Part shown: in pieces, positions 1-64,000 of the stretch
How positions within the stretch are numbered: the first letter of the stretch is position 1
How the letters are laid out: each line of letters begins with the position of its first letter
NCBI RefSeq assembly: GCF_000182745.2
Contig: NC_016027.1
Coordinates: forward strand, 1,181,001-1,245,000
Direction of reading: 5' to 3'
Length of the DNA stretch: 64,000 nt
Source: Komagataeibacter medellinensis NBRC 3288
Lineage (GTDB): Bacteria; Pseudomonadota; Alphaproteobacteria; Acetobacterales; Acetobacteraceae
Notes under the pieces: generated by a model
What the model was told of the DNA's origin: nothing
The model's input: the letters and a program-made list of their open reading frames with translations, nothing else
Database searches by the model: none
Translations under genes and position numbers: made by a program

Positions 1-436
1 TGCCCTGCTGGCGGCACTGCGTGTGGCGGCAGCGGCCCCCGCCCTGCCACAGCCCGCCAGCCTGCCCGCGCGCAGCCATGTTCTGCTGTTTGGCGACGGG
101 CTTTACCCGACGGACGATCTGTCCGCCTTCCTGCGCGCGGCCCGGGCCCGGCAAGCCACCTGCACGCTGGTGGAAGTGATTGACCCGGCGGAAGCGCACC
201 TGCCCTACGAAGGCCATACCCGCTTTACCGGGCTGGAGGACGATACGACCCTGCAACTCAACGCCAGCGCCGACCTGCGCCAGACCTATGCCACGCTGTG
301 GGCGCGCCACCAGTCCACCCTGCGCGACCTGTGTCGGGCGGGCGGCGGCCCGATGATCCCGCATCTGACTGAACAGCCCCCCGAACAGGCGCTTCTTGCC
401 CTACATGCCCTGCCCGGCATGGGGGGGCGGCCATGA
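1..436 (+). CDS. DUF58 domain protein, C-terminal part (cut by window edge)
   Basis: The reading frame is open from base 2 to the TGA at 434-436, and the gene begins before the window. The visible part reads as the C-terminal end of a DUF58 protein: a hydrophobic strand (VLLFGDGL, then a D-rich turn) like a degenerate von Willebrand A fold, then a short Trp/His-containing helix and a Pro-rich tail. DUF58 proteins usually sit beside a MoxR AAA+ ATPase and Bat-type membrane proteins and are thought to act in envelope or protein-complex maturation. The stop overlaps the next start by four bases (ATGA, 433-436), so translation is probably coupled. Family assignment comes from this fragment plus context and is fairly sure; the exact role is unknown. 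Confidence 0.7.
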   Translation, partial: ALLAALRVAAAAPALPQPASLPARSHVLLFGDGLYPTDDLSAFLRAARARQATCTLVEVIDPAEAHLPYEGHTRFTGLEDDTTLQLNASADLRQTYATLWARHQSTLRDLCRAGGGPMIPHLTEQPPEQALLALHALPGMGGRP

Positions 437-3162
437 TGCTGCTCGCGCCATGGATGCTGCTGGGCCTGCTGGGCCTGCCGGTAGTATGGTGGCTGCTGCA
501 CGCGCTACCGCCGGCAGCGCGCTCGCAACCCTTTCCGCCCACCACCCTGCTGCGCGCGCTTGATGCCCCCCCGCCAGATGCCACATCCGCCCCACTGTGG
601 CGGCTGCTCCTGCGCTGCCTTGCCGTGGGGCTTGTGGTGCTGGGGCTGGCGCAGCCAGTATTTCCACGCGGGCAGGCCGGCATGGCGGATGCGGATTGCC
701 TGATCGTGGTGGATAATGGCTGGGCCGCGGCCGCAACGTGGCCCGCGCGCGTGCATGCGCTGGACAGCCTGCTCGACCATCTTGCCCGCACCGGGCACAG
801 CGCGCGCCTGCTGCTGACCGCGCGCGAGGATGCGCTGGCCTCCGTTACCGTCCAGCCCGCACGGCAGGCGCAGGTGCTGCGCGGCATGCTTGACCCGCTG
901 CTGCCCCGCGCATGGCCGGTGGACCGGGCTGCCGCCACGCAGGCGCTGGACCAACTTGCCCGGCAGGGCTGGCACGGACCGGTGGTCTATATATCGGATG
1001 GGCTGGCAACACCTGCCGATGGAGGCTTTGCCACCGCGCTGGCCGCGATCGGCCCGGTGCACGAGATGCAGATGCCGGATTCAGACATTACTCTGCTTGC
1101 CCCCGCAACCAATGGCGGCAATGGCCTGACGACCCGCCTGCAGGCGGTGCCCCGCGCCCATCCACGCACCTGGCAGCTCCGCCTTGAAACCGCGACCGGC
1201 GGCACTCTGGGCCTACTGCCCATAACCCTGGCAGCAGGGCAGGCGCATGCGGATATCACCCCCAAACTGCCCGCCGAACTGCGCAACAAGATCGATCACC
1301 TGTCACTTGATGGCATGGTGGGACCCGCGGGCATCCGCCTGCTTGATGAGCGTGAGCGCCAGCACCCGGTGGGGCTGATTGCCAATGCCGCGTCCGACAC
1401 ACCCCTCATGGGCAGCCTGTTCTACCTGCGCCGGGCGCTGCAACCCGTGGCCGAACTGCGTGAGGGCGATCTGAACGCACTGCTGGCCCGCCCACTTTCG
1501 GTCATCATTGCCCCCGATGGCACGCTGGGCAACCCGGACAGCCGCCGCAAGGTGGAAACGTGGGTGCGCGCGGGTGGCACGCTCATCCGCTTTGCAGGCC
1601 CGCTGCTCATCCAGGGACCAGACGCACCGGGGCAGGACCAGGCACATACGGATACACTGCTACCGGTGGCGCTGATGGGAGGTGAACGGGTGCTGGGAGG
1701 CACCATGTCATGGAGCAAACCCGAACACCTGGCTCCCTTTCCTGCCGCCTCCCCTTTCCATGACCTTGACATCCCTGCCGATGTTACGGTCTCGCGGCAG
1801 GTTCTGGCCCAGCCTTCCACCGATCTGGACAGCCATAGCTGGGCCCGGCTGACCGATGGCACGCCACTGGTCACCCACACCATGCTGGGGGCGGGACAGG
1901 TCGTGCTGTTCCATGTCACCAGCACGGCGGAATGGTCGAACCTGCCGCTGTCGGGTCTGTTCGTGAGCATGCTGACGCACCTGATCGACCAGGCATCGGG
2001 CATCGAGACACCGGCGGGCACCACCATGCTGGCCCCTTACATGGTACTGGATGGTGATGGGGCGCTGGTCTCGCCGCCAGCGGGGGCACAGGCGCTACGG
2101 GCCGATGCGTTTGGCCAGACCGCGCCCACGCCCGCGCACCCGCCGGGGCTGTACGGGCCACGCAACAGCAGGCGTGCGCTCAATCCGGGCGATGGCACAT
2201 CTGCCCTTGCCCCACAGGCCCCGATCGGCACCGTGTCCGACCTGCATGGGCAGGTGGCGGATATCGCCATCGGACCGCCGCTGTTGGTACTGGCTGTCCT
2301 TGCGCTGCTGGCTGATGGGGCGATCAGCGTGGTTCAGCGCGGGAGCCGGTGGCGCCGCGGGTTGGCGGCAGGGCTGGCATTGGCCTGCACGCTGGCCGCG
2401 CCCGCCCGTGCCGACGACATCCCGCCCGATGTGCCCCGCGCCGCGCTGGAAACACGGCTGGCCTATATCGTAACCGGGCATGACGAGACCGACAGCGTAT
2501 CGCGCGAAGGGCTGCAGGGCCTGTCCGACTATGTCAATGCCCGCACCTCCGCCGTGCTGGGCCATCCAGATGGTGTTGTGCCCGAGCATGATGATCTGTC
2601 CTACTATCCGCTCATCTACTGGCCGGTCACGGCCGATGCCACGACTACACCCGCGCGCACGGCGGCGCTGAACACCTACATGCGCCACGGCGGCATCCTG
2701 CTGATCGACGCGCAGGGCCAGGACCCGGCAACCGCGCCGGAAAACGCCAACGGCAACTATACCGGATCCGCCCCCGGCACGGCGGCGGCCCTGCGGCGGA
2801 TGACGGCGGGGCTGGACATCCCGCCACTGGCGCGCCTCGACAACCGCCATGTGCTGGCCCACACTTTCTACCTGCTGCACAACTTTCCCGGCCGGTATGA
2901 CGGCATGCCGGTCTGGGTGGCGCAGGAAGGTGACAGCACGAATGACGGGGTCAGCCCCGTCATTATCGGCAGCAACGACTGGGCGCATGCCTGGGCGGTG
3001 GATGATACGGGCAACACCCCGTATGCTCCTGTGCCCGACGGGGCGGAGCAGCGCGTACTGGCCTACCGCTTTGGCGTCAATGCCGTAATCTATGCGCTGA
3101 CGGGCAACTACAAGGCGGATCAGGTGCATGTGCCCGCCCTGCTCAAACGGCTGGGGGAATAA
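433..3162 (+). CDS. DUF4159 protein with BatA-like N-terminal domain
   Basis: A 909-residue membrane protein. Residues 1-75 hold two hydrophobic segments separated by a short loop (LAPWMLLGLLGLPVVWWLL, then LAVGLVVLGLAQPV), the layout of the aerotolerance-regulator (BatA) N-terminal domain. A degenerate VWA-like region follows. A membrane segment near residues 615-635 is followed by a short loop and a second hydrophobic stretch ending in ARAD, and then the C-terminal DUF4159 domain (about 680-905), which has a GATase-like fold. It overlaps the DUF58 gene by ATGA and lies four bases before the next gene, so the three form an operon. The DUF58/DUF4159/VWA set accompanies MoxR ATPases in many alphaproteobacteria. 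Function is not established; a periplasmic or envelope quality role is inference. Confidence 0.8.
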   Translation: MMLLAPWMLLGLLGLPVVWWLLHALPPAARSQPFPPTTLLRALDAPPPDATSAPLWRLLLRCLAVGLVVLGLAQPVFPRGQAGMADADCLIVVDNGWAAAATWPARVHALDSLLDHLARTGHSARLLLTAREDALASVTVQPARQAQVLRGMLDPLLPRAWPVDRAAATQALDQLARQGWHGPVVYISDGLATPADGGFATALAAIGPVHEMQMPDSDITLLAPATNGGNGLTTRLQAVPRAHPRTWQLRLETATGGTLGLLPITLAAGQAHADITPKLPAELRNKIDHLSLDGMVGPAGIRLLDERERQHPVGLIANAASDTPLMGSLFYLRRALQPVAELREGDLNALLARPLSVIIAPDGTLGNPDSRRKVETWVRAGGTLIRFAGPLLIQGPDAPGQDQAHTDTLLPVALMGGERVLGGTMSWSKPEHLAPFPAASPFHDLDIPADVTVSRQVLAQPSTDLDSHSWARLTDGTPLVTHTMLGAGQVVLFHVTSTAEWSNLPLSGLFVSMLTHLIDQASGIETPAGTTMLAPYMVLDGDGALVSPPAGAQALRADAFGQTAPTPAHPPGLYGPRNSRRALNPGDGTSALAPQAPIGTVSDLHGQVADIAIGPPLLVLAVLALLADGAISVVQRGSRWRRGLAAGLALACTLAAPARADDIPPDVPRAALETRLAYIVTGHDETDSVSREGLQGLSDYVNARTSAVLGHPDGVVPEHDDLSYYPLIYWPVTADATTTPARTAALNTYMRHGGILLIDAQGQDPATAPENANGNYTGSAPGTAAALRRMTAGLDIPPLARLDNRHVLAHTFYLLHNFPGRYDGMPVWVAQEGDSTNDGVSPVIIGSNDWAHAWAVDDTGNTPYAPVPDGAEQRVLAYRFGVNAVIYALTGNYKADQVHVPALLKRLGE

Positions 3163-3166
3163 GGGC

Positions 3167-5302
3167 ATGCCCGACCTGTCACGCCACATGGTGGCATTCA
3201 GCCCGCTTGTGCCCCTGTGGTGCCTGTGTGCACTGGTCGCCGCGATGACCGTGCTGGCGGTGCTGGGGCTTGCGCGCCGGGTGCGCGGCAGCGTGTGGCG
3301 TCTGCTGGCGGGGCTTGGCATTGTAGCGTGGCTGTTCAACCCCCAGCGCATTACCGAGACATGGCACCCCCTGCCCGAGACCGCGCTGATCGTGGTGGAT
3401 CAGTCAGGCTCCATGTCCGAACGCAGGCGGGCCGACATGGCGCGCAGTGCCGCCGAGCGCGTGCAGGCAGCCATGAACCGGGTGCCCGGCCTCGTACCGC
3501 GTATCGTGACACTGCGCGAAGCCCGGCATGGCGGTACAAGGCTGTTTGGCGCGCTGCAGCAGGCAGCGGCGGACATTCCGCCCGCCCGCCTGGCAGGCGC
3601 GGTGCTGATTACCGATGGCGAGGACCATGACGTACCCGCCAGCGTACCCGATATGCTCAACCCCGATAACGGCCACGGCCAGCGCACCATGCTGCCGCTG
3701 CATGTGCTGCTGACGGCAAGGGGAGAGGAAACCGACCGCCACCTGCGCGTACTACAGGCGCCCCCTTTCGCCATTGTGGGCAAGGACGTGACCATACAGG
3801 TGGAAATTGACGACCAGGGCACGCATACCATTCCGGGCGCGACCACCGAGCTTACGCTGACACAGGGCGATGGCACGACCTTCTCGCGCCCTGTCAGGAT
3901 CGGCCAGCCACAGGATATAACCCTGCCCGTGACCCATCCGGGCGAGATGCTGGTGGGCCTGTCCGCCCCGGAACTGCCCGGCGAGGTCTCGACGCGCAAC
4001 AACCATGATGTCATCCGCATCAACGGCGTGCGTGACCGGCTGCGTGTACTGCTGGTCTCGGGCACGCCCAATCAGGGCGAGCGTGTCTGGCGGCGGCTGC
4101 TCAAGGCCGACCCGTCGGTCGACCTGGTGCACTTCACGATCCTGCGCCCGCCCGACCGCGATGACGGCACGCCGCTGTCCGACCTCGCCCTCATTGCCTT
4201 TCCGGTCAATGAACTGTTCCAGCAGAAGATAGACCAGTTCGACCTGATCATCCTCGACGGGTTCGAGAACCGCGGTATCCTGCCCGAGGCCTATCTGCGC
4301 AACATCGTCAACCACATCCGTGCGGGCGGTGGGTTGCTGCTGATTGGCGGGCCGGAATTCCTTACCCCCGGCTCACTACAGGACACGGCGCTTTCGGACA
4401 TCCTGCCCGCGCATGTCACAACGAATGACGGCATGGCCGTGCGCCGCTTCCGCCCCGACCTGACCGAGACCGGCATGCGCCATCCCGTCACCTCCGGCCT
4501 GCCGGGTGCGCCCGAACACGCGGGCGCGCAGCCCGGCTGGGGGCCATGGTACCGCAGCCTGCGCACTGACAGCGCGGGCGGCGAGGTGCTGATGACAGGC
4601 CCCGACCACCAGCCCCTGCTGGTGCTGGACCACGCCGGCAAGGGGCGCGTGGCCTTTCTGCTGTCGGATCAGGCGTGGCTGTGGTCGCATGGCGAGGGAG
4701 GCGGCGGCCCACAGTCGGAACTGCTGCGGCGTATCTCGCACTGGCTGATGAAGGAGCCGGAACTGGAGGAAAACCAGCTGGAAGCCGAGATCACGGCGGG
4801 ACAGATGACTATTACCCGCCGCTCGGTTACCTCTGGCCCGCCCCCGGTCGTGCATGTCATCGCCCCCGACGGCACCAGCCAGACAGTCACGCTGGAGGTG
4901 GCGGGCAGTACCGGCCTTGCACGCGCGCGTATCCCCGCAGGGCTGGACGGGATATGGACCGTGCGTGACGGAACGGGGCACGAAGCCTTCGCCGCCCCGC
5001 GCACACAGGACCCGCTGGAGTTTGCCGACCTGCGGGCAACGGCATCGGTGCTGGCACCCATGGCGGCGGCAACAGGTGGCGGTGTGCACTGGCTGGGGGA
5101 TGACCCCCATGCTCCTTCCCTGCCGGAAATAACTATCGCAGGTGGGCGCAATGCCTCATCAGCCAGCCGGTTTGCCTTCCCCCCGCGTAACGCCCATGCC
5201 GTGGCGGGCCAGCAGACCAGCACCCTCTTGCCCACATGGGCCATGGCCGTGTTTGTAGGGCTGATGCTGCTTATGGCGTGGTGGCGGGAAAGCCGTTTCT
5301 GA
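3167..5302 (+). CDS. VWA/GATase-like membrane protein of the MoxR-DUF58 cluster
   Basis: A 711-residue protein. I chose the ATG at 3167, four bases after the DUF4159 stop, because the open frame upstream overlaps that gene without a ribosome site. Two N-terminal membrane helices (about 10-35 and 42-58) are followed by a von Willebrand A-type metal site, DQSGSMS (about residues 79-85), matching the DxSxS MIDAS motif, so this VWA domain looks able to bind a metal. The middle (about 295-470) resembles a glutamine-amidotransferase-like fold (LIILDGFENRG, then GGGLLLIGGPEF). A single C-terminal helix (about 686-704) re-anchors it. With the DUF58 and DUF4159 genes it forms an operon; its substrate is unknown. 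Confidence 0.75.
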   Translation: MPDLSRHMVAFSPLVPLWCLCALVAAMTVLAVLGLARRVRGSVWRLLAGLGIVAWLFNPQRITETWHPLPETALIVVDQSGSMSERRRADMARSAAERVQAAMNRVPGLVPRIVTLREARHGGTRLFGALQQAAADIPPARLAGAVLITDGEDHDVPASVPDMLNPDNGHGQRTMLPLHVLLTARGEETDRHLRVLQAPPFAIVGKDVTIQVEIDDQGTHTIPGATTELTLTQGDGTTFSRPVRIGQPQDITLPVTHPGEMLVGLSAPELPGEVSTRNNHDVIRINGVRDRLRVLLVSGTPNQGERVWRRLLKADPSVDLVHFTILRPPDRDDGTPLSDLALIAFPVNELFQQKIDQFDLIILDGFENRGILPEAYLRNIVNHIRAGGGLLLIGGPEFLTPGSLQDTALSDILPAHVTTNDGMAVRRFRPDLTETGMRHPVTSGLPGAPEHAGAQPGWGPWYRSLRTDSAGGEVLMTGPDHQPLLVLDHAGKGRVAFLLSDQAWLWSHGEGGGGPQSELLRRISHWLMKEPELEENQLEAEITAGQMTITRRSVTSGPPPVVHVIAPDGTSQTVTLEVAGSTGLARARIPAGLDGIWTVRDGTGHEAFAAPRTQDPLEFADLRATASVLAPMAAATGGGVHWLGDDPHAPSLPEITIAGGRNASSASRFAFPPRNAHAVAGQQTSTLLPTWAMAVFVGLMLLMAWWRESRF

Positions 5303-5416
5303 CGGAAAGATGATTAAAGATCGCATCCACCACAATTTTGCGCTAATCACCGATACTGGCTGGTGCCATGCGGCCGGTTCGCGTCGCAGGCTGAACGTTC
5401 ATTCTCGGGACAGGAC

Positions 5417-6013
5417 ATGATTTCCAGAGCCGGTATATATCTTCTTGTCGCCACCGTGCTTGCAGGCCTGCCCGTGCTGTGCATGCCCATTCACATGGCC
5501 CACGCACAGGATGCCGATGAGGCGGAAGCCGAGGCTGATGCCGCCGAGGCCTCAAAAAAGGCCGAGGCCCGCCGCGCCGCCAAAGCGGCCGCGCCTCCTG
5601 CCGCTCTGCCCGGCGCTGAATCGCGTGAGGAAGAGCACGGCCACGCCAGCGCTGACATGAACCCGACCGACGCCCTGTTCGATGCCATAAACCGTGGCAG
5701 CCTAGGTGCCGCAAAGGAAGCCCTGAACCGGGGTGCCGACATGACCGGCCATAACGTGCTGGGCCAGACACCGCTGGATATGGCGATCGACCTGAACCGC
5801 AACGACATCACCTTCCTGCTGTTGTCGATGCGCACCTTCTCGGATTCTGACCCGCATTTCGCTTCCACCAGCCTGGCGGAAGACGATGCCGATGCCGCCC
5901 CGCCGCCTGTCGGTTCACACCACACCACCGCCACCACCATCGACAGACGTTATGATGCATCCGGCGGCCATGCCGAGCCCTCCATTGGCTTTCTGGGCTT
6001 TGGTGGCAGCTAG
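5417..6013 (+). CDS. Secreted ankyrin-repeat protein
   Basis: A 198-residue protein. I chose the ATG at 5417 because an AGGA lies just upstream and a good signal peptide follows (hydrophobic core ending ...HMAHA, cleavage near residue 30). After an Ala/Glu/Lys-rich linker come about two ankyrin repeats (residues 80-140), with the typical wording of DALFDAINRGSLGAA and GQTPLDMAIDLN. The C terminus is His/Thr/Gly rich and looks disordered. The protein is probably periplasmic and may act as a binding partner in protein complexes. It lies 114 bases after the VWA gene in the same direction and may belong to that envelope cluster, but the gap could hold its own promoter. Its stop codon is shared with the start of the repeat at 6011. 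Confidence 0.6.
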   Translation: MISRAGIYLLVATVLAGLPVLCMPIHMAHAQDADEAEAEADAAEASKKAEARRAAKAAAPPAALPGAESREEEHGHASADMNPTDALFDAINRGSLGAAKEALNRGADMTGHNVLGQTPLDMAIDLNRNDITFLLLSMRTFSDSDPHFASTSLAEDDADAAPPPVGSHHTTATTIDRRYDASGGHAEPSIGFLGFGGS

Positions 6014-6116
6014 AGCATATCCAGTTTGAATGGACACATTCGAACTGGTGAAGATGCTCGATAAACAATGAGTTAGAGAAATTTCACTGAGCCAGAGTTC
6101 AGTGGAATTGCTCTAG
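6011..6116. repeat. Two-hairpin intergenic repeat (REP/MITE-like) with inverted ends
   Basis: The 105-base gap between two converging genes is almost wholly palindromic. Hairpin 1: arms 6021-6032 and 6037-6048 (CCAGTTTGAATG with CATTCGAACTGG, one mismatch) around GACA, flanked by GAGCAT/ATGCTC at 6013-6018 and 6054-6059. Hairpin 2: arms 6074-6090 and 6099-6115, with 15 of 17 bases paired. The outer ends are TAGAGCA and TGCTCTA, so the whole unit has terminal inverted repeats. No U-run follows either hairpin. It could end transcription of both genes, and it has the build of a dispersed REP-type or miniature element, but copy number cannot be judged from one example. Confidence 0.6.
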
Positions 6117-6124
6117 GTCGCGCA

Positions 6125-7417
6125 TCAGGCTCCGGGGCCAATATCCAGGCTGGCCTCGATCGCCCTGATTTCCGCCACGATCTCATCAGCCGTACGCGTG
6201 CCGCATGTCCGGGTCTGGGTAAGCAGGATGAACTCCACCGTCTTGGGCCGCGCGGAATGGCGCTGACGGCTTACGCGATAACGCTTGTAGCCGCGCGTAA
6301 AAACCTGCACCTGACCCCGCTCGCAGTTGGCACGCACCATGTCAGCCAGCGGTATGAAGCCATCCGTACTGTAACTAGTGGCGATCCAGCGCGTATCGAG
6401 CACGGACAGCAACTGCTGGTAGGCCGCAAGCGCCAGGACGCGATGGTTGTAGGCACTGCGCCGCGCGCTGCGCCAGTCCTGCCTTATGGCCGACTTGTCC
6501 CGCCCCGTGATCTTGGGGGCAAGGCAGGGCTGGTCCCACAAGGTTATGGTGTTGAGCACATGATAATTCGCACCATAGGGATGCTGGTTGTACGGCGGAT
6601 CGATGTAAGCAATGGCATTGTCCGCCATCACCAGCCCGGCAAGATTGGCGGCAAGATCCTGTGCGTCCATGCGCAGGACATGGTTGTCACGCCCGTTATC
6701 GATAAAGCGGGCCGGGCGAAGTTGCAGGTCAGCCGCGATGCGGTAGAGGGCAGTGCCAGTCCGGCCGCCCCACCCCCGGTGAAATCCCTTGAACAGCCCA
6801 CTGGTATTGCTGTTGTAACTGGCGCTGTACAGTAAGGGGGCCAGCAGGCTGGCCTTCTGTCCCACCGTCAGTAGGCCATCGTGCTCCCAGCGCACAATCC
6901 GCTCGCGGATGGCGTCAATCCGCATGCCATTCTTGCGCATATAGAACATCCGGTCGCGCGCAATATCGTAATGCACATCATCATCCGGGCACAGATGACG
7001 GGTCACCCACCCTTCCACCGGGGATAAGGCGTTGAGTTCGGCCACGACCTGTGCGTAACTGCGACCGCCATAGAACCAGGGGGCCGTCTGCATGCCCACA
7101 TGGCAGTAATTGAGCACCTCGCTATAAGGTTCCCAATCATTGGCCAACACGCGAAAGCCCAGACGCTTGGCCAGGCGGGAGACCACGCCGGTACCAGCAA
7201 ACAGGTCAATGAAGTCTGTCCGGGCCGGGTCCGCCCCTGTGGCGGCAATGGCCTGGGCGATCAGGCCCAGCAGCTTGCGCTTGTTGCCAATATAGGGGAT
7301 CAGCTGGCTGAACAGGTACTCATCAGTCAACACGGCAGAATGGCGCGCGGCATGCCATTCCATTGCTTCCATGGCGGCCATGCCATGCGCCCCGTCAAGG
7401 GCGGGGCGGCGGTTCAT
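6125..7417 (-). CDS. D12-class adenine-specific DNA methyltransferase
   Basis: A 430-residue N6-adenine DNA methyltransferase of the D12 (alpha) class. AdoMet-binding motif X is PYIGNKRKLL (41-50), motif I is DLFAGTG (71-77) and catalytic motif IV is DPPYNQ (273-278), in the motif order expected for this class. The YIGNK wording is closer to M.FokI-like D12 enzymes than to Dam. The first ~25 residues, Met- and Ala-rich, may not be translated; internal ATGs at 7381, 7372 and 7363 are possible starts. It starts 38 bases after the ccrM stop in the same direction, so it is probably the last gene of an rnhB-ccrM operon. No restriction endonuclease gene is next to it, so it looks solitary. The recognition sequence is unknown. 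Confidence 0.88.
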   Translation of the reverse strand: MNRRPALDGAHGMAAMEAMEWHAARHSAVLTDEYLFSQLIPYIGNKRKLLGLIAQAIAATGADPARTDFIDLFAGTGVVSRLAKRLGFRVLANDWEPYSEVLNYCHVGMQTAPWFYGGRSYAQVVAELNALSPVEGWVTRHLCPDDDVHYDIARDRMFYMRKNGMRIDAIRERIVRWEHDGLLTVGQKASLLAPLLYSASYNSNTSGLFKGFHRGWGGRTGTALYRIAADLQLRPARFIDNGRDNHVLRMDAQDLAANLAGLVMADNAIAYIDPPYNQHPYGANYHVLNTITLWDQPCLAPKITGRDKSAIRQDWRSARRSAYNHRVLALAAYQQLLSVLDTRWIATSYSTDGFIPLADMVRANCERGQVQVFTRGYKRYRVSRQRHSARPKTVEFILLTQTRTCGTRTADEIVAEIRAIEASLDIGPGA

Positions 7418-7455
7418 GCCTCCATTGTCCTGACTGCCCTGCTCTCATTGCCGAT

Positions 7456-8559
7456 TCAGGATGCGACGGCCGCCTGTTCCGCACGGATATCACCACGCAG
7501 CACGTCAAGCTGCACCAGTTCGCCCTCACGCTCGAAATACCAGAACGTCCAGCCATTGCATGATGGCGCATTGGTCAACTGCGCGCCCATCTTGTGAATG
7601 GAGCCACGATGCCGCCCGCTGACCAGCGTGCCATCGGGCGAGACCGTGGCGCGCACACGCTTCTGCCGGTCCATTAGTACAGTGCCCGCAGGCACCATGC
7701 CGCGTTCCACCAACAGGCCAAAGGGCACGCGCGGGCTTTCGCGCCGGGCGGGCGTGGTCTGCACACTGTCCAGCGGCAGGGGTTTTTCGCGTCGGGCGCG
7801 GCCGATCGCGGCCTCTGCATAATCAGGATGGCGTTCAATGCCAATAAAGCGCCGACGCAGCCTGCGCGCCATGGCGGTGGTGGTACCGGTGCCGGTAAAG
7901 GGGTCCAGCACCACGTCATCCACATTGGTTGACGCTACCAGCACACGGTGCAGCAGACTTTCGGGCTTCTGGGTGGGGTGCAGTTTCAGGCCATGTTCAT
8001 TACGCAACCGCTCACCACCGGTGCATAGCGGCAGATACCAGTCCGAGCGCATCTGCACATCATCATTCAGCGCCTTCATGGCCTGGTAATTGAAGCGATA
8101 GCGGCTATCCGGCCCACGCGCCGCCCAGATCAGCGTTTCATGCGCGTTGGTAAAGCGGCGGCCCCGGAAATTGGGCATGGGGTTGGACTTGCGCCAGATC
8201 ACATCATTCAGGATCCAGAATCCCAGATCCTGCAGGATCGCGCCGATGCGGAAGATGTTGTGGTAGGAACCAATCACCCAGATCGTCCCATCCTTGCGCA
8301 GCAGGCGCCGTGCTTCGGTCAGCCACGCGCGAGTGAAGGCATCATAAGCCTGCAGGTCGGTGAATTTGTCCCAGTCATCATCCACACCATCAACGATGCT
8401 GTCATCGGGACGGCGCAGTTCACCGCGCAACTGAAGGTTGTATGGCGGATCAGCAAACACGCAGTCGATCGAAGCCGCCGGCAACGTCTTCATCATATCG
8501 ATACAGTCGCCCCGCAGCACCTGATCCAGGGGCAATTCCATCATAACCGCACCGCTCAT
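7456..8559 (-). CDS. ccrM: CcrM-type cell-cycle DNA methyltransferase (GANTC)
   Basis: A 367-residue beta-class N6-adenine methyltransferase: DPPYN (37-41) precedes the AdoMet motif DPFTGTGTT (219-227). The C-terminal 80 residues form the RAMA domain found in CcrM ([15 protein letters not shown], ending with an NGWTFWYFE stretch). CcrM enzymes methylate GANTC and act once per cell cycle in alphaproteobacteria. The ATG at 8559 overlaps the rnhB stop (ATGA, 8556-8559), so the two are translationally coupled; a longer open frame exists upstream but lies inside rnhB. Length fits the family (about 360). Five GANTC sites upstream of the operon suggest feedback by methylation (inference). Confidence 0.95.
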
Positions 8560-9221
8560 GAATTGTTCAGCATGATGGCTGCTCCGCGCTTGGGGGGGGA
8601 AGAAGGAGGAACGGCGGCCTGAAGGATCCGGCGCACCGTGCCGAAGGCTGCGCGGTGGTGGGGGCTTGCCCCGCGTGCCATCAGGCCCGAACGATGAATG
8701 GCGGTACCGTAGCCCGCGTTGCGTTCCCACCCGTAATCGGGCCAGCGCCGCGCAAGGCGGGTCATGAGCCGGTCACGGATGACTTTGGCCACAACGGACG
8801 CGGCCGAGATGGACAGGCTGATGGCATCCCCCCCCACGATGCATTGCGCCGGGCACCCGAAATCGGGCGCGGCGTTGCCATCGACAAGGACCAGTTCGGG
8901 GAGGTTGGGCAGGCGCCCCACCGCGCGCTGCATGGCAAGCCATGAGGCACGCAGGATGTTGTACCGCGCAATTTCAGCCACGGAGGCAGCCCCCACGCCG
9001 ATCAGAATGCCGGGGGTAGTGTGCAGCAGGTCGTACAACTGTTGCCGAACCGCAGGCCTGAGCTTTTTTGAATCGTCAAGCCTGTCAGCCAGCACGCCGG
9101 GCACGCTGCCGGGAAACATGACCGCCGCCGCGACGACCGGCCCGGCCAGCGGGCCGCGACCAACTTCGTCAACACCGGCAACCCGTCCCCCATGCGCGTA
9201 CTCAAGCGTGTAATCGGGCAT
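8556..9221 (-). CDS. rnhB: Ribonuclease HII
   Basis: A 221-residue RNase HII, which removes ribonucleotides and RNA primers from RNA-DNA hybrids. The family signature [16 protein letters not shown] (residues 14-29, with the metal-binding Asp18-Glu19), DDSKKL (49-54) and the DGN motif (Asp114) are all present, as is the [14 protein letters not shown] stretch (137-150). It is the first gene of the rnhB-ccrM-D12 methyltransferase operon; rnhB next to ccrM is a familiar alphaproteobacterial pairing. An AAGGA lies about 7 bases before the ATG at 9221. Confidence 0.95.
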
Positions 9222-9243
9222 CCATTCCTTCCTGACCAGATGC

Positions 9244-9369
9244 GAATCAGACTATGTCGGCCCGATTCGCACCAGATTTCCGTTCTGGAAGGATGGAAAC
9301 CATTTTTATGCAGGGTTGCGCAAGATGCTGTGGACTCATCGAGTCCCTTAAAATGAAAAAAAACGACTC
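9244..9369. promoter_or_regulatory. Cluster of five GANTC sites upstream of rnhB-ccrM
   Basis: CcrM target sites occur at 9244-9248 (GAATC), 9264-9268 (GATTC), 9333-9337 (GACTC), 9341-9345 (GAGTC) and 9365-9369 (GACTC). Two sit in the arms of an inverted repeat (TGCGAATC 9241-9248 and GATTCGCA 9264-9271) and two form GACTC-ATC-GAGTC. At about 60 percent GC one site per roughly 280 bases is expected. This is the only upstream region available to the rnhB-ccrM operon. The last site overlaps the CsbD-gene terminator. I find no full CtrA-type TTAA-N7-TTAA box; a single TTAA is at 9348-9351. Confidence 0.55.
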
Positions 9370-9376
9370 GGAGCCG
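9354..9376 (-). terminator. Intrinsic terminator after the csbD-like gene
   Basis: Read on the minus strand, a short stem ACGGC/GTCGT around TCCGA is followed at once by eight T residues. It starts a few bases after the stop codon of the CsbD-like gene. The stem is short (five pairs, one G-U), but the T-run is strong. Confidence 0.55.
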
Positions 9377-9378
9377 TC

Positions 9379-9681
9379 TCAGCCCTTGCGACGGGGGATG
9401 AAAATCAGGCCCATGATCGTGCCCAGCACACCGGCAATAGCCAGCGAGAACAGCGGGCGCTCGCGCACGAAGGTGACCGCGCGCTCGATCCTGCCTTCAT
9501 TTTCCTCATACAGGTCGGCAAATTCCTGACGCGCCATGCCTGCAAGCTGGTCCACCTTGCCTTCGGCCTGCATGCCCATGTCGCCCGTCAGGCCACCGAC
9601 CGCATCCTTGACCCGGCCAATACCCTGATCGACCACGCCTTTTGTCTTTTCGCCCAGAACGTTCATCTTATCATCCGCCAC
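9379..9681 (-). CDS. CsbD-like stress protein with C-terminal membrane anchor
   Basis: About 100 residues. I start at the GTG at 9681 (ADDKMNVLGEKTKG...) because AAGGA lies nine bases upstream; a longer frame to 9738 and an ATG at 9666 are alternatives. The first part has the amphipathic GIGRVKDAVGGLTGD pattern of CsbD proteins, which are abundant small general-stress proteins of unknown activity. The last 25 residues form one hydrophobic helix (PLFSLAIAGVLGTIMGLIF) ending in PRRKG, as in DUF883/ElaB-type membrane anchors. The gene at 21085 is a clear relative. It is transcribed divergently from the MFS gene and ends at a terminator. Confidence 0.7.
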   Translation of the reverse strand: MADDKMNVLGEKTKGVVDQGIGRVKDAVGGLTGDMGMQAEGKVDQLAGMARQEFADLYEENEGRIERAVTFVRERPLFSLAIAGVLGTIMGLIFIPRRKG

Positions 9682-9780
9682 GATTGCTTTTCCTTCATGC
9701 TGGTATCGCCGTTGTGTAGCCTGGATCCCTAACGCCACGATGGCATGCAGGGTTCCGTACCCGCTATACCATGCCTGATC

Positions 9781-11253
9781 ATGCCTTCCCTGACGACTGT
9801 CCAGTCCACCTCACCTGCCCTCCCTGGCGGCATGGCGCCCATGTCCACGCCGCGCAAGAGACTGATGGCGCTTATCGTGGCCAGCCTCATGCTGATGGAG
9901 CAGCTTGATGGCACGGCGCTGACCACAGCCCTGCCTGCCATCGCGCATGATTTCCATGTGGGCATCCCCGCCACCTCCATCACGCTTACGGTGTATATGC
10001 TGGGGCTGGCTGCGCTGATCCCGGCTTCGGGCTATATGGCCGAACGATTTGGCAGCAGGCTTACGCTACGCTGGGCCATCGGGCTGTTCCTGTCGGGATC
10101 GCTCATCTGCGCCCGTGCGCACAGCCTGCCGGTACTGGCAATCGCACGCCTGGTGCAGGGTGCTGGCGGGGCAATGATGGTGCCGGTTGGCCGACTGGTG
10201 ATCCTGCGCAGCGTGGCCAAGGCGGAACTCCTGTCCATCATGGCATGGGTCATGCTGCCCGCCACCATCGGTCCCATGGCGGGACCGGTGCTGGGCGGCG
10301 TGCTGACATCGTGGCTGTCATGGCGGTGGATCTTCTACATCAACATCCCACTCGGACTACTGGCCATTGTGCTGACCGGCCGGTTCATCCCCCAGATCAG
10401 GACTACCCGCCCACCCCCGTTTGACCTGAAGGGCAACATCCTGTCCGCCACCGCGCTGGGAGGGCTGATATTCGGCATGGAACTGCTGGGTCATGGCCAG
10501 ACCGCGCGCCTGGCGGGCATAGGGCTGGGGCTACTGGCCCCGATGGCGGCACTGGCCTATATCCGCCATGCGCGTGGTACGGCGCACCCGGTGCTCGACC
10601 TGTCACTGCTGCGCATTCCCACCTTCCGTGTTTCCGTGCTTGCGGGGGGACTGACACGCATCGCCACGGCGGGGACCATCTTCCTGCTGCCTTCCCTGCT
10701 ACAGGTTCGCTTTGGCGCCAGCGCGGCACAGAGCGGGCTGGTCACCTTCCTTGCCCCCATGGGGGCGCTGGCCATGCGGCTTGTGGTCTCGCATGCTTAC
10801 CGTGGACTGGGCTTTCGGCGCGTGATGTGCGCGGGCAGTCTGGCGCTGCCGGGCATGTGCCTGCTGCTGGCCCTGCTGCGCCCAGGCACCATACCCGACT
10901 GGCTCCTGCTGCTGCTTGCCTTCAATGGCATGGGCCAGACACTGCTGTTCACCGGCTACAATACCATTGCCTATGCCGACATGCCGGCCGCGCGCATGAG
11001 TGCGGCAACCAGCCTTTACGCCACCTGCCAGCAAACCATGCTGACACTGGGCATATGCATGGCGGCAGCCATGTTGGGTATGGCGCAGGCGCTGCTGCCC
11101 CCGCCATGGCGCCTGCACGACTACAGCGTGGCCTTCATCGCATGCGGGGTGGTGGCGGTGGGGGCACTGCCACTTCTGCTGCGCCTGTCACCGGATGCGG
11201 GGGCAAGCGTGAGCGGCCATGGTGGCCCGAAAAACGCAAACAAATCGAAATGA
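9781..11253 (+). CDS. MFS drug exporter, DHA2/MdtD-like
   Basis: A 490-residue major facilitator of the DHA2 (EmrB/QacA) family with about 12-14 membrane helices. The motif LVQGAGGAMMVPVGRLVIL matches the wording of E. coli MdtD, and GPVLGGVLTSWLSWRWIFYINIPLG is the usual antiporter motif C region (my division of that stretch is by eye). D and T residues in the first helix (MEQLDGTALTTALP) fit this family. Start is uncertain: ATGs at 9745, 9781, 9832 and 9841 all lack a strong ribosome site. It precedes an mdtABC-like operon by about 180 bases; in E. coli mdtD follows mdtC, so the order here is different. Confidence 0.85.
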   Translation: MPSLTTVQSTSPALPGGMAPMSTPRKRLMALIVASLMLMEQLDGTALTTALPAIAHDFHVGIPATSITLTVYMLGLAALIPASGYMAERFGSRLTLRWAIGLFLSGSLICARAHSLPVLAIARLVQGAGGAMMVPVGRLVILRSVAKAELLSIMAWVMLPATIGPMAGPVLGGVLTSWLSWRWIFYINIPLGLLAIVLTGRFIPQIRTTRPPPFDLKGNILSATALGGLIFGMELLGHGQTARLAGIGLGLLAPMAALAYIRHARGTAHPVLDLSLLRIPTFRVSVLAGGLTRIATAGTIFLLPSLLQVRFGASAAQSGLVTFLAPMGALAMRLVVSHAYRGLGFRRVMCAGSLALPGMCLLLALLRPGTIPDWLLLLLAFNGMGQTLLFTGYNTIAYADMPAARMSAATSLYATCQQTMLTLGICMAAAMLGMAQALLPPPWRLHDYSVAFIACGVVAVGALPLLLRLSPDAGASVSGHGGPKNANKSK

Positions 11254-11435
11254 AACATTTGTCGGTTTTTCCCCCTTCCGCCCTGCCCAGACGATGTTAC
11301 ATTCGATGACTAGGCACATTCCTACCCATGTCAATATGGTGGGAAGGCAGGTCATCCACCCCTTATTTTCATACCGACCCGTCTCTTGTCACAACGGGAT
11401 CACGACGACCCAACAGCAGGCAGAAAAACGACCGC

Positions 11436-12674
11436 ATGGATACTCCTCCTTCCCCATCCCCTGCTCCCAAGACGCCAAACCCAGCCCGCCCCCGCGGGCG
11501 GCGCCTGCCCTATCTGGCGGGTGGGGCGCTGGCGGTCATTCTGGCAGTGGCGTTCCTGCGTCCGCACCACAGCGACATGACATCAAAAAAACACGGTGCC
11601 AGCGGCGACCAGCCCGTGGCGGTGGCGACAGTCGGGCGGGGTGAGATGCCGGTCATCCTGACGGAACTGGGCACGGTCGTGCCGATCACGACCGTGACCG
11701 TGCAGTCCCGCATTGACGGCTATCTCATGCAGGTGCTGTTTACCGAGGGGCAGCATGTGCACAAGGGCGATCTGCTGGCCCTGATCGATACCCGCCCCTA
11801 CGACGTACTGCTGGCACAGTACGAAGGCCAACTGGCGCAGGACGTGGCCCAGCTCAGGGCCGCACAGGTGGACAACGCGCGCTATCAGCGCCTGATCCAG
11901 CAAAACAGCGTTGCCGCCATGACCGCCAAGGACCAGCAGTACAAGGTCGAGCAACTGGAAGGCACGGTCAAGTCCGATCAGGCACTGGTCGATAACGAGA
12001 AGCTCCAGATCGCCTACTGCCACATCCTGGCACCGGTAGACGGGCGCGTGGGCATCCGTGCGGTGGACATGGGCAACTACATTACCGCCGGCCAGACCAG
12101 CGGCCTGGTGACCCTGACGCAGATGCAGCCGATCTCGGTCATCTTCACCCTGCCCGAAAATGATATCGGCCCCGTGGCCGAGCGCCTGCGCCAGGGCTCG
12201 CCACTGACGGTGGAGGCGTGGGACAGCGCCAACCTCAGCAAGATCGCGACCGGACAGGCCAGCGTACTGGACAGTCAGATCGACACCTCCACCGGCACGG
12301 TGCGCATGCGCGCCATCTTTGCCAATTCGCAAGAGGAGCTGTTCCCCAACCAGTTCGTCAATGCCCGCATGCTGGTCAGCACCGACCACGATGCGCTGCT
12401 AGTACCCACCAACGCATTGCAGACCGGGCCGAACGGCCAGTTCGTGTACGTGGTGAAGGCGGATGACACGGTAGAAGTACGTAACGTCAAGGCCGGCCAC
12501 GCCAACAACGCCATGACCGTACTGACCGATGGCGTGAAGGAAGGCGAGCGCGTGGTGACCGATGGCGTGGATCACCTGCGCGATGGCGTAAAGGTGACCA
12601 TCCCGGCGGCCGAAAGCACGGACCACGACGCCACCCCCGCCACCGATCATGGCAAGCACGCGAAAAAAGGCTAG
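11436..12674 (+). CDS. mdtA: RND efflux periplasmic adaptor (MdtA-like)
   Basis: A 412-residue membrane-fusion protein that links the inner-membrane pump to the outer-membrane channel. The ATG at 11436 was chosen because a Pro-rich cytoplasmic tail and then a single N-terminal anchor (about 27-45) follow directly; the longer frame to 11328 adds no feature. Order of domains: biotinyl-lipoyl half (GYLMQVLFTEGQHVHKGDLL), alpha-hairpin with coiled coil (about 105-175), second lipoyl half (ILAPVDGRVGIRAVDMGNYI), beta-barrel (TLPENDIGPV) and membrane-proximal domain. The His/Asp-rich C-terminal tail is unusual and could bind metal. First gene of a four-gene operon with two pumps and an OMF. Confidence 0.88.
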   Translation: MDTPPSPSPAPKTPNPARPRGRRLPYLAGGALAVILAVAFLRPHHSDMTSKKHGASGDQPVAVATVGRGEMPVILTELGTVVPITTVTVQSRIDGYLMQVLFTEGQHVHKGDLLALIDTRPYDVLLAQYEGQLAQDVAQLRAAQVDNARYQRLIQQNSVAAMTAKDQQYKVEQLEGTVKSDQALVDNEKLQIAYCHILAPVDGRVGIRAVDMGNYITAGQTSGLVTLTQMQPISVIFTLPENDIGPVAERLRQGSPLTVEAWDSANLSKIATGQASVLDSQIDTSTGTVRMRAIFANSQEELFPNQFVNARMLVSTDHDALLVPTNALQTGPNGQFVYVVKADDTVEVRNVKAGHANNAMTVLTDGVKEGERVVTDGVDHLRDGVKVTIPAAESTDHDATPATDHGKHAKKG

Positions 12675-12738
12675 ACGTGCGCCTGCCTGCGCCCGTCCCC
12701 CCTGAATACCTGCTCAAGACGCCGCCGGAGATTGCCGC

Positions 12739-15700
12739 GTGAACCCGTCCCGCCTGTTCATACACCGTCCGGTCGCCACCACACTGCTGATGCTTGCCAT
12801 CCTGCTGGCCGGGTTGCTTGGCTACCACTTCCTGCCGGTCTCGGCCCTGCCGGAAGTGGAATATCCCACCATCACGGTGCAGACCTTCTACCCCGGTGCA
12901 AGCCCCGACGTGATGGCCACCTCCGTCACCGCCCCGCTTGAGACACAACTGGGCGAAATGTCGGGGCTGGAGCAGATGACATCGCGTTCATCGGGCGGGT
13001 CCTCGGTCATCACACTGCGCTTTGGCCTGACCATGACCATGGACATTGCCGAGCAGGAAGTGCAGGCCGCGATCAACCAGGCCAATTCACTGCTGCCCAC
13101 CGACCTGCCCGCGCCACCGGTCTATGCCAAGGTCAACCCCGCCGACACACCGGTCATGACGCTGGGCATCTCGTCCAGGACCATGCCGCTTACGGAAGTG
13201 GAGGATTATGTCGATACCCGGCTGGCCGAGAAGATCAGCCAGATTTCGGGCGTGGGGCTGGTCACTCTTTCGGGCGGGAACCGCAAGGCGCTGCGGGTGC
13301 GGGTCAACATCCCCAAGCTGACATCGTTCGGCATCGACCTTGATACGCTGCGCACGACCATTGGCAATGTGAACGTCAATTCCCCCACCGGCACGTTCGA
13401 CGGACCGCAGCGCGCGACCACGCTGCGCATTGATGGCCAGATCTCGGGCGTGGACCAGTTGCTCAACCAGGTCATCGCCTATCAGAATAACGGCCCCGTA
13501 CGCATCCGTGACGTGGCCAGCGTGGTGATCGGCCCCGAGAATACGGACCTGGCCGCCTGGGCCAACCGCACCCCTGCCCTGGTCATGAACGTGCAGCGCC
13601 AGCCGGGTGCGAACGTGATCGGGGTGGTGGACAACATCAAATACGCCCTGCCGCGCCTGCAGCAGTCACTGCCGCCGGGTATCACAATCACGCCCCTGAC
13701 CGACCGGACCACGACCATCCGCGCCTCGGTCGAGGATGTGGAGTTCGAGCTGGGCCTGGCACTGGTACTGGTGGTGGGCGTGATCTTCGTGTTTCTGCGC
13801 AATGTGCCGGCAACGCTGATCCCCAGCCTGTCGGTACCGCTGTCGCTGGTGGGGACGCTGGCGGTGATGTACCTGTTTGGCTTCTCGCTCGACAACCTTT
13901 CGCTCATGTCGCTTACCATCGCCACCGGCTTCGTGGTGGACGATGCCATCGTGATGATCGAAAACATCGCCCGCTACATCGAAATGGGTGACACCCGTAT
14001 GGAAGCCGCGCTGAAAGGCGCGGGCGAGATCGGGTTCACCATCATCTCGCTGACCGTATCACTGATCGCGGTGCTGATCCCGCTTCTGTTCATGGGCGAT
14101 GTGGTGGGCCGCCTGTTCCATGAATTCGCCATGACGCTGGCGGTCACCATCATTCTCTCCGCCGTGGTCTCGCTTACGCTGGTGCCGATGATGTGCGCGC
14201 GCCTGCTGCACGAGCGCGATACGAAACATGCCGAGCCCGCATGGTCGGCTGCGGTCGAGCGCTGGACGGTCGCAACCATTAAGGGCTACGGTCGCGCGCT
14301 GGACGTGGTGCTGCGCCACCGTAAGCTGACGCTGGGCGTGTTTGGCGCCACACTGGCGCTGACCGGCGTGCTGGCGGTGGTCATTCCCAAGGGGTTCTTC
14401 CCCGTGCAGGATACGGGCGTGATCCAGGGTATTTCGGTCATGGCGCAGTCCACATCGTTTTCGGCCATGAAGCGCCACCAGCAGGAACTGGCGGAGCGTA
14501 TCCTGCATGATGCGGACGTGGCTAGCCTGTCCTCCTTTGTTGGTGTGGACGGGCAGAACGTTACCCTCAACCAGGGGCGCTTCCTTATCAACCTCAAGCC
14601 TGTGGGCAAACGCAGCGCCACGGCACAGGAAGTGGCCACCCGCCTGCGCGCGGAAACGGCGGACATAGCCGGCGCTGAACTGTACCTGCAACCGGTGCAG
14701 GACCTCTCGCTCGATACCTCGGTCGCGGCCACCCAGTACCAGTTTTTGCTGGAAAACCCCGATTATAACCAGTTCATCACCTGGGTGCCGAAATTCATTG
14801 CCCGCCTGCAGCAGGAAAAAGCCCTGACGGACGTGACATCGGACCTGCAGGCGGCAGGGCTGGTGGCGCATGTGAACCTGGACCGCACCACGGGCGCACG
14901 CTATTCGATCACGCCGCAGACCATCGACAACGTGCTGTATGACAGTTTTGGCCAGCGCCAGATCTCGACCATCTTCACCCAGTCCAACCAGTACCGCGTG
15001 ATCCTGGAGGCTACACCTTCCTTCCAGCAGGACATGGCCTCGCTCAACCAGCTTTACCTGCCCGGCATCAGTGGCAATTCGGGGGAGAGCACGTCGGGCC
15101 CAACCCGCTCGCCTACATCGGGGCTGGTGCCGCTGGCCTCCGTCACCACGGTAGCGCAGGATACGGCCCCGCTGCTGATCACGCATGTGGGTCAGTTCCC
15201 GGCCACCACGGTCTCGTTCAATGTCCGCCCCGGCTATGCGCTGGGTGATGCGACGGATGCGATCGAACGCGCGGCGAAGGAGATCCACCTGCCGTCCAGC
15301 TTCCAGACATCCTTTCAGGGCACGGCGGCGGCGTTCCGCAGTTCACTGTCGAACGAGGCATGGCTGGTGCTGGCCGCCCTGATTGCGGTCTATATCGTGC
15401 TGGGTATCCTGTACGAGAGCTTCATCCACCCCATCACCATTCTCTCCACCCTGCCCTCGGCCGGGATCGGGGCGCTGCTGGCGCTATGGGTAACGGGGGC
15501 TGGGCTGGATGTGATGGGCATCATCGGGCTGGTGCTGCTTATCGGTATCGTCAAGAAAAACGCCATCATGATGATCGACTTCGCGCTGGAGGCCGAGCGT
15601 GTCGAGGGCATGACCCCGCTGCATTCCATCCGCCATGCAGCCCTGCTGCGCTTCCGCCCCATCCTGATGACCACGCTGGCGGCCATGCTGGGTGCGGTAC

Positions 15701-15915
15701 CAATGATGCTGGGCACCGGGACCGGTTCCGAACTACGCCGCCCGCTGGGTATCGCCATTGTGGGCGGCCTTGCCGTCAGCCAGTTGCTTACACTGTTCAC
15801 CACACCGGTCATCTACCTGCTGATGGATGGCGTCAGCCAGAAACTGGCCCGCCGCTTTGGCAGGGCCAACCAGGGTGGCAAGGACGGGCTGCCCGGACCA
15901 CAGGCTTCTGCATGA
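12739..15915 (+). CDS. mdtB: RND efflux pump subunit (MdtB-like)
   Basis: A 1058-residue HAE1-type RND transporter with 12 expected membrane helices and two large periplasmic loops. The proton-relay residues are intact: Asp401-Asp402 in [13 protein letters not shown] and Lys940 in [13 protein letters not shown], which line up with AcrB Asp407/408 and Lys940. The GTG at 12739 opens directly into [19 protein letters not shown], the typical N terminus. In E. coli MdtB and MdtC form a mixed trimer that exports bile salts and novobiocin; the same pairing is likely here because the stop overlaps the start of the next pump gene (ATGA, 15912-15915). Substrates are not readable from sequence. Confidence 0.92.
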
Positions 15916-18900
15916 ACCCGCTATCCATCTTCGTCCGCAGGCCGGTCGCCACCATACTGCTGACCGTGGCGTTGATACTGGGCGGCGTGCTGGGATACAT
16001 GACGCTGCCCGTGGCGGACATGCCCAATGTGGATTTTCCGGTCATACAGGTGCAGGCGCGCCAGTCTGGTGGCTCGCCCGAGGAGATCGCAAGTTCGGTG
16101 GCCGCCCCGCTGGAGCGGCACCTGGGGGCGATTGCCGGACTAACGGAAATGACCTCGCAGTCATCGGCCAACCAGGCGCGCATCACGCTACAGTTCTCGC
16201 TGGACCGTGACATTAACGGCGCCGCCCGCGATGTGGAGGCAGCCCTTCAGGCAGCCCATGCCGACCTGCCCTCCTCGCTGCGGCAGAACCCGAGCTACTT
16301 CAAGGCCAACCCCAACGGCGCGCCGGTCATGATCCTGGCGCTAACTTCACGCACCCGTACCGCCTCGCAACTGTATGACCTGGCTTCCAACGTTCTGCAG
16401 CAGCACCTCTCGCAGATCCCCGGCGTGGGCGAGGTCGAGATCGGTGGCAGTTCACTGCCGGCCGTGCGGGTGGAGATGAACCCGCTGGCGCTATACAAAT
16501 TCGGCATCGGCTTCGAGGATATCCGCGCAGCCCTTGCCTCGGCCAATGCCCATACGCCCAAAGGCTTTGTCGATCAGGGTGACCACCGGTTCGTCCTTGA
16601 TACGAATGACCAGGTGCATAACGCCCAGGCCTATCGTGACCTGGTGGTAGCCTACCATGACAGCCGCCCCGTAAAGCTGGCGGACGTGGCCTCCGTGCGC
16701 GACAGCGTGGAAGACCTGCGCAACGCGGGCTACGTGGATGGCAAGCCCGCAGTGCTGGCCATCATCTTCGCGCAGGCGGGGGCCAACATCATCAATACCA
16801 ACGATCAGATCAGCGCCAAGCTACCGTTCCTGCGCGAAGCCCTGCCAGCGGATGTGGACCTTGGCGCCTTCATGGACCGTTCCACTACCATCCGCGCGGC
16901 CCTGGCCGATACGCAGTTCACGCTGCTGCTTTCGGTCGGCCTGGTGGTACTGGTGGTGCTCCTGTTCCTGCGTTCGCCACGCATCACCATAATCCCCGCC
17001 ATTGTTGTACCCGCCTCCATCATCACTACCTTTGGCGCGATGAAGTTCCTGGGCTATTCCATCGACAACCTTTCGCTCATGGCGCTCACCATTTCCACCG
17101 GCTTCGTGGTGGATGACGCGATCGTAGTGGTGGAGAACATCAGCCGTCACATGGAAGCCGGGATGGACCGCATGCAGGCCACCGTGCTGGGTACACGAGA
17201 GGTGGCGTTCACGGTCATGTCCATCACCGTGTCGCTGATCGCGGTGTTCCTGCCCATCCTGCTGCTCAGCGGGGTAGCGGGCCGCCTGTTCCATGAATTC
17301 GCCATGACGATGTCGATCACGATCGTCATTTCCATGGCGCTCTCGCTCTCGCTCACCCCCATGATGACCGCACGCCTGCTGCGCGTGCATGAAGTACCAC
17401 CCTCACACGGGGTGTTCGGCCATATCGGCAACAGGCTGGAGCGCGGGCTGGATGCGGCCCAGAAGGGGTATGCCCACTCGCTGGAATGGGCCATCACCCA
17501 CCGGCGGCTGACCATCCTGTCACTGCCGCTGACCATTGCCATCATGGTCGGGCTGTTCATCAAGATGCCCAAGAGCCTGTTCCCTGAATCGGATACCGGC
17601 ATGCTGATGGGTCACCTTATGGGAGACCAGTCGATCTCGTTCCAGGCCATGCAAGGCAAGATCAGCACCGTGCAGAAAGCCATTATCGTGGATAAGGACG
17701 TGGCCCATGTCATGGGCTTCATGGGCGGGCGGGGCAGCGCCAACCAGGCCAACCTGTTTGTTACCCTCAAGGACAAGTCCTTGCGTGATGACACGCCCGC
17801 GCTGACCATCGCGCGCATCGGGCGGCGGCTGCGCAACATGGTGGGAGCGACGTTCTATGCCTCGGCACCGGGACAACTGCGCATAGGGGGGCGGCAGAGC
17901 AATGCAGCCTACCAGTATTCGCTGCAGTCCGACTCATCAAAAGACCTGTACCAGTGGACGCCACTGCTCGTTTCAGCGTTGCAGAAGCATCGTGAACTCT
18001 CCGATGTCTCGTCAGATGTATTGCAAGGTGGCTCGGCGCTGGATGTGAAGGTGGACCGTGATACGGCCAGCCGTCTCAACATCACCCCGCAGCTCATTTC
18101 CAATACCCTGTTCGATGCTTACGGCCAACGCTCGGCCTCGATCATCTACAATGCACTCAACCAGTACCATGTGGTGATGGAGGTCCAGCCCCGCTTCTGG
18201 GAAGATCCGACCACGCTCAAGCAGGTCTGGGTCAGTGTGGCGGGTGGCACGGCAGGCGGTGGCACGCAGTCCAACACCATCCGCGTCAAGACCGATACCG
18301 GCAGCACGGCATCACAGCTCAGCGCACAATCGTTTCGCAACCAGATCGCAAATAAGCTGGCGGGGGGCAACAGTGCCTCCACCGGGTCGGCGGTTTCCAC
18401 CAGTTCGGAAAACATGGTGCCGCTTACGCTGGTTTCGGTACTCAAGCCGACCAAGACCGCGCTGAGCATCAACCATGATGGCCAGTCCGTCGCCACCACC
18501 ATCTCGTTCAATCTGACCAATGGCGTGCCGCTCAGTACCGCCGTGCAGATCATCAACGAGGAGGCGGTCAAACTGCACATGCCCGCCAACATCCAGGGCA
18601 ATTTTGCTGGCAATGCCGCGCAGTTCCAGAAATCGGTCAATAACGAACCGCTGCTCATCCTGGCCGCACTGGCGGCGGTGTACATGACGCTTGGCATCCT
18701 GTATGAAAGCTATGTCCACCCGCTGACCATCCTGTCCACCCTGCCCTCGGCCGGGGTGGGGGCGCTGCTGGCACTACAGTTCTTCGGGGAAGCCTTTTCG
18801 CTGATCGCCATGATCGGGGTGATCCTGCTGATCGGTATCGTCAAGAAAAACGCCATCATGCTGGTCGATTTCGCCATTACCGCCGAGCGCGATGAAGGCC

Positions 18901-19208
18901 ATACGGCGCTTGAGGCCATCCGCATGGCCTGCCTGCTACGCTTCCGCCCGATCATGATGACCACGTTTGCCGCAGCTCTCGGCGCGCTGCCGCTCATATT
19001 CGGTCATGGCTACGGCTCCGAACTGCGACGCCCGCTGGGTATTGCCATTGTGGGCGGGCTGCTCGTCAGTCAGGCACTGACACTTTACACAACGCCGGTC
19101 GTCTACCTCTATCTCGACCATATGGGGGTAGCGTGCAGGACATATTTCAATCGGCTGTATGGGCGGCTGTCCCGACGCCATCGTCTTTCCCACCAGCAGG
19201 ATTCCTGA
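15912..19208 (+). CDS. mdtC: RND efflux pump subunit (MdtC-like)
   Basis: A 1098-residue HAE1-type RND transporter; the ATG at 15912 was chosen because it overlaps the mdtB-like stop by four bases and gives the standard [17 protein letters not shown] start. Asp401-Asp402 ([13 protein letters not shown]) and Lys978 in [13 protein letters not shown] keep the proton relay. It is about 40 residues longer than its partner because of a Ser/Thr/Gly/Asn-rich insertion at roughly 774-838 in the periplasmic docking region. It probably forms a mixed pump with the preceding subunit. Confidence 0.92.
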
Positions 19209-19213
19209 ACCGG

Positions 19214-20782
19214 ATGACATTCCTTCCGCCATCCCCCCGCCATGCCGCAACCCGCCCGACCCGTAACAGGGGCCACGCGCTGCGCCTTGCATCTGTAGCC
19301 CTGCCGCTTGCAGCACTGGCAGGATGCATGGTTGGGCCGAAATATCACCGTCCCGACGCCATCGTATCGGCACGCTTCAAGGAACTGCGCCCCGAACCCG
19401 GCTGGGAAAACGCCGCTCCCCAGATGGCCGAACTACCCAAGCATGACTGGTGGACAATCTATAACGACCCGATCCTGAACGGGCTTGAGACACAGGTCGC
19501 AATTTCCAACCAGAACATCAAGGAATACGAGGCCAACTACCGCAACGCCCGCGCCATGATCGACAGCATCCGTGCGCAGCTCTTCCCCACCATAAGCGGC
19601 AGCCTTGGCTTCAACCGCGCAGGCCACGGGGAGGGGTCGCTTTCCTCATCGGGCAGCAACTACGCCAAAGAAGGGACGACTTACAACACCTACAACCTGG
19701 GGCCGAGTGCCAGCTGGGATCTCGACCTGTGGGGCAAGATCCGCCGCCAGGTGCAGGAGCAGGTTACCGCAGCCCAGGCCAGTGCGGCCGATCTGGCCAA
19801 TGCCACCCTGTCCTACCAGGCGCAGTTGGCCACCGCCTACTTCAACCTGCGCTACCAGGACAGCCTGACGGACCTGCTGCAACGCTACGTGCGCTTCAAT
19901 GAACAGGCGCTTCAGATAACCCAGAACCAGTTCGACGCCGGCACGGCCGATCCCACCGCCGTGCTGCAGGCACGTACCACGCTGGAGCAGAACCGGGCTT
20001 CCCTTGTTCAGGCCGGGATCAACCGCGCGCAGTACGAACATGCCATTGCCGTACTGATCGGCAAGCCACCTGCCGATGTCTCGATCGCACCCGCCGCCCT
20101 GTCACGCACCGTGCCACCCATTCCGGTCACGGTGCCTTCCGACCTGCTGCAACGCCGCCCGGACATTGCAGCGGCCGAACGCACGATGGAACAGTATAAC
20201 GCCCAGATCGGTGCCGACATGGCGGCGTTCTATCCCGATGTCACCATCAACGCCAGCTACGCGCAAAGCGGTGGTGATCCGGTCACTTCGCTCATGAGTG
20301 TTGCCAACCGCGTATGGTCACTGGGCGCGTCCGCCACCGAGATATTGTTCTCGGGCGGGTCGCGCACGGCTGCGGTGCATGAAGCCAATGCGCAGTATGA
20401 TAACGCGGTCGCCACCTATCGCCAGACCGTACTGACCGCGCTGCAAAATACGGAAGACCAGCTTTCCAACCTGCGCATCCTGTCACAGCAGTCCGCGCAG
20501 CAGCAGAAAGCGCTGGACTTTGCCAACCGCACGGTCGAGGTCTCGCTCAACCAGTACCAAGCCGGGACCGAGATCTACACGACCGTCATCACCAACGAAA
20601 ATTCTGCCCTGTCCTCTGCCGAGACTCTGCTTGGCATCCAGCAGCAGCGCATGGTGGACAGCGTCAGCCTGGTACAGGCACTTGGTGGCGGATGGGATGC
20701 CTCCCGCCTGCCGTCCAAGAAATCGCTGCAGAAGGATAACCCGCTGCTGCCTTCCTTCATCCAGAAAGACACCAATAAATAG
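19214..20782 (+). CDS. Outer-membrane efflux lipoprotein (OprM/NodT family)
   Basis: A 522-residue outer-membrane factor forming the exit duct of the pump. A lipoprotein signal ends at LAALAGC (Cys38), followed by MVGPKYHRPD, the common NodT-family N terminus. Two long helical repeats (around 80-250 and 290-480) with the LLQRRPDIAAAER motif between them fit the TolC-like barrel. Start at the ATG at 19214, five bases after the mdtC-like stop. It is the last gene of the operon, so this efflux set carries its own channel, unlike E. coli mdtABC, which borrows TolC. Confidence 0.92.
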   Translation: MTFLPPSPRHAATRPTRNRGHALRLASVALPLAALAGCMVGPKYHRPDAIVSARFKELRPEPGWENAAPQMAELPKHDWWTIYNDPILNGLETQVAISNQNIKEYEANYRNARAMIDSIRAQLFPTISGSLGFNRAGHGEGSLSSSGSNYAKEGTTYNTYNLGPSASWDLDLWGKIRRQVQEQVTAAQASAADLANATLSYQAQLATAYFNLRYQDSLTDLLQRYVRFNEQALQITQNQFDAGTADPTAVLQARTTLEQNRASLVQAGINRAQYEHAIAVLIGKPPADVSIAPAALSRTVPPIPVTVPSDLLQRRPDIAAAERTMEQYNAQIGADMAAFYPDVTINASYAQSGGDPVTSLMSVANRVWSLGASATEILFSGGSRTAAVHEANAQYDNAVATYRQTVLTALQNTEDQLSNLRILSQQSAQQQKALDFANRTVEVSLNQYQAGTEIYTTVITNENSALSSAETLLGIQQQRMVDSVSLVQALGGGWDASRLPSKKSLQKDNPLLPSFIQKDTNK

Positions 20783-20789
20783 GCATGAA

Positions 20790-20826
20790 AAAACCCCCTG
20801 TGCCGGATGGCAGCAGGGGGTTTTCT
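20790..20826. terminator. Bidirectional intrinsic terminator
   Basis: The strong hairpin has arms CCCCCTG (20794-20800) and CAGGGGG (20814-20820), with an inner TGCC/GGCA stem around GGAT. It is flanked by AAAA on the left and TTTT on the right, so both strands carry a U-run after the stem. It ends the RND operon on the plus strand and the small DUF1328 gene on the minus strand. Confidence 0.88.
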
Positions 20827-20843
20827 GCATTGGAAATGCGCTG

Positions 20844-21020
20844 TCAGCTTGATAGCGACCGGGCCGTGAACAGGCCGATCAGCAGTACCACCACGAATAT
20901 CGTGATGGCGATAAAGAAAAGTATCTTTGCCATGCCGGCCGAAGCGGCGGAAATACCACTGAACCCGAACACACCGGCAATCAGTGAGATAATTAGAAAA
21001 AACAGTGCCAGTTTCAGCAT
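20844..21020 (-). CDS. DUF1328 (YtjA-type) small membrane protein
   Basis: A 58-residue protein with two hydrophobic segments: MLKLALFFLIISLIAGVFGF, then a short GISAASAG loop, then ILFFIAITIFVVVLLIGLF. That is the full DUF1328/UPF0391 pattern. The ATG at 21020 has AAGGA eight bases upstream; the open frame upstream has no ribosome site. Function is unknown; relatives are small inner-membrane proteins often induced in stress. It shares the terminator at 20790-20826 with the RND operon. Confidence 0.82.
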   Translation of the reverse strand: MLKLALFFLIISLIAGVFGFSGISAASAGMAKILFFIAITIFVVVLLIGLFTARSLSS

Positions 21021-21084
21021 GGTATTTGTCCTTGCAGGTAAGTCATGGCAGACCAACGCGCCAGCATGACATATGTTGCCTTAT

Positions 21085-21342
21085 TTATGCACGGCGCCGC
21101 ATGAACAGGGTCGCAACAAAACCCAGCAGGGACGCGCCAAGCAGCGCCAGTAGCGGACGGTCCGCCGTCATGTCGCGCACGGTATCCAGGATATCGCCCA
21201 GACCCTGTTGCGCCATGCCACCTGCACCCTGCATCCGTGCGGAAAATGGAGCGCCAGGATCACCGGCAAGGCCGTCCAGTCCATCTTGCAGCCGACCGAT
21301 GCCTTCCTCCAGATGGGTTTCTAAATTGGGGGTATCTGTCAT
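21085..21342 (-). CDS. Small tail-anchored protein, CsbD/DUF883-like
   Basis: An 85-residue protein. The ATG at 21342 is preceded by AAGGA ten bases upstream. An amphipathic N-terminal part (EEGIGRLQDGLDGLAGD) is followed by a C-terminal helix (PLLALLGASLLGFVATLF) and MRRRA. It aligns by eye over most of its length with the gene at 9379 (GIGR, D, GL, GD, GMA, RPL, LG, RR shared), so the two are paralogues. DUF883-type proteins such as ElaB/YqjD tie ribosomes or stress responses to the inner membrane; whether that applies here is unknown. Confidence 0.62.
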   Translation of the reverse strand: MTDTPNLETHLEEGIGRLQDGLDGLAGDPGAPFSARMQGAGGMAQQGLGDILDTVRDMTADRPLLALLGASLLGFVATLFMRRRA

Positions 21343-21447
21343 GTTCCATATTTCCTTGCGTGCCAGTGGGGCAGGTCCATGCGCCACACCCGACCCCGTT
21401 AGCCCTGATTCCTGCCAGTGGTCAGCAGGCCCTGTGGGACAGGCTTA

Positions 21448-22260
21448 TCATATCTCCGATGCCTGCCAATAGGCTGCATCCGCACCGAGATTCTCTTCCC
21501 CCGCGATCAGGCGCTTCATGCGCTCCGCCATGGCGCGCATGGCCGGCGCGGTCCGGTCACGCGGGCGGGGACCAACCGTAAAGTCGCCCCGCAGCCCGGC
21601 GGGATGCCCGGCAAGAATGATGATCCGGTCCGCCAGCACCAGTGCTTCATCAAGGTCATGGGTCACAAACAGCACAGTGCCCTGCGTGCGGCCATGGATG
21701 CGCAGCAGTTCCTGCTGCAATGCCGTGCGGGTAATCGCATCCAGCGCGCCGAAGGGTTCATCCATCAGCAGTAGGTCCGGCTCGACCGTCAGGGCGCGGG
21801 CCACGCCCACGCGCTGGCGCTGGCCGCCAGAAAGCTGACGGGGCCAGCGGTTCGTCTTGTCCGCAAGCCCTACCAGATCCAGCGCCGCCATGGCGCGCGC
21901 CCGCCGCGCGGCCCGGTCCAGCCCCAGCCCCTCCAGCCCCAGTTCCACATTGCGCAGCACGCTGCGCCACGGCATGAGCTTGGCATCCTGAAACACCATG
22001 GCTGCTGGCCGGTGCACGCTCGCGGGCGTTGATTTCAGTTCAACCCGTCCTTCGCTGGGCGGCATAAGCCCCATGATGACGCGTAGCAACGTCGACTTGC
22101 CCACGCCCGATGGCCCAAGCAGGGCCACGAACTCACCGCGCCGGATCTCCAGATCGACATGCCGCAGGATAAAGCTGCGCCCATGGTCATGGGACAGGCC
22201 GATATCCTCCAGCCGTACCACTACATCCGCCGTGGTGGTGGGTGTCGCCACGTTATTCAT
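21448..22260 (-). CDS. ABC importer ATPase, sulfonate/nitrate/taurine type
   Basis: A 270-residue ATP-binding subunit. Walker A is GPSGVGKST (49-57), the Q-loop is near FQDAKLMPW, the signature is LSGGQRQR (143-150), Walker B is LLLMDEP (163-169) and the switch His is His201 (FVTHDLDEA). The wording is that of SsuB/TauB/NrtD proteins. It lies 12 bases after the permease gene in the same direction. It energises uptake of a small anion or aliphatic sulfonate; the substrate cannot be read from this subunit. Confidence 0.9.
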   Translation of the reverse strand: MNNVATPTTTADVVVRLEDIGLSHDHGRSFILRHVDLEIRRGEFVALLGPSGVGKSTLLRVIMGLMPPSEGRVELKSTPASVHRPAAMVFQDAKLMPWRSVLRNVELGLEGLGLDRAARRARAMAALDLVGLADKTNRWPRQLSGGQRQRVGVARALTVEPDLLLMDEPFGALDAITRTALQQELLRIHGRTQGTVLFVTHDLDEALVLADRIIILAGHPAGLRGDFTVGPRPRDRTAPAMRAMAERMKRLIAGEENLGADAAYWQASEI

Positions 22261-22272
22261 TCCTAACAGTCC

Positions 22273-23037
22273 CTAACCCTGCCAGCCCAGCAACCGCCTG
22301 CGCACCAGCATGAACAGCGTATCGGTCAGCGCATAGAGCAGGGCCATGGTCAGCATGTAGACCACGACAAGATCAGTTGCCAGCAGGCTGGAGGCCTGCA
22401 TCATCCGCGCGCCAATGCCCGGAACGCCAAACAGTTCCGCCGCCACAACCGACATCCATGCCTGTCCCAGCCCCGTACGCAGCCCCGCCAGCACGCCGGG
22501 AGCGGATGCCGGAATGACCACCGTGCGCAGCCGTGCCCAGAACCCGCCATGCCCGAACGAGGCCGCGACTTCGTACAGGTCCGGGTCAATCGACTGCACG
22601 GCCCCGTAGGCCGCGTAGAAATTGATCCAGAAGACCGAAACGGCGATGACAAACGTGGCCCCCGCCGTATTGAGCCCGAACCACAGAATGGCAAAGGGCA
22701 CCCATGCCAGCCCCGGAATGGGCCGCAGTACCCGCACCACACCCGATAGCAGGCCATCAAGCAGCAGCACCGTCCCGCACAGCAGGCCAAGCAGCGTACC
22801 CAGCACGGAACCCGCCAGCAGGCCGGTCAGGTAATGGGTCAGGCTATCGCATATGGCCTGTGTCCAGGCACCACTGCGTACTTCCCCCAGCCAGGCCGGA
22901 CCAAGGCTGGTGGGCGCGGGTAGCAGGCCCGATGGCACCCAGCCAAGGCGGATGGCGGCCTCCCACATGCCAAACAGAACTCCAAGACCCACCGCGCCCA
23001 GCAGTGGACGCAGCAGGGCAGAATGCCGCATGGTCAT
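22273..23037 (-). CDS. ABC importer permease (SsuC/TauC-like)
   Basis: A 254-residue inner-membrane subunit with six predicted helices. The cytoplasmic EAA-type loop reads EVAASFGHGGFWARLRTVVIPASAPGVLAGLRTGLG across about residues 157-192, where the first Glu-Ala and the later Gly mark the contact with the ATPase (shown here as adjoining pieces of the loop; see positions). The ATG at 23037 overlaps the stop of the binding-protein gene (23034). Middle gene of a three-gene importer operon. Confidence 0.88.
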   Translation of the reverse strand: MTMRHSALLRPLLGAVGLGVLFGMWEAAIRLGWVPSGLLPAPTSLGPAWLGEVRSGAWTQAICDSLTHYLTGLLAGSVLGTLLGLLCGTVLLLDGLLSGVVRVLRPIPGLAWVPFAILWFGLNTAGATFVIAVSVFWINFYAAYGAVQSIDPDLYEVAASFGHGGFWARLRTVVIPASAPGVLAGLRTGLGQAWMSVVAAELFGVPGIGARMMQASSLLATDLVVVYMLTMALLYALTDTLFMLVRRRLLGWQG

Positions 23038-24077
23038 TGAGCGATCTGCTTGTAGGGTTCCTGGTCGAACAGTGCCTCCACGGGCTCTGCCTTGTGCAGT
23101 AGGCCGACCTGGACTTCGAAATCCTGTAACTTGCCTACCGCATCCACAATTTTCGCCGGGTCGGACACGAACCCGGCCGCCGAAGCCTTCAGCGCCTCGA
23201 TAATGATATCCTTGGGCAGCATACCGCCGCCAAGGGCCTGCTGCACGTAGGGTTCAGCCTGTTCGGGGTCCGTTGCCAGCAGGTGCGTTGCCTTGACAAA
23301 GCTGCTGATGAACGCACCTTTCCACGCGGCGCGGTCTGGCGCGTCCTCATTGAGGATAGCCAGCACCGAACCGGGCTGGCCGGGCATGAGGTCATGGCCA
23401 GAAGCCAGAACCCGCATGCCGGGCATACGGTGGCGGATAATGGTCAGCGCAGGCTCACGCAGGATGGCCGCATCCACCGCACCCGCCAGGAATGCCTGCT
23501 GGGCCGCATCAATATCAATACCAACAATATCTGTCACCTGATCCGGTTCCAGCCCGTTACGCGCCTTGAGCCAGAAGCGCAGCAGGGTATCAGGCACCGA
23601 ACCCATGGGCTGGGCTGCGATCTTGGGTTTGTGGCCTGCCTTGCCCGTAAAATCGGCAAAGCGCTGACGCAGCGCATCGGGACCAAGCGGGGCAGGCTGT
23701 TCAGGTAGGTCCACCGCCAGCGCGCCACGTGAGACAACTTCCAGTTCCTCTGTCGCCGCACTGGCCACGACCTTCACGTCCGCGCCATGCGCACGCGCCT
23801 GCAGCAGCGGCAGGACACCCGCGACATAGGCATCGATCTTGCCTGATACCAATGCCTGTATTGCCTGTGGCCCGGACTGGAAGCGAACAAGCTGCATGTC
23901 GATCCCGGCATCGCGTGCCCAGTTCTTACCCTGCATGACAAACAGCGGCGCAGAGCCAATAACCGGGATATAGCCAACACGCACCGTGGCGGCATGGGCA
24001 CTCCCGCACAAGCCCAGTGCCGCCACCAGTGCATGAAGGCTGCGACGTATTACACGCCGGAATGGGGATTCTGTCAT
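23034..24077 (-). CDS. ABC importer periplasmic substrate-binding protein
   Basis: A 347-residue binding protein of the SsuA/TauA/NMT1 family. The ATG at 24077 gives a clear signal peptide with cleavage near GSAHA-A (residue 29); the longer frame to 24122 extends into AT-rich upstream DNA. After cleavage TVRVGYIPVIGSAPLFV starts lobe 1, and ALVSGKIDAYVAG and AGAVDAAILREPAL carry the usual ligand-loop pattern. Sulfonates, taurine, nitrate or pyrimidine precursors are all used by this family. No ssuD, tauD or nitrate reductase gene is nearby to settle the substrate. Confidence 0.85.
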   Translation of the reverse strand: MTESPFRRVIRRSLHALVAALGLCGSAHAATVRVGYIPVIGSAPLFVMQGKNWARDAGIDMQLVRFQSGPQAIQALVSGKIDAYVAGVLPLLQARAHGADVKVVASAATEELEVVSRGALAVDLPEQPAPLGPDALRQRFADFTGKAGHKPKIAAQPMGSVPDTLLRFWLKARNGLEPDQVTDIVGIDIDAAQQAFLAGAVDAAILREPALTIIRHRMPGMRVLASGHDLMPGQPGSVLAILNEDAPDRAAWKGAFISSFVKATHLLATDPEQAEPYVQQALGGGMLPKDIIIEALKASAAGFVSDPAKIVDAVGKLQDFEVQVGLLHKAEPVEALFDQEPYKQIAQ

Positions 24078-24111
24078 GGCAAAAGCCCTGTCTGCTACGC
24101 GGTAAAGGAAT

Positions 24112-24141
24112 ATATGGTTCAATACACTATGGAAACCATAT
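24112..24141. promoter_or_regulatory. Inverted repeat upstream of the ABC importer operon
   Basis: ATATGGTT (24112-24119) and AACCATAT (24134-24141) are perfect inverted arms 14 bases apart, and a nested TATGG-AAA-CCATA lies at 24128-24140. The site is 35-64 bases upstream of the binding-protein start, in unusually AT-rich DNA, where an operator for a dimeric regulator would be expected. No regulator gene is adjacent. Confidence 0.35.
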
Positions 24142-24199
24142 GTAATCCAGATTGAATTTCTATATAACGATAAAATAATGTTGGTTTAAAAAAAGTCAC

Positions 24200-24229
24200 A
24201 AAAAAACCCGGCCGAAGCCGGGTTTTCGT
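24200..24229 (-). terminator. Intrinsic terminator after rplQ (end of alpha operon)
   Basis: Arms AAAACCCGGC (24203-24212) and GCCGGGTTTT (24217-24226) enclose CGAA; on the minus-strand RNA this is a UUCG tetraloop hairpin followed by seven U. It starts about 20 bases after the rplQ stop and closes the whole ribosomal cluster. Confidence 0.9.
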
Positions 24230-24245
24230 AAAAAACCAGACAGCC

Positions 24246-24671
24246 TCAGGCAGCCAGGTTTTCTTCATGGTTGGCTTCGGGGCGCGGACCGCTGTCCTGA
24301 CCCTTCGCCGACACATCGCGGTCAACCAGTTCGATTACGGCCATGTCAGCCGCATCGCCATGGCGCATGCCCGCACGCAGCACACGGGTGTAACCACCCT
24401 GGCGCGTCTTGTAGCGGTCAGCCACGGTGGCAAACAGCTTGGACACGATCTTGTCGTCACGCAGCTGAGCGAAAGCCAGACGGCGGGCGTGCAGGTCGCC
24501 ACGCTTGCCAAGGGTGATCAGCTTCTCCACAACCGGGCGCAGCTCCTTCGCCTTGGGCAATGTAGTGGTGATCTGTTCGTGCTTGATCAGGGCGACAGCC
24601 ATGTTGCGAAACATGGCCAGTCGATGGGACGAGGTAACGCCGAGCTTACGGCCGGCAACACCGTGACGCAT
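24246..24671 (-). CDS. rplQ: 50S ribosomal protein L17
   Basis: A 141-residue L17. [20 protein letters not shown] is the standard start, and the [17 protein letters not shown] core is present. It is somewhat longer than E. coli L17 (127) because of an acidic C-terminal tail. It is the last gene of the alpha operon (rpsM-rpsK-rpoA-rplQ), 33 bases after rpoA. Confidence 0.97.
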
Positions 24672-24704
24672 GATGTAATTTCCTGTTTTATCCGGTTCAG
24701 AGGA

Positions 24705-25724
24705 TCAGAACGGCTCGTCGAGCCTCTTCGCCAGATCTTCGATATTTTCCGGCGGCCAGGCCGGGACATTCATACCCAGTGAAAGCCCCATGGCAGTCAG
24801 GACTTCCTTGATCTCGTTGAGCGACTTGCGGCCGAAGTTCGGCGTGCGCAGCATCTCTTGCTCGGTCTTCTGAACCAGATCACCGATATAGACGATGTTG
24901 TCGTTCTTCAGGCAGTTGGCGCTACGAACCGACAGCTCCAGTTCATCCACCTTGCGCAGCAGGTTGCGGTTGAACGGCAGATCGTCCTGCGGTTCTTCCG
25001 TGCGCACCGTGCGCGGCTCATCGAAGTTGATGAACAGCTGGAGCTGGTCCTGCAGAATCCGCGCGGCAAGTGCCACGGCATCTTCAGGCGTTACCGCACC
25101 GTTGGTCTCGACTGTCAGCAGCAGGCGGTCATAATCAGTGACCTGACCCACGCGGGTCTGCTCGACCTTGTAGGACACGCGGCGCACGGGCGAGTAGATG
25201 GCATCAACCGGGATTAGGCCGATCGGCGCATCTTCCGGGCGGTTGGCCGCTGCCGGAACATACCCCTTGCCCATGTTCACGGTGAACTCCATCCCGAACT
25301 TCACCCCTTCATCAAGGGTACAAATCACGAGATCTGGGTTCATGACCTCAATGTCATGCCCGGTCTGGATCTGGCCGGCACGCACTTCACCGGGGCCAGT
25401 GGCCGTCAGCACCATGCGCTTGGGGCCTTCACCATGCATCCGCAACGCGAGCTGCTTGATGTTGAGCACGATATCGGTCACGTCTTCACGAACACCCGCC
25501 ACCGACGAGAATTCATGCAGTACGCCGTCAATCTGGATTGCCGTAACCGCAGCCCCCTGCAGGGACGACAGCAGAACCCGACGGATCGCGTTACCCAGCG
25601 TCATGCCAAAGCCGCGTTCCAGCGGTTCGGCAACAACTGTAGCAATGCGTGAAGGTTCCGCCCCCGGTTCGACTTCCAGCTTTTCCGGCTTGATCAGGGA
25701 TTGCCAGTTTTTCTGGAGGACCAA
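24705..25724 (-). CDS. rpoA: RNA polymerase alpha subunit
   Basis: A 339-residue alpha subunit. The N-terminal domain has [21 protein letters not shown] for dimer and beta/beta-prime assembly. The C-terminal domain (about 255-320) has the [15 protein letters not shown] helix and the [13 protein letters not shown] stretch that bind UP-element DNA and activators. The start codon is TTG at 25724, with AAGG eight bases upstream and no in-frame ATG that keeps the conserved [17 protein letters not shown] start. Long leader (127 bases) after rpsK contains two palindromes. Confidence 0.97.
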
Positions 25725-25745
25725 GGTAATGGCCTTTCAAGACTG

Positions 25746-25829
25746 ATCTGCCGCTTTTTATGGCGGCAGATGGTACCCCACCCCACGGGGAGATACCGGA
25801 ATGACAATCTTCCCCCGCATGCGGGGGAA
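25746..25829. repeat. Two palindromes in the rpsK-rpoA gap
   Basis: Arms ATCTGCCGC (25746-25754) and GCGGCAGAT (25763-25771) pair perfectly around eight bases. A 20-base perfect palindrome (TTCCCCCGCA and its complement) lies at 25810-25829, just after the rpsK stop. Neither is followed by a U-run on the minus strand, so they could be RNA-processing or pausing hairpins that set rpoA/rplQ output relative to rpsM/rpsK. Confidence 0.4.
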
Positions 25830-25851
25830 TACGACTAACGCGGGACGCCGA

Positions 25852-26244
25852 TCAGACGCGACGGCGCTTGCGCGGACGGCAACCGTTATGCGGCACCGGC
25901 GTCATGTCGCGGATGGCCGTGATCGAGAAACCGACAGCCTGGAGGGCACGCAGGGCGCTCTCACGCCCCGACCCGGGACCGGAAACCTCAATTTCCAGCG
26001 TCTCCATGCCGTGCTCACGTGCCTTGCGGCCTGCATCCTCGGCTGCAACCTGCGCTGCATACGGGGTGGACTTGCGCGATCCCTTGAAGCCCTGAGCACC
26101 AGCAGAAGACCAGGCAATCGCATTACCCTGGGCATCGGAGATGGTGATCATGGTGTTGTTAAATGTGGACAGCACATGCGCCACACCGGAAATGATGTTT
26201 TTCCGCTCTTTCTTGCGAATACGCGGAGCCGCAGCTTTCGCCAT
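25852..26244 (-). CDS. rpsK: 30S ribosomal protein S11
   Basis: A 130-residue S11 of normal length. [19 protein letters not shown] and the C-terminal [20 protein letters not shown] are characteristic; the latter lies in the platform beside the mRNA exit path. Second gene of the alpha operon, 78 bases after rpsM. Confidence 0.97.
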
Positions 26245-26322
26245 AGTTTTCTCGATCCTGTCAGTTCAAACGGTGCGCGGGACAGATAACGCCCCGTGCT
26301 TTCATACCTGGCAATCCGCTGA

Positions 26323-26700
26323 TTAGCGGGTTGCCTTCTTCTTGCCCGCAATAGCCACGGCCTTACCCTTACGGGTACGGGCGTTGGTATGAGTCCGCTG
26401 ACCATGGACAGGCAGCCCGCGCCGGTGACGCAGGCCACGGTAACAGCCAAGGTCCATCAGACGCTTGATGTTCATCGCCACTTCACGGCGAAGATCACCT
26501 TCCACGCGGTAATTGCTGTCGATCAGTTCACGGATCTTGCCGATCTCATCATCAGACAGTTCATTCACGCGCCGCTCAGCCGGGATTTCCAGCTGGTCGC
26601 AGATCGCCTGGGCCTTCGTCGCCCCGATACCATAGATATAACGCAGGGCAATTGTGACCCGCTTGTTAGTTGGGATGTTCACGCCGGCAATACGTGCCAC
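26323..26700 (-). CDS. rpsM: 30S ribosomal protein S13
   Basis: A 125-residue S13 with the start [13 protein letters not shown] and the basic C terminus [20 protein letters not shown] that reaches the P-site tRNA. The start codon is GTG at 26700. First gene of the alpha operon, with a ~185-base leader between a predicted promoter (26886-26918) and the start, long enough for translational autoregulation. Confidence 0.96.
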
Positions 26701-26885
26701 GCCACTTACTCCTCGTCCGCCCTGTTCGGGGCACTACATTTAGGCAGGGCTGCTTCACACCACCTGCCCGATTGGCAGGAGCGCCGTGAACATACCGGTC
26801 TAACCGGCCAACCCAGCATCATTCATTCAGGCCGTGCGCGCCGGACTGTTAAGCCCGACTCAACACGACATTCATACCTTGAGGG

Positions 26886-26918
26886 CGCGCAATATACTGC
26901 TGCCCCCCTATGAGTCAA
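26886..26918 (-). promoter_or_regulatory. Predicted promoter of the alpha operon (rpsM)
   Basis: On the minus strand TTGACT (26918-26913), a 16-base spacer, TATATT (26896-26891) and then GCGCGCCCTC follow one another. Both hexamers are close to the sigma-70 consensus. A GANTC site (26912-26916) overlaps the -35. The promoter begins 11 bases after the adk stop codon. The GC-rich stretch after the -10 is shared with the predicted rpsL and rplK promoters. Confidence 0.65.
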
Positions 26919-26928
26919 TTATTTCTAA

Positions 26929-27588
26929 TCACTTTTTAGTGATACGATCGATAACTGCAAACACTTCCCGTGTCACCACGTCAATGTCGGCCATACCATC
27001 GATACGGTACAGGCGCTTCTCCGCTTCATAATAAGGCAGGATCGGCGCCGTCAGTTCACGGTAGGTTTTCAGGCGTGCGGCAACAGTTTCACGCCGGTCA
27101 TCTTCCCGGCGAATGAACTCATGCCCACCACACACATCGCATGTACCTTCAACCTTCGGCCGCTTGAACACATCGTTATAGCCCGCCCCACACTTGGCGC
27201 AGGTATAACGGCCCGCTATGCGGTCGGCCAAGGCTTCTTCATCCACATCCAGCAGCAGCACCGCATCGATATGCTGCCCGCTACGCGCCAGCATCGTATC
27301 AAGCGCCTCAGCCTGCGCACGGGTGCGCGGGAATCCATCAAGGATAAAGCCCTTCGCGCAATCGGGTTGGCGGATACGGCTCTCGATCATGGCAATGATC
27401 AGGTCATCAGGGACAAGCCTGCCTTCCGCCATGATTGTCTTGACCTGCTTCCCCAGGAGGCTGCCCGCCGCAACTTCCGCGCGCAGCATATCCCCGGTCG
27501 AGATCTGTGCGATTCCATACCGCTCTTCCAGTCGTTTTGACTGCGTGCCTTTACCGGCACCTGGCGGTCCAAGAAAAATGATGTTCAA
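26929..27588 (-). CDS. adk: Adenylate kinase
   Basis: A 219-residue enzyme that interconverts ATP + AMP and 2 ADP. P-loop [10 protein letters not shown] (7-16), AMP-site TGDMLR (31-36) and DGFPRTR (84-90) are intact. The LID domain carries four Cys (130, 133, 150, 153), so it is the long zinc-binding form. The start is TTG at 27588, overlapping the secY stop (TTGA, 27585-27588), which predicts translational coupling. A small hairpin (26927-26942) overlaps its stop codon. Confidence 0.96.
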
Positions 27589-28934
27589 CGCATTCTACCC
27601 TTTCTGCCCCGTCCCCGGCGCATGAGTCCCTGATACTGGTGCGCCACAAGATGCGACTGCACCTGTGTGACCGTATCAATCGTTACCGTCACGATAATGA
27701 TCAGACTCGTACCGCCAAAATAGAAAGGCACGTTGTAATGACTGATCAGGATCTGCGGCAACAGGCAGACCGCCACCAGATAGAGCGCACCGATGGTTGT
27801 GATGCGGGTCAGGATGCGATCAAAGAACGCAGCCGTGTTCGCTCCGGGGCGGATACCCGGCACAAAGCCACCCTGCTTGCGCAGGTTCTCTGCCGTTTCC
27901 TGCGGGTTAAACGTCACCGCCGCATAGAAATACGAGAAGAACACAATCATCGCCGCATAGAACAGCATGTAGAGAGGCTGTCCCTGCCCCAGCTCCTGCC
28001 CCAGGAAGGACAGCCATCCCGGCATGGAACTATTATTGACGAATCCGGCAATCGTGACCGGAATCAGCAATACGGAGGAGGCGAAGATAGGCGGAATGGA
28101 CCCCGCAGTATTGACCTTGAGCGGCATGTGGGTGGAATCCCCCCCAAACATCCGCTGACCGACCTGCCGCTTGGGGTATTGGATGACAACCCTGCGTTGC
28201 GCCAATTCCATAAACACGATGAACGCAATGGTGATGGCAGCCAGTACCAGAAAGACCAACACGAAGAACGGGGAAAGCGCGCCGGTGTATCCAAGCTGGA
28301 ACAGACTCGCCAGGGCATTGGGCAGATTTGCCACAATACCGGCGAAGATGATCAGCGAGATCCCGTTACCGACTCCCCGCGACGTGATCTGTTCACCCAG
28401 CCACATCAAGAACATGGTCCCGCCCACAAGGGTAAGAACGCACGAAACGATGAAGAACATGCCAGGGGAGACAACGGCAGACCCGGCCTCGGTATGCATG
28501 TTCTCAAGCCCGATAGCTATGCCGTAGGCCTGAAACAGAGCAATCACGACCGTCAGATAGCGCGTATATTCATTGAGCTTGCGCCGTCCGCCCTCCCCTT
28601 CCTTCTTCAGGGCCTCGAGGGAGGGAATGGCCGCTGACATCAACTGTACAATGATCGAAGCGCTGATATAGGGCATGATATTCAATGCGAATACGGTCAT
28701 GCGCCCCAGCGCACCACCTGTAAACATGTCGAACATACCCAGAATACCGCCCTGATGCCGGGCCAGAAGCTGCCCCATCACCGTCGCATCGACGCCAGGA
28801 ACGGGGATATAGGTGCCAATCCGGTAAACGATCAGCGCACCAAGGGTGAACCAGATACGCTTCTTCAGTTCCGTCGCATTGGCGAAGGAGCTGAAATTCA
28901 AATTGGCAGCCAACTGTTCGGCCGCGGAGGCCAT
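27585..28934 (-). CDS. secY: Sec translocon channel subunit SecY
   Basis: A 449-residue inner-membrane protein with ten predicted helices. The N terminus ([35 protein letters not shown], written here in adjoining pieces over about residues 15-49), the plug-region [20 protein letters not shown] (about 68-87) and the cytoplasmic [13 protein letters not shown] loop (about 348-360) are conserved. It is the protein-export channel. Follows rplO by 158 bases containing two hairpins; adk overlaps its end. No rpmJ follows. Confidence 0.97.
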
Positions 28935-28950
28935 GCGCCCATCCTTTCAC

Positions 28951-29054
28951 AAGAACAGCGCCACCGCTGGAGGCGGGACGCTGTCATGATAAAAAAAACC
29001 GCAGAAAGTAATAAAGCGATGCGCCCGCCGAGTGCAAGCAGCATCGCTTTTATT
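28951..29054 (-). promoter_or_regulatory. Hairpins with a U-run between rplO and secY
   Basis: Reading toward secY: a long stem pairs 29041-29054 with 29010-29022 (AAAGCGATGC core, one bulge), then GGTTTTTTTT (eight T, about 28990-28998), then a second stem ACAGCG/CGCTGT near 28951-28985. The first hairpin is 14-20 bases from the U-run, too far for a textbook terminator, so this may be a partial attenuator or a processing site that lowers secY relative to the r-protein genes. Confidence 0.4.
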
Positions 29055-29092
29055 ATGCTTCGGGTACAGAACGCGTCTGTATCCCGAACCGG

Positions 29093-29581
29093 TCATTCCG
29101 CGGCAGGAGCCTGCTGCTTCTGCACTTTGACCTGCACCTTGCCACCAGCTTTTTCCACTGCGGCAATGGCGCCGGCGGAAGCTCCGGCCACTTCAATGGT
29201 CACAGCATGACTCAGTTCACCGTCACCAAGCAGGCGGATACCGGCAAAGCGACCCGAACCGATCAGGCCGGCCTTGATCAGCACTTCTTCCGTCACGACA
29301 GCCTTAGCATCAACCTTGCCTGCCGCGATGGCCTTGTCCAGCGTGCCCAGATTCACCACCGCATAATCCTTGCGGAAGATGTTCTTGAAGCCACGCTTGG
29401 GCAGACGACGGTAGATGGGCAGCTGACCGCCTTCAAAACCGTTCAGTGACACGCCAGAGCGTGCCTTCTGCCCCTTGACGCCCTTGCCGGACGTCTTGCC
29501 CTTTCCAGAGCCGATACCGCGACCAAGGCGCTTCTTTGTATAGCGCGCGCCTTCGTTGTCACGAAGTTCGTTCAGGTTCAT
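29093..29581 (-). CDS. rplO: 50S ribosomal protein L15
   Basis: A 162-residue L15. [18 protein letters not shown] and [18 protein letters not shown] near the N terminus are the glycine-rich rRNA-threading segment of the family. The Ala/Lys-rich C-terminal tail is slightly longer than in E. coli (144). One base separates it from rpmD. Confidence 0.97.
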
Positions 29582-29582
29582 C

Positions 29583-29771
29583 TCAATCCTCCACCTTGAT
29601 CAGGTGGGACACCTTGCGGATCATGCCGCGAACTGAAGGAGTATCCTCCAGTTCGCGGGTCCGACCGATCTTGTTCAGGCCAAGACCGACCAGCGTAGCC
29701 TGCTGGCCCGGCTTCTGTCCGTTCCCGGAATGTAGCTGGGTAACGCGAATGGTTGCCTTGGTATCAGACAT
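29583..29771 (-). CDS. rpmD: 50S ribosomal protein L30
   Basis: A 62-residue L30 with the full fold: [31 protein letters not shown] and [12 protein letters not shown]. Its start lies inside the end of rpsE (overlap 29764-29771), showing tight coupling. Confidence 0.96.
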
Positions 29772-30342
29772 CGGCCGCAGCCTCCGTCGCTACCGCAGCC
29801 TCGCGGCGACCCAGAATGTCGGAAACCTTCTTGCCACGGCGGTTGGCTACCGAACGCGGGCTGGCGCAACGCTCCAGCGCGGCGAACGTCGCCTTGACCA
29901 TGTTGTGCGGGTTCCGGGTTCCAAGCGACTTGGCCACCACGTCATTGATGCCCAGGCTTTCGAACACGGCGCGCATCGGACCACCGGCAATGATGCCCGT
30001 GCCTGCATCAGCAGAGCGCAGGACCACCTTGCCCGCCCCGAAGTGACCGGCCACATCGTGATGCAGCGTACGGCCTTCCTTCATTGGAACGCGGATCATG
30101 GTGCGCTTGGCGCGGTCGGTTGCCTTACGGATCGCCTCGGGGACTTCACGGGCCTTGCCCGCACCAAACCCTACGCGACCCTTCTGGTCACCAACCACAA
30201 CCAGTGCTGCGAATGCAAAGCGGCGACCGCCCTTTACTACCTTAGCAACACGATTGATCGTGACCAGCTTGTCGACCAGATCGTCGCCTTCGCGATCGCG
30301 ATCGCGACCACCCCGGCCGCCTTCTCTCGGTTCACGTGCCAT
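29764..30342 (-). CDS. rpsE: 30S ribosomal protein S5
   Basis: A 192-residue S5. The RNA-binding [20 protein letters not shown] and the [17 protein letters not shown] loop are conserved. A Gly/Arg/Asp-rich N-terminal extension contains a short hexanucleotide repeat (GATCGC units near 30293-30306) coding RDRD, and the C terminus is Ala-rich. Both ends are longer than E. coli S5 (167). S5 helps control decoding accuracy. Confidence 0.97.
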
Positions 30343-30359
30343 TATGCGTGACCCTTCCG

Positions 30360-30722
30360 TCAGAACGAGAGACCGCCCTCACGGGCAGCCTCCGCCAGGG
30401 CCTTGATACGCCCATGATAGAGATACGCGCCGCGGTCGAAAACGACCTTCGACACACCTGCAGCCACCGCGCGCTCCGCCAGAAGCTTGCCGACCGCACC
30501 CGCCGCCGTGACATCCGTTCCACCCTTGAGGGCAGAACGCAGGTCTTTTTCCAGGGATGACGCGGCAGCCAGCGTACGGCCAGCAGCATCGTCGATCACC
30601 TGCGCGTAGATGTTCTTGCCTGAGCGGAACACCGACAGACGCGGACGGCCACCGCTCTTGCGGCGAAGCTGGAAACGAAGGCGCTGACGCCGCCGTTCCC
30701 GCAGATCCTTCTGCGTGCTCAT
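30360..30722 (-). CDS. rplR: 50S ribosomal protein L18
   Basis: A 120-residue L18, the main 5S rRNA-binding protein. The [20 protein letters not shown] basic N terminus, [16 protein letters not shown] and [20 protein letters not shown] are all conserved. It overlaps rplF by one base. Confidence 0.97.
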
Positions 30723-31255
30723 TATTTCTTCTTGCCTTCCTTGCGACGGATGGTTTCCGTTTCATAACGGACACCCTTGCCCTTGTAGGGCTCGGGCTTG
30801 CGGAAGCTACGGATATCCAGTGCCACCTGACCAACCCGCTGCTTGTCGATTCCCTCGACCGTCACGGCCGTCGGCCGCGGGGTGGTGATCTTGATACCTT
30901 CAGGAATCGCATAGACGATGTCATGCGAATAACCAAGGTTCATGACCAGGTTCTTGCCCTGCACCGCAGCACGGTAACCTGTGCCGGAGATTTCCAGAGT
31001 CTTGGAAAACCCTTCGGATACGCCCTTGACCATACCCGCGATCAGGGAACGCGTGGTCCCCCACATCATACGGGCCTGAGCCAGCGTACCAACCGGCTTG
31101 ACCGCAACCTTGCCGTCAGCAACATCGACTGCAACATGCCCGGACAGCAGCAGCTTGAGTTCACCAAGCTTGCCTTTTGCCGTCAGCACACCATCAGTAA
31201 TGGAAACCTGAACGCCCGACGGAACTTCGACGGGATATTTGCCCACTCGCGACAT
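30722..31255 (-). CDS. rplF: 50S ribosomal protein L6
   Basis: A 177-residue L6 of usual length. [18 protein letters not shown] opens the first repeat, and the C-terminal signature [20 protein letters not shown] is present. L6 sits near the GTPase centre and the sarcin-ricin loop. Confidence 0.97.
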
Positions 31256-31265
31256 TTATCCCTCC

Positions 31266-31664
31266 TTAGAACACACGGCAGAGGACTTCACCGCCAACAT
31301 TGGCAGCGCGGGCCTCCGCATCGGACAGAACACCGCGGGGAGTCGACAGGATCGACACACCCAGCCCGGCATAGACGCGCGGTAATTCCTTGATCTTGGA
31401 ATAGACACGGCGGCCAGGCTTGGACACACGGTGGATTTCTTTGATGACCGGCTCACCATCGAGATACTTCAGCTCGATGCGCAGCTGGGCCACACCCTTG
31501 CGCAGTTCCTCGCGGGAGAAACCACGAATATAGCCCTCGCGGCGCAGGGCCTCGAGAACACTGGCGCGCAGCTTGGAAGCCGGCGCCACGCAGGCAGCAT
31601 GCCGTGCACGCTGCGCGTTGCGGATCCGGGTGAGCAGATCACCCAAAGGATCAGAAAGTGACAT
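31266..31664 (-). CDS. rpsH: 30S ribosomal protein S8
   Basis: A 132-residue S8. DPLGDLLTRIRNAQRA opens it, and the C-terminal SILSTPRGVLSDAEARAANV matches the family loop that contacts helix 21 of 16S rRNA. In E. coli S8 is the translational repressor of the spc operon. It lies 12 bases after rpsN. Confidence 0.97.
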   Translation of the reverse strand: MSLSDPLGDLLTRIRNAQRARHAACVAPASKLRASVLEALRREGYIRGFSREELRKGVAQLRIELKYLDGEPVIKEIHRVSKPGRRVYSKIKELPRVYAGLGVSILSTPRGVLSDAEARAANVGGEVLCRVF

Positions 31665-31676
31665 CGTTCCCTGCCC

Positions 31677-31982
31677 TTACCAGCTCGATTTAACCATACC
31701 CGGGATCTGACCATTGGAGGCCAGGTCGCGCAGGGCGATACGGCAGAGTTCGAACTTTCTGTAATTGGCGCGGGGACGCCCCGTCAACTTGCAGCGCAGA
31801 CGCACGCGGACGCGCGAACCATTGCGAGGAAGTTCAGCAAGCTTGAGCGATGCATCAAATCGATCCTCGACCGGCAGAGAGCGGTCCATGATGATGTTCT
31901 TCAACGCAGTCCGCTTAGCCCGATCCCGGGTTGCCATGCGCTCGCGCTTGACATTCCGGTTAACGGCGGAAATTTTGGCCAT
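31677..31982 (-). CDS. rpsN: 30S ribosomal protein S14 (zinc-free form)
   Basis: A 101-residue S14. I start at the ATG at 31982 ([16 protein letters not shown]), since the upstream extension is not S14-like. The C-terminal [20 protein letters not shown] and [11 protein letters not shown] are diagnostic. It lacks the paired CxxC zinc ligands of the short 61-residue form, so it is the long zinc-independent type. Confidence 0.97.
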
Positions 31983-32006
31983 GCCTTGTTTTACCCTCCG
32001 GAACCT

Positions 32007-32103
32007 GTTGGGCCAGTCCCAACGGTTTTCCAAACAACGTGTGTATTAGGTCTTCTGGACTTCAGACGGAAGCCCTTTCTCTACATTTTATGCAGAGAAG
32101 GGC
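32007..32103 (-). promoter_or_regulatory. Hairpin pair in the rplE-rpsN gap
   Basis: GTTGGG (32007-32012) pairs with CCCAAC (32018-32023). A ten-pair stem with one bulge joins 32072-32082 and 32094-32103 and overlaps the rplE stop codon. The gap is longer than its neighbours. The hairpins could slow translation coupling between rplE and rpsN or mark a site for spc-operon feedback; no specific protein-binding motif was recognised. Confidence 0.35.
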
Positions 32104-32657
32104 AGATCAAACGCCTTGAGCAGAGCCTTTGCTTCCGCATCCGTCTTCGCGGTGGTCACGAAGATGATATCCATGCCGCGGATTTCGTCTACTTTGTCGT
32201 ATTCGATTTCCGGGAAGACAATCTGTTCCTTCAGGCCCATCGCAAAGTTGCCACGACCATCGAAACCCTTGTTCGCCGGCAGTCCGCGGAAATCACGCAC
32301 GCGCGGCAGGGCGATCGTCACCAGCCGATCAAGGAACTCGAACATCTGCGTGCGACGCAGCGTCACCTTGCAGCCGATAGGCAGACCTTCACGGATCTTG
32401 AAGCCTGCGATCGCCTTCTTGGCAACCGTCTTGACCGGCTTCTGACCGGCAATGAGGGTCATTTCCTTCAGTGCGGCGTCCAGCTTCTTCTGGTCACCAG
32501 CCGCCTCACCCACGCCCATGTTCAGGACGATCTTCTCAAGACGGGGAACCTGCATCTCGTTGGCGTAACCGAACTGCTCGCGCAGCTTCGCACGCATTTC
32601 CGTCAGGTAGCGCTGCTGCATGCGCGGCACGGGACGGGCTTCTTTCACTTCAGACAT
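32088..32657 (-). CDS. rplE: 50S ribosomal protein L5
   Basis: A 189-residue L5, a 5S rRNA-binding protein at the subunit bridge. [38 protein letters not shown] and [19 protein letters not shown] are the conserved blocks. It follows rplX by ten bases. Confidence 0.97.
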
Positions 32658-32667
32658 ACCCGCCTCC

Positions 32668-32988
32668 TCAGCCTTCGATTACTTCGCCGGTCGCCTTGGC
32701 GACACGAACCTTGCGACCATCTTCCAGAACGCGAAAGCCGACCTTGGTCGGATCGCCACTCTTGGGATCGATCAGCTTCAGGTTGGACAGATGAACGGGC
32801 ATTTCCTTCTGGACAATACCACCCTGCTCACCCATGCGGGAGGGACGGGTATGACGCTTGGCAATCGCTACACCACGCACAACGGCCTTGTTGGCTGCTG
32901 GCAGGACTGTCACGACCTCCCCACGGGTTCCCTTGGAACCACCGGTGATGACCAGAACCTGGTCACCCTTCTTGATACGAGCAGCCAT
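32668..32988 (-). CDS. rplX: 50S ribosomal protein L24
   Basis: A 106-residue L24 with the KOW motif near the N terminus ([19 protein letters not shown]) and [21 protein letters not shown]24 starts 50S assembly. It directly abuts rplN with no spacer. Confidence 0.97.
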
Positions 32989-33357
32989 TTACAGCACCTC
33001 CGGCGCCAGCGAAATGATCTTCATGAACTTGCGCGCACGCAGTTCACGCACGACCGGGCCAAAAATACGGGTACCGATCGGCTCCTGCTGCTTGTTAATC
33101 AGCACGGCCGCATTGCGGTCAAACCGGATGGCGCTGCCGTCAGCACGACGCACCGGGTAGGACGTACGAACGATCACCGCCTGGTGAACATCGCCCTTCT
33201 TGACCTTACCGCGGGGAATGGCTTCCTTGACGGACACGACAATCACGTCGCCGACCGAGGCAGTCTTCCGCTTGGAACCGCCCAGCACCTTGATGCACTG
33301 CACCTGACGCGCGCCAGAATTATCGGCGACGTCAAGGTTGGTCTCGGGATGGATCAT
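32989..33357 (-). CDS. rplN: 50S ribosomal protein L14
   Basis: A 122-residue L14 of exact family length. [20 protein letters not shown] and the C-terminal [20 protein letters not shown] are the signatures. First gene of the spc section, 15 bases after rpsQ; no separate promoter is evident. Confidence 0.97.
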
Positions 33358-33372
33358 GGTCTATGCCCTTCT

Positions 33373-33654
33373 TTACGCCTGCGCACCGGACGTGGCACCG
33401 GCGGCAGCAACGAGTGGCTGGCCATTCCGGACAACGACAGTCCAGGTCTTGCGGCGGGAAATCGGCTTGCATTCTTCAATGCGCACCGTGTCGCCCACCT
33501 TGCATTCATTTAAGCCATCATGCGCCGCATACTTCTTGGAGCGACGAATGAACTTCTTATACAGCGGGTGGATAATGCGACGATCGACAAGAACCGTTAC
33601 GGTCTTGTCCATCTTGTCGCTCGTTACCCGCCCGGTCAGGACGCGCCTTGGCAT
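33373..33654 (-). CDS. rpsQ: 30S ribosomal protein S17
   Basis: A 93-residue S17 with the OB-fold core [18 protein letters not shown] and the family motif [19 protein letters not shown] short Ala/Gly-rich C-terminal tail follows. Last gene of the S10 section. Confidence 0.97.
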
Positions 33655-33667
33655 CGCCCGTCTCCCT

Positions 33668-33904
33668 TCAGGACTTTACTGCTGGCGCGTGGCCAGCAGA
33701 ACTCTTCTTCACAACCTGGGTTGCAATCGTCTTCACACGCGCGATGTCACGACGAACCGCGCGCATACGGGACTGACCCTCGGTCTGGCCGGTCGCATGC
33801 TGGAACCGAAGATTGAACTGCTCGCGCTTCAGATCAACGAGAAGCGTATCAAGTTCTTCAACAGTCTTGGCACGCAGATCGGCCGGCTTTGTTGCCTTTG
33901 CCAT
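33668..33904 (-). CDS. rpmC: 50S ribosomal protein L29
   Basis: A 78-residue L29, a helical hairpin near the peptide exit tunnel. [20 protein letters not shown], then [12 protein letters not shown] and [10 protein letters not shown] match the family. It lies one base from rplP. Confidence 0.96.
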
Positions 33905-33905
33905 C

Positions 33906-34322
33906 TCACGCCTCTCCGATACGGGTCACGAACTTGGTCTTGATCGGCAGCTTTGCAGCACCCAGAGCCAGCGCTTCACGCGCGACTTCAGGCGACACGC
34001 CTTCGATCTCGAACAGGATACGACCCGGTTTCACACGAGCCACCCAATATTCAGGCGACCCCTTGCCGGACCCCATACGCACTTCTGCGGGCTTTGTCGA
34101 GACCGGAAGATCCGGGAAAATCCGAATCCACACTCGACCAGCACGTTTCATGGCGCGGGTAATGGCACGACGGGCAGCTTCGATCTGGCGGGCCGTGATC
34201 CGTTCGGGCTGGAGAGCCTTCAGGCCGAAGGCTCCGAAATTCAAGGTTGTGCCACCCTTGGCCAGCCCATGAATGCGGCCCTTGTGGGCCTTGCGGTACT
34301 TTGTCCGCTTGGGAGAAAGCAT
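33906..34322 (-). CDS. rplP: 50S ribosomal protein L16
   Basis: A 138-residue L16. [39 protein letters not shown] and [13 protein letters not shown] are conserved and lie close to the peptidyl-transferase centre and A-site tRNA. Confidence 0.97.
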
Positions 34323-34376
34323 TTTCTAAATCCTCACACGCCGCCTGGCGCATCTGGGTCCATTTGACCCCGCAGC

Positions 34377-35054
34377 TTAGCGCTGCGGAGCCTGTTCGGC
34401 GGCGCGACGGTCCTGCGCCAGCGGATCATGGGCAAGAATCTCACCCTTGAAGATCCAGACCTTCACACCACAGGTGCCGTAGGTCGTCTTGGCGGTCGCC
34501 ACACCGTAATCGATATCCGCACGCAGCGTATGCAGCGGCACGCGACCTTCACGATACCACTCGACACGTGCGATTTCCGCGCCACCCAAACGACCCGAGC
34601 AGTTGATCCGGATCCCCTGCGCGCCCAGGCGCATGGCGGACTGCACAGCACGCTTCATGGCACGACGGAAAGCAACACGACGCTCAAGCTGCTGGGCAAT
34701 GTTCTCTGCCACCAAGGTCGCATCGATTTCCGGCTTGCGGATCTCAACAATGTTCAGCGCAACATCGGTCTTGGCCATACGGGCCAAATCCTTGCGCAAC
34801 ACATCGATATCCTGGCCCTTCTTGCCAATCACCACGCCCGGACGGGCGGCGTAGATGGTCACGCGCGGCTTCTTAGCCGGACGCTCGATCACCACGCGGG
34901 ACACACCGGCACCTGACAGCTTGCGCCGCAGATAGGCGCGCAGCTTCAGGTCATCATGCAACAGGCGTGCATAATCGGCATCGGCGTACCAGCGACTGTC
35001 CCATGTCCGGTTAATACCGAGCCGCAGCCCAATCGGGTTAACTTTATGTCCCAT
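34377..35054 (-). CDS. rpsC: 30S ribosomal protein S3
   Basis: A 225-residue S3. [20 protein letters not shown] opens it, the KH-domain [18 protein letters not shown] binds RNA, and [12 protein letters not shown] closes the C-terminal domain at the mRNA entry. It follows rplV by three bases; 54 bases separate it from rplP. Confidence 0.97.
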
Positions 35055-35057
35055 GAA

Positions 35058-35459
35058 TCAGGCCGCCTTCTTTTCGGTTTCAGCTTCGGGCTTCTTTTCC
35101 GCCACAACGATGGTCAGGTGGCTGAAGAACTTCTCGATGCGGGCCGAACGGCCACGACCACGTGCGTGGAAACGACGCATCACGATCGACTTACCTACCT
35201 CTGCACGGGCAACAATCAGCTGATCAACATCAAGCTGATGGTTATTCTCGGCATTGGCAATCGCACTTTCCAGGGTCTTCTTAACCTGCTGGGCAATACG
35301 ACGCTTGGAGAATGTGAGGGTGGCGATTGCCTGCGCAGCCGGCTTGTTGCGGATCAGACCCGCAACAAGATTCAGCTTGCGCGGGCTGATGCGGATGTTC
35401 CGCGTCAGCGCCTGCGCCTCGGTTTCCGCGAGCGTACGCGGATGCTTAGGCTTGCTCAT
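35058..35459 (-). CDS. rplV: 50S ribosomal protein L22
   Basis: A 133-residue L22. [20 protein letters not shown] and the tunnel-lining loop region [20 protein letters not shown] are conserved; the loop shows no deletion of the kind linked to macrolide resistance. Lys/Glu-rich tail at the C terminus. Confidence 0.97.
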
Positions 35460-35461
35460 GA

Positions 35462-35740
35462 TCAGCCCCGCTTCGCTTTCTTGTCCGAAGAATGACCCGT
35501 GAAGGTACGGGTCGGTGAAAACTCACCGAACTTGTGCCCCACCATATTCTCGGAAACCTGCACGGGCAGGAATTTGTGCCCATTATAGACGCCGAACGTC
35601 AGTCCGACGAACTGCGGCAGGATGGTGGATCGACGCGACCAGATCTTGATCACTTCGTTACGGCCCGACGCGCGCGATGCATCGGCTTTGTTCAGCAGAT
35701 ACCCGTCCACGAACGGGCCCTTCCAGACGGAACGTGCCAT
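35462..35740 (-). CDS. rpsS: 30S ribosomal protein S19
   Basis: A 92-residue S19: [37 protein letters not shown] and [20 protein letters not shown] are all family signatures. S19 contacts 16S rRNA in the head near S13. Confidence 0.97.
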
Positions 35741-35752
35741 CTTAAATGCCCC

Positions 35753-36583
35753 TTACTTGCCGGTCTTCCGGCGACGGATGATCAGACTGTCCGTACGCTT
35801 GTTGACCCTGGTCTTGTAACCCTTAGTCGGCTTGCCCCATGGCGTAACCGGATGACGACCGCCTGAAGTCCGTCCTTCACCACCACCATGCGGATGGTCA
35901 ACCGGGTTCATGACGACACCACGGTTATGCGGACGGCGGCCCAGCCAGCGGTTACGGCCGGCCTTACCCAGATGCTGGTTCATGTTGTCCGGGTTGGACA
36001 CGGCACCAATGGTAGCCATGCATTCCGCGCGGACCACACGCAGTTCACCGGACTGCAGCTTAATCTGGGCATAGCCCACATCTTTGCCGACCAGCTGTGC
36101 GTAGGTACCAGCGGAACGGGCGATCTTCCCACCACCACCGGCCTTGAGCTCGATGTTGTGGATAATCGTGCCCACCGGAACCGCCGACAGGGGCATCGCG
36201 TTACCCGGCTTGATATCAGCCCGGGCACCAGCAACGACCTGATCACCTGCCTTGAGGCGCTGCGGTGCGATGATGTAGGCCAGTTCGCCATCCTCATACT
36301 TGATGAGGGCGATGAAGGCCGTACGGTTGGGATCATATTCCAGACGCTCCACCGTGCCGACCACATCGAACTTGCGACGCTTGAAATCGACATAGCGGTA
36401 GGACTGCTTGTGTCCACCACCGATAAAACGCGAGGTGGTGCGGCCATGGTTGTTACGACCGCCGCTCTTGTTTTTCCCCTCGGTCAGCCCTTTGACGGGC
36501 TTACCTTTCCACAGCTCCTTGCGGTCGATCAGAACCGTTCCGCGCAGGCTGGGGGTAACTGGATTAAAGTGCTTCAATGCCAT
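35753..36583 (-). CDS. rplB: 50S ribosomal protein L2
   Basis: A 276-residue L2, needed for subunit joining and peptidyl transfer. [20 protein letters not shown], and the C-terminal [20 protein letters not shown] with the critical His residues of the peptidyl-transferase region, are intact. Confidence 0.98.
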
Positions 36584-36599
36584 TTCTTGTCACCCCGCG

Positions 36600-36935
36600 T
36601 CAAACCAGCTTCGCGGTCAGGTCAATGGACTGACCTTCGGCAAGCTGGACAAACGCCTTCTTCACATCCGAACGCTGGCCGGGACGACCCTTGAAGCGCT
36701 TGGCCTTACCCTTCTGGATGAGCGTATTGACACCCAGAACCTTCACACCGAACAGCGTCTCGACTGCCACCTTGATCTCCGGCTTCGTCGCGCTGATCGC
36801 AACCTTAAAGCCGACCTGATTCTTTTCGGACAGAGCTGTCGCCTTCTCCGTAATCAGGGGGGAGCGAATGATGTCGTACATCGCTTCCCGAGACATGCGT
36901 TCCGCCTTCTTGCGGATTGCCAGGATATTGGTCAT
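36600..36935 (-). CDS. rplW: 50S ribosomal protein L23
   Basis: A 111-residue L23, the docking site for trigger factor and SRP at the tunnel exit. [20 protein letters not shown] opens the core and [20 protein letters not shown] closes it. The ATG at 36935 overlaps the rplD stop (ATGA); ATGs 13 and 18 codons downstream would remove a non-core extension. Confidence 0.96.
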
Positions 36936-37546
36936 GCCAGACGCTCCTTCAGACCCTCAACGCCTGCGCGGGTGATGGCCAGCACATCGTGGTTCAGGAT
37001 GTCATAGACATTCGCACCGATGGTCGGAAGAATGTCGATCTTCGGCAGGTTGCGCGCAGCTCGGCCAAAGTTTTCTTCAACAGCGGCATCCACGATCAGT
37101 GCGGATGTCCAGCCCAGAACCTTCAGCTTCTTGGCCAGTTCTGCGGACTTGCCTGATGCGGTCGCTGCATCCAGCACCACCAGCTTGCCCTCAGCGGCCT
37201 TCTGCGACAGCGCGGAAATCAGGCCCAAACGGCGCACCTTCTTCGGCAGGTCATAGCCATGATCGCGCACGACCGGACCATGAACCACGCCACCAGTGCG
37301 GTACTGCGGCGAACGCAGCGAACCCTGACGGGCGCTACCTGTGCCCTTCTGGCGGTACGGCTTCTTGGTCGTGCCGGAGATTTCCCCCATGCCCTTGACC
37401 TTGTGCGTACCCGCGCGGCGCTTTGCAAGCTGCCAGTGCACCACACGCGCCATGATATCATTGCGCGGCGTTACGGCGAAAATCTCGTCGGGAAGGCTGG
37501 CAGTACCTGCGCTTCCGTTATCGAGGGTTTTGATCTCGTAATCCAT
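36932..37546 (-). CDS. rplD: 50S ribosomal protein L4
   Basis: A 204-residue L4. The tunnel loop [20 protein letters not shown] and [20 protein letters not shown] are conserved. In E. coli L4 is the S10-operon autoregulator; no obvious equivalent leader hairpin was assigned here. Confidence 0.97.
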
Positions 37547-37558
37547 TGCCCTCTATCC

Positions 37559-38242
37559 TCAGCCCGCAGCCTCAACCAGGGCCGCCGGATACGGCGCCTC
37601 GGCATGACGGGCCTTCTTGATCGCATCACGAACCAGAACCGTCTCGTTCTTCCCCCCCGGCACGGAGCCGCGGATCATGATCAGGTTCTTTTCGGCATCG
37701 ACAGCCGCAATCTCAAGGTTCAGCGTGGTCACACGCTCGGAACCGAGATGGCCAGCCATCTTCTTGTTCTTGAAAACCTTGCCCGGATCCTGACGGTTAC
37801 CCGTCGACCCGTGCGAACGGTGACTGATCGAGACACCGTGGGTGGCTTCGAGACCGGCAAAGTTCCAGCGCTTCATGGCGCCGGCAAAACCCTTACCCTT
37901 GCTGGTGCCGGTAACGTCCACCTTCTGCCCCGCCACAAAATGGGCGGCGGACAGAGAAGCCCCGACTTCCAGGACAGCATCATCCGCAACGCGGAATTCA
38001 GCCAGCTTCTTCTTGGGCTCGACCTTGGCCTTGGCAAAATGGCCGCGGTTCGGCTTCGACACATTTTTGACCTTGGCATTGCCCGCGCCGAGCTGAACGG
38101 CGGTATAGCCGTCACGTTCGGTGGTACGGACATCAACCACCTGCAGATCATCAACCTGCAGGACAGTCACCGGCACATGTGTGCCGTCTTCCTTGAACAG
38201 CCGGGTCATACCCAGCTTTTTTGCGATCAATCCGGTGCGCAT
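37559..38242 (-). CDS. rplC: 50S ribosomal protein L3
   Basis: A 227-residue L3. I start at the ATG at 38242 ([16 protein letters not shown], the family start), since a longer frame to 38272 would run into rpsJ; AAGG lies eight bases upstream. The [19 protein letters not shown] region holds the GNRQ glutamine usually methylated by PrmB and reaches the peptidyl-transferase centre. Confidence 0.97.
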
Positions 38243-38252
38243 CGTCTGGACC

Positions 38253-38561
38253 TTAGAGTTTAATCTCGACATCCACGCCAGCGGCGAGGTCGAGTTTCAT
38301 GAGAGCGTCCACGGTCTGCGGGGTCGGCTCGACAATGTCGAGCAGCCGGCGATGGGTCCGAATTTCGAACTGCTCGCGGCTTTTCTTATCCACGTGGGGG
38401 GAGCGGTTTACAGTAAACCGTTCAATATGCGTCGGCAGCGGGATAGGACCCCGAACCCGCGCACCCGTACGCTTCGCCGTGTTGACGATCTCTTTCGTGC
38501 TGTTGTCAAGCACCCGATGATCGTACGCCTTCAGGCGAATGCGGATGTTCTGGTTGTCCAT
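38253..38561 (-). CDS. rpsJ: 30S ribosomal protein S10
   Basis: A 102-residue S10 of exact usual length: [40 protein letters not shown] and [20 protein letters not shown]. Besides its ribosomal role it pairs with NusB in antitermination. It follows tuf by 105 bases with no clear terminator between, so tuf and the S10 operon may be read together. Confidence 0.97.
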
Positions 38562-38666
38562 CTTTCTGTTTCAGTCCAACTTTACCTGATTCGGGGGAAC
38601 CCGATCCGCAATGGAAACCCGGCCAGATCGCTCCGACCGGGATACCACACTTCAGTTACTGTCCAA

Positions 38667-39857
<1,191 letters not shown>

Positions 39858-39921
39858 CTTTTTCTCCGTTAACTCGGCCTCGTGCCGAGAGTCGGGTTGG
39901 AAAGTTCCGTTTCGGAAGCCG

Positions 39922-39941
39922 GGCCGGTCAATAGACCGGCC
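39922..39941 (-). promoter_or_regulatory. Hairpin between rpsG and tuf
   Basis: GGCCGGTC (39922-39929) and GACCGGCC (39934-39941) pair perfectly around AATA, ten bases after the rpsG stop; no U-run follows. A second small stem (CTCGGC/GCCGAG) lies just before tuf. This is the point where fusA is normally found. It may be an mRNA processing or stability element separating rpsL-rpsG from tuf. Confidence 0.4.
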
Positions 39942-39950
39942 TGACCGCCT

Positions 39951-40427
39951 TTACCAGCGGTAATGACTGAATGCCTTGTTGGCTTCTGCCATGCGGTGCG
40001 TGTCTTCGCGCTTCTTGACCGCTGCGCCACGATTGTTGACCGCATCAAGAAGTTCGTTCGACAGACGGTCCTGCATGGTGTTCTCGCCCCGCTTGCGCGA
40101 CGCGTCGATCAGCCAGCGGATGGCCAGCGCCTGACGGCGCTCAGCTCGGACTTCAACCGGAACCTGGTAGGTGGCACCACCAACACGGCGGGAACGCACC
40201 TCAACAGCAGGCTTCACGTTGTCCAACGCACTGTGGAACATCACCACGGGGTCCGCAGCAGCACCACCACGGCGGCGCAGCACCTCAAGGGCGCCATAGA
40301 CGATCCCTTCGGCTGTGGACTTCTTGCCGTCGTACATCAGGGCGTTCATGAAACGCGTAATGACGACATCACCAAATTTCGGATCGGGAAGAATCTCGCG
40401 CTTTACTGCGCGATGACGGCGACTCAT
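39951..40427 (-). CDS. rpsG: 30S ribosomal protein S7
   Basis: A 158-residue S7, the head-assembly protein. [20 protein letters not shown], the [19 protein letters not shown] beta-hairpin and [15 protein letters not shown] at the C terminus are characteristic. It follows rpsL by 15 bases. Confidence 0.97.
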
Positions 40428-40442
40428 GCCTCGTTATTCCTT

Positions 40443-40814
40443 TTACTTAGGACGCTTCGCGCCATAGAGCGAGCGACGCTGACGACGCTTGGCGATACCC
40501 TGGGTGTCCAGAACGCCGCGCAGGATGTGATAACGCACGCCAGGAAGATCCTTAACGCGACCACCACGGATCAGGACAACACTATGTTCCTGGAGGTTAT
40601 GCCCCTCACCCGGAATATAGCTCACAACCTCATACCCGTTGGTCAGGCGAACTTTTGCCACCTTACGCAGAGCCGAGTTCGGCTTCTTCGGTGTGGTTGT
40701 GTAAACACGAGTACAAACGCCACGCTTCTGCGGACAGCCCTGCAGAGCAGGAACCTTGTTGCGTTTGGCTGCGGGCTCGCGACCTTTCGCGATCAACTGG
40801 TTGATGGTCGGCAT
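40443..40814 (-). CDS. rpsL: 30S ribosomal protein S12
   Basis: A 123-residue S12, the decoding-centre protein. [17 protein letters not shown] carries Lys at the position of E. coli Lys42/43, and [11 protein letters not shown] carries Lys at the Lys87/88 position plus the Asp that RimO modifies. No classic streptomycin-resistance substitution is seen. First gene of the str operon; its predicted promoter lies about 220 bases upstream. Confidence 0.98.
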
Positions 40815-41032
40815 ACGCCTTTCCCGATCCTTACAAAATTCGGCCGGCCAACCCCATATCTGGTTGCCGACTGTCGTTCACAACAAAACCCCAACGAATG
40901 ACAACCATCCGTTCGGGCATCATATTTACATCCGGCCTGGGCAGCCCGATTCCCGGACTGCGGCACCGCATGTCTGCATGCTGCATTCGACGGCCAACAA
41001 CGTCTTTCAGACAGGGCTAGCCGAGGGCGCGT

Positions 41033-41061
41033 TACCTACGGGCAAACTGACCAAAAGTCAA
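41033..41061 (-). promoter_or_regulatory. Predicted promoter of the str operon (rpsL)
   Basis: On the minus strand TTGACT (41061-41056), a 17-base spacer and TAGGTA (41038-41033) are followed by ACGCGCCCTCGG. The -35 is good and the -10 weak, but CGCGCCCTC after it is identical to the sequence after the rpsM -10. A weak -10 with a GC-rich discriminator is typical of ppGpp/DksA-sensitive ribosomal promoters. Confidence 0.5.
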
Positions 41062-41185
41062 GCCTTACGCAGGATTCGCTAGCAGTCCGACAGAACGACT
41101 CTGTTCCAGCGGACTCGGAGCACCGCTCCGTCAGGGCGCTGAATACCGCCTGAATCGGATGGTGACAATAGTGCAGCACCGAATC

Positions 41186-41217
41186 ATGCCAGATACCGAC
41201 CATTCGGCATCTGGCAT
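41186..41217 (-). terminator. Large hairpin just after rpoC
   Basis: Arms 41186-41199 and 41204-41217 (ATGCCAGAT with ATCTGGCAT plus CCGA/TCGG) form a 14-pair stem with a four-base loop, 11 bases after the rpoC stop. The single imperfect pair is G-U in the minus-strand RNA but A-C in the plus-strand RNA, so it fits a minus-strand transcript. There is no U-run, so it may need Rho or act as a 3-prime stability element. Confidence 0.5.
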
Positions 41218-41228
41218 TTCTCTCGTAT

Positions 41229-45425
<4,197 letters not shown>

Positions 45426-45527
45426 GCGCCGCAAACCCCCTGAGGGAATGAAGCGGAAGCAGGCGCCGCACCTGCCTCCACTCCTGAAAGAAAAATATGT
45501 GGACCGCCGTGCACCATAAGGCCCGGA

Positions 45528-48500
45528 TCAGGAACCGCTCTGTTCCAGGTCAACATTCAGGCCAAGGGACTTCAGTTCCTTGATCAGCACGTTGAAGCTT
45601 TCCGGGATACCGGCCTCGAAGTCATCCTGCTCGCGCACGATAGCCTCATACACCTTGGTACGACCGGACACGTCATCCGATTTGACCGTCAGCATTTCCT
45701 GCAGTGTGTAGGCGGCGCCGTACGCTTCCAGCGCCCACACTTCCATCTCACCAAAGCGCTGCCCACCGAACTGCGCCTTGCCACCCAGCGGCTGCTGGGT
45801 CACGAGCGAATACGGGCCGATGGAACGAGCATGGATCTTGTCATCAACAAGATGATGCAGCTTGAGCATGTAGATGTAACCAACGGTAGTCTTGCGCTCG
45901 AACGGCTCGCCCGTGCGTCCGTCAATCAGCTGCGACTGGCCGGACTTGTCCACACCCGCCCTGGTCAGCATCGCCTCGATATCGGGGATGGAGGCACCAT
46001 CGAACACCGGCGTCGCGATCGGCACACCCTTGCGCAGGTTACCGCACAGCTCCAGCAGTTGGGCATCGGTCATGTCACCGATCTGCTCATCATAAACCTT
46101 ATCGCCATAGACCGACTTCAGTTCATCCAGCAGTTCCTGCCGCTTTTCGCCATGGCGCTGGTATTCATCGGCCAACTGGGCAACCTGGCGGCCGATATTG
46201 GCGCAGGCCCAGCCCAGATGCGTCTCCAGGATCTGCCCCACGTTCATGCGCGACGGCACGCCCAGCGGATTCAGTACGATGTCAACCGATGTGCCATCTT
46301 CAAGGAACGGCATATCTTCCACGGGCACCACGCGGGAGACAACACCTTTGTTGCCATGGCGACCGGCCATCTTGTCACCCGGCTGCAGCTTGCGCTTTAC
46401 CGCGACAAAGACCTTTACCATCTTCATCACACCCGGCGGCAGTTCATCACCGCGCTGCAGCTTTTCGACCTTGTTGTCGAAGCGGGCCTGGATCTTGGAG
46501 ACAGCGGCATCGAATTCACGACGCAGCGTTTCCAGTTCCGCCATGACTTCATCGGAAGCCACGGTGATGTTACGCCATGCGCCACGCGGATGCTCGGACA
46601 GAACCTCGTCCGTGATTTCGGTACCAGAACGGATACCCTTGAAGCCCGTGCCCGCCGTCTGGCCGATCAGGTGTTCGCGCAGACGATTGTAGAAGGAACG
46701 CTCCTGAATGGCGCGTTCGTCATCACGGTCCTTGGCAAGGCGTTCGATCTCGGCGCGCTCGATCGCCATCGCGCGCTCGTCCTTGTCCACCCCACGGCGG
46801 GAGAAGACGCGCACGTCCACGATGGTACCCGTCGTGCCGGGCGGCAGCTTAAGCGAGGTGTCACGAACGTCAGACGCTTTCTCGCCGAAGATGGCGCGCA
46901 GAAGCTTTTCTTCCGGCGTCATCGGGCTTTCGCCCTTCGGTGTGACCTTGCCGATCAGGATGTCACCGGGGTTCACCTCGGCGCCAACATACACGATGCC
47001 GGCTTCATCGAGGTTGCGCAGCGCTTCCTCACCAACATTCGGAATGTCGCGGGTGATTTCTTCCTGACCCAGTTTGGTATCACGGGCCATGACTTCAAAT
47101 TCCTCGATATGGATCGAGGTAAAGACGTCATCACGCGCGATCCGCTCGGAAATCAGGATCGAATCTTCGAAGTTGTAGCCGTTCCAGGGCATGAACGCGA
47201 CCAGCACGTTACGACCCAGAGCCAGTTCACCCAGTTCGGTGGACGGACCATCAGCAATGATCTCACCCGCGCGCACCGCATCCCCCACGCGCACAAGCGG
47301 GCGCTGGTTGATGCAGGTGGACTGGTTGGAACGCATGTACTTACGCAGGCGATAGATATCAACGCCTTGCGTCGCACCCCCCGCATCCGTTGCGCGCACA
47401 ACAATACGCGCACCGTCGATCTGATCCACCACACCATCACGGCGAGCCACGATGGCCGCACCAGAGTCATGAGCCACGGCCGCTTCCATGCCGGTGCCGA
47501 CCAGCGGCGCGTCAGAGCGCACCAGCGGCACGGCCTGACGCTGCATGTTAGAGCCCATCAGTGCACGGTTGGCGTCATCGTTCTCAAGGAACGGAATCAG
47601 CGCAGCAGCGACCGAGACAAGCTGCTTGGGCGAGACGTCACAGGCCGTCACATCGGTCGGAGGCACCTGGCGGAAGTCACCACCACGGCGGACCGAGACC
47701 AGTTCGTCCGTCAGGTGACCCTGAGCATCCTGCCCCGCATCAGCCTGGGCGACGACCAGCTTTTCCTCTTCCATGGCGGAAAGGTATTTCCAGCCATCCT
47801 GCAGCACGCCGTCCTGTACCATGCGGTACGGGGTCTCGATGAAGCCGTATTTGTTGACCTTGGCATAGGTAGCCAGCGAGTTGATCAGACCGATGTTCGG
47901 GCCTTCCGGCGTCTCGATCGGGCAGATACGGCCATAATGGGTCGGATGTACGTCACGGACTTCAAAGCCCGCGCGCTCACGCGTCAGGCCACCCGGGCCA
48001 AGCGCTGAAAGACGACGCTTGTGCGTGACTTCGGACAGTGGGTTGGTCTGGTCCATGAACTGGCTGAGCTGGGATGAGCCGAAGAATTCACGCACCGCAG
48101 CGGCAGCCGGCTTGGCATTGATCAGGTCATGCGGCATGACTGTATCGATATCAACGGAGCCCATACGCTCACGGATTGCGCGCTCCATGCGCAGCAGGCC
48201 GACGCGGTACTGGTTCTCCATCAGTTCGCCAACCGAACGCACACGACGGTTGCCGAGGTTGTCGATATCGTCAATCGCGCCGCGACCATCCTTCAGTTCG
48301 CACATGATCTTGACTGTGCGCAGGATGTCTTCCTTACGCAGCACGCGCACCGTATCGGGCACATCCACGCCAAGGCGCATGTTCATCTTCACACGGCCAA
48401 CGGCGGACAGGTCATAGCGGTCAGGATCGAAAAACAGGCCGGAGAACATGGCTTCCGCCGTCTCGGGCGTCGGCGGCTCGCCGGGGCGCATGACGCGATA

Positions 48501-49700
48501 GATATCGGTCAGCGCTTCCTCACGCGCGGCGTTCTTGTCAACGGCCAGCGTGTTACGGATCCACGGACCATTCGCCGCATCGATGGCAAGAGTCGTCAGC
48601 GTGGTCAGGCCTTCGCCCTCAAGTTCCTCCAGCTTCTGCTCGGTCAGTTCCTCGCCGGCTTCGGCATAAATCTCGCCGGTATGCTCGTTGACCATATCCT
48701 GAGCAATGAAGCGACCGATCAGGCCCGCGGGGCCGACGAGCACTTCTTTGGTGGTCTCGGCAATCTTGCGCACCATGCGGGCGGTGAGCTTCGCATCGAC
48801 GGGGGCAACTTCCTCACCCGTCTGGGCGTCGATCAACGGCTCAAGCAGCTTCTGGCCACGGAAGGCTTCCGCATCGAAACGACGGGCCCAGCCCTTCTCG
48901 GTCTTGGTGAACTCGACCTTGCCATAGAAGTAGCCAAGGATCTCATCGGGGTCCATACCCCGGATCTCCATGGATTCCACATCCCCGCCCTCAGCGGCCT
49001 TCGCCGCACGCGCGGCTTCGGAGGCAGCGCCTTCGAGCGCGTACAGCAGCGTGGTGACTGGTAGCTTGCGCTTGCGGTCGATGCGAACGTAGATCAGATC
49101 CTTGCTATCGAACTCGAAATCAAGCCACGAGCCACGATAAGGGATAACACGCGCCGCAAACAGGAACTTGCCCGAGGAATGAGTTTTGCCCTTGTCGTGA
49201 TCGAAGAACACGCCGGGGCTACGGTGCATCTGGCTGACGATGACACGCTCGGTCCCATTGATGATGAAGGTGCCGTTATCGGTCATGAGCGGCATATCGC
49301 CCATATAGACCGGCTGCTCCTTGATATCACGGATCGAGCGTGACCCGGTATCCTCATCCACATCCCATACGATCAGGCGCAGAATCACCTTCAGCGGCGC
49401 AGCAAAGGTCAGGCCGCGCTGGATGCATTCCTCGACATCGTATTTCGGCTCTTCCAGCTCATAGCTGACGAATTCCAGACGCCCGCGACCGGCAAAGTCA
49501 TTGATCGGAAAGACCGAACGGAAAACTTCCTGCAGGCCCGTCGGCGTCCGGCTGTCGGGCGCCACATTCATCTGAAGGAACGTCTCGTAGCTTGCCCGCT
49601 GCACGTCGATCAGATTGGGCATCGGAGCGACCTCGGGTATATGCCCGAAGCTCTTGCGGATGCGTTTGCGTCCCGTGAACGATTTCGTAATCGCGTTCAT
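45528..49700 (-). CDS. rpoB: RNA polymerase beta subunit
   Basis: A 1390-residue beta subunit. [20 protein letters not shown] opens it. The rifampicin region (about residues 536-575, [19 protein letters not shown] and [14 protein letters not shown]) is wild type in wording, with no known resistance change. The DRQ/KH active-site segments and the C-terminal [19 protein letters not shown] clamp-binding region are present. It follows rplL by 256 bases that hold two hairpins. Confidence 0.98.
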
Positions 49701-49830
49701 CGCCTATCCAGCCCCCATCCACACAGGCCCGCACGGTTGTGACACGAATGTCACACGGACTGCGCGGCCCTTGAAAATCCTTGGCGGGCCAACCCCGACT
49801 GCCGTCCGGACCAACCCTATCTACCACCAA

Positions 49831-49899
49831 AGGCGCCCGAAGCCTTGCGGCCAGGGCGCCTGTAACGGCCAAGGGGGCGGAAACCAGATGGTTTCCACC
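49831..49899 (-). promoter_or_regulatory. Two hairpins between rplL and rpoB
   Basis: First met by polymerase: GGTGGAAACC pairs with GGTTTCCGCC (49890-49899 with 49876-49885, one G-U) around ATCT. Next: AGGCGCCC pairs with GGGCGCCT (49854-49861 with 49831-49838), followed by TTTGG. In E. coli this gap holds a partial attenuator and an RNase III site that lower rpoBC relative to rplJL; the same job is likely here (inference). Confidence 0.5.
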
Positions 49900-49956
49900 C
49901 TTACTTGCATAACTCAGCCAGAGTGTACCATCACAGGCACATCCCAAAAGGCCAAC

Positions 49957-50331
<375 letters not shown>

Positions 50332-50432
50332 GATTTTGGTCTTCCTAATTTATACACTGGTTGGCACAGCACAATCCCGTTTTTTCAGGAAAATGCCGTT
50401 TTGTTGATAGCCCGGCGGGCCGGGCATGGGTC

Positions 50433-50951
50433 TCAGGCGGCTTCGCCCGTCTTGGCATAGGCACCAAAAACCCGCGCAAGCTGTCCGGCCGGCGCCTGGA
50501 GAACGCCTGCGATACGCGTTGCCGGCGTGGAGATGAGCCCCACCAGCTGTGCACGCAGAACGTCCAGGGACGGCAGCTCGGCCAGAGCCTTGATGCTGTT
50601 GACGTCAAGCGTCTGAGCACCAAGCGATCCACCGAGCAGAACAAGCTTTTCATTGGTTTTGGCGAACTCGACCAGCACCTTCGCCACTGCCACGGGTTCA
50701 TCCGCCCACGATAACGCGGTCGGCCCCTTCAGCAGCGGCTTGATGCCTTCGAACTGGGTCCCTGCCAGGGCGAGAGAGGCCAGCCGGTTCTTCGCGACCT
50801 TGTGTGTCGCTCCAGCCGCACGCACGCGCCGACGAAGGTCAGTCACATCAGCCACGGTCAGCCCGTCATTACGGGTGACAATGACCATGGACGTCTTCGC
50901 GAACACGGCTGCGAGGGAGGCAACAAACTCCCGCTTCTCCGTACGGTCCAA
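50433..50951 (-). CDS. rplJ: 50S ribosomal protein L10
   Basis: A 172-residue L10, the base of the stalk. DRTEKREFVASLAAVFAKTS opens it and the C-terminal helices bind L7/L12. The start codon is TTG at 50951 with GGAG seven bases upstream; a nearby ATG is out of frame. A 284-base leader upstream may carry L10 autoregulation. A GC-rich stem (50411-50426) lies just after the stop. Confidence 0.95.
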   Translation of the reverse strand: MDRTEKREFVASLAAVFAKTSMVIVTRNDGLTVADVTDLRRRVRAAGATHKVAKNRLASLALAGTQFEGIKPLLKGPTALSWADEPVAVAKVLVEFAKTNEKLVLLGGSLGAQTLDVNSIKALAELPSLDVLRAQLVGLISTPATRIAGVLQAPAGQLARVFGAYAKTGEAA

Positions 50952-51235
50952 ATCCCGTCTCCATCATCACCTGCCAGCACAACCGCCGGCAGGTAGGGTT
51001 TACCCTAGGGACATTCCGGCAGGCCGGTCATGCCCCGGTTCGCCTGTCCTTTTCAAACGGAACAACCAGTGTGGGCTTTCGCCCCGATCCGGCAATCCCC
51101 GTCTTCCGGTTGCTACCCAAAGGGGCAATCAAGGCTTTCGCCACATCCGGTCTTGGACAGGTTCGGAAGATGGCGGCATGCCGCCATCCCCTGTCCCCCT
51201 TCCCCTAACGGGGAGAGGTCATTCTTCAGTTAACG
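50952..51235 (-). promoter_or_regulatory. rplJ leader with palindromes
   Basis: The gap after rplA has no gene. It holds a 20-base perfect palindrome (51169-51188; arm GATGGCGGCA), a CCCCT/CGGGG stem near 51200, a TAGGGT/ACCCTA stem (about 50994-51007), and CCTGCC/GGCAGG arms close to the rplJ start (50971-50994). In E. coli the rplJ leader binds L10-L7/L12 to shut off its own translation; the stems nearest rplJ are the natural candidates here. Confidence 0.4.
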
Positions 51236-51931
51236 TCAGGCTGCCGTGAAGGCAGACACGTCAACCGTAACACCCGGCCCCATGGTGGAGGACAGGGCGA
51301 TCTTCTTGACATACGTGCCCTTGGCGCCCGTCGGGCGAGCCTTCTGGACCGCATCCACGAATGCGCGGATGTTCTCGGCCAGCTTGCCTTCCTCGAACGA
51401 GGCCTTGCCGACACCGGCATGAACGATACCGGCCTTCTCGGCGCGATACTCGACCTGACCGGACTTGGCTGCGGAGACCGCGCCCTTGACGTCCATGGTC
51501 ACGGTGCCCAGCTTGGGGTTGGGCATCAGGCCACGCGGGCCGAGGATCTTGCCCAGACGGCCAACCAGAGCCATCATGTCCGGCGTCGCGATGCAGCGAT
51601 CGAACTCGATCTCGCCCGCCTGCACCTTCTCGGCCAGGTCTTCCGCACCGACCACGTCGGCACCGGCTGCCTTCGCTTCCTCGGCCTTGGGGCCGCGGGC
51701 GAATACACCAACGCGCAGGGTCTTACCCGTACCATTGGGAAGTGACAGCAGGCCACGGACCATCTGGTCTGCATGGCGCGGGTCGATGCCCAGGTTCATG
51801 GAAATCTCGACGGTCTCGTCGAACTTCGCCTTGGCGTTGTTCTTGACCAGGGAGATCGCCTCATCAAGGCCATACTGCTTTGCGGTATCGACTGCGGCGC
51901 GGGCTGCGGTCAGACGCTTGTTCTTTGCCAT
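51236..51931 (-). CDS. rplA: 50S ribosomal protein L1
   Basis: A 231-residue L1 of the mobile L1 stalk near the E site. [38 protein letters not shown] and [20 protein letters not shown] are the family blocks. It lies five bases after rplK; in E. coli L1 represses the rplK-rplA mRNA. Confidence 0.97.
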
Positions 51932-51936
51932 CGTAA

Positions 51937-52371
51937 TCAGCCCTCCACCACATCAAGGCCCATGGAGCGGGCGGAACCCGCCAGCATGCGCACGGCACCT
52001 TCGATGTCGTTGGCGTTCATGTCTTTCTGCTTCGTCTCGGCAATCTCGCGCAGCTGCGTGATCGTGACCTTACCAACAGACGCGGCCTTGCCCACGGTCG
52101 AGCTACCCTTGGAGACCTTGGCGGCCTTCATCAGGAAGTAGGTATTCGGCGGGGTCTTGGTAATGAAGCTGAACGTACGGTCAGCATACGCGGTGATGAC
52201 GACGGGAATCGGCATACCGGGTTCGAGACCCTGCGTCTTTGCGTTGAACTCCTTGCAGAACTGCATGATGTTCAGGCCGCGCTGACCCAGTGCCGGACCA
52301 ACCGGCGGGGACGGATTCGCCTTGCCGGCGGGGATTTGCAGCTTGATGTAGCCAACGATTTTTTTGGCCAT
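51937..52371 (-). CDS. rplK: 50S ribosomal protein L11
   Basis: A 144-residue L11 at the GTPase centre. I start at the ATG at 52371 ([16 protein letters not shown]); the frame extends eight codons further without support. [20 protein letters not shown] and [20 protein letters not shown] are conserved, and the Pro residues near 22-27 lie where thiopeptide resistance arises. It is not preceded by secE-nusG as in most bacteria. Confidence 0.97.
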
Positions 52372-52466
52372 ATCCGGGGCTCCTGACTGTTTCACCCGGA
52401 CCGCGGTTCTGATGGCCGCCCCCTGCCCCGGCTGGGGCTGGAGGGCGACCTCCCGCGTTCCGATAA

Positions 52467-52504
52467 GAGGCGCGCACCTACCGCTATTTGGAGGGGGCTG
52501 TCAA
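52467..52504 (-). promoter_or_regulatory. Predicted rplK promoter, -35 inside the OMF gene
   Basis: On the minus strand TTGACA (52504-52499), an 18-base spacer and TAGGTG are followed by CGCGCCTC. The -35 hexamer lies inside the last codons of the efflux OMF gene (its stop is at 52484-52486). The -10 and following bases match the predicted rpsL promoter (GTAGGT, then CGCGCC). This lets rplK be transcribed independently of the efflux operon. Confidence 0.55.
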
Positions 52505-54106
52505 GTCCCTGTCATGAAATCCCTTGCCGGACAGGTCAAAAGACTCCGGGCCATTATCCACATTCACGCCATTGACTGACTTCGGCATGCGCATGTGGGT
52601 GTACTGCGCGATACCAAAGGGCTGGAGCGCCTTGTTGTTGGGCAGTTCCGCCGTAGTCCAGCCACCACCCAGCGAACGGATAAGTTCCACCTGCGCCTGC
52701 ATGTAGCGGGTTTCAACCTGCACTTCGGCAATACGGGCCTGCAGGGCCGCAACCTGCGCCACGACCACATCAAGATAATTGGTCAGGCCACCGGTATAGA
52801 GCTGCATGGTCATGTTCTGCGTGCGCATGGACGCCTGCACCGCTTCGGCCTGCTGGCCGGCTTCCACGTCCAGATCATGGGTCATGCTCAGCCCGTCCTC
52901 CACGTCCTTGAAGGCGTCAAGCACGGTGGCGCGGTACTGGTCCTCCGCCTGGCGGTATTGGGACCAGTTGCGCTGGACCTCCGCCCGGCGCAGCCCGCCC
53001 TGGAACAGGGGCAGAACCGCCTGGGCTGCATAGTTGTACATGCCATTGGCAAATTTATCGAGCGTGAAGCCGTTATCCATGAAACCGGCAGTCGCACTGA
53101 AGGTTACATGCGGGTAGAACGCCGCGCGGGAAACGCCAATGGCCCGGTTGGCCGCCGCCATGTGCCGCTCGGCGCTAGCAATGTCCGGCCTGCGCTCCAG
53201 CAGGGTTGCTGGAAGGCCCACGGGCATCGGCACCTTGGGGAAAGTAATCTGTGCACGCGGCGCGATATGGAAGAGCGACGGTGACACGTTGACCAGAATG
53301 GCGATGGCATGCTCCATCACCGACCGGTGGGCCTGCAGGTCGGTATCCGCCGCCTGTGTGGAGGAAAGCTGTGTCTGCGCGCGCGTGACGTCGATGCCTG
53401 CGGCAATGGCACCCGCCTGCCGCATATGCGTGATCTGCACGGCGGTCTGGTAATAACGGATGGAATCGCGATAGACCGCGTGCTGCGCATCCATGCCGCG
53501 CAACTGCATGTAGTCATTGGCCAGTTCTGACTGGATGCTCAGCCTGGCCACCGCAAAATCGGCCGCCGCCGCCTGTGCAAGACGCTGCTGCATGCGCTTG
53601 CGGTTACGGATGGCGGACCAGAAATCGGGTTCCCAGCGTGCTGTGGCGCTATACTGCTCCGATGACATGTAGATCGGCCCCTGCGACCCGGCACCACGCC
53701 ACAGCCTGTGACTGGATGCCTGGTTCTGCGATGCCCCCGCCCCGCCGGTAATCTGTGGGTAAAGGTTGGCCTGTGCTTCGGCCACGATGTCACGGGCCTG
53801 GGTAAAGGCTTCCGCGTCCGCCTGCAGGTTTGGGTTCAGATGGCTGGCACGTTCTTCCAGTTCATCAAGAGTCGGGTCCCTGAACACCTTCCACCAGTCC
53901 CCGCGCGCGGCGCCATCTTGCGGGGTACCATACTGAACCAGACCGTCGCCCTTCCAGTTATCAGGTAGGAGATAGTGGGCATGGCGGTATTTTGGCGCCA
54001 GATCCACGCACCCGCCCAATGTGCTGGCAAGGGCGGCGCAACCAGCAAGCGAGAGCATCCGGCGCGACAGGGCCGGGCTTATGCCCCGGCATGGCAGTGC
54101 AGTCAT
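52484..54106 (-). CDS. Outer-membrane efflux lipoprotein (NodT family)
   Basis: A 540-residue outer-membrane factor. The signal ends at the lipobox LGGC (Cys33), followed by [15 protein letters not shown], typical of NodT proteins. [20 protein letters not shown] marks the second structural repeat. It overlaps the adaptor stop by four bases (54103-54106) and ends the five-gene TCS-RND operon. Its 3-prime end overlaps the predicted rplK promoter. It is the second OMF in the window and only distantly like the one at 19214. Confidence 0.9.
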
Positions 54107-55392
54107 TGACGCACTCCCGCATCACCCGCATTGCTGTCGCCTACGGGCATGGCGCGCACGTCATCACCCTTGTCAACCGCACCACGTGATGCTGTGGCGC
54201 CCGCGTCATTATAACCCTGTGTCGCCCCAACCAGATAGACCTTCTGGCCTTCCAACAATCCCGCTGAAGGATTGTTCACGATCCGGTCCTTCGGCCCGAT
54301 ACCCGCCAGAATCTGCACATTCGTCCCCAGATTGGTCCCTACCGTCACGTTGCGCAGCCGGATACGGTCATCCGCATCCACAACCGCAACCTGCATGCCC
54401 TGTGCGCGAAAGACCAGGGCACCTTCAGGCACTATCAGGATATCGGGGTCCCCGGGTGCAACAAAGTGTACATTGGCATAGGAATCGGGCCACAGTTCAC
54501 GCTTGTCGTTATCGACCACCAGTTCTGTGGTAACCGTACGCGTACCGGCGTTGAACGCCTTGGCGGTAGCCAGGAACTTGGCCTTGAACACCCGGCCAGG
54601 ATACTGGGGCACAGACACGTCGCCTTCCAGCTTGGGGCTGATGATGTCGGCATAATCCTGTGGCACGGACACGAACACACGCATGCGGTGCACATCCGCC
54701 ACCGAGAACAGTTCCGTCGCCGTCCCACGCGATGACACATCGCCACCGCCCGCGTTTACATAATCACCCACATCGGCCAGGCGCGAGGTAACAACGCCAT
54801 CAAACGGGGCAACCAGTTGCTTGAAGCCGATCAGCGCCGCATAGCGGGACGCCTCGTGCCGGGCGGCCTCGACCTCGGCCTGCTGGGCTTCGGCATTGGC
54901 GACCTGCACGTCCACTTCCTGCTGGGAAACCGCCTGCGTGCCCTGCAGCGCCCGCCAGCGTTTGGCCGTGATGACAGCCAGCCGGTAACGGGCCATCGCC
55001 ACGTCAAAATTGGCCTTGGAGGCCGCATACTGGGCATCCAGTCCCGGCGTGTCGATGGTAGCCAGGATCTCGCCCGCCTTCACTTGGGCACCGATATCCT
55101 TGTACCACATCTGCACATAACCCGAGACCTGCGCATAGATGGGAGCCTGGTACCAGGCCGAGATATTGCCCGGCAGGTCAAGCGTGCGGGTCTTGGGGCC
55201 CTGCTGCGGCAGGATGACCTGCACGCGCGGTATGGCCGCATCCTGGGCTACGGCGCGCAGATGCGCGACATGGACGCGACGCTCAATGATGCCACCTGCC
55301 ACGATCACGGCCAGCACAATCCCCCCCAGGGTGATGTACAGCCGCCCACGCCCGGACATGCGTGGCGTCTGGTTTTCCCCTGTGGCGGTCAT
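54103..55392 (-). CDS. RND efflux periplasmic adaptor (HlyD/AcrA family)
   Basis: A 429-residue membrane-fusion protein with an N-terminal anchor (about 16-36: LYITLGGIVLAVIVAGGII). Lipoyl halves (GYVQMWYKDIGAQVKAGEIL and LVAPFDGVVTSRLADVGDYV) flank a coiled-coil hairpin (about 115-180). The beta-barrel and membrane-proximal domains follow. The start overlaps the pump stop (ATGA, 55389-55392). It bridges the pump at 55389 and the OMF at 52484. Confidence 0.9.
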   Translation of the reverse strand: MTATGENQTPRMSGRGRLYITLGGIVLAVIVAGGIIERRVHVAHLRAVAQDAAIPRVQVILPQQGPKTRTLDLPGNISAWYQAPIYAQVSGYVQMWYKDIGAQVKAGEILATIDTPGLDAQYAASKANFDVAMARYRLAVITAKRWRALQGTQAVSQQEVDVQVANAEAQQAEVEAARHEASRYAALIGFKQLVAPFDGVVTSRLADVGDYVNAGGGDVSSRGTATELFSVADVHRMRVFVSVPQDYADIISPKLEGDVSVPQYPGRVFKAKFLATAKAFNAGTRTVTTELVVDNDKRELWPDSYANVHFVAPGDPDILIVPEGALVFRAQGMQVAVVDADDRIRLRNVTVGTNLGTNVQILAGIGPKDRIVNNPSAGLLEGQKVYLVGATQGYNDAGATASRGAVDKGDDVRAMPVGDSNAGDAGVRQ

Positions 55393-58300
55393 GCGTGCTC
55401 TCCTTCGCCGGTCGTGGCGGCCTTCTTGGACTTTCTGGAATGGATCAGGGCAAAGACGCAGGGCACGAACAGCAGCGTGGCGCAGGTGGCCACCAGCAGC
55501 CCCCCCATCACGGCGCGACCCAGCGGGGCATTTTGTGAATTGCTTAGTGACATGGGCAGCATGCCGATGATCATGGCTGAAGCCGTCATAAGCACGGGGC
55601 GGATACGTTCGTAGCCTGCCTCGATCGCGGCGCGCAGCGCATCACCATGCAGGTCCATCCGTTCGCGCGCAAACGAGACGACAAGGATGGAGTTGGCCGT
55701 GGCCGTGCCCATGCACATGATCGCCCCCGTCAGCGCCGGGACCGACAGCGCCGTATGCGTCAGGAACAGGCTCCATGCAATACCAGCAAGTGCGCCGGGC
55801 AGTGCGGTAATGATGATGAACGGGTCCATCCACGACTGGAAGTTGACCACGATGATCAGGTACACCAGCAGGATCGACATAGCCAGTCCGCCAATCAGCT
55901 GTACATAGGCACCATTCATGGTCGTAGCCTGCCCCTTGACCGACAGGCTGGAACCTGCGGGCAGTTCCTTGCGGGACTCTTCCACCACACGCGAGACCTC
56001 ACGCGAGACCGCACCCAGATCCAGCCCCTCGTTCGAGGCATAAATGTTGAAGACCGGCATGATGTTGTAGTGGGAGACCTCGCCCGGGGTACCCGTCTGC
56101 ACAATCTGGCTCAGGCCACCCAGGATCTGGGGGGGCTTGTCCTGCGGGTTGCCATCCCCCTTGTCGATGGGAATGGTCTCCAGGTCGTTCATCGTCTGCA
56201 GGAACTGCAGCGGGGTCTGGATATCAACCAGGTGCGACACCCCGGTCTTGGGGTCCAGCCAGTAGGTCGGCGCCACCTGCCCGCTGCCCGACAGTACGGC
56301 CAGAGCGTTATTGGCCACGTCCGATTCAGTCAGACCGGTGCCCAGCGCGTAAGTACGTCGGGCATTGACGCGCAGCGTGGGGGTGTTGAGGGGTTCCTGC
56401 ACCGTGACATCGGCAAGGCCGGTCACATGACGCAGGCGTTCGGCCAGTTTTTCGGCAAAATCGAAATTGGCATACAGGTTGCGCCCCGATACCTGCACGT
56501 CCAGTGGTGCGGGCAGGCCGAAGTTCAGGATTTTGGCAGTCAGATCCGCAGGCATGAAGGTGATGTCGGTGCCGGGGAATTTCTCCGCCAGCCCCTTGCG
56601 CAGGATGGTGCGAAATTTGGCAACCGGTGCTTCATCGTCCTTCAGGGTCACGGTCAGGTCACAGTCCTGCGCACCCACGGTGGGGGTGGGAATGAAGGCC
56701 TGGTTAAGCGGGCTGAACGGCAGGCCGCAGTTGTTGACAATCCCTTCCACCTGGTTTGGCAGAAGACGCTCGATCTCGGCATTGACCAGCATGGCGATCT
56801 TGCCCGCTTCCGAAATCTTGGTGCCCATGGGGGCGCGCATGTGGATGGCCAGCGCATTGGAATTGATTTCGGGGAAGAAATCCTGCCCGGCAAAGAACAG
56901 CAGTCCCAGCGAGGCAAACGCCGCCACTCCGAAGATCGGCACGAAGCGACCGCGAATGCTGATCAGATGACCCAGCACCCCCTGGTAGCGGGTACGGAAG
57001 GACTGGAACTTGCGCTCGAAACCCTGCTGGAAGCGGCTGAAGATATTGCCCGGTGCATGGTGGCCGCCCTCCGCCTTGGCCTTTGCATGGGCTGCCACCT
57101 GGGCTGCCAGCATGTATTTGGCCATGGTGGGCACCAGCGTGCGCGACAGGATGAACGACGCAATCATGGCGAAGATGATGGCCTCGGCCATCGGCATGAA
57201 CAGCCAGCCCGCAACCCCGGTCAACTGGAACAGCGGCATCCACACGATGCAGATGCACAACGTGGAGACGAAGGTAGGAATGACGATCTGGTTGGCGGCG
57301 TCGATGATGGCCGTCTCCAGATCCTTTTCCATTTCCAGATGGGCGTCGATGTTCTCGATCATGACGGTGGCGTCATCCACCAGGATACCCACGGCAAGCG
57401 CCAGCCCACCCAATGTCATGATGTTGATGGTCTGGCCCGCCGCCCCCAGCCCGATAACCGAACACAGCATGGCCAGCGGAATGGAGGTGGCAATGATGAC
57501 GGTCGAGCGCCACGAACCAAGGAATAGCAGCACCACCAGGCTGGTCAGCAGGGCGGCGGTGCCCATTTCCTGCACCACGTCGCGCACCGCTTCCTTCACG
57601 AAGGTGGAGGCATCACCCAGCACGGTAATGTCCACCCCCGGCGGCAGCGTGCGGACAATGGAGGGCAGCAACTGCTTGATCCCGCTCACCACCGCAAGCG
57701 TGGAGGCATCGCCGCTTTTCATGATCACGATCAGCACGGCCTGATGGCCCTTGACCAGCACCATGTTGGTCTGGGGCGGGCCACCGGCATGCACCCATGC
57801 CACATCACGCAGGTAGACGACGGAATTGCCCTCCTGCTTGATGGGCATGTTGTTGAAAGTGTCTATCTCCTCGGGCGAGGCATTGGTCTGGACCATCCAG
57901 TCGAACGCGCCGATCTGCTGGTCACCCGCAGGCAGCACGATGTTCTGCTTGCCCAGCGCATTACCGATATCGGTGGCCGACAGCCCATGGGCGAGCAGTT
58001 TGCTCTGGTCCAGATCGACCATAATGTTGCCCGGTTGTCCGCCATAAGGGTTGGGTATGGCGGCCCCCGCAACCGAGACCAGACCCGGCCGGATCAGGTT
58101 GGAGGACATGTCGTAGATCTGCGACGCCGTCATGGAATCGGAGGAGACCTGCAATGTCAGCACAGGCACAGAGGAAGCATTGTACGTCAGCACCAGCGGC
58201 GGGGTCATGCCTGCTGGCATCTGCTTGATGACTGTCTGGGAGACGGCGGTGATCTGCGTCTGCGCCACGGCGGTATCGGTGCCGGGCTGGAAGAACACCT

Positions 58301-58580
58301 TGACGATGCCGCGCCCGTAATAGGACTGGCTCTCGATATGTTCGATATTATTGACCGTGGCGGTCAGGGCGCGTTCGTAATAATAGACCACGCGACCGGA
58401 CATGTCCTCGGGCATCAGACCGGTATAGGTCCAGCAGATCGCCACCACGGGAATGTTGATGCTGGGAAAGACGTCGGTTGGCGTACGCAGCAGGCCACGG
58501 ACACCAAACACGACAATCAGGATGGACAGGACAACGAAAGTGTAGGGCCGCTTGAGCGCGGTAACAACAATACCATTCAT
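55389..58580 (-). CDS. RND efflux pump lacking the conserved TM10 lysine
   Basis: A 1063-residue RND transporter with 12 expected helices. Asp402-Asp403 (GILVDDATVMIEN) match AcrB Asp407/408, but the TM10 segment reads GTATANSILVVSF, with Ala962 where AcrB and both other pumps in the window have Lys (Lys940 in AcrB). It is not a plain AcrB or MdtB orthologue; the N terminus (ALKRPYTFVVLSILIVVFGV) and the DV-F-P-S-I-N-I-P pattern suggest a separate HAE branch. It is placed 162 bases after the sensor kinase gene, whose system probably controls it. Substrate unknown. Confidence 0.88.
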   Translation of the reverse strand: MNGIVVTALKRPYTFVVLSILIVVFGVRGLLRTPTDVFPSINIPVVAICWTYTGLMPEDMSGRVVYYYERALTATVNNIEHIESQSYYGRGIVKVFFQPGTDTAVAQTQITAVSQTVIKQMPAGMTPPLVLTYNASSVPVLTLQVSSDSMTASQIYDMSSNLIRPGLVSVAGAAIPNPYGGQPGNIMVDLDQSKLLAHGLSATDIGNALGKQNIVLPAGDQQIGAFDWMVQTNASPEEIDTFNNMPIKQEGNSVVYLRDVAWVHAGGPPQTNMVLVKGHQAVLIVIMKSGDASTLAVVSGIKQLLPSIVRTLPPGVDITVLGDASTFVKEAVRDVVQEMGTAALLTSLVVLLFLGSWRSTVIIATSIPLAMLCSVIGLGAAGQTINIMTLGGLALAVGILVDDATVMIENIDAHLEMEKDLETAIIDAANQIVIPTFVSTLCICIVWMPLFQLTGVAGWLFMPMAEAIIFAMIASFILSRTLVPTMAKYMLAAQVAAHAKAKAEGGHHAPGNIFSRFQQGFERKFQSFRTRYQGVLGHLISIRGRFVPIFGVAAFASLGLLFFAGQDFFPEINSNALAIHMRAPMGTKISEAGKIAMLVNAEIERLLPNQVEGIVNNCGLPFSPLNQAFIPTPTVGAQDCDLTVTLKDDEAPVAKFRTILRKGLAEKFPGTDITFMPADLTAKILNFGLPAPLDVQVSGRNLYANFDFAEKLAERLRHVTGLADVTVQEPLNTPTLRVNARRTYALGTGLTESDVANNALAVLSGSGQVAPTYWLDPKTGVSHLVDIQTPLQFLQTMNDLETIPIDKGDGNPQDKPPQILGGLSQIVQTGTPGEVSHYNIMPVFNIYASNEGLDLGAVSREVSRVVEESRKELPAGSSLSVKGQATTMNGAYVQLIGGLAMSILLVYLIIVVNFQSWMDPFIIITALPGALAGIAWSLFLTHTALSVPALTGAIMCMGTATANSILVVSFARERMDLHGDALRAAIEAGYERIRPVLMTASAMIIGMLPMSLSNSQNAPLGRAVMGGLLVATCATLLFVPCVFALIHSRKSKKAATTGEGEHA

Positions 58581-58742
58581 GCGCGGGCCACGTCCCCCCG
58601 CCCGGCTGGCCGGCCGCCCGCACCGTGTTCCACGCCACGCGCCGCTCCGGGCCGGAACAGGTTGTCTTCTTGCATATCTCGTCTCCCCGTCTGTCCTTCA
58701 GGTGTTAATCAGGGTGGGACGAGTGGCAAATGAAATTTCTAT

Positions 58743-60140
58743 TTAGTTTATGGGCATCCCCATGCCCTGCGGTGGGAAGATGATGCGCATCGTGGCTCCG
58801 GGCAGGCTGTCATGCAGGCGGGTTGGCGTAATATCAAGCCGGGCGTGATGGAGTGCGAGAATGGCGGAAACAAGGCTCAGCCCCAGTCCGCTACCGGGAA
58901 TATGGCGGCTTTTGTCCGAGCGGTAGAAACGCCCGGTCACGGCCTTTCGTTCCCCTGCCGGAATGCCGATTCCCGTGTCGCTGATCTGCATGATCGCGCA
59001 CTGTTCGCGCATGGAGGCGCGAATGGCCACGCGGCCGCCTTCGGGGGTAAACTTGATGGCATTGTCCACCAGGTTGGCAAGTACCTCGATCAGCAGGTCA
59101 CGATCGCCCTGCACCTGTATCGCCCCCTCTCCCTCATCGCATGAAAGCGTGATCCCCTTGGTCTCGGCAATGGGTTCATACAGGTCCACGATATCGGCCA
59201 TCAGCGCGCCAAGCGCCACCGTACCAAACCCCGCGCGCCTGCGGCCGTTCTCGATCTCGCCTATGCGCAGAAGTGCGGTAATGATGGCGAAGGACTGGTC
59301 CAGGTCATCAATGGTGCGGCCAATCACGTTACGCAGCGCTTCGGCCGAGTGCCCGGCGCTGAGCGCGCGGTCAAGGCGTGCACGCACGCGGGTAAGCGGG
59401 GTGCGCAGGTCATGGGCGATGTCATTGCCCACGTCGCGTATCTCATCGAGCAGTTGCTCAAGGCGGTCGAGCATGCGGTTGACACTGGCGGCAAGGCGCT
59501 GGAGATCATCATTCTGCCGCCCCGCGGGCAGGCGCTCGTGCAGGTCGCCTTCCATGATGCGGTCGATCGCCTCATGCATTTCCTTGACGCGCGACAGCGC
59601 GCGGTGGCTGAGGATAATGCCGGTAATCAGCGCGAACAGCACGGTCGGCACGATCGAGACCAGCATGGAATGCCGCATCATCAGCCGCAGTTCGGTGCGC
59701 ATATGCCGGCTACGCCCCAGCACCAGGTAGCGATCACCCGGCACGCGCAGCGCCACCATGCGCAGCACGGTCGAAGACCCGCCGCCCGTGGCCTCCGGGC
59801 CGATCACATGCACGCGGCCATCAGCCACAAGCCCCGTGGGCCAGGTATGCTGGTCGCCCACGATATAATGCTGCTCGGCATCGAACAGGGTCGTGACATT
59901 CATGATCACGCGCAGGTCATCGGTCGCGCGGTCACGCACCTGCTGCTCCAGTACTGCGGAGGGTTCGCGCTGGAGGATGCTCGCCTCACGCAGCAGCAGA
60001 ATGTCGGAGCGCCTGGCCTCAAATACGCTGGCCTGGCTGTAGCCGAAGAAGAACTGCAGCGCCGCCGAACCGATCATGGCCGCCACCACCGCCAGTGTCA
60101 GGCGGAAGGTGGCGGTACGGAACAGCTCGTTACGAAACAC
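58743..60140 (-). CDS. Two-component sensor histidine kinase
   Basis: About 465 residues from the GTG at 60140 (VFRNELFRTATFRLTLA); a GTG at 60158 is the other candidate. Membrane helices near 13-35 and 158-180 enclose a ~120-residue periplasmic sensor with no recognised ligand motif. A HAMP domain (about 180-235) leads to the H-box AHDLRTPLTR (His243), N-box ANLVDNAIKF (about 355-364), G1 DTGIGI (388-393) and G2 GSGLGLSLV. It overlaps the regulator stop by 11 bases. The pair sits upstream of an RND pump operon in the same direction, as with efflux-controlling systems. Confidence 0.92.
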   Translation of the reverse strand: MFRNELFRTATFRLTLAVVAAMIGSAALQFFFGYSQASVFEARRSDILLLREASILQREPSAVLEQQVRDRATDDLRVIMNVTTLFDAEQHYIVGDQHTWPTGLVADGRVHVIGPEATGGGSSTVLRMVALRVPGDRYLVLGRSRHMRTELRLMMRHSMLVSIVPTVLFALITGIILSHRALSRVKEMHEAIDRIMEGDLHERLPAGRQNDDLQRLAASVNRMLDRLEQLLDEIRDVGNDIAHDLRTPLTRVRARLDRALSAGHSAEALRNVIGRTIDDLDQSFAIITALLRIGEIENGRRRAGFGTVALGALMADIVDLYEPIAETKGITLSCDEGEGAIQVQGDRDLLIEVLANLVDNAIKFTPEGGRVAIRASMREQCAIMQISDTGIGIPAGERKAVTGRFYRSDKSRHIPGSGLGLSLVSAILALHHARLDITPTRLHDSLPGATMRIIFPPQGMGMPIN

Positions 60141-60867
60141 GCAGCATGAACCCCGCACCCCGGATGCTCTGGATCAGGGCAGGCTTGCCGTTCTCATCAA
60201 TCTTGCGACGCAGCTTGCCGATATGCACGTCCACCAGATTGGTCTGGGGAATGAAGCGGTAGTTCCACACATCTTCAAGCAGCATGTTGCGCGTCAGCAC
60301 CTGGTTTGGGCGGCGCATGAGGTATTCCAGCAGCCTGAACTCTCGCGGCAGGAGTTCGATCAGAACGCCCTCGCGCATGACGGTGCGCTCGATCAGGTCC
60401 ATCTCCAGCGGGCCGGCGCGCAGCATGGTGTGGCGCGAATTGTCGGGGCGGCGCAGAAGGGCTTCCAGACGTGCGGCCAGTTCCTCCATGGCGAAGGGCT
60501 TGGTCAGGTAGTCATCGCCACCCGCCTTCAGCCCGCTCACCCGGTCGTCCACCGCCGAAAGCGCGGACAGCACCAGCACCGGCACATGCACCCTGCGCTC
60601 ACGCAGGGTTTCGATCAGGCTCAGCCCGTCCAGTTCGGGCAACATGCGGTCCACGACCATCACATCGAAATGCGCGTTCAGGCCCATGTCCAGCCCGGCC
60701 GCACCCGAGACCTCATGCTGAACATGATAGTTGCGGCTTTCCAGTTCCTCGATCACTTCCTGCGCGATCTTGCTGTCATCCTCCACAAGAAGGATGCGCG
60801 GCATGGTTTCTCGCGCATGGGCCGGAGGGGGCGGTTCGGGACGGTTGGTTTCGGGTGGAACGGTCAT
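60130..60867 (-). CDS. OmpR/PhoB-family response regulator
   Basis: A 245-residue transcription regulator. The receiver domain has the acidic pair Asp30-Asp31, phospho-acceptor Asp73 (VVDRMLPELDG) and Lys123 (LTKPFAMEEL). The winged-helix domain (about 145-243) has ELLPREFRLLEYLMRRPNQV and VDVHIGKLRRKID. The ATG at 60867 has AAGGA just upstream; an internal ATG at 60804 (MPRILLVEDD) would give the shorter family-typical start. First gene of the efflux module, which it probably activates. Confidence 0.93.
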   Translation of the reverse strand: MTVPPETNRPEPPPPAHARETMPRILLVEDDSKIAQEVIEELESRNYHVQHEVSGAAGLDMGLNAHFDVMVVDRMLPELDGLSLIETLRERRVHVPVLVLSALSAVDDRVSGLKAGGDDYLTKPFAMEELAARLEALLRRPDNSRHTMLRAGPLEMDLIERTVMREGVLIELLPREFRLLEYLMRRPNQVLTRNMLLEDVWNYRFIPQTNLVDVHIGKLRRKIDENGKPALIQSIRGAGFMLRVS

Positions 60868-60912
60868 GATCCTTCCGCTTATGCCGCGCGGGCCGGAATG
60901 CGGCCAATTAAA

Positions 60913-62226
60913 TTAGTGTTCAGCCTGCCTGGTACCGGCCGGGCCTTCTTCCATCCAGTCACGGGTCACGTCATCACCGGCCAGGCCGCCGGGTGCGGGC
61001 GCATCCCGCGTGTCCACATCCAGTTCCCGCAATCTGCGCGTGACCAGACCGGTGCGCCTGCGCGCCTCATCAATAGAGGAGGACATGGCGGAGGCATTGC
61101 GCGCCAGTTTCTCCAGCACGCCATCCATACGCAGCATTTCCTGCCGGGTTGCGCCCAGCAGGCGGGCAATGTCATCGGTCCGCCGCTCCAGCGCCAGCGT
61201 GACATAGCCCAGATGGATGGTACGCAGCATGGCCGGCATCAGCCCCGGCCCCATCACGATCACGCGATAGGAGCGGCCGATCTCATCCAGCAGACCAGGA
61301 ATGCGCGCCACTTCCGCGTACAGCCCGTCGGTAGGCAGGTACAGCACTGCGAATTCTACCGTTATGGGCGGGACGATATACTTGGTGGCAATCTTGCGCG
61401 CTTCCATGCGCAGCGTGGTCTCCAGCGCGCGACGGGCGGCGCGCTCTGCATCGGGGTTGCAGTCATCGACTGCCTGCAAAAGGCGCTCGTAGGCTTCGGT
61501 CGGGAATTTGGAATCGATGGCCAGCACAGGCGGCACGCTGGCACGCACGGGCATGCGCACGGCAAACTCCACCACCTCGCGGCTGTCATCGCGCAGGCGG
61601 CGGTTGGTCTCGTAGGCACCTTCGGGCAGCACGTCATCAAGTATGCTGCGCAATTGCGCCTCCCCCCAGCCACCCCGGGTCTTGACGTTGGAAAACAGGC
61701 GCTTGAGGTCGCCCACCTGCGCGGTCATGGCCGAAACCTCGCCCATTGCTTTCTGCATGGCCCCGATCTGCTCCAGCACGCGCTGGAAGGAGGTCTGCAT
61801 CTGCTTTTCCACCGCCTGGTGCAGGCGTTCGCTCACGGCGGCACGCAGTTCGTCGCTATGCCGCCTGCCTTCTTCCGCCATCTCGCGCAGGGATTCGGAT
61901 TGGGCCACGCGCATTTCCGACAGGTCGCGCCCCATCATGCGCGCGATACGGTTGAAGGTTTCCGTCATTTCCTGGTGGCGCTGGTCAAGGCGGGTGGACA
62001 GCGCGCGCTCGATCTCGGCCATGCGGGCGCGCTGGACCTCATTCTCCGCCACGCGGGCTGCGGTCTCGCGCTCGACCATCACGCACAGCCGGCCCAGAAG
62101 GTCTTCATCCGTCCCCTGCCCCGCCATGAGGGAGAGGCGGCGCAGAACCACAAACACAAGCAGGCACGATATGGCCGCGCACAGCATGCCAATCCACACA
62201 ATGGGGGATACGGACATATCGGACAT
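60913..62226 (-). CDS. rmuC: DNA recombination protein RmuC
   Basis: A 437-residue RmuC protein. I start at the ATG at 62226 (AGAG seven bases upstream); the ATG at 62298 gives a longer frame without supporting features. An N-terminal membrane helix (WIGMLCAAISCLLVFVVLRR) is followed by a coiled coil (about 40-170) and the PD-(D/E)XK-like nuclease fold (about 175-360) with LSAIDSKFPTEAYERL-type wording (here VLAIDSKFPTEAYERL) and FAVLYLPTDGLYAEV. RmuC limits inversions between short inverted repeats in E. coli. It lies 45 bases upstream of the regulator gene in the same direction. Confidence 0.93.
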   Translation of the reverse strand: MSDMSVSPIVWIGMLCAAISCLLVFVVLRRLSLMAGQGTDEDLLGRLCVMVERETAARVAENEVQRARMAEIERALSTRLDQRHQEMTETFNRIARMMGRDLSEMRVAQSESLREMAEEGRRHSDELRAAVSERLHQAVEKQMQTSFQRVLEQIGAMQKAMGEVSAMTAQVGDLKRLFSNVKTRGGWGEAQLRSILDDVLPEGAYETNRRLRDDSREVVEFAVRMPVRASVPPVLAIDSKFPTEAYERLLQAVDDCNPDAERAARRALETTLRMEARKIATKYIVPPITVEFAVLYLPTDGLYAEVARIPGLLDEIGRSYRVIVMGPGLMPAMLRTIHLGYVTLALERRTDDIARLLGATRQEMLRMDGVLEKLARNASAMSSSIDEARRRTGLVTRRLRELDVDTRDAPAPGGLAGDDVTRDWMEEGPAGTRQAEH

Positions 62227-62414
62227 GGCGGACTCTTTCCACAGAACAGGAACAAAACATGTCCGTGCCCTGTAATGGCATAGATGTAAACCCACCATGT
62301 CTTTTTGGAATATCTGGCAGCCGTGTTATGCAGTAACCGAAACGATCGGCATGCCTCCGTCCCGCCCGGTCGGTGCGCACGTGACACGAACCGCTGTGAA
62401 GGACATCCGCCATC

Positions 62415-63794
62415 ATGCCCGAGCAATCGCGGCCCCGCCCGCAAGGCCAGTCCGCGCCTGGCCGATCGCTGCGATTGCTACTGCGCAGCCTGTATGTGCA
62501 GGTCATCATTGCAGTAGTGGCGGGTGTGGCACTGGGGCATTTCTGCCCCGACACGGCGGTGGCGCTCAAACCGCTGGGCGATGCGTTCATCCGCCTGGTC
62601 AAGATGGTGATCCCGCCGGTCATCTTCCTGACCGTGGTGACGGGCGTGGCCAGCCTGTCGGATCTGGGACAGGCTGGCAGGCTTGCGGGCAAGGCGATGG
62701 TGTATTTCCTCATCTTCTCCACACTGGCGCTGGTTGTGGGCATGGTGGTGGCCAACATCGTGCGCCCCGGCGCACAGATCCACGCCAACCCTGCAACGCT
62801 CGATACCCATGCGGTAGCCGCCTATACGGCCAAGGCACAGGCGCATTCCTTCGGTGATTTCCTGCTCAACATCATTCCCGACACGGTGGTCAGCGCCTTC
62901 GTGTCGGGCGATATCCTGCAGGTGCTGCTGGTTGCCATCCTGTTCAGCATCAGCCTGTCGCACATGGGGACAAGGGGGCAGGCCATACTGGTCCTGCTCA
63001 GGCAGTTGACCCAGTTGGTGTTTGGCGTGGTACGGCTGGTCATGTACGCTGCCCCCATCGGGGCGCTGGGGGCCATGGCGTTCACCATCGGGCGCTTTGG
63101 CGTGGGTGCTGTGCTCAACCTTGCCATCCTGGTGCTCACATTTTACGCTACCGCCGCCCTGTTCGTGCTGGTCATACTGGGAATGGTCGCACGGTGGAAC
63201 GGTTTCCGCATTACCGCGCTGCTGGGTTACCTGCGTGAGGAACTGCTGATCGTGCTGGGCACGAGTTCGTCCGAATCAGCGCTGCCCAGCCTCATGACCC
63301 GGCTGGAAAATGCAGGCTGCGCGCCGTCGGTGGTGGGGCTTGTGGTGCCGATGGGCTATTCCTTCAACCTTGATGGCACCAACATCTACATGGCGCTCTC
63401 CGCCCTGTTCATTGCGCAGGCAACCGATGTGCACCTTGGCCTGGCCCAGCAGGTCAGTCTTCTGCTGGTCGCCATGGTCAGTTCCAAGGGCGCCGCTGGT
63501 GTAACCGGGGCCGGGTTCGTTACCCTCGCTGCCACCCTCGCCGTGGTACCCGACGTGCCGGTGGCGGGTATGGGGCTGATCCTGGGTATTGACCGTTTCA
63601 TGTCCGAATGCCGTTCGCTAACCAACATTATCGGCAACGCGGTGGCCACCATCGTACTGGCCCGGTGGGAAGGTGCGCTGGATACAGACCGCCTGGAAGC
63701 CGCCCTTGCGGGCCGACTGGATGACGAACAGGCCCTGACCCCCGTCATGCCCGCCACACAGCGCGCACCCGCAGCGCCTCCCACCATCCACTAG
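62415..63794 (+). CDS. dctA: C4-dicarboxylate/cation symporter (DctA-type)
   Basis: A 459-residue DAACS-family carrier for succinate, fumarate and malate uptake. Diagnostic motifs: [20 protein letters not shown] (serine-rich re-entrant loop), [13 protein letters not shown] (sodium/substrate site), [19 protein letters not shown] and [20 protein letters not shown]. An extra Pro/Arg-rich N-terminal stretch (about 18 residues) and an Ala/Pro-rich tail extend it beyond E. coli DctA (428). Divergent from rmuC; no dctBD pair is next to it. Confidence 0.93.
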
Positions 63795-63844
63795 GGCCGT
63801 CCATTTCGTACCACCTGTCCATTCGCGTCCATAGAGTCTTCATC

Positions 63845-64000
63845 ATGCCTGTTTTCCAGCCCCAGACCGGATCACTGACTACCGCACAACGGATACGAAG
63901 CATTATTGCCGGTTCATCCGGGAATCTGATCGAATATTACGACTGGTACGTCTACGCGGCATTTTCCATGTATTTTGCCCGGTCGTTCTTTCCCCCCGGC
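63845..64000 (+). CDS. MFS transporter, KgtP/MHS-like (cut by window edge)
   Basis: Fifty-two codons are visible from the ATG at 63845. GSSGNLIEYYDWYVYAAFSM and YFARSFFPPG match the first helix of metabolite:H+ symporters such as E. coli KgtP (2-oxoglutarate permease: SSGNLVEWFDFYVYSF). Proline/betaine and shikimate carriers of the same family are alternatives. It lies 50 bases after dctA in the same direction, so both may take up dicarboxylic acids. Confidence 0.7.
   Translation, partial: MPVFQPQTGSLTTAQRIRSIIAGSSGNLIEYYDWYVYAAFSMYFARSFFPPG

Follow-up and report, generated by a model that had tools for sequence, protein, structure and literature searches.

Most work on how CcrM, the adenine methyltransferase of GANTC sites, limits its own activity concerns Caulobacter, in which ccrM is activated by CtrA. 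In the accessible parts of the published accounts, the ccrM promoter of Caulobacter crescentus carries two GANTC sites, is activated by CtrA and is active when hemimethylated (PMC10073500, PMC2217572); one description holds that the gene is activated from hemimethylated DNA alone (PMC2217572), another that GANTC methylation most probably influences it (PMC3973325). A denser arrangement is known from the gcrA promoter region of Agrobacterium tumefaciens, which holds six GANTC sites in 250 bp and is less active when methylated, even in Escherichia coli (PMC11514494). At methylated promoters served by GcrA and sigma-70, the sites follow an extended motif, YGAKTCG, cited in the portion of PMC7987155 open to us. 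GANTC has also been counted in promoter windows of 500 bp (Brilli et al., 2010; PMC2877005), counts from which, according to those authors, methylation control could not be derived. The literature that we searched, subscription papers excluded, contained no report of GANTC in connection with Komagataeibacter or with rnhB and ccrM together.

Here, we analyse the region upstream of rnhB-ccrM in Komagataeibacter medellinensis NBRC 3288. The window, a 64,000-nucleotide stretch, covers positions 1181001-1245000 within a 3.51-Mb genome, and the coordinates below are positions in it. As in C. crescentus, so far as the accessible accounts describe it, CcrM targets lie in the presumed promoter and leader of CcrM's own gene and methylation feedback is presumed. 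Unlike in C. crescentus, there are five sites instead of two, the operon promoter would lie upstream of rnhB, no full CtrA box is present, ChpT and SciP were not found by Pfam, and a leader masking the Shine-Dalgarno sequence is predicted. The locus shares with the gcrA promoter of A. tumefaciens a dense GANTC array at a cell-cycle regulator (PMC11514494), but here the array stands on rnhB-ccrM, whereas Komagataeibacter gcrA has one to three sites in 250 bp: one, at -83, is present in all 14 loci examined, three of which have one or two others. With the methylated GcrA/sigma-70 promoters it has in common an encoded GcrA and, in the acetous acetic acid bacteria, array sites enriched for CGANTCG; it differs in that the sites of the presumed promoter spacer do not carry the YGAKTCG motif. 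The array is real and conserved, and we regard it as a variant of a type of control already known rather than a new class of system.

The rnhB-ccrM locus and its GANTC array

The genes and the gap between them are as follows.

7456-8559, minus strand: ccrM, GANTC adenine methyltransferase (NCBIfam NF050803, 2.4e-187, 622 bits; Pfam N6_N4_Mtase and RAMA)
8556-9221, minus strand: rnhB, ribonuclease HII, first gene of the operon (NCBIfam NF000595, above cut-off; Pfam RNase_HII)
9222-9378, minus strand: intergenic region, presumed promoter and leader, with the GANTC array (five sites in 157 bp)
9360-9380, minus strand: intrinsic terminator of the csbD-like gene (read from 9380 to 9360)
9379-9738, minus strand: csbD-like gene, upstream and co-directional (Pfam CsbD)

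The NF050803 score of CcrM, obtained with 7456-8550 as the query, lies below that model's cut-off of 830 bits; its best named relative is that of Komagataeibacter xylinus (95% identical). The limits of the csbD-like gene are those of the open reading frame, and its true start may be more internal. Because the stop codon of rnhB shares the tetranucleotide ATGA with the start codon of ccrM, the 157-bp gap is the sole upstream region of the operon, as an earlier reading made from the sequence alone (the sequence-only reading) had proposed. Directly downstream of ccrM lies a D12-class adenine methyltransferase-like gene (6125-7417, minus strand; Pfam MethyltransfD12, no NCBIfam match).

The five sites, numbered also from the rnhB start, are unstranded.

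9244-9248: GANTC site at -27, in the 3' arm of the predicted leader hairpin; fits YGAKTCG; in 18 of 19 genus genomes
9264-9268: GANTC site at -47, in the 5' arm of the same hairpin; fits YGAKTCG; in 19 of 19
9333-9337: GANTC site at -116, in a small palindrome in the presumed promoter spacer; in 19 of 19
9341-9345: GANTC site at -124, in the same palindrome and presumed spacer; in 19 of 19
9365-9369: GANTC site at -148, within the terminator of the csbD-like gene; fits YGAKTCG; GAGTCGTTTTTT in 19 of 19

These are the positions that the sequence-only reading had given. It had also described a perfect 8-nt inverted repeat with two sites, which we locate at 9241-9248 and 9264-9271, and a GACTC-ATC-GAGTC pair, which extends to GGACTC-ATC-GAGTCC (9332-9337 and 9341-9346).

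Its estimate that chance would supply fewer than one site, and its condition that a density equal to that of random intergenic DNA would refute the idea, could be addressed with a simple gene finder of our own, run on 464 kb of the genome (the window and 20 segments of 20 kb). It delimited 191 intergenic regions no shorter than 60 bp (64,047 bp in all), with 1.72 GANTC per kb as against 1.10 per kb elsewhere. At the intergenic rate, calculated with this cluster and the one before rpsL excluded, 0.24 sites are expected in 157 bp and five are present (Poisson P for at least five, 6e-6); five sites in 126 bp are reached by two of the 191 regions, both inside the window, which as a whole is depleted in GANTC (82 observed, 220 expected from shuffles). 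The value of 6e-6 overstates the case, because inverted repeats supply sites in pairs, which are not independent since GANTC reads alike on both strands except at N, and because site 9365 lies in a terminator. Counted as about three independent events (two inverted-repeat pairs and the terminator site), the array has P = 0.002 for at least three. The sequence-only reading had overlooked this non-independence and the terminator site, as well as the leader RNA structure and the arrays elsewhere in the class. The main strength of the case is the comparison across relatives, not the density in one gap.

Conservation within Komagataeibacter and among acetic acid bacteria

The comparison of upstream regions across Acetobacteraceae proposed in the sequence-only reading found the sites conserved in close relatives, with all five kept in 18 of 19 Komagataeibacter genomes and the -27 site lost in one; neither of the two outcomes that this reading had named as refuting was thus observed. 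GGACTCGAnGAGTC, GCGAATCGGGC and GAGTCGTTTTTT occur in all 19, and seven have a sixth GANTC at about -57. Identity in the leader alignment is 99.5% over the 10 GANTC columns and 79.7% over the 42 others, the two sites concerned also belonging to the hairpin. At the terminator, GAGTCG is constant across the genus though the opposite arm varies, which hints that even site 9365 may be kept for its own sake.

For the family, 99 loci were searched, with a usable rnhB in 81. The acetous set comprises 46 loci from Komagataeibacter, Gluconacetobacter, Acetobacter, Gluconobacter, Asaia, Swaminathania, Brytella and Bombella (including L052), probably representing 45 genomes (L001 and L097 are probably one). 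Within 170 bp upstream of rnhB, all 46 carry three to nine GANTC sites; the other 35 relatives have zero to two, and none reaches three. The acetous arrays exceed the mostly coding background of the same loci 14- to 52-fold. Three or more sites occur in only 3 of 24,670 background windows of these 46 loci, and in 103 of 20,522 windows of 32 loci from the remaining Acetobacteraceae and metagenome-assembled genomes. When the 16 palindromic pentamers were compared, GANTC alone was strongly enriched in the acetous leaders (29.0 per kb against 1.17 in the genome sample, 25-fold), the next being TTNAA (7.4 against 1.85, 4-fold).

The layout of the sites differs by genus: GAGTC-GATTC-GATTC in Gluconobacter, an 11-bp inverted repeat carrying two sites in most Acetobacter and the leader hairpin in Komagataeibacter. 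Spacings of 10-12 bp were counted 27 times in 24 chosen loci, compared with 7.7 under random placement. Given these genus-specific layouts and the enrichment of GANTC only, the cluster evidently persists while its arrangement turns over.

Gene spacing varies together with the position of the sites. In the acetous genera, rnhB and ccrM are separated by -7 to 17 bp, and two of the 46 loci have one site each in the 170 bp upstream of ccrM. Among the 51 other loci of the family, the gap is 51-146 bp in 30 of the 33 where rnhB was found, and the 170 bp before ccrM hold zero to three sites, with none in 21 of the 51. Because the closed gap of the acetous genera coincides with an array upstream of rnhB, the array appears to follow the promoter, and the simplest reading is that it belongs to whichever promoter serves ccrM. 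Two Commensalibacter and KSS8 (L024), with a closed gap but one site only upstream of rnhB, speak against a strict rule. Four deeper Acetobacteraceae loci (L013, L014, L021 and L054) have a GANTC at about -30 upstream of rnhB, followed by TGCTAT, TGCTAC or TGCGAT; this is perhaps a GcrA-type rnhB promoter, their other sites lying farther off.

Arrays between rnhB and ccrM across the class

A search across the Alphaproteobacteria covered 152 genomes, 107 of them with ccrM, and the upstream region was examined in 40. The 36 genomes with rnhB just upstream have a median gap of 112 bp, measured up to the first aligned CcrM residue, with a mean of 3.1 sites. GANTC reaches 22.4 per kb in these gaps and 2.1 per kb outside; 31 gaps have at least two sites, 23 at least three and one has none, compared with at least three in 19 of 4,545 windows of 170 bp outside. 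TTGAC-N1-6-GANTC is present in 27 of 38 class loci, and a tandem second GANTC follows in 17. Mononucleotide shuffles gave 0.1 single and no tandem occurrences, and 400 kb of the K. medellinensis genome, searched on both strands, four single and no tandem ones.

The distance from TTGAC to GANTC has maxima at 8 (12 cases) and 19 (16 cases), with about 11 bp from one site to the next. Of 19 distal sites, 17 extend into GANTCAnnnT, touching a -10-like CAnnnT. The A and T of this hexamer are the -10 positions of greatest weight. By this comparison, the class array is located between rnhB and ccrM and often takes the form TTGAC-GANTC-GANTC, of which, as of the array itself, we found no description in the literature searched, subscription papers lying outside its scope. 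The spacing of about 8 and 19 bases provides a concrete promoter signature for mutagenesis. CGANTCG is no commoner among the class gap sites (14 of 111) than among those outside (19 of 107), and a CtrA box, TTAA-N7-TTAA with no or one mismatch, occurs in 4 of the 36 gaps. Six class loci (L182, L185, L192, L199, L204 and L211) have six to eight GANTC within a 170-bp stretch upstream of ccrM, exceeding the five of the K. medellinensis array.

Candidate promoter and regulators

By analogy with the class promoters, two candidate elements can be placed in the Komagataeibacter gap.

9348-9353, minus strand: weak candidate -35 (TTTTAA), without weight-matrix support
9325-9330, minus strand: candidate -10 (CAGCAT), a CAnnnT as in the class promoters

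The 35-bp core around the candidate -10 is identical in 17 of 19 genus genomes. We derived a matrix from 16 matches to the class promoter and tried it on 27 loci; it scored 13.7 in Asaia and 13.5 in Swaminathania, above all 60 shuffles. In three Komagataeibacter loci it reached -4.2 to -6.0, no better than shuffles, and it found no match in the Gluconacetobacter, Acetobacter, Gluconobacter, Brytella and Bombella loci tried. The combination of a TTGAC -35, GANTC at about 8 and 19 and CAnnnT is present in Asaia and Swaminathania and not in Komagataeibacter. As the matrix matched those two genera only, the Komagataeibacter -35 and -10 coordinates rest on analogy, by which we infer the position of the promoter. 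TAAAAA (9308-9303, minus strand) is an alternative candidate -10. When 8500-9800 was scanned for consensus promoters, the leader gave no sigma-70 site, and the single match, at the rnhB/ccrM junction (8569-8540), was taken as chance. Two further candidates were rejected: a DnaA-like GTCCACA adjoining site 9333, compared with the motif form given in the accessible text of PMC4287350, is altered in two loci (L088 and L101) and absent in Gluconacetobacter, and a leader peptide beginning at the conserved AAAAATGG has no ribosome site and is not retained in Gluconobacter.

The sequence-only reading had remarked that a CtrA box was not evident. We searched the 200 bp upstream of rnhB for full boxes and obtained a best TTAA-N7-TTAA with two mismatches in all 20 Komagataeibacter loci, and none with fewer than two in the 46 acetous loci. 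The genome encodes a CtrA-like regulator (301 bits, model cut-off 350; next response regulator, 167). ChpT (PF10090) and SciP (PF06627) have no Pfam match in it and were detected in controls that included Caulobacter. The CtrA phosphorelay may, on this gene content, be reduced in this organism. GcrA is encoded in all 19 genus genomes (PF07750, above cut-off; the NCBIfam GcrA model gives 86 bits, below its cut-off of 280). Its extended motif, YGAKTCG, fits three of the five sites (9244, 9264 and 9365); the two in the presumed spacer (9333 and 9341), a spacer that is itself placed by analogy, do not match. In the acetous loci, CGANTCG flanks 104 of 227 array sites, compared with 14 of 317 other sites.

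Predicted leader RNA

The leader is predicted to fold over the start of rnhB, with the following elements.

9287-9296, minus strand: pyrimidine block (CCATCCTTCC), the predicted pairing partner of the rnhB Shine-Dalgarno sequence
9222-9232, minus strand: rnhB ribosome-binding region (GGAAGGAATGG), predicted to be masked
9239-9273, minus strand: inner leader hairpin of 13 pairs, GANTC in both arms (96.8% of cells paired)

In the predicted fold, the GANTC hairpin lies inside an outer stem formed by CCATCCTTCC and GGAAGGAATGG. For the 97 nt between 9318 and rnhB, the folding energy is -36.3 kcal/mol, with z -4.1 (three runs: -4.1, -4.5 and -4.8), the second lowest of 153 sampled genome leaders; the ribosome site is equally paired in 22 of the 153, so that masking as such is not rare. 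Another unusually strong fold in this sample is the leader at 25724 (minus strand; z -4.5). In the 32 loci folded, seven Komagataeibacter gave z -4.3 to -6.2 and nine Acetobacter -1.6 to -6.2; one Gluconacetobacter, one Acetobacter, two Gluconobacter and three Bombella gave -0.6 to -2.0, and Asaia and Swaminathania about +0.6, no better than shuffles despite five GANTC.

Both arms that form the masking pairing differ among genera yet remain complementary. Native arm pairs average -20.7 kcal/mol, compared with -16.7 for cross-genus swaps, and in five genera (the Asaia group left out) swaps were as good as native in 10 of 2000 draws. In three genera, nevertheless, about 20% of swaps are as good as the native mean, and in the Asaia group 26% are, because a ribosome site rich in purines can pair with any tract of pyrimidines. 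The inner hairpin, over 17 distinct genus sequences, has 96.8% of cells paired and one two-sided pair change (A-U to G-C). One such pair is equalled in 428 of 500 shuffles, whereas the number of cells with a two-sided change is equalled in only 4 of 500. A search of Rfam returned a single match (E 4.8), far under its gathering score. Taken together, the folding models make an SD-masking rnhB leader likely. Double-stranded RNA stems with GAAUC/GAUUC or GACUC/GAGUC, as predicted in Komagataeibacter and Acetobacter, could hypothetically be bound by CcrM as mimics of its DNA target; as a general operator mimicry this was rejected, such stems being absent from the Gluconacetobacter, Gluconobacter and Bombella folds.

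Discussion

Our comparison indicates that the GANTC sites upstream of rnhB-ccrM are selected as GANTC, are conserved in the genus and are evidently placed where the ccrM promoter is expected. We consider it rather probable that this control region is a methylation-sensing array of CcrM's own targets, spread over promoter and 5' leader, and give similar credence to methylation-dependent control in one direction or the other; negative feedback by full methylation seems to us somewhat more plausible than positive. The sequence-only reading had suggested methylation feedback, possibly through GcrA, as the main input, a view that the sequence evidence supports in part. Passage of the replication fork would leave the array hemimethylated, a state that would allow or aid transcription, probably with GcrA and sigma-70, until newly made CcrM remethylates the sites and returns the promoter to a fully methylated, less active state. 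With dnaA at position 199 of the contig and ccrM at 1.19 of 3.14 Mb, the fork would reach ccrM, and leave it hemimethylated, well after initiation, provided that the contig represents the complete chromosome. In the acetous acetic acid bacteria, methylation sensing would probably substitute for the CtrA input, and the leader RNA, by masking the rnhB ribosome-binding site, with ccrM translation coupled to that of rnhB through ATGA, would add a second control.

The observations do not all point this way. The class promoter matrix fails in Komagataeibacter, pairing of the RNA may be what keeps two of the five sites and the terminator a third, and the presumed-spacer sites are unlike YGAKTCG, just as the class gap sites are without CGANTCG enrichment. 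Deeper Acetobacteraceae have only zero to three sites before ccrM, and three closed-gap lineages a single one upstream of rnhB. It could instead be that the inverted repeats are kept for the RNA, as a thermometer- or riboswitch-like leader or the target of a translational repressor that works by pairing the rnhB ribosome-binding site, and that the GANTC pairs are in part by-products of its stems. The low z of the leader here (-4.1 to -4.8), the z values in Komagataeibacter and Acetobacter, the advantage of native arms over swaps, arms that change and stay complementary, and the 96.8% pairing of the inner hairpin all favour such an account. We nevertheless hold it to be unlikely, since Asaia and Swaminathania keep five GANTC with z about +0.6, seven more loci fold only weakly, a fifth to a quarter of swaps do as well in four groups, masked ribosome sites are not rare, Rfam offers no notable match, the one two-sided genus pair is matched by most shuffles, and GANTC enrichment is present in the gaps of other families too.

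A different direction of control would follow if GcrA, bound to methylated or hemimethylated GANTC, recruited sigma-70 and so made the feedback on ccrM positive instead of negative. GcrA is present throughout the genus, CGANTCG flanks almost half of the array sites in the acetous loci, and in the accessible text of PMC4287350 Caulobacter start sites with GANTC between -35 and -10 switch on at 40-60 min; but the presumed-spacer sites are without the extended motif and the class gap sites are not CGANTCG-enriched, so that we regard positive feedback as possible, if somewhat doubtful. Chance and composition, by which AT-richer intergenic DNA, a terminator and two palindromes merely happen to hold GANTC, gain something from the small number of independent events here (about three, P about 0.002) and from the second cluster in the window. 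This explanation is very improbable in view of the arrays in all 46 acetous loci, set against 3 of 24,670 background windows, of the 15 other palindromic pentamers without comparable enrichment and of the class gaps.

Returning to the methylation-sensing array, one may tentatively picture it as a portable device of alphaproteobacterial ccrM, with CcrM's own sites one helical turn apart in the spacer and -10, that was rebuilt upstream of rnhB over an SD-masking leader once ccrM had joined rnhB and the CtrA circuit had been reduced, so that the same base pairs would serve as DNA sensor and as RNA lock; this remains the more speculative part of our proposal. Since acetic acid bacteria have CcrM and GcrA and no full CtrA box at the operon, and ChpT and SciP are undetected in this genome, they would allow methylation feedback on ccrM to be tested alone. 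The predicted leader RNA would represent an independent second layer of control.

A second GANTC cluster before rpsL

The cluster of the ccrM operon is not unique, as the rpoC-rpsL gap upstream of the str operon (40815-41228) also has a group of five sites. GANTC occurs in this gap at 40948, 41073, 41097, 41112, 41152 and 41181, and the five-site part (41073-41185) holds three to five sites in all 19 genus genomes and five in 15 of them. One site lies 10 nt before TATTGT (TGATTCGGTGCTGCACTATTGT), in a possible resemblance to a GcrA-type promoter.
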